A DNA stretch of 39,810 nt. It comes from Acidimicrobiia bacterium. GTDB taxonomy: Bacteria > Actinomycetota > Acidimicrobiia > IMCC26256 > PALSA-610. A program made the translations under genes and the position numbers. The stretch lies in contig JADGOO010000078.1 in NCBI GenBank assembly GCA_017882905.1, positions 1 through 39,810 of the forward strand, given 5' to 3'. Below the pieces are notes generated by a model that was given only the letters and a program-made list of their open reading frames with translations, did not search any database and had not been told where the DNA came from. Below, in pieces: positions 1 to 39,810 of this stretch; within the stretch, counting starts at the first letter, position 1; the number at the start of each line of letters is the position of its first letter.

Positions 1-128
1 GCGTCGTCGGCGGCACGGTTGATGCGGTAACCCGACGACAGCTTCTCGAGGCTCTTGGCCAGGCTGTCGTTGGTCGTGTTGAGGTTGCGGTAGGCGTTGT
101 ACGCCATGATGTTCGTGTTGATGCGCAT
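1..128 (-). CDS. fliC: Flagellin, N-terminal fragment (runs off the window)
   Basis: The 42 visible codons on the minus strand begin MRINTNIMAYNAYRNLNTTN and continue through SLEKLSSGYRINRAADDA. This is the conserved D0/D1 N-terminus of bacterial flagellin, the filament subunit exported by the flagellar type III system. The ATG at 128 has a strong GGAGGAG Shine-Dalgarno sequence at 137-143, 8 nt away. The rest of the gene lies outside the window. The leader carries a hairpin and CsrA-like motifs, described separately. Its assigned partners FliW, CsrA, FlgK and FlgL are encoded 6-9.7 kb away. The hypervariable and C-terminal parts cannot be judged. Confidence 0.93.
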   Translation of the reverse strand, partial: MRINTNIMAYNAYRNLNTTNDSLAKSLEKLSSGYRINRAADD

Positions 129-136
129 GGGCGCTT

Positions 137-173
137 CTCCTCCGTGATCTGCGCTTGACTCCCGGTCCGGGAG
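137..173 (-). promoter_or_regulatory. Flagellin mRNA leader: GGA hairpin plus CsrA-like motif over the Shine-Dalgarno
   Basis: Reading with the flagellin gene, CTCCC-GGACC-GGGAG (173 down to 159) forms a 5-bp stem with GGA in the loop. About 25 nt further on, CACGGAGG (146 down to 139) overlaps the Shine-Dalgarno sequence and fits the CsrA consensus CANGGANG. Two GGA sites, one in a hairpin loop and one covering the ribosome site, is the usual arrangement of CsrA-repressed leaders such as Bacillus hag. CsrA binding here is inferred. The octamer alone is weak evidence because it contains GGAGG. Confidence 0.55.
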
Positions 174-344
174 CGCTCCTTGCCACCAGGGTGCGGCGGA
201 ACTCGATCTCTGTCGGATGGTGCATTCGAGAGATGAGGCAAACGGACTGCACTTCCATGGTCTGGCTCCCGCGCCGGCTTCGGCGGTAGGTTGACACGTC
301 CGATTCGCCCCATTTCGGGGCGGCTCATCTCCGGAGGTCCCGAC

Positions 345-2654
345 GTGCGCAGAAGCTTCGATGCCCGGCTCGGCGTCATCGTGGTCGTCGCCGCGATCGT
401 GGCCGGTGCCTGCGGGGCGAGCGCAGCGAACCACTCGGCGCAGCGGGTCGCCATCCCGAGCACCACGACTGCCCCGCCGGCCACGTTCGTCGCGCACGGC
501 AGCGTGAACCAGGTCTGGCTCACGGGCGCCCCGGCCTCCACGCCGGCGGCGCTCTTCGGTCCGCGCGGGCTGAGTGCGTCGGCGGCCACCGATGCGCAGG
601 GTTCGCTCATCTTCCGCAACGTCGCCGCCGGCGACGGTTACCGCGTCGTGGTCGGCACGGGCGCAGCGGCGAGAGAGACCGCGCCGGTGCGCGTGACCAC
701 GCCCGATCAGAACCCGGCGCAGTCGTTCTACGCCGCGCAGCACGTCGTCGACGGCTACCAGTACCTCACCACGCGCGATGGCACGACGCTGTCGATCATG
801 GTGCGGATGCCGGGCCCGATCGACAAGGGCCCGTATCCCACAGTGATCGAGTACTCGGGATACTCACCGGCGGATCCGAACAGCCCGCAGCCGAGCACGC
901 TCATCGCGTCGAACCTCGGGTACGCCACGGTCGGCATCAACATCCGGGGCACCGGATGCAGCGGTGGCGCCTTCCAGTTCTTCGAGCCGCTGCAGGGCAC
1001 CGACGGCTACGACGCGATCGAGGCCGTCGCCGCTCAGCCGTGGGTGCTGCACCACCGGGTCGGCATGATCGGCATCTCGTACCCGGGCATCTCGCAGCTC
1101 TTCGTGGCCCAACACGAGCCGCCGCACCTCGCCGCCATCGCGCCGCTGTCGGTCATCGACGACACCTACCGCGGCACGCTCTATCCGGGCGGCGTCCTGA
1201 ACAACGGCTTCGCGGTGGGTTGGGCCCAAGACCGCCAGCACGACGCGCAGGCGGCGCCGGCGAGCGGCCAGGCGTGGGCCGGTGCGCGCATCAACGGGGG
1301 CGACACCACGTGCCTCGCCAACCAGGCACTGCGCGGCCAGACACCCGACGTGTTGAAGCTGGTGAACGAGGCGAAGTTCTACGAGCGCGCCAAGCCCATC
1401 GTGCGCAACGAGTTCCAATCGATCCCCACGATGGCCGATCTCGCGCCGGCCACGTTCGTGCACAAGATCAACGTGCCGGTGTTCCTCTCGGCCGGTTGGC
1501 AGGACGAACAGACCGGCGCGCACGCGGTCGACATGCTCAACGAGTTCTCGAGCGCGCCCGTGAAGCGGTTCGTGCTCCAGAACGGCAATCACACCGAACC
1601 GCTCACCCCGACCGTGTTCATGCACTGGTTCGAGTTCCTCGAGTTCTACGTGGCTGAACGCATCCCGGTGCTGCCGTCGGGCTTTCGCGCCTTGGCGCCG
1701 GCCGTGTTCTCGGGCATCTTCGGGCCGGTCGCACCGTTCGGTCCGGATCGCTTCGCCGGCTACCCGTCGTATGCGGCGGCGCGCAAGGCGTATGAGGCCG
1801 AGCCCGAGGTGCGCATCTTGTTCGAGAACGGCGCGGGCTGTCCCACCGTCGCGGTCGGGTCGCCGTGCTCCACGTTCGAGCGCGACTTCCCGTCGTGGCC
1901 GATCCCGAGCGTCGTCGCGACGAGCTACTACCTCGGCAACGGCGGCGAGCTCTCGACGCAGCCGACGGCATCGGGCGGTGTCGACGCGTACAGCTATGCG
2001 GGCGACGGTCAGAAGACCACGTTCTCGGGCAGCACCGATCAGCTCTGGAAGGGTGTGCCGCCGCTCGACTGGCAGTCCGACGCGCCCGGTACGGCGGCGT
2101 CGTACGTGAGCGCGCCGCTCAGCGCGCCCACGGTGATGGCCGGCACGGGCCGCGTCGATCTGTGGATCCGGGCCGATGCGCCCGACGTGGATCTCCAGGT
2201 GCAGCTCACCGAGGTGCGCGCCGACGGCACCGAGTACGCCGTGCAAGACGGATGGTTGCGCGCGTCGCATCGCAAGCTGCTGGCGGGCCCGTCGAACGCG
2301 TTGCGCGCCGTGCCGACGGATCGAGAGGTCGATGCCGCACCGTTGCCGGCGGGTCAGTACACCGAGGTGTCGGTGGAGATCTTCCCGTTCGCGCACCTGT
2401 TCCATGCCGGGTCGCGCATCCGCTTGATCGTGGACGTGCCGGGCGGAACGCGTCCGTTCTGGAAGTTCAACGTGTTGCAGTACGACCACCCGGTCACGGT
2501 CGACATCGGCCACGGCCCCACGATGCCGGCCACCATCACCTTGCCGGTCGTACCCGGCGCCGGCGACAGCACCCCAGCCGCGCTCCCACCGTGCCCCAGC
2601 CTCCGCGGCCAAGCCTGCCGCACCTACGTGCCCTTCGTGAACACAACCGGCTGA
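345..2654 (+). CDS. CocE/NonD-type S15 alpha/beta hydrolase, exported
   Basis: A 769-residue hydrolase of the X-Pro dipeptidyl-peptidase S15 / cocaine esterase (CocE) family, which cleaves acyl or ester bonds. The catalytic Ser245 sits in GISYPG, Asp387 in AGWQDEQTG and His416 in NGNHTEP. Tyr170 in VIEYSGYSP fits the oxyanion tyrosine. A C-terminal jelly-roll (RVDLWIRADAPDVDLQVQLT) is typical. I chose GTG 345, preceded by GGAGG at 333-337, over the in-frame TTG at 291, which has no ribosome site. It gives a basic N-end and a hydrophobic segment (GVIVVVAAIVAG) ending in GAC, so a signal peptide or atypical lipoprotein signal is likely. The substrate is unknown. It sits between flagellin and sigma-28 but nothing ties it to motility. 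Confidence 0.88.
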   Translation: MRRSFDARLGVIVVVAAIVAGACGASAANHSAQRVAIPSTTTAPPATFVAHGSVNQVWLTGAPASTPAALFGPRGLSASAATDAQGSLIFRNVAAGDGYRVVVGTGAAARETAPVRVTTPDQNPAQSFYAAQHVVDGYQYLTTRDGTTLSIMVRMPGPIDKGPYPTVIEYSGYSPADPNSPQPSTLIASNLGYATVGINIRGTGCSGGAFQFFEPLQGTDGYDAIEAVAAQPWVLHHRVGMIGISYPGISQLFVAQHEPPHLAAIAPLSVIDDTYRGTLYPGGVLNNGFAVGWAQDRQHDAQAAPASGQAWAGARINGGDTTCLANQALRGQTPDVLKLVNEAKFYERAKPIVRNEFQSIPTMADLAPATFVHKINVPVFLSAGWQDEQTGAHAVDMLNEFSSAPVKRFVLQNGNHTEPLTPTVFMHWFEFLEFYVAERIPVLPSGFRALAPAVFSGIFGPVAPFGPDRFAGYPSYAAARKAYEAEPEVRILFENGAGCPTVAVGSPCSTFERDFPSWPIPSVVATSYYLGNGGELSTQPTASGGVDAYSYAGDGQKTTFSGSTDQLWKGVPPLDWQSDAPGTAASYVSAPLSAPTVMAGTGRVDLWIRADAPDVDLQVQLTEVRADGTEYAVQDGWLRASHRKLLAGPSNALRAVPTDREVDAAPLPAGQYTEVSVEIFPFAHLFHAGSRIRLIVDVPGGTRPFWKFNVLQYDHPVTVDIGHGPTMPATITLPVVPGAGDSTPAALPPCPSLRGQACRTYVPFVNTTG

Positions 2655-2664
2655 TCCAAACGAA

Positions 2665-2705
2665 GACTGCGCCACCGCGAATGGAAAGCACGCGGTGGCG
2701 CAGTC
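2665..2705. terminator. 15-bp stem-loop after the S15 hydrolase gene
   Basis: GACTGCGCCACCGCG (2665-2679) and its exact reverse complement (2691-2705) enclose an 11-nt loop, starting 11 bp after the hydrolase stop codon. No T-run follows, so it is a candidate hairpin terminator of the kind common in high-GC actinobacteria. It lies between convergent genes and could serve both strands. Confidence 0.7.
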
Positions 2706-2711
2706 AGCTCG

Positions 2712-2823
2712 GGAGCGACGAAGGAGCGACACGAGTGGCAAGCCACTCGCCGCGCTAGGCGGAGCCGTCGCAATGAACACGCGTGAGCGGAGCAGCCCAG
2801 GAGCGACGAAGGAGCGACCTGGG
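2712..2823. repeat. Intergenic repeat cluster with two hairpins
   Basis: A 19-bp sequence, ggagcgacgaaggagcgac, occurs at 2712-2730 and again at 2800-2818. Between and around the copies are an 8-bp perfect hairpin (CGAGTGGC-AA-GCCACTCG, 2732-2749) and a 6-bp stem (CCCAGG 2796-2801 / CCTGGG 2818-2823). The segment 2743-2772 is 26/30 identical to the repeat at 12818-12847 and 35434-35463. No open frame with codon bias is seen here. Confidence 0.7.
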
Positions 2824-2864
2824 TGCGCAGTGAGCTGCCGCGCCGGACGAAGTAGGCGCAGGAG

Positions 2865-3758
2865 TTACAGAACAGCAGCGGTGCGGCGCTCGTCGGTGCG
2901 CTGGGCCTTGAGCTGCACGGGCTCGGGCTCGGCGTCGAGCCGGGCGCGGTACGAGGAGCTGGCGGCGACCTGCGCGTAGTAGGTGGCCTTGCGGCGGGCG
3001 ACCCGGCCGTTGGGGCGGGCTTCCTGGGTCACGAGCTCGGGCTCGAGCTGGGCGTTCATGCCGTCCTTGAGCAAGAGGAGGGCTTCGGCGCGCAGCTGGG
3101 AGACGCGGCTCTCCGACACGCCGAGCTCGTCAGCGAGGTCTTGCATCGAGCGCTCTTCGAAGAAGTAGCCGATGACGACCTGACGGAGGCGCTCGGGGAG
3201 TGCGGCGACGGCGTCGGTGAGCACGGCGCGCCGTTCGCGGGCGACGATCGCCTCTTCGGGGCTGTCGCTGTCGGACGCGAGGAACGATTCGGCGTCGCCG
3301 TCGAGGACGAGCGACTCGTAGTTGAGGACGGTGGCGCGATGCACGTCGTCCACGAGCTTTTGCACCGACTCGGGCTCCACGTCGAGGGCCTTGGCGACCT
3401 CGTCGTTGGTCGGGGTGCGACCGAGCTTGGCGGTGAGCTCTTCGGTGGTCTGGCTCATGCTGCGGGCACGGGCACGCACGGAGCGGCTGGCCCAGTCGCG
3501 GCCGCGCAGCTCGTCGAGCAGCGCGCCGCGGATGCGGGTGGATGCGAATCGGTCGAACGCGATGCCGCGCTCCGGATCGAAGCTGCGCGCCGCTTGGGCG
3601 AGACCGAGCATGCCGGCCGAGACCAGGTCGTTGCGCGAGACGTGGCTCGGGACGCGGTGCGCCACTTCGGCGACCACGTAGCCCACCAGCGGCAGGTGGT
3701 CGTGCACCAGCTGGTGCTCGTACGCTGCCCGAACCGTGTCGATCTTCTGCGACTTCAC
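2865..3758 (-). CDS. fliA: FliA/WhiG-family RNA polymerase sigma-28 factor
   Basis: A 297-residue group 3 sigma factor that directs RNA polymerase to flagellar (FliA/SigD) or sporulation (WhiG) promoters. Region 2 spans about residues 16-95 (DLVSAGMLGLAQAARSFDP, FDRFASTRIRGALLDELRG). Region 3 is about 96-150 and region 4 about 185-231 (ERSMQDLADELGVSESRVSQ). A basic and acidic tail of about 66 residues follows region 4, where FliA proteins normally stop. GTG 3758 is preceded by GGGGAGG with 5-nt spacing. Neighbouring flagellar genes favour a motility role. An RsiG-like anti-sigma candidate is encoded at 31371. FlgM, the usual anti-sigma of FliA, is not seen in the window. Confidence 0.93.
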   Translation of the reverse strand: MKSQKIDTVRAAYEHQLVHDHLPLVGYVVAEVAHRVPSHVSRNDLVSAGMLGLAQAARSFDPERGIAFDRFASTRIRGALLDELRGRDWASRSVRARARSMSQTTEELTAKLGRTPTNDEVAKALDVEPESVQKLVDDVHRATVLNYESLVLDGDAESFLASDSDSPEEAIVARERRAVLTDAVAALPERLRQVVIGYFFEERSMQDLADELGVSESRVSQLRAEALLLLKDGMNAQLEPELVTQEARPNGRVARRKATYYAQVAASSSYRARLDAEPEPVQLKAQRTDERRTAAVL

Positions 3759-3833
3759 GTTTGCCTCCCCCTAGAACGGTGTTTGCCTCCGCTTAAGGAG
3801 TCGTCCTCGGCTTGACCAAATCTTGATCATCCC

Positions 3834-3851
3834 CAGGGTTGAATCACCCTG
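3834..3851. promoter_or_regulatory. Inverted repeat between sigma-28 and LuxR genes
   Basis: CAGGGT-TGAATC-ACCCTG is a 6-bp inverted repeat with a 6-nt spacer in the divergent region. A TTGACC box lies at 3812-3817, so the repeat would cover the -10 position of a promoter reading towards the LuxR gene. It is a candidate operator. The binding protein is unknown. Confidence 0.4.
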
Positions 3852-3852
3852 A

Positions 3853-4596
3853 GTGGTGTTCGCTCGGCGGCGGGGTGTCGGCCCGGTACGCTCGCCGACC
3901 GGCCGCAGCGAACGGTGGGAGGCTGATCTGGCAACCGACGCGACCGGCATCGACACGGTGGTGGTGCTCGACGAGCTCGCGCTCGTCCGCCACGGGGTGC
4001 GTGCCGCGCTGGAGCCGATGGGTCTCGAGATCGTGGCGGAGACGCATTCGCTGCGTGATGCCTTGGCGTTCGCCGGTTCGGCTCGCCCCACGCTCGTCGT
4101 GGTGGGTGTGGCCGCCGGCTGCGATCCGTGCGATGCGGTGCGGCGCATGAAGGCCCTCCCCGGCTCGCCACTGTTGGTGGTGCTGGTGCCGCCGCGCTCG
4201 CACTCCGAGATCGGTGCGCTGATCGGGGCGGGCGCCGATGCCGTGTTGCCGCGGGGCCTGCGACCCGAGGAGCTGGTCGAGGCCACGCAGCGTGTCCTCG
4301 ACGGCGAGCAGGTGGTGGCACCGGTGTTGCAGCGGTCGCTGGTCGGGTCGGTGGGTCCGGTGGCCGACGGCGGGCCGGTGAGCTCGGAGGTGCCGGCCGA
4401 TGCCGGTCTGTCGGCCCGTGAGCGGGAGGTGCTCACGTTCCTCGCTGCAGGCCGCACCAATCGTGAGATCGCCGCCGAGCTGTCGCTGTCGCTCGCGACG
4501 GTGAAGTCGCATCTCGTGCACGTCTACGCCAAGCTGGGCGTTCGCGATCGGGCCGACGCCGTGCATGCTGCGGTCGTGCGCGGCTTGTTGGCGTGA
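3853..4596 (+). CDS. LuxR/NarL-type regulator with a receiver lacking the phospho-acceptor
   Basis: The N-terminal half aligns with a response-regulator receiver (IDTVVVLDELALVRHGVRAA, later GADAVLPRGLRPEEL). The C-terminal LuxR helix-turn-helix begins near residue 185 (LSAREREVLTFLAAGRTNRE, LSLATVKSHLVHVYAKLGV). The phospho-acceptor position is Gly85 (RPTLVVVGVAAG), the acidic pair is Asp40-Glu41, and the conserved lysine is replaced by arginine in LPRG. Normal aspartate phosphorylation is therefore unlikely. GTG 3853 has no ribosome site and lies upstream of a TACGCT box (3887-3892). CTG 3928, 5 nt after GGGAGG, is an alternative start giving a receiver of normal length. Divergent from sigma-28 and 1-nt coupled to crcB. 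The target is unknown. Confidence 0.85.
   Translation: MVFARRRGVGPVRSPTGRSERWEADLATDATGIDTVVVLDELALVRHGVRAALEPMGLEIVAETHSLRDALAFAGSARPTLVVVGVAAGCDPCDAVRRMKALPGSPLLVVLVPPRSHSEIGALIGAGADAVLPRGLRPEELVEATQRVLDGEQVVAPVLQRSLVGSVGPVADGGPVSSEVPADAGLSAREREVLTFLAAGRTNREIAAELSLSLATVKSHLVHVYAKLGVRDRADAVHAAVVRGLLA
3887..3892 (+). promoter_or_regulatory. Candidate -10 box inside the annotated 5' end of the LuxR gene
   Basis: TACGCT fits the TANNNT actinobacterial -10 form and matches the boxes before proC and the SDR at 22187. A transcript starting about 7 nt later would begin inside the GTG-3853 reading and would carry GGGAGG at 3917-3922 before CTG 3928. No -35 is recognisable. Confidence 0.35.
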
Positions 4597-5045
4597 TGGC
4601 ATCGGCTGCGCCGGCGGATTCCGCGGCGCGGCGTCTCCACCGGCGGGCGATCCTTGCCGTGGCGGCGGGGGGTGCGTTGGGCGCACCGGCCCGCTACGAG
4701 ATCGGTCTGCACGTGCACGCTGCGAGCGGCTCGTTCCCGTGGGCCACGTTCTGGATCAACGTCTCGGGCGCGTTCCTGCTCGGCGTGTTCGCCACCTTGG
4801 TCCTCGAGCGGTTGCCGGCGTCGCGCTACGCGCGACCGTTCGTGGCTGTCGGGTTCCTCGGCGCCTACACCACGTACTCCACGATGGCGGTCGACACGGT
4901 GACGCTGCTGCAGCACGGCCACATCGGCCTGGGCGTCGTCGACCTGGTGGCCAGCGTCGCGGGCGGTCTGGGTGCCGTGTACGCGGGGATCCTGTCGGGC
5001 CGCGCCCTGCCGAGTTCCCGTTCCCCGGCGCGCGGACGCGGCTGA
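4596..5045 (+). CDS. crcB: CrcB/Fluc fluoride channel subunit 1
   Basis: A 149-residue four-helix membrane protein of the CrcB/Fluc family, which exports fluoride as dimers. Family motifs present are GAPARYEIG, WINVSGAFLLG and GFLGAYTTYSTM. The usual TTFSTF phenylalanine box reads TTYSTM here, so both aromatic pore positions differ from consensus. Arginines cluster at the N-terminus (AARRLHRR), in loop 2 (ERLPASRYAR) and at the C-terminus (RSPARGRG), predicting both ends in the cytoplasm. ATG 4596 overlaps the previous stop codon (TGATG), so translation is probably coupled. A second crcB follows after 147 bp. Confidence 0.92.
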   Translation: MASAAPADSAARRLHRRAILAVAAGGALGAPARYEIGLHVHAASGSFPWATFWINVSGAFLLGVFATLVLERLPASRYARPFVAVGFLGAYTTYSTMAVDTVTLLQHGHIGLGVVDLVASVAGGLGAVYAGILSGRALPSSRSPARGRG

Positions 5046-5105
5046 TGGAGCCGAGCTGCATGGCCAGTGGCCCAGGGATGGAGACCACCCGCGCAGACGT
5101 ACTAA

Positions 5106-5203
5106 TGGGCGCGTCTGGGCCGGTGGGCGCGTCCGCGTCGTGCGGGCGTCGTGCGGGCGCCGTGATGGACGCTTCGTGATGGACGCTTCCTGATGGGCGT
5201 GTT
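5106..5203 (+). repeat. Nested short tandem duplications between the two crcB genes
   Basis: A perfect 14-bp duplication (gtgatggacgcttc, 5162-5175 and 5176-5189) is followed by a degenerate third copy overlapping the start of the second crcB. An 11-bp perfect duplication (gcgtcgtgcgg, 5135-5145 and 5146-5156) and a 10-bp repeat (tgggcgcgtc, 5106-5115 and 5124-5133) lie just upstream. No coding frame spans the segment. Confidence 0.8.
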
Positions 5204-5561
5204 GTTGGGCGTGGCGCTGGCCGGCGCGGTGGGGGCGCCGGCGCGCTTCGTCCTCGAAGCGTGGGTGCAGCGCCGCACGGCGGGCCGTTGGCCCATCGGC
5301 ACCCTCACGATCAACGTCACTGGCTCGCTGCTGCTCGGGTTCCTCACCGGCTTGGCGCTGTACCACGCTCTGCCGAGCACGCCCAAGACGATCCTCGGTA
5401 CCGGATTCTGCGGCGCGTACACCACCTTTTCGACGTTCGCCTACGAGACGGTCCGTCTGGCCGAGGCCGGCGAGGGCCGCGGCGCCGCGCGCAACCTGAT
5501 CGCCAGTCTGGTCCTGCCCCCGTTGGCGGCCGCGCTCGGTCTGGCCCTGGCGGCCATCTAA
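5193..5561 (+). CDS. crcB: CrcB/Fluc fluoride channel subunit 2
   Basis: A 122-residue second Fluc subunit with GAPARFVLE, LTINVTGSLLLGF and an intact GAYTTFSTF box. Positive charges lie in loop 1 (VQRRTAGRWP) and loop 3 (EGRGAARN), the reverse of the first subunit, so both ends should face outside. Paired crcB genes with opposite topology are known to form obligate antiparallel heterodimers, and this pair fits that. ATG 5193 is the only start possible after the in-frame stop at 5163. It lacks a clear ribosome site and overlaps the tandem repeat. Confidence 0.92.
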   Translation: MGVLLGVALAGAVGAPARFVLEAWVQRRTAGRWPIGTLTINVTGSLLLGFLTGLALYHALPSTPKTILGTGFCGAYTTFSTFAYETVRLAEAGEGRGAARNLIASLVLPPLAAALGLALAAI

Positions 5562-5631
5562 CGGGGCTTCGGGGGTCGTTCGGCACACGGCGCGCTCCTC
5601 GACCCGTCTCCTTCACGATTCCCGAGCCCCG

Positions 5632-5639
5632 GCCGATGA
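5632..5639 (+). promoter_or_regulatory. Candidate sigma-28 -10 element before flgN
   Basis: GCCGATGA matches the FliA/WhiG -10 consensus GCCGATAA at 7 of 8 positions and lies 35 bp before the flgN start. The expected TAAA box 15 nt upstream is not present (TTCA at 5612-5615 is the nearest), so this is tentative. It would make flgN-flgK-flgL-fliW a sigma-28 transcript. Confidence 0.35.
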
Positions 5640-5674
5640 GAAACCGGCGGGCTGCCCGGGGATGGAGGAGAGGG

Positions 5675-6169
5675 ATGCAGAACGAGGCGAACGAGGTCTC
5701 GAACATCCTGTGGCGCGAGCGGCAGCTGCTCGAGCTGCTCGTGTTCAAGCTCGAAGAGGAACAGCTCGTCCTCGCAGCCGGTCGCACGCGCTGGTTGGCC
5801 TTCGCGACGCGCGAGGTCGAGACCGTGCTCGAAGAGATCAAGCGGCTCGAGCTCGACCGTGCGGTCCACGTGCAAGGCCTGGCGCGTGCGCTCTCGCTCG
5901 GCACCACGCCGTCGTTGCGCGAGCTGATGGAACAGGCACCCACGCCGTGGGATCGCATCTTCGCGGAGCACCGGCGCGCACTGCTCGAGCTCGCACAGGA
6001 GATCGACAGTGTCGCCAAGTCGAATCGCGACATGCTGACGCGCGGGCAGCTCGCCACGCGCGAAGCGCTCGCGTCGCTCGGTGAGATCGAGCTCGACGTG
6101 TACACGCCGAACGGCAATGCGCAAGCGGATCGTCCGGCCGCGTTGCGCCTCATCGACGAGGCCATGTGA
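5675..6169 (+). CDS. flgN: FlgN-like flagellar export chaperone
   Basis: A 164-residue, mostly helical, charged protein rich in Glu, Leu and Arg (VSNILWRERQLLELLVFKLE near the N-terminus). This fits the FlgN family, chaperones that deliver the hook-junction proteins FlgK and FlgL to the flagellar export gate. Sequence conservation in FlgN is low. The call rests on size, helical pattern, the WRERQLLELLVFKLEEEQ-type N-end and position directly before flgK. ATG 5675 follows GGAGGAGAGGG. An upstream in-frame ATG at 5636 has no ribosome site. Translation of flgK starts 37 bp later. Confidence 0.8.
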   Translation: MQNEANEVSNILWRERQLLELLVFKLEEEQLVLAAGRTRWLAFATREVETVLEEIKRLELDRAVHVQGLARALSLGTTPSLRELMEQAPTPWDRIFAEHRRALLELAQEIDSVAKSNRDMLTRGQLATREALASLGEIELDVYTPNGNAQADRPAALRLIDEAM

Positions 6170-6206
6170 CGACGGTGTACCGGTACCCGAGCGGGAGCGC
6201 AGTGCG

Positions 6207-7895
6207 GTGAGCGAGTTCGGCGCGCTCAACATCGCGCTCACCGGTATCCAAGCGCAACGTCGCGCGCTCGAGATCACGGGCCACAACGTCACGAACGCGA
6301 ACACCGACGGGTACTCGCGCCAGACGATCGACCTGCAGGCCATCGGTGGAGCCACGATCCCCGGCATCTTTGCGCGGGCGTCCGGTCAGGGCCAGGGCGT
6401 CACCGTCGCAGGGTTCACGCGCTACGCCGATCAGTTCTTGCAGATCCGCGCGGCACTCGAGCACGGCTCGCAAGCCGAGCTCACGCAGGTGCAAGGCACG
6501 TTGACTGCGCTCGAGAACCTGTTCGCCGAGCCGTCCGACCAATCGATCGGCAAGGGCCTCTCCGACTTCTGGTCGAGCTGGGGCGACCTCGCGAACCACC
6601 CCGACGACCCGGCGTCACGCGCGCAGCTCCTGGAGCGCGCGAACACGCTGTCGTCCACCTTCAACAGCATCTCGGGTCAGCTCACGCAGATGCGCCTCGA
6701 TTCGATCGCGCAGCTCAGCTCCACCGTGAGCGACATCAACACGATGGCCGGCAACCTCGCGCGGCTCAATTCCGCGATCCAGACAGCGGAGACGGCCGGC
6801 ACCGATGCCAACGATCTCAAGGACCAACGCGACCTGCTCGCTGACCAGCTGGCCACCAAGGTGGGTGGCACCGTGCGCGCCGGTCAGTACGACTCGGTGA
6901 ACGTGTTCGTGAACGGCACCGCGCTCGTCAACCAGGGCAACTCCGAACCGATGAGCCTCGACATGTCGGGGCCGAGCGCGGTGGTTCGTTGGACACACGA
7001 CAACTATCCGGCGACGATCACGTCGGGAGATGCCGGTGGCCTGCTCGACGTGATCAACGCTCGCATCCCCACGTATCAGGGCAACCTCGACGTGATCGCG
7101 AACCAGCTCCGCGACGACGTGAACGGCGTCGCCGGCGCGATGGGCGGATCGCTGGCCACGACCGCGCAGAACCAGAGCGCGTCGGGCAACCTCCAGTTCC
7201 AGGTGTCGCTCGGCGGGGGCGCGTTCGCCACGGCCACCGTCGCCGGCGCCGACTGGTCGGGCGTGGGTGGCGCGGCGGCGTTGCAGACCGCGCTCCAGAA
7301 CGCCGTCGACACCGCCATCGGAGCCGGTTCGGCCACCGTCACCGTCACAGGCGGCAACGGCTCACCGCTCGCTGTGTCGCTCGTCCCCACGGGGAGCAAC
7401 ACGATCCAAGTGCAAGCCGTATCCGGGAACGCGGGCTTCTCCACGCTGCTCGGTTCCACCGCTGTCGGCCTTGACGGTGTGGGCGGACGTCAGTTCTTCA
7501 GCGGCAACGGCGCGGCCGGTCTCACGGTCGCGAGCGACGTGGCCGGCAACCCGAGCGCGATCGCGGCGGGTGCGTCCGGTGCAGGACCCCTCGACGGGAG
7601 CGTCGCGCTCAACCTCGCCGACGTGGGCACGACCACCACGGGTGCCGACGCCAAGTACCGCTCGTTCATCGTCAATCTCGGCGTCGACTCACAAGACGCC
7701 ACGCAGCGCCTCAACATCCAGAACTCGACGGTGCAGCAGGTCGACGGCGCCCGCCAGTCGTACTCGGGCGTCAACACCGACGAAGAGATGGTGTCGATGG
7801 TGGAGTACCAGCACGCCTACGAAGCGTCGGCTCGGTTCCTCACCACCGTCGACACCGTGCTCGACACGCTCATCAATCGCACCGGCATGCCGTAG
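6207..7895 (+). CDS. flgK: Flagellar hook-filament junction protein FlgK (HAP1)
   Basis: A 562-residue hook-associated protein forming the first junction ring between hook and filament. The N-terminus has the rod/hook signature ALEITGHNVTNANTDGYSRQ. The C-terminus has the matching D0 helix SGVNTDEEMVSMVEYQHAYE followed by ASARFLTTVDTVLDTLINRT. The middle (about residues 310-480) is Ala/Gly/Thr/Ser-rich and variable, as usual. GTG 6207 is chosen because FlgK homologues begin directly with SEFGALNIAL; GGGAG lies 9 nt upstream. The upstream extension in this frame overlaps flgN and is a shadow. Followed by flgL after 14 bp. Confidence 0.95.
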   Translation: MSEFGALNIALTGIQAQRRALEITGHNVTNANTDGYSRQTIDLQAIGGATIPGIFARASGQGQGVTVAGFTRYADQFLQIRAALEHGSQAELTQVQGTLTALENLFAEPSDQSIGKGLSDFWSSWGDLANHPDDPASRAQLLERANTLSSTFNSISGQLTQMRLDSIAQLSSTVSDINTMAGNLARLNSAIQTAETAGTDANDLKDQRDLLADQLATKVGGTVRAGQYDSVNVFVNGTALVNQGNSEPMSLDMSGPSAVVRWTHDNYPATITSGDAGGLLDVINARIPTYQGNLDVIANQLRDDVNGVAGAMGGSLATTAQNQSASGNLQFQVSLGGGAFATATVAGADWSGVGGAAALQTALQNAVDTAIGAGSATVTVTGGNGSPLAVSLVPTGSNTIQVQAVSGNAGFSTLLGSTAVGLDGVGGRQFFSGNGAAGLTVASDVAGNPSAIAAGASGAGPLDGSVALNLADVGTTTTGADAKYRSFIVNLGVDSQDATQRLNIQNSTVQQVDGARQSYSGVNTDEEMVSMVEYQHAYEASARFLTTVDTVLDTLINRTGMP

Positions 7896-7909
7896 GAGCA
7901 CTGGCACCC

Positions 7910-8800
7910 ATGGTCTCATCCGACTACCGCATCACGCAGCAGGGCATGTCGAACCGTGCCGTCGCGAACATGCAGCAGACACTCCAGAAGCTGCAGCAGC
8001 TCCAGAGCGAGGTCGCGTCGAACAAGCGCATCCAGCGCCCTTCCGACGACCCGGTCGGCACCATCAGCGCCCTGCGCCTGCGCAACAACATCGATCAGAG
8101 CGGCCAGATCGGGCGCAACATCACCGATGCCACGGGATGGCTCGGCACGGCCGACGACGCCTTGAACTCGGTGGTCCAGCAGGTCCAGCACATCCGTGAC
8201 CTCGCCCTCCAGGCCCAGAACGGCACACTCGGCGCATCTGAGCTCGGGGCCATCGCCGATGAGATGGACAGCACCCGCTCGTCCCTGATCGACCTGGCCA
8301 ACAGCAAGTACGGCAACCGGGCGGTGTTCGCAGGCACCGCAACGGGTAGCGCGTACGACACCAGCGGCAACTACATGGGTCACTCGGCCGTGATCGAGCG
8401 CACCGTCGGCCCGGGGACTCGTGTGCAGATCAACGTCAACGGCGATGCGGTGTTCGGCCCGAACGGCAGCGACCTGTTCAGCGCGGTCGCGCAGCTCTCG
8501 TCCGATGTTCGGGCGGGTAACACTGCGGCGATCGCGGCCGATATGCAAACGCTTGATGCGCATACGCAGACGGTGCAATCGAACCTCGGCGCGATCGGTG
8601 CCCGCGAGCAGGGCGTCACCGCGATGAAGAACCGCAACGACTCCAGCGCGATCTCGTTGCAATCCGGGCTGTCCGACGTCGAGGACGTGGACTTGCCCAA
8701 AGCACTGATGGACATGCAGATACAGCAAACGGCGTATCAAGCGGCGCTCGCCACGACTGCCCGTGTGATCCAGCCGTCCCTGGTTGACTTCCTCAAGTGA
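7910..8800 (+). CDS. flgL: Flagellar hook-filament junction protein FlgL (HAP3)
   Basis: A 296-residue HAP3 homologue that joins FlgK to the flagellin filament. The N-terminal flagellin-like helix shows QLQSEVASNKRIQRPSDDPV, the RI.RPSDDP motif of FlgL. Central D1 helices and a C-terminal LPKALMDMQIQQTAYQAALA helix complete the fold. Length is typical. ATG 7910 lies shortly after the flgK stop, which itself carries TAGGAG as a distant ribosome site, so coupling to flgK is likely. fliW starts 7 bp after the stop. Confidence 0.95.
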   Translation: MVSSDYRITQQGMSNRAVANMQQTLQKLQQLQSEVASNKRIQRPSDDPVGTISALRLRNNIDQSGQIGRNITDATGWLGTADDALNSVVQQVQHIRDLALQAQNGTLGASELGAIADEMDSTRSSLIDLANSKYGNRAVFAGTATGSAYDTSGNYMGHSAVIERTVGPGTRVQINVNGDAVFGPNGSDLFSAVAQLSSDVRAGNTAAIAADMQTLDAHTQTVQSNLGAIGAREQGVTAMKNRNDSSAISLQSGLSDVEDVDLPKALMDMQIQQTAYQAALATTARVIQPSLVDFLK

Positions 8801-8807
8801 GAGAGCG

Positions 8808-9230
8808 ATGACTCAGACAAGCTTCTCCGACGCCGACGTCGCCACCGTCGAGCTGCACTTCGCGGCCGGTTTGCCCGGCTTCCCGGCCGCGCACCACTTC
8901 GCGCTCGGCACCTGGGGTGGGCCCGACAGCCCGTTCTTGCTGATGAGCTCGCTCGAAGACCCCGACGTCGGCTTCGTGGTCATCTCACCGTTCGTCTTCT
9001 ATCCCGACTACGAGTTCGACCTCGATGACGCGATCGCGCAGCGGCTCGGCCTCGTCGAGCCCTCCGATGTCGTGGTGCTCTGCATCGTCACGCTGCAGGA
9101 CCATCCGGCCGACGCGACCGTCAACCTCATGGGGCCGATCGTCGTCAACCGCAACAACGGCGAAGCATGCCAAGCCGTGCAGCCGCACAGCGCCTACGAA
9201 GTCAGAGCGCCGCTCGCGCGAGTGGCGTAG
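8808..9230 (+). CDS. fliW: FliW, CsrA antagonist and flagellin-binding assembly factor
   Basis: A 140-residue FliW homologue. In Bacillus, FliW is held by cytoplasmic flagellin; when flagellin is exported, free FliW binds CsrA and relieves repression of flagellin translation. Supporting segments are VELHFAAGLPGFPAAHHFAL, LMSSLEDPDVGFVVISPFVF, and ATVNLMGPIVVNRNNGEACQ, all in family order. ATG 8808 is the start given by FliW alignment. It comes 7 bp after flgL and has only a short purine stretch (gagagcg). csrA follows after 227 bp. Confidence 0.94.
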   Translation: MTQTSFSDADVATVELHFAAGLPGFPAAHHFALGTWGGPDSPFLLMSSLEDPDVGFVVISPFVFYPDYEFDLDDAIAQRLGLVEPSDVVVLCIVTLQDHPADATVNLMGPIVVNRNNGEACQAVQPHSAYEVRAPLARVA

Positions 9231-9410
9231 CGCGTTCTCCACCCCGCTCGGCCTGCGCCTCGCGCCCCAGGGCGTCTGGTCGCGGTGCACTGCAGTGCTT
9301 CGGCACTCGCACGCGCGTACGGCCGCACGTACGGCCGTGCTTCGCCCGGTGGCGGGCGCCGTCCGGGCAGCTTCGACACTCGTTCACGTGCGCTCGTGCG
9401 TGCGCACCTC

Positions 9411-9416
9411 TATGCT
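9411..9416 (+). promoter_or_regulatory. csrA: Candidate -10 box for csrA
   Basis: TATGCT fits TANNNT and would start transcription near 9423, giving csrA a leader of about 35 nt that includes the CACGGAGG motif at 9441-9448. No convincing -35 is seen. It would let csrA be expressed apart from the flgN-fliW transcript. Confidence 0.4.
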
Positions 9417-9457
9417 TGCCGATGGCCCCACGGTGGCCACCACGGAGGGAGGACCCC

Positions 9458-9718
9458 GTGCTCGTCCTAACGAGGCGCGCAAATCAAAGCATCATGATCG
9501 GTCATGACATCGTCGTGACCGTTCTCGAGGTGCGAGGCGATCAAGTGCGGTTGGGCATTCGAGCCCCGCGCTCGATCGACGTCCACCGCGAAGAGGTGTT
9601 CGCCAACCTGCAGCAGGCCAACCAGGCTGCGGCGCGTTCGGCGCGCGATCTGACCGGCAACGACTCGGCGCTGCCGAGCGCACCTGCGCCCACGCCCGCT
9701 GCGGCCGACGGCGCGTAG
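9458..9718 (+). CDS. csrA: CsrA translational regulator
   Basis: An 86-residue CsrA/RsmA RNA-binding protein, a domain-swapped dimer that binds GGA motifs near ribosome sites. The core VLVLTRRANQSIMIGHDIVV, LEVRGDQVRLGIRAP and VHREEVFANLQQANQ is complete, including the conserved Arg of VHREE. A Pro/Ala-rich tail of about 25 residues extends past the usual 61-65. GTG 9458 follows GGAGGGAGG at 9444-9452 and is the start shared by all CsrA proteins. The ribosome site lies within CACGGAGG (9441-9448), so CsrA may repress itself. The stop is 3 bp from the convergent ald stop. Confidence 0.96.
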   Translation: MLVLTRRANQSIMIGHDIVVTVLEVRGDQVRLGIRAPRSIDVHREEVFANLQQANQAAARSARDLTGNDSALPSAPAPTPAAADGA

Positions 9719-9721
9719 CGC

Positions 9722-10849
9722 TCAGCGCACGAGCTCGAACAGATCGCCGGCCGGTCGGCCGAGTGCTTCGGCCACGGCCCGGTTCACCACGGCGCCCCGC
9801 AGCGTGTTCACGCCCGCGGCAAGCGCGGCGTCGCTGCGCGTGGCCGCGGCAACGCCGCGCGTCGCGAGCTCGACGGCATACGGAAGTGTCGCGTTCGTGA
9901 GGGCGTAGGTCGACGTGTGCGGCACCGCGCCCGGGATGTTGCCCACGGCGTAGTGCACGACGCCGTGGCGCTCGAAGGTCGGTTGCGAGTGCGTCGTCTC
10001 GTGGATGCCCTCGATGCACCCACCTTGGTCGATGGCCACATCGACGATCACCGACCGTGGTTTCATCGCCGCGATCATCGAGTCGCTCACCACGGTGGGT
10101 GCGCGCCCGCCGGGCACGAGCACGGCGCCGATCACGAGATCGGCGTCGGCGACGGCGCGTGCCACCGCCGCACGATTCGACGCCAGCGTCATGATGCGAC
10201 CCCGGTGGATCTGGTCGACCCAGCGCAGGCGGTCGAGGTTCCGGTCGAGCAGGAGTACCTCGGCCTCCATGCCCTGTGCGATCCAAGCGGCGTTCCAGCC
10301 CACGTTGCCCGCGCCGAGCACCACGACACGCGCCGGGCGCACGCCGGGCGCGCCGCCGAGCAGGATGCCGCGCCCGCCGTGGCGGCGCTCGAGGAAGTGC
10401 GCGCCCACCTGCGGCGCCATGCGCCCGGCCACTTCGCTCATCGGCGCGAGCAACGGGAGCGCACCCGTGGGGCCATCGATCTGCACGGTCTCGTAGGCGA
10501 TCGCAGTGGTGCCGGCGGCGAGCAGCGCGTCGGCCACATTGGGGTACGCCGCGAGGTGCAGGTACGTGAAGAGCGCGAGGTCGTCGCGCAGGTAGGCGAG
10601 CTCGCTCGCCTGCGGTTCCTTCACCTTCAACACGAGGGCGGCCGCCCACGCGTCGGCCGCATCGCCCACGATCGTGGCGCCCGCGGCGCGGTAGTCGTCG
10701 TCGTGGATCGAGCTGCCCTCGCCCGCGCCGGCCTGCACGCGCACCTGCAGGCCGTGGTTCACCAGCTCGATCACGCCATCGGGCGTCAACGCCACCCGGT
10801 ACTCGTCGGGCTTGGTCTCGGTAGGAACTCCGATCGTTGCGAGAGTCAT
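9722..10849 (-). CDS. ald: Alanine dehydrogenase
   Basis: A 375-residue NAD-dependent alanine dehydrogenase (L-alanine + NAD+ + H2O to pyruvate + NH4+ + NADH). The N-terminal domain begins IGVPTETKPDEYRVALTPDG. The substrate-site lysine and histidine lie in LVLKVKEPQ and FTYLHLAA, and the Rossmann motif is VVVLGAGNVGWNAAWIAQGM. Length is typical. ATG 10849 overlaps the lrp stop (ATGA), so the two are co-translated. Mycobacterial ald is controlled by an Lrp protein (AldR), and the same pairing is seen here. In this locus it could recycle alanine made by the upstream aminotransferase. Confidence 0.95.
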   Translation of the reverse strand: MTLATIGVPTETKPDEYRVALTPDGVIELVNHGLQVRVQAGAGEGSSIHDDDYRAAGATIVGDAADAWAAALVLKVKEPQASELAYLRDDLALFTYLHLAAYPNVADALLAAGTTAIAYETVQIDGPTGALPLLAPMSEVAGRMAPQVGAHFLERRHGGRGILLGGAPGVRPARVVVLGAGNVGWNAAWIAQGMEAEVLLLDRNLDRLRWVDQIHRGRIMTLASNRAAVARAVADADLVIGAVLVPGGRAPTVVSDSMIAAMKPRSVIVDVAIDQGGCIEGIHETTHSQPTFERHGVVHYAVGNIPGAVPHTSTYALTNATLPYAVELATRGVAAATRSDAALAAGVNTLRGAVVNRAVAEALGRPAGDLFELVR

Positions 10850-11346
10850 CGCACGCCCCATTCGTAGGTCTGCTTGTGGAGGCGTAGGTACACGAACGTC
10901 TCGGTGCTGCGCACCCCCGGAAGGCAGCGCACCTTGTCGTTGAGTAGCGCGAGCAGATGGTCGTCGTCTTCGCACACCATCTCGACGAGCAGGTCGAAGC
11001 TGCCCGCGGTGTACACCACGTAGTCGGCCTCGGCGATGCCGGCGAGCGCGTCGGCGACCGCGGTGATGTCGCCTTCGGTCTTGATGCCGATCATCGCCTG
11101 GCGCCGGAACCCGAGGCGGAGCGGGTCGGTGACGCCGACGATCTGCACGACGTTGTCATCGACGAGGCGTTGCACCCGTTGGCGCACGGCGGCTTCCGAC
11201 AGCTGTACCGATTGGGCAAGCCTCGTGTAGGGCATGCGGCCGTCGTGCTGCAGCAGCTCGATGATCGCCTTGTCGGCATCGTCGAGCGACGCGCCTTCGC
11301 GGCCGTCGCCGCGTGCCGAACCGGTGTTGCGTCGCGCGCGCGCCAC
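10846..11346 (-). CDS. Lrp/AsnC-family regulator
   Basis: A 166-residue Lrp/AsnC protein. The winged helix-turn-helix (about residues 21-70) reads LDDADKAIIELLQHDGRMPY then LSEAAVRQRVQRLVDDNVVQ. The C-terminal RAM ligand-binding domain includes YVVYTAGSFDLLVEMVCEDD. These regulators sense amino acids and form octamers. Starts at GTG 11346, 1 nt after the aminotransferase stop, and overlaps ald by 4 bp. It probably controls ald and perhaps the whole amine block. Confidence 0.92.
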   Translation of the reverse strand: MARARRNTGSARGDGREGASLDDADKAIIELLQHDGRMPYTRLAQSVQLSEAAVRQRVQRLVDDNVVQIVGVTDPLRLGFRRQAMIGIKTEGDITAVADALAGIAEADYVVYTAGSFDLLVEMVCEDDDHLLALLNDKVRCLPGVRSTETFVYLRLHKQTYEWGVR

Positions 11347-11347
11347 G

Positions 11348-12712
11348 TCAGCGAGTGAGCTCGCTGCACAGATCGCTGAAGGCCTCGATGTAGCGGTCGA
11401 CGTCGGCGTCGCTGTGTTGCACCGACAGCGTCCACTGCTCTTCGTCGCCCGGCGTCATGAAGATCCCACGGTTGACCATCCATGGATACGACGCCGCGTA
11501 GATCGCAACGTTGGTGTCGAGGAAGTCGCGGTAGTTGCGCAGCGGCTCTGGGCGGTACGACACACAGCCCTTGGCGCCGAGATCCACCGTGTGGGCTGGG
11601 ATGCCGCACGACTCGATCGCGTGGCGACAGCCTGTGGCGAGGCGCGTGCCGAGCTCGGCGAGCCGCACGTAGGCGTCGGGCGTGAGCACGTCGCGCAACG
11701 TCGCGAGCGCGGCCGCGGCCACGAGCGGATTGCCGTTGAACGTGCCCTGTTGCGCGGCGCCGCGCTCGATCGTCTGCATGATGTCGGCCACGCCGCCGAA
11801 GGCAGCACCGGGAGTACCGCCGAACGTGGCCTTCGCCACACAGGTGAGGTCGGGCCGCACACCGAATCGGTCGCCGGCGCCGCCGCGTGCGATCGCGGTC
11901 CCTGTCTTGACCTCGTCGTAGATGAGCACGCAGCCGTGACGGTGCAGGAGATCCTTGAGCCCTTGCAGGTAGCCGGGCTCGGGCAGCGCGATCCCGATGT
12001 TCATCATCACCGGCTCGAGGATCAGACAGGCGATCTCGCCACCGCGCTCATCGAGCAGGTTCGAGAGCACGGACAGGTCGTTGAACGGCACCACGTGCGT
12101 GTAGTCGGCGAGCCACTTCGGGATGCCGAGCGACATGGGCGTGGTGGCCGGCTGATCGCGGCCGCCGAGCACGTCGGCTCCCGGTACCACCGAGAACATC
12201 ACGGTGTCGTGATGGCCGTGGTAGCTGCCTTCGATCTTCACGATGTGGTCGCGACCGGTGTGGGCACGGGCGATGCGGATGGCGTTCATCGTCGCTTCGG
12301 TGCCGGAGTTGCAGAAGCGGAGCTGCTCCATCTCGTAGCGGTCGCAGATCTCTTCGGCGAGCTCGACGGTCTGCGGCGTGGGTGCCGCGAAGTGCGTGCC
12401 GTGCGTGGCCGCCCGGGCGATCGCTTCGGCCACCTTCGGGTGCGCGTGCCCGATCACCATGCAGCCGAAGCCGCCGTGTGTGTCGACGTACTCGTGGCCG
12501 TCGACGTCCCACACGCGCGAGCCGTGGCCGTGCGTGAGGTAGATCGGGTACGGGTCGCCTTGTTGGAACGACGAACCCACCCCCATCGGCATGCTGTGCA
12601 ACGCCCGCTCGTACCAGTGGAGCGAAGCGTGCGTGCGCTCGAGCAACACGGCCGATTCCGTGGCCGCGATCTCCGCAGCCCGTGCATTCAAACGCTCGAT
12701 GTCGATCGACAT
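11348..12712 (-). CDS. Class III PLP aminotransferase, glutamate-1-semialdehyde aminomutase-like
   Basis: A 454-residue fold-type I PLP enzyme. Motifs are VWDVDGHEYVDTHGGFGCMV, the phosphate-binding CNSGTEATMNAIRIARAHTG, the aspartate in LIYDEVKTG and the Schiff-base lysine in CVAKATFGGTPGAAFGG. The sequence resembles HemL, but the neighbours (amine ABC transporter, aldehyde dehydrogenase, alanine dehydrogenase) argue for an amine or polyamine:pyruvate aminotransferase rather than haem synthesis. ATG 12712 has GGAG 9 nt upstream and is preferred to in-frame TTG 12721. Stop lies 1 nt before the lrp start. The true amino donor is not settled by sequence. Confidence 0.87.
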   Translation of the reverse strand: MSIDIERLNARAAEIAATESAVLLERTHASLHWYERALHSMPMGVGSSFQQGDPYPIYLTHGHGSRVWDVDGHEYVDTHGGFGCMVIGHAHPKVAEAIARAATHGTHFAAPTPQTVELAEEICDRYEMEQLRFCNSGTEATMNAIRIARAHTGRDHIVKIEGSYHGHHDTVMFSVVPGADVLGGRDQPATTPMSLGIPKWLADYTHVVPFNDLSVLSNLLDERGGEIACLILEPVMMNIGIALPEPGYLQGLKDLLHRHGCVLIYDEVKTGTAIARGGAGDRFGVRPDLTCVAKATFGGTPGAAFGGVADIMQTIERGAAQQGTFNGNPLVAAAALATLRDVLTPDAYVRLAELGTRLATGCRHAIESCGIPAHTVDLGAKGCVSYRPEPLRNYRDFLDTNVAIYAASYPWMVNRGIFMTPGDEEQWTLSVQHSDADVDRYIEAFSDLCSELTR

Positions 12713-12817
12713 CGCTATCAACTCCAGTGGTGTTGTGTGTGTTCAGGTTGGGAACTGGTTGGGAGAGGGGCGACCGGAGGAGCCGAGGCGAGCGAAGCGA
12801 GCGAGTCGGTCCGCAGG

Positions 12818-12847
12818 GAGCTCGCCGCGGTAGGCGGAGCCGTCGCA
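12818..12847 (+). repeat. 30-bp dispersed intergenic repeat, copy 2
   Basis: Identical over 30 bp to 35434-35463, and 26/30 identical to 2743-2772. All three copies point the same way on the plus strand. Here the copy lies between the aldehyde dehydrogenase stop and the aminotransferase start, preceded by a purine-rich gcgagcgaagcgagcgag stretch that can pair with GCTCGCC inside the repeat. Confidence 0.85.
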
Positions 12848-12853
12848 GACAAC

Positions 12854-14275
12854 TCAGTGCTTGATCATGACGTGCTTGAGCTCGGTGTAGTGCTCGAGTG
12901 CGTAGGCCGACATGTCCTTGCCGTAGCCGGATTGCTTGAAGCCGCCGTGCGGCATCTCGGAGGTGATCATGATGTGTTGGTTCACCCACACGCACCCGAA
13001 CTCGAGTGCTTTGGTCATGCGCATCGCCCGGCCTACGTCGTGTGTCCACACCGATGCCGAGAGGCCGTAGTCGACGCCGTTCGCCCAGGCGATGGCTTGG
13101 TCGTCGTCGGTGAAGCGTTGCACCGACACGACCGGCCCGAACACCTCGCGTTGCACGATCTCGCTGTCCTGGGCCGGGTTCACCACGACCGACGGCGCGT
13201 AGTAGTAGCCGGGTCGGTCGAGCGTGGAGCCGCCCACCGTCACTTCGGCGCCGCTCGCGAGGGCCCGGTCGACCATGCCGGCCACGCGACTCTGTTGGTC
13301 GGCGGAGATCACGGGTCCCATCGCCACGTCGGGGTCGAACGGGTCGCCGACGTTGATGGTCTGCACGGCGTCGGTCAGTGCAGGCACGAGCGCTTCGAAC
13401 GCCTTCGAGCCGGCCAGCACGCGACACGGCGCGGTGCAGTCCTGGCCGGAGTTGTAATAGGCGCCTTCGCTGAGTGCGGCGACGACGGCTTCGATGTCGG
13501 CGTCGTCGAACACCACGACGGGGGCCTTGCCGCCGAGCTCGAGGTGCACGCGCTTGAGCGTGTCGGCCGCGTTGCGGGCGATGAGCTTGCCCGTGTTCAC
13601 GTCGCCGGTGAGTGACACGAGCCGGATGTCTGGGTGGCGCACGATCGCATCGCCTGCGGTCTCACCCTGGCCGGTCACCACGTTGAACACGCCGGGCGGC
13701 AGGATCTCGGCGCTGAGCTCGGCAAAGCGCAGCGCGGTGAGCGGCGTGAGCTCGCTCGGCTTGAGCACCACGGTGTTGCCGGTGGCGAGCGCCGGACCGA
13801 TCTTCCAGATCGCCATGTTGAGCGGGTAGTTCCATGGGGCGATGCCGGCCGTCACGCCGAGCGGGTCGCGGCGCAGGTAGCTCGTGTGGCCTTCGAGGTA
13901 CTCGGCCGCCGCCTTCGCTTCCATGTTGCGACACGCACCGGCGAAGAAGCGGAGGTTGTCGACGGAGAGATCCATCTCGATGCCGATGATCGACTTCGGC
14001 TTGCCGACGTTGCGCATCTCGATCTCGGAGAGCTCGTCGACGTTGTCCTCGATGAGCTGCGCGAGCGCGAGCAGTGCCTCGCTGCGGGCGCGCGGCGTGG
14101 CGCCGGCCCAGCCGGGGAAGGCGGCCTTCGCTGCCGCGACGGCAGCGTCGACGTCGGCGGCGTCGGAGCTGGCGACCTCGTCGATGACCTCGCCGGTCGC
14201 CGGGTTGACCACCTTGTCGGTTGCTCCCGACGCCGCGGCCACAGCCCGGCCTCCGATGAAGTTCTCCTGCGTCAT
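12854..14275 (-). CDS. NAD-dependent aldehyde dehydrogenase, aminobutyraldehyde dehydrogenase-like
   Basis: A 473-residue ALDH-superfamily enzyme. Seen are the oxyanion asparagine motif [15 protein letters not shown], the general base in [13 protein letters not shown], the catalytic cysteine in [14 protein letters not shown] and the late EVFGPVVSV. Overall pattern resembles gamma-aminobutyraldehyde (PatD) and betaine aldehyde dehydrogenases. Next to putrescine-type transport genes, oxidation of 4-aminobutyraldehyde to GABA is the likely reaction. ATG 14275 has GAGGAG 5 nt upstream. It heads the minus-strand operon and is divergent from potA. Confidence 0.9.
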
Positions 14276-14363
14276 GTGCACTCCTCGGTCGCGGTCGGTC
14301 CGGCTGGCGCACTGCGGCGGCGTAGTCATGGTGCGCCGCCAATCGCTCAGCCCGCAAGTGTTT

Positions 14364-14391
14364 CCGTTGCAGGGACGGTTTCTGACAACGG
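14364..14391. promoter_or_regulatory. Inverted repeat in the aldehyde dehydrogenase / potA divergent region
   Basis: CCGTTG (14364-14369) and CAACGG (14386-14391) are 6-bp arms whose centres are 22 bp apart, about two helical turns. The site lies midway between the two divergent starts and is a candidate operator for joint control of uptake and catabolism, possibly by the Lrp protein. Confidence 0.35.
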
Positions 14392-14436
14392 ATTACCTTG
14401 CTTTGGTCCACGATATCTGCGAATGTCCGGATCGGC

Positions 14437-15588
14437 ATGCCCCAGCCCGACGATGTCGTCATCGCCCTCGAGCGCGTTTCGAAGAACTACGGCGCCTTCA
14501 TGGCCGTCGACGAGGTCAACTTCACGATCACGCGCGGCGAGTTCTTCTCGATGCTCGGACCGTCGGGATGTGGCAAGACGACCACCCTGCGGATGATCGC
14601 CGGCTTCGAGACGCCGAGCGCGGGTGTCATCGGCCTCGAAGGCGTCGACGTGTCGCGCGTGCCCCCGTACAAGCGCAACGTCAACACGGTCTTCCAGCAG
14701 TACGCGCTGTTCCCCCACATGACCGTCTGGGACAACATCGCCTTCGGCCCTCGCAGCAAGAAGGTCGCGGCCGCCGACGTGCGCCGCCAGGTCGACGAGA
14801 TCATCGAGGTCGTGCGCCTCGGCGACTTCGCGAAGCGCAAGCCGACGCAGCTCTCCGGAGGACAGCAGCAACGCGTCGCGCTCGCCCGCGCGCTCGTGAA
14901 CTACCCGAGCGCGCTGTTGCTCGATGAGCCGCTCGGCGCGCTCGACCTCAAGCTGCGCCAGGCCATGCAGATCGAGCTGAAGCGGATCCAGCGCGAGGTC
15001 GGGATCACCTTCATCTTCGTCACCCACGACCAGGAGGAGGCGCTGACGCTCTCCGATCGGATCGCGGTGATGAACGAGGGCCGGGTGGAGCAGATCGGCA
15101 CGCCTGAGGAGATCTACCACCATCCACAGTCGGTGTTCGTCGCCGGCTTCATCGGTCAGGCGAACTTGTGGCCGACTCGCGTCGACGCCGTCGCCGACGG
15201 TCGTGCCGAGGTGCGCATCGGCGACACGCCGGTCGCCGGCTCGCTCGACGGTCTGTCTTTGCAACCCGGTGACCTGGCGACGTTCATGGTGCGACCTGAG
15301 CGAGTGCGAGTGACCGTCGCGGCGCCCGACGCGACCGGGGCGAGCATGCCCTGCAAGGTGATCGACTACGTGTTCCAAGGACCAGTGGTGCGATTCGCAC
15401 TCCAATCGCCAGACGGGACCGAGGTCGCGGCGTTCGTCGGCGCCGACGAACAGCTGCCGCTGTTGCGGCCCGGTGACGACGTGTGGGCGAGCTGGGACCG
15501 CGACGCATCGCGCGTGCTCGCCGCCGCCAGTCCCATCCCGCGACCCAACGCGCACGATCCCCTTCCCGACTCCAGAGGAGTGCAATGA
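14437..15588 (+). CDS. potA: Polyamine ABC transporter ATP-binding protein
   Basis: A 383-residue PotA-like ATPase energising spermidine/putrescine import. Walker A is [10 protein letters not shown]-loop [15 protein letters not shown], signature [15 protein letters not shown], Walker [13 protein letters not shown], and the switch histidine [10 protein letters not shown]-terminal TOBE domain follows (about residues 285-370). ATG 14437 is chosen over TTG 14398, giving the usual N-terminus ([14 protein letters not shown]). Its stop overlaps the potD start (ATGA). First gene of a four-gene operon. Confidence 0.94.
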
Positions 15589-16805
15589 CCGACCAACCCC
15601 GTCGCCGCTCGAACGCCGCGCCGCTCGACCGTCGCGACTTCCTGCGCCGAGCCGGCCTCCTCGGCGGCGCCGTGGTGGTGGGCGGACCCGCGTTCCTCGC
15701 GGCGTGCGGTGGGAGTGGCATCAAGGCGAAGTCGTCGCAGACGACCGGCGCGCACGCGCTCACTTCGGGTTGCCCGCTCCCGGCGCAGAAGGCCGACAAG
15801 ACGTTGGCCATCTCGAACTGGCCGCTGTACATCGACAAGAAGACCGTGGCCGACTTCCAGACGGCGAGCGGCATCGCGACCACCTACAAGGAAGACTTCA
15901 ACGACAACGAGGAGTACTACGCCAAGGTGCGGCCGATCCTGAGCACCTGCAAGGGAATCGGCAAGGACATCATCGTTCCCACCGACTGGATGGCCGCGCG
16001 CATGATCGGCCTCGGTTGGGCAGCCAAGATCGACCCCGCCAAGGTGCCGAACCGCAAGAACCTGCTCGCGAGCTTGCAACATCCCGGCTTCGACACCGAC
16101 CGCAGCTTCACGATGCCGTGGCAGTCGGGCATGACCGGTTTGGCGTACAACAAGAAGGCGTTCGCCGATCTGGGGATCCCCGCGCCGCGTTCGTTCAAGG
16201 ACCTGCTGAACCCGAAGCTCAAGGGCAAGATCACGTTCCTGACCGAGATGCGCGACTGCGTCGGATTGTGGATGCTCGCCATGGGCAAGGACCCGTCGAA
16301 GGCCACGTTCGCCGACGCGCAGCCGGCGTTCGATCAGATCAAGAGCGCGGCGAAGAGCGGTCAGGTCCGCCGCTTCACTGGCAACGACTACGCCGACGAC
16401 CTCTCGAACGGCAACGTGATCGCCGCGATGGCGTGGTCGGGCGACGTCGTGCAGCTCCACCAGAACAACCCGAACCTCGAGTTCGTCGTGCCCGACGAGG
16501 GAGGGATGCTCTTCTCCGACAACATGATGATCCTCGCCACGAGCGAGCACGTGGCCGACGCCGAAGCGTGGATCGACTACGTGTACGACCCGAAGAACGC
16601 CGCTCGGATCACGGCCGAGGTGCAGTACATCTCACCGGTGCAGGGTGTCGCCGAGGAGCTGGCGAAGATCGACGCCAAGCTCGCCGTGAACCCGCTGATC
16701 TTCCCGCCTGCCGAGGTGCAGAAGCGACTCCACATCTTCGTCGGGCTGTCGCCCACGGTCGAAAAGCAGTTCAACACGGCGTTCGAGCAGATCCTCAACG
16801 GCTGA
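15585..16805 (+). CDS. potD: Polyamine-binding lipoprotein, PotD-like
   Basis: A 406-residue extracellular solute-binding protein of the spermidine/putrescine family. The leader has a twin-arginine motif (DRRDFLRR, Arg16-Arg17) and a lipobox FLAAC with Cys41, so it is probably a Tat-exported lipoprotein. PotD hallmarks are [34 protein letters not shown] and [24 protein letters not shown] precedes ATG 15585, which overlaps the potA stop. Polyamine specificity is inferred from family resemblance and the catabolic genes alongside. Confidence 0.93.
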
Positions 16806-16808
16806 CCG

Positions 16809-17684
16809 ATGGCGCGCCGAGCACGAGGCGGCGGGAGCGGGCACCGCTCGGCGTGGGCGCCGTACGCGCTCCTTGCGCCCGGCATGGCGTGGCTCGTGCT
16901 GTTCTTCATGGTGCCGATCTGGTACCTGCTGCGAACCGCGCTCTCGACGTCCGACCCGTCGGGCAACACGAGCCTCGTGTGGCGATGGGCGAACTTCAGC
17001 GACTCGTGGAGCGCGTATCACTCGCAGTACTTGCGCTCGTTTTGGTACGCGTTGCTCTGCACGATCTTCTGCATCGCCATCGGCTATCCGCTCGCCTATG
17101 CGATCGCGTTCCGGGGCGGCCGGTTCAAGACGTTGCTGCTCGGTCTTGTCGTCGTGCCGTTCTTCACGAGCTACCTCGTGCGTACGCTTGCGTGGAAGAC
17201 GATCCTGCAAGACGACGGGCCGCTCGTGCGCGTCATGCGCGATCTGCATCTGCTCGGTGGCCAAGGCCGGTTGCTCTCCACCTCGTGGGCGGTGATCGGC
17301 GGGCTCACGTACAACTTCCTGCCGTTCATGATCTTGCCGATCTACGTGAGCCTCGAGAAGATCGACCCGAAGCTCATCGAGGCCGGCAAGGACCTGTATT
17401 CGAACAGCTTCCAATCGTTCCGCAAGATCGTGCTGCCACTCTCGCTGCCGGGAATCTTCGCGGGGAGTCTGCTCACGTTCATCCCGGCTGCGGGCGACTT
17501 CGTCAACTCGGCACTGCTCGGCAGCACGAACACGCGGATGATCGGCAACGTCGTGGAAGGCAACTTCCTCGAGACGCTCGACTACCCGTCGGCTGCGGCG
17601 ATCTCGTTCGTGTTGATGGCCATCATCCTCGTGCTCGTCACGATCTACACGCGCGCGCTCGGTACCGAGGAGCTCACCGTATGA
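16809..17684 (+). CDS. potB: Polyamine ABC transporter permease 1
   Basis: A 291-residue inner-membrane permease of the PotB type with six predicted helices (first APYALLAPGMAWLVLFFMVP). The EAA loop that docks the ATPase is EAGKDLYSNSFQSFRKIVLP. Starts 3 bp after potD; ATG 16809. The stop overlaps the potC start (ATGA), so subunits are made in step. Confidence 0.94.
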   Translation: MARRARGGGSGHRSAWAPYALLAPGMAWLVLFFMVPIWYLLRTALSTSDPSGNTSLVWRWANFSDSWSAYHSQYLRSFWYALLCTIFCIAIGYPLAYAIAFRGGRFKTLLLGLVVVPFFTSYLVRTLAWKTILQDDGPLVRVMRDLHLLGGQGRLLSTSWAVIGGLTYNFLPFMILPIYVSLEKIDPKLIEAGKDLYSNSFQSFRKIVLPLSLPGIFAGSLLTFIPAAGDFVNSALLGSTNTRMIGNVVEGNFLETLDYPSAAAISFVLMAIILVLVTIYTRALGTEELTV

Positions 17685-18535
17685 GCGTGGCTGACGCTCC
17701 GGCTCGTTCGGGCGCCGCACGGTGGTTGCGGTGGGTCGGCAAGCATGCGCTCACGGGTTGGGCGATCCTCGGATACGTGTACCTGTTCGCGCCGATCATC
17801 GTGATCCTCGTGTTCAGCTTCAACGATCTGCGCGGCGTGACGCACCCGTTCAACTACACGTGGAAGGGCTTCACGCTCGACAACTGGGCGCATCCGTTCA
17901 AGTACTCCGACCTCGCGCACGCGATGGTCAAGAGCCTGCAGATCGCGCTGATCGCGTCGCTGATCGCAACGGTGATGGGCACGATGATCGCCCTGGCGCA
18001 GTCGCGCTACAAGCTCCGTGCCACCAGCTTGGTCGACCTGATCCTCGTGCTGCCGCTGACGACGCCCGAGATCTGCCTCGGGTCGTCCCTGCTCACGCTC
18101 TTCCTCACGCTCGGGCGGCCGGGGCTCGGTTTCACGACCATCCTCATCGCGCACGTGATGTTCTGTGTGAGCTTCGTCGCGCTCACGGTCAAGGCCCGCG
18201 TGCGCGGGTTCGACTGGACGCTCGAGGACGCCGCCATGGATCTCGGCGCGCCGCCCTTCCGCACGTTCACGCGAGTCACCCTGCCACTGATCATGCCGGG
18301 CATCCTCGCCGCGTTCTTGTTGTCGTTCTCGTTGTCGATCGACGACTACATCATCACGGTGTTCAATGCGGGCAACACGATCACGTTCCCGATCGCCGTC
18401 TTCAACGAGCAGAAGATCGCGGTGCCACCGCAGATCGACGTGCTCGCGTCGATGATCCTGCTCGTCTCGGTCGGCTTGATCGCCGTGGGCACCGTCTCGC
18501 GTCTCGTCCGCGACAGCCGCCTCGCCTCCAGCTGA
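17681..18535 (+). CDS. potC: Polyamine ABC transporter permease 2
   Basis: A 284-residue PotC-type permease pairing with PotB. Segments are YVYLFAPIIVILVFSFNDLR, the EAA loop DAAMDLGAPPFRTFTRVTLP and the conserved LSLSIDDYIITVFNAG. The same reading frame stays open far upstream through potD and potB, but that part is antisense-quality shadow sequence; the real gene begins at ATG 17681. It ends the operon and is convergent with the Rpf-like gene 49 bp away. Confidence 0.94.
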   Translation: MSVADAPARSGAARWLRWVGKHALTGWAILGYVYLFAPIIVILVFSFNDLRGVTHPFNYTWKGFTLDNWAHPFKYSDLAHAMVKSLQIALIASLIATVMGTMIALAQSRYKLRATSLVDLILVLPLTTPEICLGSSLLTLFLTLGRPGLGFTTILIAHVMFCVSFVALTVKARVRGFDWTLEDAAMDLGAPPFRTFTRVTLPLIMPGILAAFLLSFSLSIDDYIITVFNAGNTITFPIAVFNEQKIAVPPQIDVLASMILLVSVGLIAVGTVSRLVRDSRLASS

Positions 18536-18584
18536 ACCCCGGCGGCGACCGACCCGCGCGGTCCACCTGCCCGTTGCGGGGGGC

Positions 18585-19601
18585 TCAGGGGCAGTGCCCA
18601 CCCCACGGTGCGGCGCCCTGCCACTGGTAGAGCGTCCACGCCATGTCGTCCTGATCCCAGGCCGATGCCTGATCGGGGCGCACGCCCACGAGCGCGACGC
18701 GCCCGGCGTGCGAGGCGGTCACGTCCCAGGTCGACGGCGAGAACTGGTACGCGCCGTAGTAGCCGTTGGGGCTCACGGCGCCGTAGTACCCGTTGCTCTC
18801 GCGCTGGCGCACGCACGCCAGGAACGGGTCGTTGTGGTGCGGGAACGTGCCGGATTGCGGCGGCGGTGGCGCCGGCGTCGGTGCGGGGGCAGGGGTGCCG
18901 CCGGTGGTCGTGGTCGCCGGGGCCGTCGTCGCCGTGTTCGGCGCGGCGCTCGTGGGGCGGCGGGCCGCGAGGCTGCGGGCCGCGATCACCTCGGCTTGAT
19001 GGCGGGCGGCGAGCTCGGCGCGGTACGCCTGCTGCACGGTGGCGAGACGGGCGTCGAGCGTCGCGCGCTCGGCGTCGAGCTGCTTGATCTGATCGCGCTG
19101 GGCCGCTCGGGCTCGCTCGAGATCGGCCCGGGCCCGCTGCAGGTCGGCGCTGGCCGCCGTGTAGCGATCGATGTCCTGTTGGGCCACCTCGTTGGCGGAG
19201 TCGAACAGCTGGAGGCGGCGGGCGGCGACGAGCGTGCTCCCACTCGGGTCGCCGGTGAGCGCGTCGAGGCCGGCGGAGCGATACAGGGTTGCGGCGCGTG
19301 CGGCGGCGACGGCGCGAGTCGCGTTCGCCGCTCGGCGCGCGCCGGCGAGATGGGCGTCGATCACCGCGAGCTCACTGTTGAGATCGTCGAGGTGGCGAAC
19401 GGCGGCGAAGTACTGGTTGGCGAGACGGTCGACGGCGCGCCGGGCATCAGCCACCGCGCGGGCCGGGTCGGTCGCGCTCGCCGAACCCACGGCGAACGGT
19501 GCGACCGCGACCAGCGCGAACGCGACGGCCAATGCGGCAGCGAGCGCAGCGCGCGCCGGTGCCGAGACACTCCGCCGCCGGGTCCAAACGGCCGGCTCCA
19601 T
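18585..19601 (-). CDS. Exported coiled-coil protein with C-terminal Rpf/transglycosylase domain
   Basis: A 338-residue predicted cell-wall enzyme. An N-terminal signal peptide (ALAAALAVAFALVAVAPFAV) precedes an Ala/Arg-rich coiled coil (about 45-205), then a Thr/Pro/Ala linker and a resuscitation-promoting-factor-like domain from about residue 255 (DPFLACVRQRESNGYYGAVS, GYYGAYQFSPSTWDV). The glutamate in RQRESNG matches the catalytic glutamate of Rpf and lytic transglycosylases, which cut peptidoglycan glycan strands. ATG 19601 is preferred; GTG 19604 is adjacent. The coiled coil recalls PcsB/RipC-type hydrolase regulators. Single gene, divergent from a DUF2079 gene. Confidence 0.85.
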   Translation of the reverse strand: MEPAVWTRRRSVSAPARAALAAALAVAFALVAVAPFAVGSASATDPARAVADARRAVDRLANQYFAAVRHLDDLNSELAVIDAHLAGARRAANATRAVAAARAATLYRSAGLDALTGDPSGSTLVAARRLQLFDSANEVAQQDIDRYTAASADLQRARADLERARAAQRDQIKQLDAERATLDARLATVQQAYRAELAARHQAEVIAARSLAARRPTSAAPNTATTAPATTTTGGTPAPAPTPAPPPPQSGTFPHHNDPFLACVRQRESNGYYGAVSPNGYYGAYQFSPSTWDVTASHAGRVALVGVRPDQASAWDQDDMAWTLYQWQGAAPWGGHCP

Positions 19602-19620
19602 CACGGATCACCCTAGTCAA

Positions 19621-19667
19621 GGGTGTGGTCGGGCCCACCAATCCGACCACTGTGAGTGGTCACACCC
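19621..19667. promoter_or_regulatory. Nested inverted repeats upstream of the Rpf-like gene
   Basis: GACCACT-GTG-AGTGGTC (19645-19661) is a 7-bp hairpin. It can alternate with pairing of GGTCGG (19627-19632) with CCGACC (19643-19648) and an outer GGGTGT/ACACCC arm (19621-19626, 19662-19667). The mutually exclusive foldings lie 20 bp before the Rpf-like start and may be an operator or leader switch. Confidence 0.4.
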
Positions 19668-19679
19668 CCGCGATCCGTC

Positions 19680-19722
19680 GATGCGTCGCTCACCCGCACG
19701 ACGTGCCGGTGAGCGACGCATC
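19680..19722. repeat. 43-nt near-perfect palindrome in a divergent promoter region
   Basis: Arms of 15 bp (GATGCGTCGCTCACC at 19680-19694 and its exact complement at 19708-19722), a C-C mismatch, then a further 4-bp GCAC/GTGC pairing around a 3-nt loop. It lies 28 bp upstream of the DUF2079 start and 78 bp upstream of the divergent Rpf-like start, so it terminates neither gene. Confidence 0.8.
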
Positions 19723-19750
19723 ACGCCCGCCGGCGGGCGATGATGGCAGA

Positions 19751-21424
19751 ATGCGCGCAGTGCTGCGGGGCCTGAGCGCACGGGCGATCCGCAGCGGGCC
19801 CCAGCTCGTCCTCGGCCTGTTCGTCGCCGCCTGGGCGCTCGTGTTCTTCCGGCTCGGCGCGCTGCGCCAGGACCGCTTCGCCACCTTCGGCTTCGACCTC
19901 GGCATCTACGACCAGGCCACCTGGCTGCTCGCCCACGGTCGGTCGTTCATGACGATGCGCGGCCTCGACGTCTTCGGCCACCACGGCACGTTCGTGCTCT
20001 ACGTCTTCGCGCCCTTCTACTGGCTCGGCGGCGGCACGCGCTCGCTGCTCGCCGCGCAGATCACGTCGCAGGTGTGCGGCGCGGTGGCGCTCTACCTCCT
20101 CGCCCGAGACATCATCCCGTCGCGCCTCGCCCGCTGGGCCGGGTCGGGCCTGGCGATCGTCTACCTGCTGCATCCCACATCGGGGTGGCTCGTCTGGGAG
20201 TACTTCCACCCCGACGCCTTCGCGATCGGCCCGATGCTCCTCGCCTACTGGGCTGCGCGCACGAAGCGCTGGCCGTTGTTCTGGGTGAACGCGGCCATCG
20301 CACTCGCGTGCAAGGAAGACGTCGCCCTCAGCCTGGCGCTGCTCGGCGTGGTGCTCGTGGTCCGGGGCGAGCGCCGGCGCGGCGCAGGCGTCGCCGTCGG
20401 CGCCACCGGCTGGTACCTCTTCGTGACCAAGCTGCTGTTGCCGTGGCGCAGTGCGTACGGCGCGTTCTACGAGCAGTCGTTCTTCCCGTCGGAGCTGGGC
20501 AGCTCCACGTTCGCGGTGGCCTTCCACCTCCTGCGCCATCCGGGCACGGCATGGAAGCTCATGAGCGATCGCGGTGACCGTTCGTACTACTGGAAGCTGA
20601 TCGCTCCGGTCGCCGTCGTGATCCCGTTCCTCGCGCCCGACGCGCTGCTGATCGGCGTGCCGATGGTGATCGTCAACGTCATCAGCGTGAACAGCTTCAC
20701 CGAGGACTACCGGTTCCACTACTCGAGCCTCCCGCTCGTGGCGGTGAGCCTCGCCACGGTGGAGGCAGTGGCGTTGGCGGCGCGCCACACCCGCCGCAAT
20801 CGCGAGGCAGTGACCGCCGGCCTTGTCGGCGCGCTGGTCGTCACGGCGCTCGTCACGTTCCATCTGTGGGGCATCGGACCCGGCGCACGCCAGTACGACG
20901 ACGGCTTCTGGCCGATCCATCACGGCGAGTCGATCGTCGACGTGCTCCGCGGCGTGAATGCGAACGCCGACGCCACCGACGCGGCGCGCCGTGCAGCACT
21001 GCGGAGCGTTCCGGGCGGCGCGTCGGTCACGGCCACGTACAACCTCGATGCGCACCTGTCGCACCGTCCCGACATCTACGAGTGGCCGAACCCGTGGATC
21101 CCCACGAACTGGGGCGACAAGAACGAGCACCAGCGCGATCCCGCCGGCGTCGAGTACCTCGCGGTCGACCGCGCCCTCCTCGGTTCCCCGGGCGCGCGCG
21201 ACACGAACCAGCAGAACCAGGCCGAGCTGCTCGCGCATCTCCTGAGCGGCGAGTTCCGCATCGTCTACGACCGTGAGGGTGTGCTCGTCGCCCGCCGCGT
21301 CGCTGCGCCCGCGTGCTTCCGAGCGAGCGCCGCGCTGGCCGGCAGCCTTGGCAGCCACTACCGCATCGGGCCTCAGGCGATCGTCGAACCGCCCTCGACC
21401 GCGAACGTCTGCCCCGTGAGGTAG
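19751..21424 (+). CDS. DUF2079 polytopic membrane protein
   Basis: A 557-residue protein with about 10 hydrophobic segments in the first two-thirds and a soluble tail. It matches DUF2079 (motifs FDLGIYDQATWLLAHG, FGHHGTFVLYVFAPFYWLGG, ACKEDVALSLALLGVVLV), a family resembling GT-C glycosyltransferases and mannosyltransferases of actinobacteria. Enzyme activity is not established for the family. ATG 19751 starts just before the first helix; no strong ribosome site is seen. Its last 52 bp overlap the 3' end of the convergent SDR gene. Confidence 0.85.
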   Translation: MRAVLRGLSARAIRSGPQLVLGLFVAAWALVFFRLGALRQDRFATFGFDLGIYDQATWLLAHGRSFMTMRGLDVFGHHGTFVLYVFAPFYWLGGGTRSLLAAQITSQVCGAVALYLLARDIIPSRLARWAGSGLAIVYLLHPTSGWLVWEYFHPDAFAIGPMLLAYWAARTKRWPLFWVNAAIALACKEDVALSLALLGVVLVVRGERRRGAGVAVGATGWYLFVTKLLLPWRSAYGAFYEQSFFPSELGSSTFAVAFHLLRHPGTAWKLMSDRGDRSYYWKLIAPVAVVIPFLAPDALLIGVPMVIVNVISVNSFTEDYRFHYSSLPLVAVSLATVEAVALAARHTRRNREAVTAGLVGALVVTALVTFHLWGIGPGARQYDDGFWPIHHGESIVDVLRGVNANADATDAARRAALRSVPGGASVTATYNLDAHLSHRPDIYEWPNPWIPTNWGDKNEHQRDPAGVEYLAVDRALLGSPGARDTNQQNQAELLAHLLSGEFRIVYDREGVLVARRVAAPACFRASAALAGSLGSHYRIGPQAIVEPPSTANVCPVR

Positions 21425-22131
21425 CGGGCGCCGTCGGAGAGCAGCCAGGCCGCGACCTGCGCGATGTCGTCGGGCTCGCCGTAGCGGCCGAGCGGGATGG
21501 TGCGCGCGGCGCGGGCCTTCGAGTCGTCCGACGCGAACACTCCGGCCGTCATCGGGGTGTCGACGCCACCCGGACACACGCAGTTCGCCCGCACACCCGC
21601 CGGCCCGCACTGCACTGCGATCAGCCGGGTGAACGCGTCGACGCCACCCTTGCTCGCCGTGTACCCGGCGCCGAAGCCGTGCCCTCGGATCGCGGCCGTC
21701 GACGCGATCGTCACAACGGCTCCGCCGCCGGCGCTGAGGTGCGGGAGCGCGTGGCGCACGGCGGAGAACGTTCCGCCCAGGTTGACCGCGATCACGCGCA
21801 TGAAGTCGTCGATCCCGATGCGCTCGACGGGCTGCATGTCGGGTCCGTGGAAGATCCCCGCCGACGTCACGAGACCGGTGATGCGACCGAGCTCGCCGGC
21901 CGCCCGATCGATCGCCGCGCCCACCGAAGCGTCGTCGGCCACGTCGCAACCGATCGCCAGCGCCCGCGAACCCTGCTCGGTGATCTCGCCGGCGACGCTC
22001 TCGGCATGCTCGGCGTGCAGGTCGAGCACGGCAACGGCGGCGCCGCGGCGCGCGCACAACAATGCGGTCGCACGACCGATCCCGCTCCCGCCGCCCGTCA
22101 CGACCACCACTGCATCGGTCAACTCGCTCAC
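21373..22131 (-). CDS. SDR-family oxidoreductase
   Basis: A 252-residue classical short-chain dehydrogenase/reductase. The cofactor motif VVVVTGGGSGIGRATALLCA is near the N-terminus. Next come the acidic CDVADD, the catalytic serine in VTIASTAAIRG and Tyr-Lys in GYTASKGGVDAF. The C-terminus is GQTFAVEGGSTIA. Aspartate in AVLDLHAEH after beta-2 suggests NAD(H). GTG 22131 is chosen because SDRs reach the Gly motif within about 12 residues. The longer reading from 22200 would overlap the divergent neighbour. Substrate unknown. Confidence 0.86.
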   Translation of the reverse strand: MSELTDAVVVVTGGGSGIGRATALLCARRGAAVAVLDLHAEHAESVAGEITEQGSRALAIGCDVADDASVGAAIDRAAGELGRITGLVTSAGIFHGPDMQPVERIGIDDFMRVIAVNLGGTFSAVRHALPHLSAGGGAVVTIASTAAIRGHGFGAGYTASKGGVDAFTRLIAVQCGPAGVRANCVCPGGVDTPMTAGVFASDDSKARAARTIPLGRYGEPDDIAQVAAWLLSDGARYLTGQTFAVEGGSTIA

Positions 22132-22146
22132 GAGGCGGGAGTCTCG

Positions 22147-22152
22147 TACGCT
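22147..22152 (+). promoter_or_regulatory. Candidate -10 box for the SDR-thioesterase pair
   Basis: TACGCT (TANNNT) lies in the 55-bp gap between divergent SDR genes and would give a leader of about 28 nt containing two AAGGCGG-type purine stretches before ATG 22187. The same hexamer precedes proC. Confidence 0.4.
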
Positions 22153-22186
22153 CGGCCGCCATCCGGCAAAGGCGGAAAAGGCGGAA

Positions 22187-23011
22187 ATGACTGCGACCAC
22201 CTGGACCTACACCGATGGCGAATACCCGCTGGCCACACCCACCGACGCGCGCTCGATGCACGCGGTCGAGGGCAAGGTGGTGATCGTCACCGGCTCCGGC
22301 CGGGGGATCGGCCGCGGCATGGCGTTGCACCTCGCCAAAGGTGGCGCGAAGGTCGTGGTCGCGGAGTGGAAGGACGAGCTCCTCGATTCCACGGTCGGTG
22401 AGATCGAGGCGCTCGGCGGCGAGTGCCTCGGCGTCGTCACGAACATCATGGAACGCGATCAGATCGACGCCATGGTCGCAGCCGCGGTGGCGCGCTTCGG
22501 GCGCGTCGACGCGCTGATCAACAACGCGCAGACCTTCCGCCCTCTGCACGACATCGCAACCGTCACCGAGCACGACGTCGACGTCTTCTACACGAGCGGC
22601 GTGAAGGGCTCGCTGTGGGCGATGCAAGCCGTGTACCCACACATGGCGGCAAAGAAGTGGGGTCGCATCGTCAACTTCGCGTCGTCGATGGGCATCACCG
22701 GTGGTACGGGCTTCGCGGCCTACAACGCGTCGAAGGAAGCGATCCGTGCCCTCACGCGCACCGCGGCGCGCGAATGGGCGATGGACGGCATCGTGGCGAA
22801 CTGCATCGCGCCCGCCGCGGCTACCCACAAGGGTGATTCGGCGAAGCAGAGCGAGGGTTACAAGCAGTTCATCGAGAGCTGTCCGATGCGCCGTCAAGGC
22901 GATCCGGAGTGGGACCTCGGGCCGCTGGCCTGGTTCCTGTGCTCCGACGCGTGCCGCTACGTCACCGGCCATACCTTCATGGCCGATGGTGGCGCGTTCA
23001 TGTTCGCCTGA
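22187..23011 (+). CDS. SDR-family oxidoreductase
   Basis: A 274-residue SDR with a 24-residue N-terminal extension before the cofactor motif VVIVTGSGRGIGRGMALHLA. The catalytic serine is in VNFASSMGITGG and Tyr-Lys in AAYNASKEAIRAL. The usual NNAG reads NNAQ. The C-terminal GHTFMADGGAFMFA is typical. ATG 22187 has purine-rich AAAGGCGG stretches upstream. A thioesterase starts 4 bp after its stop, so the pair is an operon, perhaps acting on CoA thioesters; this is inference. Confidence 0.87.
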   Translation: MTATTWTYTDGEYPLATPTDARSMHAVEGKVVIVTGSGRGIGRGMALHLAKGGAKVVVAEWKDELLDSTVGEIEALGGECLGVVTNIMERDQIDAMVAAAVARFGRVDALINNAQTFRPLHDIATVTEHDVDVFYTSGVKGSLWAMQAVYPHMAAKKWGRIVNFASSMGITGGTGFAAYNASKEAIRALTRTAAREWAMDGIVANCIAPAAATHKGDSAKQSEGYKQFIESCPMRRQGDPEWDLGPLAWFLCSDACRYVTGHTFMADGGAFMFA

Positions 23012-23015
23012 GGTC

Positions 23016-23492
23016 ATGAGCGAGCTCCACGGCTACCGCTTCGTGGCGCCGATCACCACGGTCGGCACCGACTTCGACGCGCAGGGCCATCTCAACAACG
23101 CGGCGATCGTGCGCATGTTCAACGACCTGCGCGTCGTGTACGTGCAGCAAGCGATCGGAATGGAGTGGGTCGAGACGCTCCGTCGCGACCGTCTCGTGGT
23201 CGCGGCGCGCGAGGTGCACGTCCTGTACGAATCGGAAGGCTTGCCCGGCGAGTCGTTCGTCGGCGCGATGCGATACCTGCGGCGCGAGGGCAAGTCGGCC
23301 TTGCTCGAAGAGCAGCTCGTCGAATCCGTGACGCATCGACTGGTGGCGCGGGCGTGGGTGGTGCAGCTGCTGCTCCACGACGGCGCGGTCGTCGACTGGC
23401 CCGACAGCTACTTCGATCGTGTCGCGGAGATCGAAGGCGTGCGGATCGAACGTCGCGACCGCCCGCACCGACCGTTCGGGCCGGGCGAATGA
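23016..23492 (+). CDS. Acyl-CoA thioesterase, 4HBT hotdog fold
   Basis: A 158-residue hotdog thioesterase. The 4-hydroxybenzoyl-CoA thioesterase motif appears as DFDAQGHLNNAAIVRMFNDL, with the active-site aspartate/glycine-histidine-asparagine pattern (D..GHLNN). Such enzymes hydrolyse acyl-CoA. Starts 4 bp after the SDR stop (ATG 23016, AGG just upstream). Length is usual for the family. Confidence 0.85.
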   Translation: MSELHGYRFVAPITTVGTDFDAQGHLNNAAIVRMFNDLRVVYVQQAIGMEWVETLRRDRLVVAAREVHVLYESEGLPGESFVGAMRYLRREGKSALLEEQLVESVTHRLVARAWVVQLLLHDGAVVDWPDSYFDRVAEIEGVRIERRDRPHRPFGPGE

Positions 23493-23514
23493 ACGTTCCC
23501 TCCGGGTGGCGCGC

Positions 23515-24591
23515 ATGAACCGATCACGAGACCGGGGCGACCGGTCGCTGCGAGAGCAGGTTTCGAAGCTCCTGCGCTGGCAGGAGGCGGGCTGTCGCAT
23601 GGCCGCGTCTCCATCGCCGTTCTATTCGGGGCTCCTCGCACTCATGGCCGAAAGTGCCGAGCGCGGCGGCCCGGTCGTGAAGCTGCTGGCGCGTGCGCCG
23701 CTCACGGTGGAAGCGGCGAGCCCGCTGCGGCTGCTCGGCGGTGTGCACCGCGCCGTCCTCGACGGCGTGTTGCCGGAGCTCGCGGCGCACTGGCCCGGTG
23801 ATGTCGACGCCGCATGGCGTGAGCTCGCGGCTGTTCTCGAGTCACCACCGGCCGCCGTGCTCGCCGCGCTCGAGCGCGACCCGCAGACGAACGAGGTGGG
23901 CCGGTCGGCCGCGCTTGCCGCCGGTCTCGCGGAGATCACGCGGCGCGCGTGTCTTGGCCTGCGCATCTTCGAGATCGGGAGCTCGGCCGGTCTCAACCTC
24001 CGGCTCGACCGATACGCCTTCGCGGCCGGCACGGCACAGTGGGGCGATCCTGAGTCGGCGGTGCGGTTCGACTCGGCGTCGTACACGGGCGCGCCGCCGT
24101 TCGAGGCGAACGCAACGATCGTGGAACGTCGCGGCTGCGATCTGCATCCCATCGACGCGACCGCGTTCGACGGCCGCAATCAGCTGCTCTCCTACGTGTG
24201 GCCCGACCAACAGATGCGTCAGACCCGGTTGCGGGCCGCACTCGACATCGCAGCCGGCGCGCCCGTCGTGATCGACACGGAATCGGCCGACCACTGGGTG
24301 GAAGCTCGCGTCGAGCCGCAGGCCGGAACGTGCACGGTGCTGATGCACTCGATCATGTGGCAGTACCTGCCCGCCGACGTGCAGCAGCGAGTTGGGGCCA
24401 CGATGCGAATACGAGGGGCAACGGCAACGACGAGCTCGCCGCTCGCATGGCTGCGCCTCGAGCCTGCACCCGAGATCGTGCACGCCGACCTGCGCCTGAC
24501 AATGTGGCCGGGCGGCGACGAAGAGGTGCTCGCGTTCAGCGGCTACCACGGTCCGCCGGTCGAGTGGCGCGCCCCTACTGATCAGCGCTGA
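23515..24591 (+). CDS. DUF2332 family protein
   Basis: A 358-residue protein matching DUF2332, a family widespread in actinobacteria with no assigned role. Characteristic blocks are SPFYSGLLALMAE, EIGSSAGLNLRLDRYAF, RGCDLHPIDATAFDGRNQLL and TVLMHSIMWQYLP. The Gly-rich EIGSSAGLNL element followed by an acidic motif resembles a methyltransferase SAM site, but this is only a suggestion. ATG 23515 is used; GTG 23506 in the same frame is equally possible. It starts 22 bp after the thioesterase. Confidence 0.82.
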   Translation: MNRSRDRGDRSLREQVSKLLRWQEAGCRMAASPSPFYSGLLALMAESAERGGPVVKLLARAPLTVEAASPLRLLGGVHRAVLDGVLPELAAHWPGDVDAAWRELAAVLESPPAAVLAALERDPQTNEVGRSAALAAGLAEITRRACLGLRIFEIGSSAGLNLRLDRYAFAAGTAQWGDPESAVRFDSASYTGAPPFEANATIVERRGCDLHPIDATAFDGRNQLLSYVWPDQQMRQTRLRAALDIAAGAPVVIDTESADHWVEARVEPQAGTCTVLMHSIMWQYLPADVQQRVGATMRIRGATATTSSPLAWLRLEPAPEIVHADLRLTMWPGGDEEVLAFSGYHGPPVEWRAPTDQR

Positions 24592-24603
24592 CGCGAAGGC
24601 GCC

Positions 24604-25458
24604 TCAGTGGTACGCGTCGGCGACGAGCTTCTCCACGGCCGCGACCGCACGAGGCACCGCCGACTCGTAGCCCTCGGCGTCGATCGCCGGTCCGATGAGC
24701 TCGAGATCGAAGTCGCCTTCGTAGCCGGCCTTGGCGAGCAGGCTCACGATGCGCGCCAACGGGATGTCACCGTCGCCGGGCACCATCCGTGCCGGCGTGC
24801 TCAACGTGCCGATCTTGTAGTCGCTCAGCTGCACGAGGCGGATCACATCGGCCGCCGCGCGCACCGTCGCAGCGAGGTCGCGTTCGGCCCAGCACGCGTT
24901 CACTTCCATGCACACTCCCGCACCGAGCCGGCGGGCGAGATCGACCGCGTCGACGAGTGTGTGTACGAAGCCCACATCGACGCGCAACGAGTTCGTGTGC
25001 TCGATCGCGAAGCGCACACCGCGCCGGCGGGCTTCGGCGAGCACCGGAGCGAGCGCGGCTTCGACCGCATCGGCGGCTTCCGCCCACGTGAGTGGGCCGG
25101 CCGGACCGGTCGTGAACACCAGGCACCCGGCGTCGAGGGCAACGGCGGCGTCGAGCGATCGGACGAGCCGTCCGCGCTGGGCGTCCCACCGGCTCGGTTC
25201 CGCGAGCGCGAACGGACCCAAGCCGATCAGGTTGCTCACCCGGAGCGCGCCGCTGTCGACCGCAGCGCGCACGCGCGCCACGCCGTCGTCCCAACCGTGG
25301 GCTTCGAGCTTCGCCACCGACACGCCGGCGGCGCGCACGCCGTGGCGGGCCCAGAACTCGAGGTCTTCGGTGAGGGACAGTCGGAACGTCGAGATGGCGC
25401 TCACCGAGATGCGGTCGCGCACGTCGCGGCGCTCGCTCGTGTCGTCGATCACGTTCAT
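24604..25458 (-). CDS. Sugar phosphate isomerase/epimerase-like TIM-barrel protein
   Basis: A 284-residue xylose-isomerase-like/AP-endonuclease-2 TIM barrel. Candidate metal ligands lie in FAIEHTNSLR, CMEVNACWAE, VQLSDYK and DFDLELIGP, in family order. Substrate unknown. ATG 25458 overlaps the SDR stop (ATGA), so the two work together or at least are co-translated. Sugar or inositol-type polyols are possible substrates, but nothing here decides it. Convergent with the DUF2332 gene, 12 bp apart. Confidence 0.82.
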   Translation of the reverse strand: MNVIDDTSERRDVRDRISVSAISTFRLSLTEDLEFWARHGVRAAGVSVAKLEAHGWDDGVARVRAAVDSGALRVSNLIGLGPFALAEPSRWDAQRGRLVRSLDAAVALDAGCLVFTTGPAGPLTWAEAADAVEAALAPVLAEARRRGVRFAIEHTNSLRVDVGFVHTLVDAVDLARRLGAGVCMEVNACWAERDLAATVRAAADVIRLVQLSDYKIGTLSTPARMVPGDGDIPLARIVSLLAKAGYEGDFDLELIGPAIDAEGYESAVPRAVAAVEKLVADAYH

Positions 25459-26222
25459 CCGAGCACCAGACCTCTCGCGATGCTGCTGCCGCCGTCGAGC
25501 TGGAGGTTGATGCCCGTGAGGTACTCCGATTCGCGGCTCGCCAAGTAGACGGCGGCGTGCGCGATGTCGTCGGCCACCCCGAGCCGGGTGAGGTGCATCG
25601 CCTCGTACCGCTCCCGACGTTCCGGCGCGAGATCGCGGTCGCGTCGTTCGTTCAGCACATAGCCGGGGCTCAGCGTGTTGCAGCGGATGTTGTCGGCGGC
25701 GTAGTCGACGGCGATGGCGCGCGTGAGTCCGTTGAGCGCCGACTTGCTCGCCACGTATGCGGTGAAGCCCTTGCTCGCGCGCTCGGCCTGGCGTGTCGAC
25801 ACGTTGATGATGGCGCCGTGCCCCGCCGCCTGCATCGGGACGATCGCGGCGCGGCACAGCCAGAACGGCGCCGTCACGTTCACGCGGAACACGGCGTCCC
25901 ACGCGTGGGTGGAGACATCGGCAATCGGGCCGTCGCCCCCTTCACCACCGGCTGCGTTGTTCACGAGCACGGTCAGCCCGCCGAGCGCCGCCGCGGCAGC
26001 CTCGACGAGCTTGCCGCACGCCGCCTCGTCATTCAGGTCGGCAGGGATGAACACGCCAGTGCCGCCGACGCGCTCGATCTGTTCCACCACGGCCGCGCCG
26101 CGTGCTGCGTCGCGTCCGGTCACGCACACCGCCGCGCCTTCTTCGGCGAAGCGCGTCGCGACGGCCTTGCCGATGCCCGACGTCGATCCGGTGACGAGTG
26201 CCCGCTCGCCTTGCATCCGCAC
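25455..26222 (-). CDS. SDR-family oxidoreductase
   Basis: A 255-residue SDR. The cofactor motif is ALVTGSTSGIGKAVATRFAE. Beta-2 ends CVTGRDAARG, suggesting NADP(H). Then come LVNNAAGGEGG, the serine in INVSTRQAERA and Tyr-Lys in AYVASKSALNGL. GTG 26222 has AGGG 7 nt upstream; ATG 26216 is an alternative. Third gene of a minus-strand run glbO-map-SDR-TIM barrel, 16 bp after map. Confidence 0.87.
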   Translation of the reverse strand: MRMQGERALVTGSTSGIGKAVATRFAEEGAAVCVTGRDAARGAAVVEQIERVGGTGVFIPADLNDEAACGKLVEAAAAALGGLTVLVNNAAGGEGGDGPIADVSTHAWDAVFRVNVTAPFWLCRAAIVPMQAAGHGAIINVSTRQAERASKGFTAYVASKSALNGLTRAIAVDYAADNIRCNTLSPGYVLNERRDRDLAPERRERYEAMHLTRLGVADDIAHAAVYLASRESEYLTGINLQLDGGSSIARGLVLG

Positions 26223-26238
26223 GCGGCGGCCCTAACCC

Positions 26239-27201
26239 TCACCCATAATCGGGCGTCTCGCCTTCGGCGAGGGTGAGCACCTCGACACCGGTTGCCGTCA
26301 CGAGCAGGGTGTGCTCGAACTGGGCCGAGGGCAAACCGTCGGCGGTGGGGGCTGTCCAGCCGTCGTTCCAGATGCGGCCGATCTTCCACGTGCCCACGTT
26401 GATCATCGGCTCGATCGTGAAGGTCATGCCCGGCTCGAGCACTTCATCGGAGCGCGGGTCGTAGAAGTGCGGCACCGACGGCGTGGTGTGGAACTCCTCG
26501 CCGATGCCGTGCCCCACGAAGTTGCGCACCACCGAGAACCCGTTGGCGGTGGCGTGCTCCTCGATGGCGCGACCGATCGCGTTGAGGCGGCCGCCCGGCT
26601 CGACGGCGCGGATGCCCCGCCACAGGCACTGGCGCGTCACCTGCACGAGCCGCTCGACGGCGGGATCGACCTCGCCCACGGTGAACGTCGCGCTCGTGTC
26701 GCCGTGCACGCCTTGGAGGAAGATCGTGATGTCGCAGTTGACGATGTCGCCGTCGGCGAGTGGGCGGTCGTCGGGGATGCCGTGGCAGATCACCTCGTTC
26801 ACCGAGGTGCAGATCGACTTCTCGTAGCCCTTGTAGTGCAACGTGCTCGGGTAGCCGCCGAGCGCGATGTAGGTGTCGTGCGCGAGCGCGTCGAGCTCCT
26901 CGGTGGTCACGCCCGGTGCGACGGCACGCCCCACCACGGTGAGCACCTCGGCGGCGGCTTTGCCTGCGGCGCGCATGCGGTCGGCGAACGAGCCCGGCGC
27001 AAATGTGGGCGCGAGCGCGCCGGCGGTGCGTGCGTACGGCGGGCGCAGGATGCCGACGGGAACCGTGCGGGGCGGGCTCACGCGGCCCCTGCTCACCTTG
27101 GCCGGCCTCACCCGCACGGTGCCGCCGCCCTCGTTGGCGCGCTGCACGTCGGCCGCGACCTTGCGGCGGTCTTCGCGTCGTCGTTGCTGTCGTCGGCTCA
27201 T
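26239..27201 (-). CDS. map: Type I methionine aminopeptidase with N-terminal extension
   Basis: A 320-residue enzyme removing initiator methionine from new proteins. All metal ligands are present: Asp157 (NCDIT), Asp168 (HGDTSATF), His231 (GHGIG), Glu264 (TIEPM) and Glu296 (QFEHT), with His140 in VICHGIP. A basic 65-residue extension (MSRRQQRRREDRRK, then Pro-rich SPPRTVPVGILRPP) resembles that of mycobacterial MapB, where it contacts the ribosome. ATG 27201 is the only good start. It follows glbO by 52 bp. Confidence 0.95.
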   Translation of the reverse strand: MSRRQQRRREDRRKVAADVQRANEGGGTVRVRPAKVSRGRVSPPRTVPVGILRPPYARTAGALAPTFAPGSFADRMRAAGKAAAEVLTVVGRAVAPGVTTEELDALAHDTYIALGGYPSTLHYKGYEKSICTSVNEVICHGIPDDRPLADGDIVNCDITIFLQGVHGDTSATFTVGEVDPAVERLVQVTRQCLWRGIRAVEPGGRLNAIGRAIEEHATANGFSVVRNFVGHGIGEEFHTTPSVPHFYDPRSDEVLEPGMTFTIEPMINVGTWKIGRIWNDGWTAPTADGLPSAQFEHTLLVTATGVEVLTLAEGETPDYG

Positions 27202-27253
27202 CGCGTCATCTTCACGTCGTGACCGGGTCGGGGCCCAGGTCGTGTCTCGGGGC

Positions 27254-27718
27254 TCACTCGGCGTTCATCATCCAGTCGGCCGAGCGGGCGAAGTACTCCA
27301 GCATCGCGCTTCGGACGGCATCGCCGAGCCCCGACCCGTCGATCGGTCCGGATCCGGTGTGCCCAGCCGGTGTCGCGCCCGGTGTCGCGGCCAGGGTCGC
27401 GGCCAAGGCCGCGGGCAGGGTTGCGTCGAGGGCTTCGGCCATCGCGCCGTACCAGGCGTCGCGCTCGGCCGGTCCGATCCGCAGGTGAACGTGGCGCATG
27501 CGTAGGCGTGGGTGCCCGCGGCTCGCGCTGTACTCGGGGGGCCCGCCGAAGTACTGCGCGAGGAACCCGGCGAGCGCGTCGCGCGCCTCGGTGAGGTCGT
27601 CGGGATACAGCGGCCGCAGCACGGCGCTCGTCTCGACACGCGCGTAGAACGCGGCCGAGAGCGACGTGAAGAACGGCGCTCCACCCACGATCTCGTACAC
27701 GGTGACATCGGTGCCCAT
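27254..27718 (-). CDS. glbO: Group II truncated hemoglobin (GlbO-type) with a repeat-encoded insertion
   Basis: A 154-residue truncated hemoglobin that binds haem and O2 or NO. Hallmarks are FYARVETSAVLRPLYP, QYFGGPPEYSASRGHPRLRM with the proximal histidine in RMRHVH, and the G8 tryptophan in RDAWYGAM. Between helices G and H, where homologues have a short loop, there are about 30 Ala/Thr/Pro/Gly residues encoded by five 12-bp tandem units (27368-27427). ATG 27718 has GAAGGAG 8 nt upstream. Divergent from the SET gene. Confidence 0.92.
   Translation of the reverse strand: MGTDVTVYEIVGGAPFFTSLSAAFYARVETSAVLRPLYPDDLTEARDALAGFLAQYFGGPPEYSASRGHPRLRMRHVHLRIGPAERDAWYGAMAEALDATLPAALAATLAATPGATPAGHTGSGPIDGSGLGDAVRSAMLEYFARSADWMMNAE
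27368..27427 (-). repeat. Five 12-bp tandem repeats inside glbO
   Basis: Plus-strand units are cggtgtcgcgcc, cggtgtcgcggc, cagggtcgcggc, caaggccgcggg and cagggttgcgtc. The period is a multiple of three, so copy-number change adds or removes four residues without frameshift. Confidence 0.75.
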
Positions 27719-27823
27719 GCCCGCGGCTCCTTCCGACGAGCAGTCTCGCGTCGATCGCCGTGCGCGGTCCGACGCGTCGTGGCGACGGCTCCGCGTCGCT
27801 TCGGAACGCCGCGAACAGACGGG

Positions 27824-27829
27824 TAGCGT
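27824..27829 (+). promoter_or_regulatory. Candidate -10 box of a leaderless SET-domain gene
   Basis: TAGCGT ends 7 nt before ATG 27837, the spacing expected if transcription begins at or next to the start codon. No ribosome site is visible before this ATG. Confidence 0.45.
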
Positions 27830-27836
27830 CGCGCCG

Positions 27837-28337
27837 ATGGGCCACTCCTTCTTGTGCGCGAAGGCCGAGGTGCGCGGGGCCGGGCGCAAGGGCCTCGGCG
27901 TGTTCGCGTCGGAGTCGATCCGAGCCGGTGAGACCGTCGCCGCGTTCGGCGGTTCGGTGATCACCAAGGCCGAGTTCGATCTGTTGCCGGAGCTGCGTCG
28001 CGTGCACGGGATCCAGATCGACGACGAGCTCTTCATGGTCGGCGGCGACGAGCTCGAACCGGCCGACTACGCGAACCATTCGTGTGCGCCCAACGCCGGC
28101 ATCGTCGGCAGCATCCTCCTCGTGGCCATGACCGACATCGCGCCGGGTGAGGAGATCAGCTTCGACTACGCGATGTGCGACGCCGCCGACTACGACGAGT
28201 TCGTCTGTGAGTGCGGCGCCGACACGTGCCGCGGGGTCGTCACGAGCGCCGACTGGCAGCTCGATGCGCTCCAGGAGCGCTATCGGGGCTGGATGTCTGC
28301 GTACCTGCAACGCCGCATCGCCGCCGGGCTCCGCTGA
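27837..28337 (+). CDS. SET-domain protein, putative lysine methyltransferase
   Basis: A 166-residue SET protein of the kind that transfers methyl from SAM to lysine. SET motifs are GLGVFASESIRAGETVA at the N-terminus, YANHSCAPNAGIVG (NHSC.PN pseudoknot) and GEEISFDYAMCDA. A post-SET cysteine motif follows (FVCECGADTCRGVV), which binds zinc in eukaryotic enzymes. The whole protein is little more than SET plus post-SET, so it is likely active. The bacterial substrate is unknown. Divergent from glbO; no ribosome site, candidate leaderless start. Confidence 0.88.
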   Translation: MGHSFLCAKAEVRGAGRKGLGVFASESIRAGETVAAFGGSVITKAEFDLLPELRRVHGIQIDDELFMVGGDELEPADYANHSCAPNAGIVGSILLVAMTDIAPGEEISFDYAMCDAADYDEFVCECGADTCRGVVTSADWQLDALQERYRGWMSAYLQRRIAAGLR

Positions 28338-28346
28338 GCCACGCGC

Positions 28347-29396
28347 CTAGGGCGTGGGGGAGGCCGCGGGCACGACGGGCCGGAGCCGGCGCACGCCGCT
28401 CGCCACGCACCCCGCGCCCGCACCGATGAACACGGCCACGATCACGCGCGCCAGCGCACCGGGCAGCGTGGCGGGCAGCTGCGAGTGGGTGATCCACCCA
28501 ACGAACGTGAGTCCGCCGGCGACGAGCACCGCGAGCCCGCCGAGGAGCGCGCTCGGCGACCATGACGCGGGGCGGCGGGCGGCGAACACCGCCGCGCCGA
28601 GCGCGCCCACGATGGCGATCAGCGCATAGAGGATCCCGGCGGCGTCGTGGAACGGCCCACCGGTACCGAAGCGCGCGATGCCGACGAGCAGCACGATCGC
28701 CACGCACGCCAGACCGGTGAACATCAGGGTCACGCGCTGCGCGCGGTCGACGAGCAGTGCGAGCGCGAGCGCCACGGCGCCTGCGGCGATGGGGAGCAAC
28801 GGCGCGGGCGCGTCCACGTAGGTGATGCGGCCCGCGATCACGCCTTGGTGGCCGTCGACCAGCACCGGCACGATCCATTCGTGGCCACCCGTGTCGCCGG
28901 CCATGTGGTGAGCGCGGTGGTCGTGCCACCGCCAGAGGTGGCCGCTCGCGACGCGCGTCCATTGAGGTGCGGCGTTCGGGTCGTACGACTTGGGCGTCGG
29001 CGTGCCGGGCAACGTCGACGTTCGGTTGAGGTAGGTGGCCGGAGATCGCGTGTTCTCGTCGACGCCGCCCGTCGCGTCGAAGCGGAGGTAGGGCTCGCCC
29101 GCGTAGCCCTCGATGATCACCTCGTGGCCCGGCGCGGCGCGCAGCTCGATGTGGTTGCCGAGATCGGTCACCCGCGCCTGCAGCACGCCGTTGTCGGGTC
29201 GAACTGCGGTCACCGCACTGCGCCAGTTCGTCGCCGGAAGGCCTCCGGTGGCGTGCGCCGATGCGGGCGTCGCGGTTGTGGCGAGCGCCGCGACCGCGGC
29301 GACGAGCCCGCCCGCCAAGATCACGGCGTGCCGCGCCATCGAGGACGGGAACCCCCGCGACCGAGCGGTGCGCATCGGGGTCATGGTCGCGCGCAT
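28347..29396 (-). CDS. Membrane protein of unknown function
   Basis: A protein of about 349 residues. A signal sequence (ILAGGLVAAVAALATTATPA, cleavage near ASAHA) precedes an extracytoplasmic domain of about 170 residues with a His-rich patch (LWRWHDHRAHHMAGD). Four or five hydrophobic helices follow to the C-terminus. I do not recognise a named family. The mature protein begins with histidine after ASA, and the layout recalls copper-handling CopC/YcnI-like proteins; that is a guess. Start is uncertain: ATG 29396, 29384 and 29375 are in frame, none with a ribosome site. Confidence 0.7.
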   Translation of the reverse strand: MRATMTPMRTARSRGFPSSMARHAVILAGGLVAAVAALATTATPASAHATGGLPATNWRSAVTAVRPDNGVLQARVTDLGNHIELRAAPGHEVIIEGYAGEPYLRFDATGGVDENTRSPATYLNRTSTLPGTPTPKSYDPNAAPQWTRVASGHLWRWHDHRAHHMAGDTGGHEWIVPVLVDGHQGVIAGRITYVDAPAPLLPIAAGAVALALALLVDRAQRVTLMFTGLACVAIVLLVGIARFGTGGPFHDAAGILYALIAIVGALGAAVFAARRPASWSPSALLGGLAVLVAGGLTFVGWITHSQLPATLPGALARVIVAVFIGAGAGCVASGVRRLRPVVPAASPTP

Positions 29397-29401
29397 GCCA
29401 T

Positions 29402-29407
29402 TAGCGT
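29402..29407 (+). promoter_or_regulatory. Candidate -10 box before the SirB1-like gene
   Basis: TAGCGT ends exactly 7 nt before GTG 29415, as for the SET gene, and supports that start over GTG 29406, which would overlap the box. Confidence 0.45.
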
Positions 29408-29414
29408 GCAGCGC

Positions 29415-30200
29415 GTGGACGCCGAAGGGCGCATCGAGCCCATCGAGCGATTCGAGCGTCTCGCCCGCTCCGGGCCGCTCGATGCCGCAGTGCTGGCAAT
29501 CGCCGCGGCGTTGCGCCCGCCGGCCGACGAGACGGGCACCCTCGCGATCCTCGACCGCTGGGCGGCCGATTGCGAAGCGCCGACGTTCGGCGCGCTGCAC
29601 GCCGTGCTCTTCGACCGTGTCGGACTCGTCGGCGACGTCGACGACTACGGCGATCCTGAGAACTCGATGCTCGATGCCGTGGTCGCGCGGCGTCGGGGCA
29701 TCCCGATCATGTTGTCGGTCGTGGTGATCGAGGTGGGACGGCGGGCGGGCGTCTCGATCGACCCGATCGGGATGCCCGGACACTTCCTCGTGCAAGACCG
29801 ATCGACGCGCGTGTACTGCGATCCGTTCGCCGGCGGCGTGCTCCTCGACGAAGCGGGCTGCGCGGCACGCTTCCGCGCGCTGTTCGGTGAGCGTCAGCGC
29901 TTCTCGACGGCCTTGCTCGCGCCCACGCCGCTCCCGTTGGTGCTGGCGCGCGTGCTCGCGAACCTCGAAGGGTCGCGGTGGGCATCCGATTCGCATCGTT
30001 TGCTCACGATGCTCGAGCTGCACCGGCGCATCGGCGATCTGCCTCCGGGTGAGCGCTTGCGCCTCGCGGCGCGCTTCGAGGCACTCGGCGCGTTCGATGC
30101 GGCCGCGCGCGAGGCCGGCGCGGCGGCTGCCGCCCTGCCCGACGAGACCGCTCCTGCGGCACGGGCCCGCGCCGCAGCCGCGCGCGCCCGAACGAACTGA
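29415..30200 (+). CDS. SirB1-like transglutaminase-fold protein
   Basis: A 261-residue protein of the SirB1 / transglutaminase-like family. Conserved blocks are YGDPENSMLDAVVARRRGIP, IMLSVVVIEVGRRAGV and DPIGMPGHFLVQD, followed by a helical TPR-like C-terminus. The classical catalytic cysteine position is serine or alanine in many members and is not evident here. Function is unknown. Immediately followed, 2 bp later, by a Lon-N-domain gene. GTG 29415 is chosen from its -10 box spacing; GTG 29406 is an alternative. Confidence 0.8.
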   Translation: MDAEGRIEPIERFERLARSGPLDAAVLAIAAALRPPADETGTLAILDRWAADCEAPTFGALHAVLFDRVGLVGDVDDYGDPENSMLDAVVARRRGIPIMLSVVVIEVGRRAGVSIDPIGMPGHFLVQDRSTRVYCDPFAGGVLLDEAGCAARFRALFGERQRFSTALLAPTPLPLVLARVLANLEGSRWASDSHRLLTMLELHRRIGDLPPGERLRLAARFEALGAFDAAAREAGAAAAALPDETAPAARARAAAARARTN

Positions 30201-30202
30201 GC

Positions 30203-30853
30203 GTGGTGTCCGAACCGATGCCCGAACCCACCACCCTGGCGATGTTCCCGTTGGGCACGGTGTTGCTCCCGGGTGGCGTGCTGCCGCTCCACGTGTTCGA
30301 GCCGCGCTACCGCATGATGGTGCGCGCGGTGCTCGGCGGCGACGGCGAGCTCGGCATCGTTCTGATCGAGCGGGGCCACGAGGTCGGCGGCGGCGACACG
30401 CGGTTCCCGGTTGCATGTCTGGCGCGCGTCGCGCAAGCCCAAGAGCTCCCCGACGGCCGCTTCGCGATCGCGGTGGTTGGGCTCGAGCCGGTCGACGTGA
30501 TCGAGTGGCTCCCCGACGATCCGTACCCGATGGCGCGCGTCGCCCGGCGAGTGGTGCCGGCGATCGATCCGGATCTGCGAGCGCGAGCGCGAGACGCGCT
30601 CGAGGCCAAGCTGCACGAGCTGGTCGACGCGCTCGGCGCGGCGCACGGCGATGCCGGCGAGCCCGAGGAGCCCGTGCTGCCGAGCGACGACGACGTGGCG
30701 GCCTGGATGCTCGGCGAGGCGCTCGCCCTCGGTCCGCTCGATCGCCAGCGACTGCTGGCGGCACCTGATCCGGTGGCGCGCCTCGTGCTCCTCGGCGAGG
30801 TCGTCGACGATCGGATCCTGGTGGCGCGCGCGAGCGGCATCGACGGCGAGTAG
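30203..30853 (+). CDS. Lon N-terminal (LON substrate-binding) domain protein
   Basis: A 216-residue protein containing the PUA-like Lon N-terminal domain (FPLGTVLLPGGVLPLHVFEP then RYRMMVRAVLGGDGELGIVL) without ATPase or protease domains. Stand-alone LON proteins are common in actinobacteria; their role is unknown but the domain binds peptides in Lon. GTG 30203 is taken, with GTG 30206 and ATG 30218 as alternatives. Downstream are a short gene and a MoaD-like gene on the same strand. Confidence 0.85.
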   Translation: MVSEPMPEPTTLAMFPLGTVLLPGGVLPLHVFEPRYRMMVRAVLGGDGELGIVLIERGHEVGGGDTRFPVACLARVAQAQELPDGRFAIAVVGLEPVDVIEWLPDDPYPMARVARRVVPAIDPDLRARARDALEAKLHELVDALGAAHGDAGEPEEPVLPSDDDVAAWMLGEALALGPLDRQRLLAAPDPVARLVLLGEVVDDRILVARASGIDGE

Positions 30854-30865
30854 CTCCCCGCTGCG

Positions 30866-30871
30866 TATCGT
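30866..30871 (+). promoter_or_regulatory. Candidate -10 box before a 64-codon gene
   Basis: TATCGT ends 7 nt before ATG 30879, again with no ribosome site between, as for the SET and SirB1-like genes. Confidence 0.4.
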
Positions 30872-30878
30872 GGTGGCG

Positions 30879-31073
30879 ATGTCGAACGTCAGCCCCGAGC
30901 CGGGCTCCCAACCATGGGCCGCGCCCAGCCGCCCGTCCCAACCGGCGCCCGAGACCGCGCCGGCCGAGGTGCCGTTGCCTGCGCTGGCCGACGAGCGCCG
31001 CATGCTCGGCGAGCTCGAGGCTGCGGTCGCGGCGATCGACGCCGAGCTGAGCACGCTCGACTCGCCGCGCTGA
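30879..31073 (+). CDS. Small hypothetical protein, 64 residues
   Basis: A short protein with a Pro/Ala/Ser-rich first half and a helical second half (LADERRMLGELEAAVAAIDA) likely to form a short coiled coil. I do not recognise it. Support is its position between two real genes on the same strand, third-position GC like its neighbours, and a TATCGT box 7 nt before ATG 30879. It could be a cofactor or partner of the LON or MoaD proteins, but nothing shows this. Confidence 0.6.
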   Translation: MSNVSPEPGSQPWAAPSRPSQPAPETAPAEVPLPALADERRMLGELEAAVAAIDAELSTLDSPR

Positions 31074-31086
31074 ACCGGGTCAGCTG

Positions 31087-31332
31087 ATGGCGCGCGTCAC
31101 TCTGCGCCTGTTCGCCTCGGCCCGCGAGGCCGCCGGACGATCGAGCGACGAGCTCGACGCGGCGCACTTGCACGAGCTGTTGGCGCTCGCCTGCGACCGA
31201 TACGGCGCCGGGTTCGCCGCGGTGCTCGCCACGGCACGGGTGTGGGTCAACGGCGACGAGCCGGCGCACAGTGGACTGACCCTGACCGACGGCGACGAGG
31301 TTGCCGTCCTGCCGCCGGTGTCGGGCGGCTAG
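31087..31332 (+). CDS. moaD: MoaD/ThiS-like sulfur-carrier protein
   Basis: An 81-residue beta-grasp protein ending in Gly-Gly (VLPPVSGG), the thiocarboxylated tail of MoaD and ThiS. The segment VNGDEPAHSGLTLTDGDEVA and the N-terminal VTLRLFASAREAAGR favour MoaD, the small subunit of molybdopterin synthase. No moaE or other cofactor gene is in the window. ATG 31087 lies 13 bp after the preceding small gene. Confidence 0.88.
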   Translation: MARVTLRLFASAREAAGRSSDELDAAHLHELLALACDRYGAGFAAVLATARVWVNGDEPAHSGLTLTDGDEVAVLPPVSGG

Positions 31333-31370
31333 CTGCTCAACCAGCCGTCGTGGCCGCCGATGGGAACCCG

Positions 31371-31937
31371 ATGAACGCTGCACCGGGGGTACCCTTCGCG
31401 ACTGAGGCCAGCACCATCCGGAGGTGTCCCATCGACCGCATCGAGGCGCTTGTCGCCGACGATTACACCGTGAACCTCGGGGGTCGCGACGAGGCCGTGC
31501 TGCGCACGATGAAGGCCGATGTCGCGAGCGTCGAGAACACCGTGTCGTACTACCGGCGCCTCGCGCAGGGCCGCATGGAGATCCTCGCCGCGGAGCAGGA
31601 ACGGCGCGCCACCGGCGGTTCGGTTGCCGATCTCGTGGCCAAGCTCCCCCAGATCCTCGGTAGTGATCACGGCCGATCCAGCGCGGCCAACACACGAGCC
31701 GGCGCGCCCGCCGAGATGACGATCGAGTCGCTCGAGTGGCGCGATGGTCGTGAGCGGCTCGTCACCGACGACGCGTCGTTGGCCTCGTTGCCGGTGCTCG
31801 CCGACGGCGCGCTCGCCACGGTGATCACCGAGCTCACCGACTTCGAGCGTGAGCTGTCGGAGTATCGCCGGCGCTTGCATCACACACTCGACGCGATCGA
31901 CCACGAGCTCGCGCGCCGGACCGTCGCCGACGCCTGA
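31371..31937 (+). CDS. rsiG: RsiG-like c-di-GMP-binding anti-sigma factor
   Basis: A 188-residue helical protein. Two helices carry the RsiG c-di-GMP signature E(X)3S(X)2R(X)3Q(X)3D. The first is E55-S59-R62-Q66-E70 (VENTVSYYRRLAQGRMEIL) and the second E159-S163-R166-H170-D174 (ERELSEYRRRLHHTLDAID). Spacing is exact; the changes are D to E and Q to H. In Streptomyces, RsiG loaded with c-di-GMP binds and silences WhiG, a FliA-family sigma. A FliA/WhiG sigma is encoded at 2865. ATG 31371 lacks a ribosome site. GGAGG at 31420-31424 stands 6 nt before codon 21 (ATC 31431), which may be the true start. Confidence 0.85.
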   Translation: MNAAPGVPFATEASTIRRCPIDRIEALVADDYTVNLGGRDEAVLRTMKADVASVENTVSYYRRLAQGRMEILAAEQERRATGGSVADLVAKLPQILGSDHGRSSAANTRAGAPAEMTIESLEWRDGRERLVTDDASLASLPVLADGALATVITELTDFERELSEYRRRLHHTLDAIDHELARRTVADA

Positions 31938-31945
31938 GTGCCGTC

Positions 31946-32296
31946 GTGGCCGAATCGATCGAGCGCCTGCGCGAGCTGGGCGACTTCATCCGTGATCAGC
32001 GCCGTCATTCCCGGCTGTCGCTGCGCAAGCTCTCGGAGCTCGCGGGGATCTCGAACCCGTACCTGAGCCAGATCGAACGCGGGCTGCGCAAGCCGTCGGC
32101 GGAGATCCTCCAAGGCATCGCACGGGGCTTGGCGATCTCGGCCGAGACGCTGTACGAGCGGGCCGGACTGCTCGAACAGCGGGGCGACCACCTGGATCTC
32201 GTCGCCGAGATCTCCCGCGACACCACGATCTCCGAGCGCCAGAAAGACGCGCTCATCGCCATCTACCGCTCGTTCCAGGCCGAGTCGGCCCGGTAG
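31946..32296 (+). CDS. XRE-family HTH regulator, Rv0474-like
   Basis: A 116-residue regulator with a Cro/C1 helix-turn-helix at about residues 10-68 (GDFIRDQRRHSRLSLRKLSE, ISNPYLSQIERGLRKPSAEI). It closely resembles the mycobacterial Rv0474 type. A short C-terminal helical part (RQKDALIAIYRSFQAESAR) may mediate dimerisation. GTG 31946 starts 8 bp after the RsiG stop, so the two are probably co-transcribed and both may act in motility or surface control. Target sites unknown. Confidence 0.88.
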   Translation: MAESIERLRELGDFIRDQRRHSRLSLRKLSELAGISNPYLSQIERGLRKPSAEILQGIARGLAISAETLYERAGLLEQRGDHLDLVAEISRDTTISERQKDALIAIYRSFQAESAR

Positions 32297-32348
32297 CGGG
32301 CCGGGCCCCGTGTCGCGTGGCGCTGGGCGATCTGCCGGTGGCGGGCGT

Positions 32349-32354
32349 TAGCAT
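32349..32354 (+). promoter_or_regulatory. Candidate -10 box before mshA
   Basis: TAGCAT ends 8 nt before ATG 32363, with no ribosome site between. It is close to the spacing of leaderless actinobacterial mRNAs. Confidence 0.4.
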
Positions 32355-32362
32355 CGACGCAT

Positions 32363-33580
32363 ATGTCCGTTCGCCGGGTTGCCGCGATCAGCGTGCACAC
32401 CTCGCCCCTCCACCAGCCCGGTCACGGCGACGGCGGCGGAATGAACGTCTACGTGGCGTCGCTCGCGTCGGCGCTCGCGCACGCCGGCGTCGACTGCGAC
32501 GTGTTCGTGCGCCGCGACAGTCCCGACCTGCCGTCGGTGCTCACGGTCGAGCCCGGGTTCCGTGTCGTGCACATTGACGCCGGTCCCGCCGAGCCGCTGC
32601 CGAAGGATGAGCTCGTCGGTCACCTCGATGAGTTCGTGGCCAACGCGGGCGTCGTGTTGGAGCGCGGCGGCCACGAGGTGCTCCACGCGCACTACTGGAT
32701 GTCGGGCGCGGTCGCGCACCGGTTGAAGCACGAGCTCGACCGACCGCTCGTCACCACGTTCCACACGCTCGGTGCGGTGAAGGGTGCCGCGGGTTATCAC
32801 GAGTCGGCGTCGCGTCTGTCGGTGGAGCGCGATGTCGTGCGCTGCAGCGACTTGATCCTCGCGTCCACACCCGACGAGAGCGATCAGCTCCGTGAGCTCT
32901 ACGGCGCCGAGCCCGATCGCGTCGAAGTGGTCCCGCCCGGTGTCGACCATCGTCTCTTCCACGACCAGGACCGCACGCGCGACCGCGAGTCACTCGGGCT
33001 CAACCACCGCAAGGTGGTGTTGTTCGCGGGCCGGATCCAGCCGCTCAAGGGTGCCGGGCTCGCGATCGAGGCGATCGGCGAGCTCGACGACCCGACCGTG
33101 TTGCTGTTGATCGTCGGCGGACCGAGCGGCGCCGATGGCGAGCGCGAGCTCGAGCGTCTGCGTGCGCTCGTGGCCGAACGCGGGCTGGAGGAGCAGGTGC
33201 GCTTCATGAGCGCCGTTCCCCACGCGCAGCTGGCGCGCTACTACCGCGCCGCCGACGTGTGCATCGTGCCGTCGCACACGGAGTCGTTCGGTCTCGTGGC
33301 GCTCGAAGCCGCCGCCTGTGGAGCACCCGTCGTGGCCGCGGCCGTCGATGGCTTGCGCTCCCTGGTCGACGACGGCGAGACGGGCTTCTTGGTCGAGGGC
33401 CGCGATCCGGCCGAATACGCGGCCCCGCTGCGCAAGCTCCTCGGCGACGCCGACCTCGCGGCCCACATGGGCGCCACGGCCGCCGCCCGGGCCCGGCGGT
33501 ACTCGTGGAGCATCACGGCCGCCCGGCTGCGCCGCCTCTACGGCGACCTCGCCGCGCGCGAGCCGGTTCGGTGCCGCTGA
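32363..33580 (+). CDS. mshA: D-inositol-3-phosphate glycosyltransferase, MshA-like (GT4)
   Basis: A 405-residue GT-B glycosyltransferase. MshA makes the first intermediate of mycothiol from UDP-GlcNAc and inositol-3-phosphate. Diagnostic are HTSPLHQPGHGDGGGMNVYV at the N-terminus, HAHYWMSGAVAHRLKHEL, the donor-site FAGRIQPLKGAGLAIEAI and the EX7E-like ESFGLVALEAAACGAPVVAA. The following ybjN-like gene is the neighbour also found after mshA in mycobacteria, which supports the call. ATG 32363. Other mycothiol genes are not in the window. Confidence 0.9.
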   Translation: MSVRRVAAISVHTSPLHQPGHGDGGGMNVYVASLASALAHAGVDCDVFVRRDSPDLPSVLTVEPGFRVVHIDAGPAEPLPKDELVGHLDEFVANAGVVLERGGHEVLHAHYWMSGAVAHRLKHELDRPLVTTFHTLGAVKGAAGYHESASRLSVERDVVRCSDLILASTPDESDQLRELYGAEPDRVEVVPPGVDHRLFHDQDRTRDRESLGLNHRKVVLFAGRIQPLKGAGLAIEAIGELDDPTVLLLIVGGPSGADGERELERLRALVAERGLEEQVRFMSAVPHAQLARYYRAADVCIVPSHTESFGLVALEAAACGAPVVAAAVDGLRSLVDDGETGFLVEGRDPAEYAAPLRKLLGDADLAAHMGATAAARARRYSWSITAARLRRLYGDLAAREPVRCR

Positions 33581-34047
33581 GCGACGCCGACGCCGCGGCG
33601 CCCGATCCGGCGGCTCTCGAGGCCGCGCTCGCGCTGCTCCACCGGCACCTCGAAGGCCCGGTGGCCGCGGCCGAGTGGGTCCAGGCCGTGGAGTTCGACG
33701 CCTCGATCCCGCGCTTCTACGTGCGCTTCGGGTGCGACGGCCGCGACGCCGCCACGATCTACCTCGAACCGAAGCAACGGTCGCTGCACTACGAGGTGTA
33801 CTTCCTGCCCGACCCGCCGGCCGGCCACGCCGAGCTCTACGGGATGCTGCTGCGCGCCAACCACCACACGCTCGGGGCGCACTTCTCGATCGGTCCTGAC
33901 GACGATCTCTACCTCGTCGGGCGGATCCTCTTGGAGCACCTCGACGAGCCGGCGCTCGACCGGATCCTCGGCGAGCTGTACGCACTCACCGAGCGCTGGT
34001 TCAGCGTGGCGGTCGGTTGGTTGCGCGCGCCGCGCCGCCCGGCTTGA
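33571..34047 (+). CDS. YbjN-domain protein
   Basis: A 158-residue YbjN/CesT-type protein (segments PRFYVRFGCDGRDAATIYLE, YEVYFLPDPPAGHAELYGML, HFSIGPDDDLYLVGRILLEH). The fold resembles type III secretion chaperones; the cellular role is unknown. GTG 33571 overlaps the mshA stop by 10 bp, giving the same order as Rv0486-Rv0487 in mycobacteria and implying co-translation with mshA. Confidence 0.87.
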   Translation: MPLSDADAAAPDPAALEAALALLHRHLEGPVAAAEWVQAVEFDASIPRFYVRFGCDGRDAATIYLEPKQRSLHYEVYFLPDPPAGHAELYGMLLRANHHTLGAHFSIGPDDDLYLVGRILLEHLDEPALDRILGELYALTERWFSVAVGWLRAPRRPA

Positions 34048-34175
34048 TCTTGCATGTCAAGTTGTGTCAAGATGTCTGAAGCGGGCGGAAGGTGCCGTAC
34101 GGACGGTCGGGGAAGCTGCCCGAGCGGCGCCTTCCGCCTGCGCCCAGATCCCGGTGCGCCCACGATCGGTGTCGG

Positions 34176-34181
34176 TACGCT
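34176..34181 (+). promoter_or_regulatory. Candidate -10 box before proC
   Basis: TACGCT ends 6 nt before GTG 34188, with no ribosome site between. It predicts a leaderless proC mRNA. Confidence 0.45.
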
Positions 34182-34187
34182 ACGGCC

Positions 34188-34991
34188 GTGACGAACGTGG
34201 CGGTCCTGGGCGGTGGCCGCATGGGCAGCGCCCTCGTGGGCGGCCTGCGCGACGCCGGCTTCGAGCCCGACTCCCTGCGCGTGGCCGAGACTGACCCGGA
34301 GCGCCGGCGCGTGGTCGAGACCGAGCTGGCGGGCATCCGGGTGGTGCCGTCGGCGTCGTGGGCCGTGGCCGATGCCGAGGTCGTGGTGGTGGCGGTGAAG
34401 CCCGCCGACGTCGGCGCCCTGCTCGAGAGCTGCCTCGAAGCGCTCGCGGCCGACGCCCTGGTGCTGTCGATCGCCGCCGGCGTGCCGATCGCCGAGCTCG
34501 AACAGCACGCTCCCCGCCGCCCCGTCGTGCGCGCCATGCCGAACACGCCCGCGGTCGTCCGTCTCGGCGCCTCGGCGATCGCGCCGGGCGCCCACGCCAC
34601 CGAGGTCCACCTGCAGCTCGCCGAGCAGCTGCTCGGCGCAGTGGGCACGGTGGTCCGCGTCCCCGAGTCGTTGCTCGACGCGGTGACCGGTCTGTCGGGC
34701 TCCGGACCCGCCTACGTGTTCCTCGTCGCCGAAGCCCTGATCGAAGCCGGCGTGCTCGCCGGCCTGCCGCGCGACACCGCCGATGCGCTGGTGCGCCAGA
34801 CGCTGCTCGGCGCCGCGACGTTGCTCGCCGACGGTGGCGAACGGCCCGAATCGCTGCGCGCTGCTGTCACCTCGCCCGGCGGCACCACCGCGGCCGGCTT
34901 GGCCGTGCTGGAAGGCCGTGCGGTGCGCAGCGCCTTCCTCGATGCGGTCGGCGCCGCCACGCGGCGTTCGAAGGAGCTCGGCGCAAGCTGA
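34188..34991 (+). CDS. proC: Pyrroline-5-carboxylate reductase
   Basis: A 267-residue enzyme for the last step of proline synthesis (NADPH-dependent reduction of pyrroline-5-carboxylate). The Rossmann motif is VAVLGGGRMGSALVGGLRDA. Then come VVVVAVKPADVGALLE, VRAMPNTPAVVRLGASAI and the family signature around GLSGSGPAYVFLVAEALIEA and AVTSPGGTTAAGLAVLE. Length is typical. GTG 34188 matches family N-termini. In mycobacteria proC is likewise followed by a small HTH gene. Confidence 0.96.
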   Translation: MTNVAVLGGGRMGSALVGGLRDAGFEPDSLRVAETDPERRRVVETELAGIRVVPSASWAVADAEVVVVAVKPADVGALLESCLEALAADALVLSIAAGVPIAELEQHAPRRPVVRAMPNTPAVVRLGASAIAPGAHATEVHLQLAEQLLGAVGTVVRVPESLLDAVTGLSGSGPAYVFLVAEALIEAGVLAGLPRDTADALVRQTLLGAATLLADGGERPESLRAAVTSPGGTTAAGLAVLEGRAVRSAFLDAVGAATRRSKELGAS

Positions 34992-35066
34992 TGGATACGG
35001 GTGGTCTGGTGCAAGAGACACCCGCCACAACAACACACCAGCACCAGCCGTGAACGGGCGCGTCGA

Positions 35067-35096
35067 TGGACAACAGCCGTTCCCATGGCGTACCGT
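35067..35096 (+). promoter_or_regulatory. Promoter for the small HTH gene
   Basis: TGGACA (-35, 35067-35072, one mismatch from TTGACA) and TACCGT (-10, 35091-35096) are 18 bp apart. The start would be about 25 nt upstream of GTG 35128, leaving room for the GGAGGAGTAGGGAG ribosome site. Confidence 0.55.
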
Positions 35097-35127
35097 GACC
35101 ATTCGGCGGAGGAGTAGGGAGTCCCGC

Positions 35128-35322
35128 GTGGCGAATGGGTTGAGCAAGGCGCGCTTTCTGACGGTGCAAGAGGTGGCGGGCCTCATGCGCGTGTCGTCGA
35201 TGACCGTGTATCGGCTCATCAAGGCCGGCGAGCTGCCGGCCGTGCGCGTCGGCCGGTCGTTCCGCGTCTCCGACGTCGACGTCGACGCCTACCTCGCGTC
35301 GCGCTACACGCAGGCCGGCTGA
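35128..35322 (+). CDS. Small HTH protein, excisionase/BldC-like (Rv0500A type)
   Basis: A 64-residue winged-helix DNA-binding protein of the HTH_17 family. The core FLTVQEVAGLMRVSSMTVYR followed by LIKAGELPAVRVGRSFRVSD closely matches mycobacterial Rv0500A, also found after proC. Although often named excisionase, no integrase or att site is near, so it is a chromosomal regulator. GTG 35128 follows a GGAGGAGTAGGGAG purine run. Confidence 0.9.
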   Translation: MANGLSKARFLTVQEVAGLMRVSSMTVYRLIKAGELPAVRVGRSFRVSDVDVDAYLASRYTQAG

Positions 35323-35433
35323 CCGAGGCGCCTCGGCGCATCGGCGCCACACGTTGCACGCCCGCTACGGTCAGCCTCTCAGCGTGATCGAACGCGGCGA
35401 CCGAAGCAGCCCAGTTGCGACTGGGTGCGCAGC

Positions 35434-35463
35434 GAGCTCGCCGCGGTAGGCGGAGCCGTCGCA
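35434..35463 (+). repeat. 30-bp dispersed intergenic repeat, copy 3
   Basis: Identical over 30 bp to 12818-12847 and 26/30 identical to 2743-2772. A CCCAG-TTGCGA-CTGGG hairpin (35410-35425) precedes it, mirroring the CCCAGG/CCTGGG hairpin at 2796-2823. It ends 12 bp before the next start codon, inside that gene's leader. Confidence 0.85.
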
Positions 35464-35475
35464 AGGGAAGTCGCA

Positions 35476-36339
35476 ATGGAATTCGTCTCCTTCTTGTCCG
35501 ACTACGGCACGCGCGACGAGTTCGTCGGCGTGTGCAAAGCGGTCATGCTGGAGCTCGCACCGCAGCTGACCATCGTCGACGTCACCCACGAGGTGGCGCC
35601 GTTCGACGTGCGGGCGGGCGCCCTCACGCTCGTGCGCGCGATCCAGTACCTGCCGAGCGGTGTGGTGCTCGCGATCGTCGATCCGGGTGTGGGCACCGAT
35701 CGGCGGGCGATCGCCGTCGAGGTGGAAAACGGCGTGCTCGTCGGTCCCGACAACGGTCTGCTCGCACCGAGCGTGGCCATGCTCGGCGGAGCGCAGCGCG
35801 CGTTCGCGCTCACGAACGCCGAGTACCAGCTCCAGGCGCCGGGCGGCACGTTCGCCGGACGCGATGTGATGGCGCCGGCCGCCGGGCATCTCGCCGCGGG
35901 GGTGGAGCTGAGCGAGCTCGGCGAGGAGATCGATCCGGCGTTGCTCGTTCCGGGCCTACTGCCGTTGCCGAACGAGCGCGACGACGGCTCGATCGACGGC
36001 GAGGTGCTGTGGATCGATCGCTTCGGCAACGCGCAGCTCAACGTCGATCCCGACATGCTCACGGCGCGCCAGGTGGGGATGGGCGATGGCGTCGAGCTGC
36101 GCATCGGCAGCGAAGGCCGCCGGACGCGATGGGTCCCCACGTATGCCGAGGGCCGACCGTCCGAGCTCGTGTTGGTGACCGACAGCTACGGGCTGCTGTC
36201 GTTGGCGGTCGACCGTCAGTCGGCGGCCGATGTCGCTCAGCTGCGCGTGGGCAGTCACATCACGATCGTGCCCGCGCCGAGCGCGTTCAGCGCGCCGGAA
36301 GGTATCGACACCCCGATCCAGATGGGACGCCGATCATGA
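35476..36339 (+). CDS. SAM hydroxide adenosyltransferase-like protein (DUF62), His of triad missing
   Basis: A 287-residue member of the DUF62/SAM_HAT family, which splits SAM with water to adenosine and methionine and is related to fluorinase and SalL chlorinase. Present are LSDYGTRDEFVGVCKAVMLE, IVDVTHEVAPFDV, AIVDPGVGTDRRAI (triad Asp and Arg), VGPDNGLLAP and IDRFGNAQLNVD. The third triad residue, histidine in the usual TFHGRD, is alanine here (GGTFAGRDVMAP). Hydrolase activity is therefore doubtful or altered. ATG 35476 starts 12 bp after the dispersed repeat. A 28-residue membrane peptide overlaps its stop. Confidence 0.88.
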   Translation: MEFVSFLSDYGTRDEFVGVCKAVMLELAPQLTIVDVTHEVAPFDVRAGALTLVRAIQYLPSGVVLAIVDPGVGTDRRAIAVEVENGVLVGPDNGLLAPSVAMLGGAQRAFALTNAEYQLQAPGGTFAGRDVMAPAAGHLAAGVELSELGEEIDPALLVPGLLPLPNERDDGSIDGEVLWIDRFGNAQLNVDPDMLTARQVGMGDGVELRIGSEGRRTRWVPTYAEGRPSELVLVTDSYGLLSLAVDRQSAADVAQLRVGSHITIVPAPSAFSAPEGIDTPIQMGRRS

Positions 36340-36422
36340 GACGGGGCACGAGCCTGGTGCTCATCCTCTTGCTGTTCGCCATCCTCGCCGCCAACGCCGT
36401 CTTCTTCATCGCCACGCGCTGA
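36336..36422 (+). CDS. 28-residue single-helix membrane peptide
   Basis: Encodes 28 residues: MRRGTSLVLILLLFAILAAN then AVFFIATR. Two N-terminal arginines precede one hydrophobic helix. ATG 36336 overlaps the preceding TGA (ATGA), so it is probably translated by coupling with the SAM-family gene. No family is recognised. The charge pattern puts the N-terminus in the cytoplasm. Its size is below usual gene-calling limits. Confidence 0.6.
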   Translation: MRRGTSLVLILLLFAILAANAVFFIATR

Positions 36423-36426
36423 GCGC

Positions 36427-37695
36427 TCAGGCCACGGGAGCGGCAGCCACGATCGCGGCGACGAGCTTGTAGGCGGCTTCGGCCGGCCCCAGCTCGTCGG
36501 GTCGCAACAGGTTGGCCATGATGCGCAGCACCCATTCCATCAACGGGCGGCTCTGCATGCCGGCGCGCACCAGCTCGCGCATCACGGCCGGGTTGCCGAT
36601 GGCGCGCACGAACGTGCGGGCCACCTTGAAATAGAGGCCGTACGTGGCCTCGAGGCGCTGCTCGTAGGTGGCGAGCGCGAGGCCGTCGTCGGCCTCGAGG
36701 GCTTGGTGCACCACGTCGGCGGCGAGGCGCCCGGTCTCGTAGGCCACCGAGATGCCCTCACCGTTGAACGGGTTCACCGAGCCGGCGGCATCGCCCACCA
36801 CGAGCCAGGTGGGCCCCACGTGGGGCACGACGGAGCCTCCGGTGGGGAGGCGGCCTCCGGTGGGGGCGCCGGTCGAGGTCTCGGGGGAGATACCCCAGCG
36901 GGCCGGCGCGGTGGCGCTGAAGGCGTCCATGAGCTGCGAGGTGTTGATGTCCTTCCAGCCCTTGAAGGTGGAGAGGAGCCCGCAGCCCACGTTGATGGTG
37001 CCGTCACCGACGGGGAAGATCCAGCCGTAGCCGGGCAGGTGGTTGCCTTCGCGGTCGCGGATGTCGAGATGACTCTCGATCCACGGCTCGTCGTGGTACG
37101 GGCTGGTGTAATAGCCGCGAATCGCCATGCCGAGCGGGAAGTCGCGGCGCCGCGCGCAGCCGAGCGCGCGGCCGAAGCGGCTGTTGGCGCCGTCGGCCAC
37201 GACCACGAAGCGGGCGCGCACGGCCTCGTCGCGGCCTGCAGATCCGGGGCTGTCGCCCTTGTGGTGCACCGCCGCGCCGCGCACGATGCCCCCTTCGAGC
37301 AGGGGCTCCGTCGCGACCGCACCAGTCCACAGCGTGGCGCCGGCCTTCACGGCCTGTTCGGCCACCATGGCATCGAGGTCACGGCGCCGGACCACGTAGC
37401 CGTAGCTGGGGAAGTCGGGGTGGTCGGGCCACGGCATCTCGAGCGTGAACCCGTGGCCGATGGCGCGCAGGCCGTCGTAGCGCAAGTGGGGCGCGAGTCG
37501 CTCGGCGAGCCCCATGTCGTTCAGCTGGCGCACGGCACGCGGCGTCAGGCCGTCGCCACAGGTCTTGTCGCGCGGGAAGTGCGCCTTTTCGACGATGAGC
37601 ACCCGGTGCCCGCGCTGCGCGAGCCAGTAGCCCGTCGCCGCGCCCGAGGGGCCCGCGCCGACGACGAGCACGTCGTAGCTGGACGCGTCGTACAT
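36427..37695 (-). CDS. menJ: Geranylgeranyl reductase-family FAD oxidoreductase, MenJ-like
   Basis: A 422-residue flavoprotein that saturates isoprenoid double bonds. The N-terminal FAD motif is DVLVVGAGPSGAATGYWLA, followed by KAHFPRDKTCGDGLTPRAVR, the internal YGWIFPVGDGTINVGCG and the second FAD contact WLVVGDAAGSVNPFNGEGIS. It resembles mycobacterial Rv0561c (MenJ), which partly reduces the menaquinone side chain. It is divergent from a quinol-oxidising cytochrome operon, supporting a menaquinone role. ATG 37695 has GAGG about 10 nt upstream. Menaquinone versus other prenyl substrates cannot be told from sequence. Confidence 0.87.
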   Translation of the reverse strand: MYDASSYDVLVVGAGPSGAATGYWLAQRGHRVLIVEKAHFPRDKTCGDGLTPRAVRQLNDMGLAERLAPHLRYDGLRAIGHGFTLEMPWPDHPDFPSYGYVVRRRDLDAMVAEQAVKAGATLWTGAVATEPLLEGGIVRGAAVHHKGDSPGSAGRDEAVRARFVVVADGANSRFGRALGCARRRDFPLGMAIRGYYTSPYHDEPWIESHLDIRDREGNHLPGYGWIFPVGDGTINVGCGLLSTFKGWKDINTSQLMDAFSATAPARWGISPETSTGAPTGGRLPTGGSVVPHVGPTWLVVGDAAGSVNPFNGEGISVAYETGRLAADVVHQALEADDGLALATYEQRLEATYGLYFKVARTFVRAIGNPAVMRELVRAGMQSRPLMEWVLRIMANLLRPDELGPAEAAYKLVAAIVAAAPVA

Positions 37696-37998
37696 CGTCG
37701 ACGATCCTCGCGCGGCCGGTCGCCGGGCGCGGAATCTCCGGTGCGCTCGGGCGGGTCGTCGGTCGCGATCGGGCTCGCGCGATCGTGCGGGCGCGTGGCG
37801 CGTTCGCGCGCTTGTGCACAGCTGTCCTTCGATGTGTCCGGTTGTGGCGTAGCGTGATAGGAACAGGTCGCTTTCGCCCGGTCTCGTCGCCGTGATCAAC
37901 AACCGGTCTCACGGCGTCGGGAATCTCGCACGCATCTCGCAACGCAGCTTGTAACGCATCTCGCAGGAAATCTCGCCCGAGGAGCCTCGTCGGTACCC
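37696..37998. other. 303-bp divergent intergenic region
   Basis: No gene is seen. The half next to menJ is CG-rich without clear structure. A TAGCGT box at 37850-37855 is a weak -10 candidate for the rightward operon. The right end holds five tandem 12-bp units, listed separately. Confidence 0.6.
37921..37979 (+). repeat. Five tandem ~12-bp units upstream of the cytochrome operon
   Basis: Successive units are gaatctcgcac, gcatctcgcaac, gcagcttgtaac, gcatctcgcagg and aaatctcgcccg. ATCTCGC starts at 37923, 37934, 37958 and 37970, with the third unit diverged. The array ends about 20 bp before the first start codon of the operon, so it lies in the leader or over the promoter. Confidence 0.75.
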
Positions 37999-38523
37999 AT
38001 GACGCGTTCCGTCGTCGCCATCGACATCCCGAACCTGCTCCCGAAGTGGCACTTCTTCCAGCCCGCGGGCCGGATGATCTGGGCGACGCTGCTGTTCGTG
38101 ATCGCCATCGGCGGGATCATGTTCATGATCAGCAAGCCGAAGCCGGCCGAACCGCCCACGTGGGCGCAGTGCATGCTCGGCGCGGTCGCCACATTCGCGC
38201 TGATGCTGTTGGGCTACGGCACGATCCCGCACGAGTGGCTCAACTTCTCGAACTCGTACCTGAAGTGGAACGCGGCGAAGTTCATCGTGCACGGCGGCCA
38301 GAAGATCGGCCCCATCCACTGGCTCAACTTCTCGATCAACAAGCAAGTGCTCAGCGACCTCGGTGCCGTGGTCATCTACGTCGTCATGCTGACGCTCAAC
38401 GTCATCATCATCAGCAAGTGGCAGAAGCGACCCACCGCTACCGAAGCGCCCGCTGCCGGCGACGCCGAGGAGCGAGTCGTCGGCCAGTCGGCCTACGGTC
38501 GTCCCGTCACGGTCAAGGGCTGA
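37999..38523 (+). CDS. Three-helix membrane protein of a quinol oxidase operon
   Basis: A 174-residue protein with an amphipathic start (IPNLLPKWHFFQPAGR) and three hydrophobic helices (MIWATLLFVIAIGGIMFMI, CMLGAVATFALMLLGYG, LGAVVIYVVMLTLNVIIISK). Between helices 2 and 3 is a His/Trp-rich stretch (IPHEWLNFSNSYLKWN, PIHWLNFSINKQ). No named family is recognised. It precedes a ferredoxin by 11 bp and cytochrome b6, so it is probably an accessory or anchoring subunit of that complex. ATG 37999 is the only good start. Confidence 0.75.
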   Translation: MTRSVVAIDIPNLLPKWHFFQPAGRMIWATLLFVIAIGGIMFMISKPKPAEPPTWAQCMLGAVATFALMLLGYGTIPHEWLNFSNSYLKWNAAKFIVHGGQKIGPIHWLNFSINKQVLSDLGAVVIYVVMLTLNVIIISKWQKRPTATEAPAAGDAEERVVGQSAYGRPVTVKG

Positions 38524-38534
38524 GGGGGCACACA

Positions 38535-38948
38535 GTGGCGCGTACGGATGCGAACCCGCCGATGCCCGAGTTCTCCGACTCGTACACCGTGCAAGAAGTC
38601 GATCCGACCTGGCTCACGCAAGCGGTCAAGCCGAAGCAGTTCCTGCACATCGATCAGGCGGAGTGCATCCTTTGCGAAGGCTGCGTCGACATCTGCCCGT
38701 GGAAGTGCATCCACATGTTGTCGGTCGATGCGATCGACGAAGCGGTCGGCACCGAGAAGCCCGGCGACGATCCGCGTGACCACGTGTTCTTCGTCGTCGA
38801 CGAAGACGTGTGCACGCGTTGTGCGCTGTGCGTCGATCGCTGCCCGACCGGAGTCATCATCCTCGGCAAGGTCACAGCAGACTGGGCCGAGGGCGACCCG
38901 AACGTCCGCACCAACCGTCACGGCTACGCCTACGGCGTGCGGTTCTAG
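38535..38948 (+). CDS. Ferredoxin with two [4Fe-4S] clusters
   Basis: A 137-residue iron-sulfur protein. The cluster ligands are Cys44, 47, 50 and 54 (CILCEGCVDICP) and Cys93, 96, 99 and 103 (CTRCALCVDRCP). There are 34 residues between the Cys-Pro of motif one and the first Cys of motif two, longer than in simple bacterial ferredoxins. GTG 38535 follows GAGGGGG. It lies between a membrane protein and cytochrome b6 where a Rieske gene would be expected, so it probably carries electrons for that complex. Confidence 0.9.
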   Translation: MARTDANPPMPEFSDSYTVQEVDPTWLTQAVKPKQFLHIDQAECILCEGCVDICPWKCIHMLSVDAIDEAVGTEKPGDDPRDHVFFVVDEDVCTRCALCVDRCPTGVIILGKVTADWAEGDPNVRTNRHGYAYGVRF

Positions 38949-38969
38949 CGAGCACGGAAGGTTCCTTCG

Positions 38970-39776
38970 TTGGCGAACGGCAACGGCAGCTCGAACGGCA
39001 ACGGCAGCCATGGTGGCGGCCTGAAGCTCAAAGACAAGGGCAGCGAGGTCTGGGGCAACGTCCAGGGCTCGCAGGCTTGGAACGCGATCTTCCGACCCGG
39101 GTCGGTGTTCCGCAAGGGCTACAGCGACAGCCCGCGCAACCGTTCCTACGTGATCATGAACAACGTGCTGTACCACCTTCACCCGGTGAAGGTGAAGCGG
39201 CACGCGGTGAAGGTCAGCTACACGCTGTGTCTCGGCGGGCTGAGCTTCTTCTTGTTCATCTTGCTCACCGTCACCGGCATCTTCTTGATGTTCTTCTACC
39301 GACCGACCGCCACCGAAGCGTGGTCCACGGTGCAGAACCTCGAAACGGCGGTGGCGTTCGGTTCCCTTGTGCGCAACATGCATCGATGGGCCGCGCACCT
39401 CATGGTGCTGTCGGTGTTCTTGCACATGAGCCGCGTCTTCTACCACGGTGCCTACAAGTCGCCGCGTGAGTTCAACTGGGTGATCGGCGTGATCCTGCTC
39501 ACGCTCACGCTGCTGCTCTCGTTCACCGGCTACCTGCTGCCGTGGGACCAGCTGGCGCTCTGGGCCGTCACCGTCGGCACGAACATGATGGGCTACACGC
39601 CCGTGTTCGGTGGCCAGATCCGGTACGCGCTGCTCGGATCGAAGGAGATCAGCGGCGACACCCTGCTGCGGTGGTACACCCTGCACGTCCTGCTGCTGCC
39701 CTTCGTGATCGTCATCTTCATGGCAGTCCACTTCTGGCGAGTCCGCAAGGACGGCGGCCTCTCCGGGCCGTTGTAA
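38970..39776 (+). CDS. Cytochrome b6-type subunit of a menaquinol:cytochrome complex
   Basis: A 268-residue diheme cytochrome b, four helices, ending RKDGGLSGPL like PetB/b6 rather than full-length QcrB. Haem ligands are the histidine pairs in NMHRWAAHLMVLSVFLHM (14 apart) and LHVLLLPFVIVIFMAVHF (15 apart). An unusual Asn/Gly/Ser-rich N-terminus (NGNGSSNGNGSHGGG) precedes the fold. The start is TTG 38970 with GGAAGG 8 nt upstream. Another gene follows after 16 bp, probably the second half of cytochrome b (subunit IV type). Confidence 0.9.
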   Translation: MANGNGSSNGNGSHGGGLKLKDKGSEVWGNVQGSQAWNAIFRPGSVFRKGYSDSPRNRSYVIMNNVLYHLHPVKVKRHAVKVSYTLCLGGLSFFLFILLTVTGIFLMFFYRPTATEAWSTVQNLETAVAFGSLVRNMHRWAAHLMVLSVFLHMSRVFYHGAYKSPREFNWVIGVILLTLTLLLSFTGYLLPWDQLALWAVTVGTNMMGYTPVFGGQIRYALLGSKEISGDTLLRWYTLHVLLLPFVIVIFMAVHFWRVRKDGGLSGPL

Positions 39777-39792
39777 GGGGAGGACGACTTCG

Positions 39793-39810
39793 ATGCCCGA
39801 GATCCCCGAC
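39793..39810 (+). CDS. Start of the next operon gene (six codons only)
   Basis: ATG 39793 reads MPEIPD to the window end, with AGGGGAGG (39776-39783) about 9 nt upstream. It is probably subunit IV or a cytochrome c of the complex, judged only from position. Confidence 0.5.

What the first reader, a model, noticed from the sequence alone, without database searches (positions are those of the whole stretch)
31371..31937. RsiG-like anti-sigma factor in a flagellated actinobacterium: a possible c-di-GMP gate on sigma-28 motility
Seen: two helices with E-S-R-Q-E (residues 55-70) and E-S-R-H-D (159-174) in exactly the spacing of the RsiG signature E(X)3S(X)2R(X)3Q(X)3D. The window also encodes a FliA/WhiG-family sigma (2865-3758) and flagellar genes but no FlgM. 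Known: Streptomyces RsiG with c-di-GMP silences WhiG, which now serves sporulation. Inference: here the same switch would control flagellar transcription directly, linking c-di-GMP to motility at the sigma factor. The D-to-E and Q-to-H changes may alter ligand number or affinity.
Basis: partly seen in the sequence, partly recalled or inferred. Interest (0 to 1): 0.85.

Follow-up and report, generated by a model that had tools for sequence, protein, structure and literature searches.

The report
Ordinary RsiG; its sigma lies elsewhere
The gene is a genuine RsiG, a known protein that, when loaded with the signal molecule c-di-GMP, holds a sigma factor inactive, but its likely partner is a WhiG sigma factor encoded elsewhere in this genome and not the flagellar sigma factor seen in the window, so the proposed direct switch on motility is not supported.

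Summary
The gene at 31371-31937 (+) is a real twin-motif RsiG: Pfam PF22802 at 2.4e-20, S. venezuelae RsiG (6PFJ/6PFV) as best match by sequence and by predicted fold, and both motifs where stated. ESRQ[D/E] + ESRHD is normal across the class Acidimicrobiia, where RsiG is already reported. The inferred partner is probably wrong. The window sigma (2865-3758, minus strand) is a divergent flagellar-cluster sigma that lacks all three residues with which WhiG touches c-di-GMP (G/A/E for K/G/R). The same genome encodes a full WhiG on contig C91 (passes the WhiG equivalog cut-off; K/G/R intact). Across 61 genomes RsiG accompanies WhiG, in non-flagellates too, while the window-type sigma accompanies flagella. 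The rsiG neighbourhood (MoaD-rsiG-XRE-glycosyltransferase-proC) is class-wide and independent of flagella. There is no FlgM, and 35 GGDEF and 21 EAL matches; FlgM loss in later actinobacterial classes is already published. Whether RsiG-WhiG acts on flagella indirectly remains open: consensus promoters gave no signal. New member of a known kind, modest interest.

The parts
31371..31937 (+). rsiG: twin-motif c-di-GMP-dependent anti-sigma factor (188 aa from ATG; exact start unproven)
31533..31580 (+). motif 1, E(X)3S(X)2R(X)3Q(X)3E, residues 55-70 on predicted helix 41-81
31845..31892 (+). motif 2, E(X)3S(X)2R(X)3H(X)3D, residues 159-174 on predicted helix 145-187
31087..31332 (+). MoaD/ThiS-family protein, conserved upstream neighbour of rsiG across the class
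31946..32296 (+). XRE-family HTH regulator, conserved downstream neighbour of rsiG
32363..33580 (+). family 4 glycosyltransferase, conserved neighbour
2865..3758 (-). flagellar-cluster FliA/WhiG-family sigma; lacks the K/G/R c-di-GMP contacts of WhiG; probably not the RsiG partner
5261..9718 (+). flagellar genes flgN, flgK, flgL, fliW, csrA

Best explanation
The gene encodes an orthologue of Streptomyces RsiG, inherited within Acidimicrobiia. Its two long helices form an antiparallel coiled-coil with one motif each (predicted here), which by homology binds a c-di-GMP dimer; the loaded protein sequesters the WhiG orthologue encoded on contig C91 of the same genome, so high c-di-GMP keeps the WhiG regulon off (inferred). 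The sigma in the window is a separate, divergent flagellar sigma that RsiG probably does not bind. What WhiG transcribes in this organism is not known.
For: RsiG identity: Pfam 2.4e-20, PDB 6pfj_T; AlphaFold model pLDDT 86 with helices 41-81 and 145-187, whose top Foldseek matches are S. venezuelae RsiG chains. Motif residues nearly invariant in 53 homologues: S, R, Q (motif 1) and E, S, R (motif 2) invariant. C91 WhiG: 278.7 bits to FliA_WhiG, passes NCBIfam WhiG equivalog at 361 against a cut-off of 343, where the window sigma scores 177.5; 9.9e-94 to S. venezuelae WhiG. Residues aligned to WhiG K57/G61/R62, the c-di-GMP contacts named in PMC8325347: KGR in C91 WhiG, and in 42 of 44 WhiG genes (KSR in 2); none of the three in 18 of 18 readable window-type sigmas of the order. 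Tree: two clades separated by a long, supported branch, Streptomyces WhiG with the C91 clade. Co-occurrence over 61 genomes: RsiG x WhiG p=0.004; window-type sigma x flagella p=4e-11; RsiG x flagella p=0.09. 36 genomes without detected flagellar genes carry rsiG, and rsiG neighbours are the same in flagellates and non-flagellates. c-di-GMP enzymes: 35 GGDEF and 21 EAL matches.
Against: No binding or complex structure could be tested. The three WhiG contacts are a small part of a mostly hydrophobic interface, so their loss does not strictly exclude binding to the flagellar sigma. The RsiG x WhiG association rests on few absences, some of them in incomplete genomes, and shared ancestry is not corrected for. 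rsiG and the flagellar sigma lie within about 20-35 kb on the same contig in at least six other genomes.
Confidence: 0.82

Rival explanations
1. One reading: RsiG with c-di-GMP directly silences the flagellar sigma encoded at 2865-3758, replacing FlgM.
For: Same family of sigma factors; no FlgM; rsiG and this sigma are linked within about 20-35 kb in several flagellated relatives; every genome with flagellar genes in the sample has rsiG.
Against: A better WhiG exists; the window sigma lost K57/G61/R62, with R to E reversing charge; rsiG occurs in 36 genomes without detected flagellar genes, with the same neighbours, so the linkage is not specific to motility.
Confidence: 0.08
2. Indirect gate: RsiG-c-di-GMP holds the C91 WhiG, and WhiG transcribes flagellar operons or the flagellar sigma gene, so c-di-GMP still controls motility transcription one step up.
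For: WhiG belongs to the flagellar sigma clade and shares its promoter type (PMC8325347); WhiG-like sigmas drive flagella and pili in Actinoplanes (PMC8325347); a motility role for WhiG in simple motile actinobacteria was suggested earlier (PMC4255298); one 2-mismatch consensus match lies just before flhA (C172:19418).
Against: The consensus is not enriched in the genome (22 matches against 20 control), not found before the flagellar sigma gene across 18 genomes (mean score 7.67 observed, 7.63 shuffled), and mostly not before flagellin genes; most RsiG-WhiG genomes have no detected flagella.
Confidence: 0.25
3. RsiG-WhiG controls something other than flagella here, such as type IV pili or c-di-GMP enzymes, as suggested for Rubrobacter.
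For: The switch is kept in members of the class without detected flagellar genes; Rubrobacter precedent (PMC8325347).
Against: No target was identified here; the promoter search was uninformative.
Confidence: 0.5

Closest known systems
Streptomyces venezuelae RsiG (PDB 6PFJ, 6PFV)
   Same: Twin-motif single chain, antiparallel coiled-coil with E(X)3S(X)2R(X)3[Q/H](X)3[D/E] on both helices; best match by sequence and predicted fold
   Different: Motif 1 ends in E instead of D and motif 2 has H at the Q position; in published homologues H is usual in motif 1. Host is a flagellated uncultured Acidimicrobiia and not a sporulating mycelial organism
Rubrobacter radiotolerans RsiG (PDB 7LQ2-7LQ4)
   Same: Same ligand motif; non-sporulating unicellular host
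   Different: Single-motif homodimer; the window protein has two motifs in one chain; weak sequence match (0.02-0.03)
FlgM anti-sigma-28
   Different: Different family; no FlgM match in this genome

Membership tests
RsiG | Match to the curated RsiG family model | tested here: met
   PF22802 72.4 bits against cut-off 27, two stretches
RsiG | Two E(X)3S(X)2R(X)3[Q/H](X)3D motifs | tested here: met
   ESRQE and ESRHD with exact spacing; the last residue of motif 1 is E, as in 22 of 53 homologues
RsiG | Antiparallel coiled-coil of the two motif helices | tested here: met
   AlphaFold model helices 41-81 and 145-187, top Foldseek matches 6pfv_T, 6pfv_B, 6pfj_T; prediction only
RsiG | Binds c-di-GMP | not testable with these tools
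   needs purified protein
RsiG | A WhiG partner in the same genome | tested here: met
   C91 WhiG, equivalog cut-off passed
WhiG (window sigma 2865-3758) | NCBIfam WhiG equivalog cut-off (343 bits) | tested here: not met
   177.5 bits
WhiG (window sigma 2865-3758) | c-di-GMP-contacting residues K57, G61, R62 | tested here: not met
   G, A, E
FlgM-controlled flagellar sigma system | flgM gene | tested here: not met
   no PF04316 match in the genome; controls positive

The most novel reading that the evidence does not exclude
In flagellated Acidimicrobiia, where FlgM is missing and two FliA/WhiG-family sigmas coexist, RsiG-c-di-GMP acts on WhiG above the flagellar sigma (or on both sigmas), making c-di-GMP a transcriptional gate on motility in a lineage where only the pilus and sporulation versions of the switch have been described.
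Probability: 0.25. Interest if true: 0.55.

Novelty: new member of a known kind. Interest (0 to 1): 0.3.

Why it matters
RsiG-WhiG is described as the only known sigma/anti-sigma pair targeted by c-di-GMP (PMC8325347), and its role before sporulation is still being worked out. Flagellated Acidimicrobiia carry RsiG, WhiG and, separately, a flagellar sigma without a known anti-sigma, so they are suitable organisms to ask what the switch controlled ancestrally and what restrains flagellar transcription without FlgM.

Tried and rejected
A first scan of named genomes with the single RsiG protein found nothing; an alignment query found 80 loci. Promoter consensus searches (TAAA-N15-GCCGATAA) gave no exact hit, 1 with one mismatch and 22 with up to two against 20 in the control, and nothing convincing upstream of flagellin or the flagellar sigma, so the regulon could not be assigned. 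The idea that D-to-E and Q-to-H are special to this protein was rejected: they are class-wide. In the tree run the group labels were assigned wrongly by my script (zero-padding), so its group table is not used; the topology is. The complex of RsiG with either sigma and c-di-GMP could not be predicted because the tool folds single chains.

Full report
OBSERVATION. The ORF at 31371-31937 (+) encodes 188 residues. Residues 55-70 and 159-174 hold the motifs ESRQE and ESRHD in the RsiG spacing; none of 100,000 shuffles of the protein gave two such motifs. Pfam RsiG (PF22802) matches at 2.4e-20 in two stretches, and S. venezuelae RsiG (6pfj_T) is the best solved match at 3e-9, aligned over residues 25-183. 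An AlphaFold model built on 53 homologues (mean pLDDT 86.1) has two long helices, 41-81 and 145-187, each with one motif; the four top Foldseek matches, and the only ones with high probability, are S. venezuelae RsiG chains. The protein is an RsiG.

THE SIGMA IN THE WINDOW. The sigma at 2865-3758 is on the minus strand. It passes the FliA_WhiG subfamily cut-off narrowly (197.9 against 189.6) and fails the WhiG equivalog cut-off (177.5 against 343). It lies near flagellar genes: flgN, flgK, flgL, fliW and csrA at 5.3-9.7 kb and a flagellin start at the left window edge. In relatives, sigmas of this type lie next to flagellin genes.

A SECOND, BETTER WhiG. The genome (4.36 Mb, 259 contigs, listed as 100% complete) has a stronger match on contig C91, 278.7 bits. 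That protein passes the WhiG equivalog cut-off (361 against 343) and matches S. venezuelae WhiG at 9.9e-94, against about 2e-41 for the window sigma. It lies next to a tyrosine recombinase gene and a gene with a ChlI domain.

RESIDUES THAT TOUCH c-di-GMP. [quoted passage not shown] In the alignment made here, C91 WhiG has K, G, R; of 44 WhiG genes of this class, 42 have KGR and 2 have KSR. The window sigma has G, A, E, and none of 18 readable sigmas of its type in the order keeps any of the three; a more distant one (G060) keeps only K. The FliA of 6PMI aligned at the same place reads R, L, R, so G61 in particular marks WhiG. The tree separates the two sigma types by a long branch with 100/97 support, Streptomyces WhiG falling with the C91 type; the group labels of that run were faulty and only the topology is used.

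DISTRIBUTION. Among 61 genomes (own plus 60 relatives), RsiG is found in 54, FlhA in 16, flagellin or FlhA in 18. RsiG and WhiG are associated (both 53, RsiG only 1, WhiG only 4, neither 3; p=0.004); the window-type sigma and flagella are strongly associated (17/3/1/40, p=4e-11); RsiG and flagella are not significantly so (18/36/0/7, p=0.09). These counts are not corrected for shared ancestry and several genomes are incomplete. Named relatives are Acidimicrobiia, nearly all uncultured.

NEIGHBOURHOOD. MoaD-rsiG-XRE regulator-glycosyltransferase-proC, often with a LON-domain gene before and a SAM-dependent adenosyltransferase gene after, is found, whole or in part, across nearly all of about 100 loci examined, including the complete genome of IMCC26256. 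The distance of about 20-35 kb between rsiG and the flagellar sigma in several genomes is therefore not evidence of a functional pair, though it is not explained either.

MOTIF VARIANTS. Across 53 homologues motif 1 ends in D (31) or E (22), and motif 2 has H in 46 and F in 7 at the Q position. PMC8325347 reports H in motif 1 of many twin-motif RsiGs and in Conexibacter woesei RsiG, which binds c-di-GMP. The substitutions are the normal state of the class.

c-di-GMP AND FlgM. The genome has 35 GGDEF and 21 EAL matches and no FlgM match. Loss of FlgM in the later actinobacterial classes is published (PMC10746217; that Acidimicrobiia is one of those classes is my reading of its class order), and its absence in WhiG-bearing actinobacteria was noted in 2013 (PMC4255298), together with the suggestion that WhiG may have served dispersal and motility in simple actinobacteria. 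PMC8325347 already lists twin-motif RsiG in 3 of 4 Acidimicrobiales.

PROMOTERS. The consensus TAAA-N15-GCCGATAA is not enriched in this genome (22 matches at up to two mismatches, 20 in the control) and not detectable before the flagellar sigma gene in 18 genomes or before most flagellin genes. This is a weak test in a G+C-rich genome and leaves the WhiG regulon undefined.

CONCLUSION. Shown: an RsiG orthologue, a WhiG orthologue elsewhere in the genome, a separate flagellar sigma without WhiG's c-di-GMP contacts. Inferred: RsiG with c-di-GMP sequesters the C91 WhiG. Not supported: direct control of the window's flagellar sigma. Open: whether WhiG reaches flagellar genes indirectly, and what restrains the flagellar sigma in the absence of FlgM.

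Noticed in passing
window 2865-3758 (-) and relatives L077-L093: Flagellated Acidimicrobiia have a flagellar-cluster sigma distinct from WhiG, with no FlgM found and no known anti-sigma; a LuxR-type regulator (3853-4596) is divergently transcribed beside it.
   Followed up: partly
window 30203-34991: The order LON domain-MoaD-rsiG-XRE regulator-glycosyltransferase-proC is conserved across the class; the XRE gene mostly follows rsiG directly. Its relation to RsiG is unknown.
   Followed up: partly
G001, G030, G031: Three genomes keep the flagellar-type sigma although no FlhA or flagellin was found.
   Followed up: no
L066, L072, L073: A few RsiG homologues lack the last acidic residue of one motif (G or A), which might indicate altered ligand binding.
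   Followed up: no

Follow-up and report, generated by a model that had tools for sequence, protein, structure and literature searches.

A DUF62 protein without the triad histidine and its relatives across nearly the whole class Acidimicrobiia

The DUF62, or SAM hydroxide adenosyltransferase, family is described in the accessible part of a 2023 review as having a strictly conserved His-Arg-Asp triad that activates water (PMC10491745). The window, which is the whole stretch of 39,810 nucleotides analysed here from an Acidimicrobiia bacterium of the order IMCC26256, encodes a member of this family in which the triad histidine is an alanine. This raises the question of what such a protein does. 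The sequence-only reading had offered a weak hydrolase, a SAM sensor or an enzyme using another nucleophile. Among these, the evidence leans towards a hydrolase-type enzyme that may have no need of the histidine.

The DUF62 gene and its active site

The gene and the positions of interest are as follows.
35476..36339, forward strand: DUF62 / SAM hydroxide adenosyltransferase-family gene without the triad histidine, 287 aa (Pfam, AlphaFold2, structure superposition)
35680..35682, forward strand: codon of Asp69 (D68 in PH0463), kept; Asp in 133 of 134 alignment rows
35701..35703, forward strand: codon of Arg76 (R75 in PH0463), kept; Arg in 133 of 134 alignment rows
35746..35757, forward strand: near-invariant motif P91-D92-N93-G94, for which the tree of 134 rows gives 0, 0, 1 and 0 changes
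35854..35856, forward strand: gcc codon of Ala127 (H127 in PH0463), the lost triad histidine by alignment, with 26 changes on the tree

The open reading frame begins with ATG and runs through 287 codons to its stop without internal stops. Both Pfam domains of the family were detected well above their curated cut-offs, SAM_HAT_N (PF01887) with an E-value of 6e-47 and 159.5 bits against 26.3, and SAM_HAT_C (PF20257) with an E-value of 1.3e-17 and 64.3 bits against 25.5. A monomer AlphaFold2 model computed from a 53-row alignment has the two-domain SAM_HAT fold (pLDDT 93.2, pTM 0.84). It superposes on the T. maritima structure 2zbu with Z 32.8 and 1.7 A over 260 residues, and on SalL (6rz2, Z 32.2), PH0463 (1wu8, Z 29.7) and the fluorinase FlA (1rqp, Z 29.2). 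As judged from this model, the DUF62 fold is clear, and the function within the superfamily hinges on the active site. The NCBIfam equivalog models for (R)-SAM hydrolases scored below their cut-offs (NF058624, 193 against 350 bits; NF053629, 122.1 against 470). A genome-wide search of the source genome returned one DUF62 match and no second copy.

The Asp-Arg-His triad was defined in Pyrococcus PH0463 as D68-R75-H127, according to the part of PMC4859513 that was available. This numbering was transferred through a PDB alignment of PH0463 with the His-type locus L071, an alignment of 2zbu with the window protein, and the family alignment. The window protein has the Asp and the Arg of the hydrolase subgroup as Asp69 and Arg76, and Ala127 in place of the His, so that its motif is TFAGRD. 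These alignments bear out the initial observation that Asp and Arg are kept while the TFHGRD of the family has lost its His. Two other histidines were considered as replacements and rejected: His38 does not vary, whether or not the triad His is present, and His138 is Tyr, Phe or Arg in many orthologues.

P. horikoshii PH0463 and T. maritima 2zbu share with the window protein the full-length fold, the Asp and Arg of the triad, and the PDNG, GRD and D-x-FGN motifs, at an identity over aligned residues of 30 % and 33 %, respectively; they differ in having the triad His where the window protein has Ala. The Salinispora proteins StDUF62 and SaDUF62 belong to the same Pfam family and phylum, and the formation of adenosine and methionine described for them in the accessible text of PMC12120602 and PMC10491745 is the reaction to be expected. 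This likeness is one of family and expected reaction. The Actinomycetes relative Nonomuraea has TFHGRD.

The sequence-only reading had also pointed to the fluorinase and to the chlorinase SalL as relatives that lack the full triad and use halides. For SalL, the lack of the triad is correct, as all three positions differ, with Tyr, Thr and Tyr at the positions of Asp69, Arg76 and Ala127. The hint at a similar chemistry finds no support, because SalL replaces all three residues while the window protein keeps Asp and Arg; the latter is hydrolase-like at two triad positions and resembles neither a hydrolase nor SalL at the third. A SAM-dependent halogenase of the chlorinase or fluorinase type would fit the fold shared with SalL (Z 32.2) and FlA (Z 29.2) and the absence of the His from SalL as well. 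Such a function is nevertheless very improbable, since the Tyr and Thr that SalL has in place of the hydrolase Asp and Arg are not present in the window protein and the fluorinase model TIGR04507 gave 94.5 bits against a cut-off of 400.

Spread and tempo of the histidine loss

The distribution of residue 127 was assessed in 159 loci yielding 156 proteins, of which 134 rows were retained after dropping L120, the partial L156 and rows more than 97 % identical (L numbers denote loci, G numbers genomes and f numbers families). The order IMCC26256 is represented by 34 of its 55 genomes with a match, namely the best 30 and four more. The class and phylum loci are chosen samples across families, with 37 loci from the class beyond the order and 46 from the rest of the phylum; one of the latter, L120, is a fragment without the motif, leaving 45 phylum rows.

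Over all 134 non-redundant rows, column 127 holds 63 Ala, 39 His, 17 Asp and 15 other residues. None of the 34 order rows has His (31 Ala, and one each of Ser, Gly and Leu), and it is found in 3 of the 37 rows from the rest of the class (17 Ala, 14 Asp, 2 Glu, 1 Pro). In the rest of the phylum, His is present in 35 of 45 rows, the others being Asp (3), Gln (3), Glu (2), Asn (1) and Arg (1). The 18 rows from named contigs comprise 15 Ala and one each of Ser, Gln and His. Different states also occur inside single class families, with Ala, Asp and Pro in f20, His and Ala in f24, and Asp and Ala in f49. In rows from the rest of the phylum such as L086, L089, L099, L102, L107, L115 and L118, Gln, Glu, Asn or Arg stands in place of the His, and Asp69 and Arg76 are kept.

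The earlier reading would have fallen if the alanine were unique to this sequence. It is not, as the His is missing from all 34 order loci and from 34 of the 37 loci elsewhere in the class. Neither a sequencing error nor a private mutation explains the Ala, because 28 of the best 30 matches, the window's own included, carry Ala (the other two Ser and Gly). The first observation is thus correct and understated, since nearly a whole class shares this naturally occurring variant of a known enzyme family. Among the papers listed by searches of open-licence PMC texts, no description of a His-less DUF62 group was found.

Of 61 relatives searched genome-wide, 58 gave a DUF62 match. Among the class genomes, 208 of 246 gave one and 38 did not, and nearly all rows listed have a single copy. 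The closest named complete genome is that of Actinobacteria bacterium IMCC26256 (CP011489.1, L138). Three metagenome-assembled contigs titled Bifidobacterium breve (CAMBEL010000004.1, L128; CAMDSG010000018.1, L139; CAMDCC010000006.1, L142) look misnamed, since their DUF62 genes and synteny are of the Acidimicrobiia IMCC26256 type, and L139 and IMCC26256 have nearly the same protein. The view beyond Actinomycetota consists of five matches from a plasmid collection and the solved structures. FHGRD is present in the four solved hydrolase-type sequences (2zbu, PH0463, Thermus 2cw5 and MJ1651 2f4n) and in all six plasmid-collection matches that were read out of ten found (Nonomuraea, Aeromonas, Enterococcus, E. 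coli, Microvirga and Bradyrhizobium). None of the 43 matches from a pattern scan of viral contigs is a relative.

The tempo of change was estimated on a quick 134-row tree built without column 127, with counts that do not distinguish gain from loss. Column 127 changed at least 26 times, or 11 times if only His versus not-His is counted; the median of the 269 columns is 30 changes, and 114 columns have fewer than 26. Position 127 thus changes about as often as an average column, while its partners Asp69 and Arg76 hardly change, with one change each. Phe126 changed twice, and Asp9, His38, Pro91, Asp92, Gly94, Arg129, Asp130, Asp181 and Asp236 not at all; Asp9, Arg129, Asp130 and Asp181 are kept in all 134 rows. 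Several columns listed as possibly functional are looser (Asn185 with 4, Gly128 with 6, Ser237 with 9, Gln187 with 15 and Tyr238 with 30 changes). The replacements at 127 in the family alignment include A, G, S, D, E, Q, N, P, L and R. The common states lie one base apart in the genetic code (CAY for His, GAY for Asp, GCN for Ala), which makes such a change easy.

The majority residues of His-type and Ala-type proteins are the same at most strongly conserved columns. Besides 127, eleven columns differ between the two types (10, 57, 82, 97, 100, 101, 123, 159, 160, 179 and 187), among them Trp179 and Gln187. Descent may explain these differences, since the groups are mostly different classes; a joint change of the pocket is also possible. 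A search for a compensating column that tracks the His state over 7 independent pairs, and hence with low power, gave no convincing candidate (best 3.7 against an average of 0.4).

Nine pairs of His-less genes have a dN much lower than their dS, with values such as 0.029 and 0.608 for L018/L021, 0.055 and 0.42 for L014/L020, 0.033 and 0.129 for L027/L030, and 0.224 and 0.684 for L001/L002. The DUF62 gene without the His is under purifying selection. This, together with motif columns conserved in nearly all rows, argues against a pseudo-enzyme on its way to loss. Such decay would accord with the 38 of 246 class genomes that have no DUF62 match and with three class members that changed other motif residues too, although overall it appears quite improbable. 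These three, L033 with Gln at 76, L034 with an altered Asp69 region, and L111 with a deletion after Asp69 and Pro at 127, are candidates for true loss of function on the basis of their sequences.

Neighbouring genes and a 28-residue membrane ORF

The surroundings of the gene contain the following features.
34092..34991, forward strand: proC (pyrroline-5-carboxylate reductase), a conserved upstream neighbour (Pfam P5CR_dimer, 9.5e-39; synteny)
35128..35322, forward strand: 64-aa HTH_17 gene just upstream of DUF62 (Pfam HTH_17, 1.3e-15)
36336..36422, forward strand: 28-aa single-helix membrane ORF without a Pfam match, overlapping the DUF62 stop codon (ATGA), a possible partner
37999..39776, forward strand: row of three ORFs, for a 174-aa membrane protein (no Pfam match), a 4Fe-4S ferredoxin-like protein and a cytochrome b N-terminal protein

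The HTH_17 gene, which we take to be BldC-like, lies upstream of DUF62 in most named loci. The row further downstream resembles a split cytochrome b complex that encloses a ferredoxin gene, and the same row follows DUF62 in L122, L123 and L150.

The distribution of the 28-aa ORF was determined with a profile built from 20 such peptides and accepting E-values up to 0.05. It matched in 58 of 61 relatives, two of the matches being weak (G033, 0.036; G058, 0.007). In 57 of these 58, with places compared by eye, the ORF lies less than about 1.1 kb from DUF62, the remaining genome (G029) having its DUF62 gene at a contig end. A further match in another place occurs in three genomes and is strong in G019 and weak in G023 and G036. 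The three relatives without the ORF are the three without DUF62 (G020, G035 and G040), and in these one missing contig could be behind both absences.

In 20 longer regions around class DUF62 loci, the ORF was present in 17, on the same strand in 7 and convergent in 10. The profile was further applied to 50 chosen class genomes. All 12 with good DUF62 matches have the ORF (on separate contigs in G187), as do 4 of the 15 with weaker matches; among the 21 without a DUF62 match it was found strongly in G126 and at the threshold in G134, and neither of two 1.1-Mb genomes has it. In a sample of 60 phylum genomes, the ORF is present in each of the 6 that belong to the class, and another 9 gave weak matches (best 3.6e-6). 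The ratio pN/pS of the ORF is 0.41 over 32 disjoint pairs. The strong match in G126 (C8:207794-207877, in L186) lies in a genome without a DUF62 match; the ORFs nearby are presumably acyl-CoA-ligase-like and Rex-like, as named by reading of the ORFs, and no clear partner gene was found among those listed around this locus.

A first scan, limited to 400 bp downstream on the same strand, found the ORF in none of the 39 His rows and in 58 of the remaining 95, with less than 150 bp of sequence available in 3 and 22 of them, respectively. A tie of the ORF to the loss of the His was ruled out by the longer regions, in which it adjoins the His-type class members G060 and G170 and is absent beside G065. 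The ORF therefore goes with the class and not with the His loss. It is a widespread conserved neighbour of DUF62 in Acidimicrobiia and a possible, putative partner.

Candidate functions of the His-less protein

The protein is probably, by a modest balance of the evidence, a single-copy SAM or (R,S)-SAM hydrolase-type enzyme that works on Asp69 and Arg76 and for which the His is dispensable. According to this proposal, SAM, possibly its (R,S) epimer as in StDUF62, would still be bound, and water would attack C5', with adenosine and methionine as the products. Asp69 and Arg76 would hold and polarise this water, the third triad residue, a His elsewhere, would be dispensable and replaced by Ala, and the protein would be a homotrimer with its active site at the interface, as in its relatives. 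The simplest account would be that Asp69 and Arg76 are enough and that the His merely tunes the rate. Position 127 can be Ala, Asp, Glu, Gln, Asn, Ser, Gly or His in proteins in which Asp69, Arg76 and the majority of motif columns do not vary, and this is the basis of the lean towards a hydrolase-type enzyme. As the replacements include residues unable to share one chemistry, a relaxed site fits better than one new specificity.

Several points speak against a dispensable His. The lost residue belongs to the triad to which the accessible part of the 2023 review ascribes the activation of water (PMC10491745), and all four solved hydrolase-type sequences and the six plasmid-collection matches keep FHGRD. 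Among the rows from beyond Acidimicrobiia, 35 of 45 retain the His, so its loss is not neutral everywhere. Some other functional columns (N185, G128, S237, Q187 and Y238) are loose too, eleven further columns, Trp179 and Gln187 among them, separate His-type from Ala-type proteins, and the 193 bits obtained with the (R)-SAM hydrolase model fall short of its cut-off of 350.

The main rival is a SAM- or adenosine-binding protein without hydrolase turnover, in which the pocket would serve for binding, sensing or buffering, perhaps with the 28-aa membrane partner. A residue to which water activation is ascribed is gone in 34 of 34 order loci while most motif columns are fixed, and 57 of the 58 relatives with the membrane microprotein gene carry it near DUF62. 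Doubts about SAM hydrolysis as the real function of DUF62 are also found in the accessible text of two papers. StDUF62 prefers (R,S)-SAM and is almost inactive at 300 mM NaCl or KCl, and the authors of that work question hydrolysis as its physiological function (PMC12120602); annotators of haloarchaea consider the reaction wasteful for a gene that is so widely kept and strongly linked to nadM (PMC8305020). However, Asp69 and Arg76 are each present in 133 of 134 rows, and a pure binder might let both drift. The microprotein also adjoins two of the three His-type class members and is not tied to the His loss. A protein of this kind is a real possibility, although clearly a minority one. A more far-reaching variant is that the DUF62 protein of Acidimicrobiia would be no SAM hydrolase at all. 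The variants at 127 would retain a tight pocket for SAM or a related nucleoside that serves a different purpose, the 28-aa protein, whose gene adjoins DUF62 in most of the class, would provide a tie to the membrane, and the in vitro hydrolysis by relatives would be a side activity. We regard this variant as doubtful.

Alternatively, the protein could be an adenosyltransferase with another nucleophile, in which the small Ala makes room next to C5' for a reactant bulkier than water. This would agree with Ala, Gly or Ser at 127 in 33 of 34 order loci and with the adjacent Gly128, which aligns with Gly131 of the SalL halide site (role as given in the available part of PMC4859513). It is less easily reconciled with the Asp or Glu at 127 in 16 of the 37 other class rows, which should repel an anion, and with neighbours that are unlike a biosynthetic cluster (proC, the HTH gene, a glycosyltransferase and an FAD/GGR-like protein). 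A compensating column was not detected either (7 independent pairs, low power). Taken together, a new nucleophile is unlikely.

The hydrolase-type reading, which remains the preferred one, has consequences for the use of this family. Nearly a whole class keeps DUF62 under purifying selection without the His, in contrast to a triad that is called strictly conserved in the accessible part of the review (PMC10491745). Should the His be as essential as textbooks have it, nearly a class would keep a non-hydrolysing DUF62 protein that is selected for something else. Hydrolase or halogenase names given from the domain alone are unsafe, and the His-less DUF62 protein of the window is not a halogenase lead. 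Its value lies in the natural mutants that it and its relatives provide, with Ala, Asp, Glu, Gln or Asn at 127 and, in nearly every case, an intact Asp and Arg. With this ready set, the part played by the His and the purpose of DUF62 can be tested directly, by asking if the enzyme can do without the His and if hydrolysis is the activity that selection maintains.
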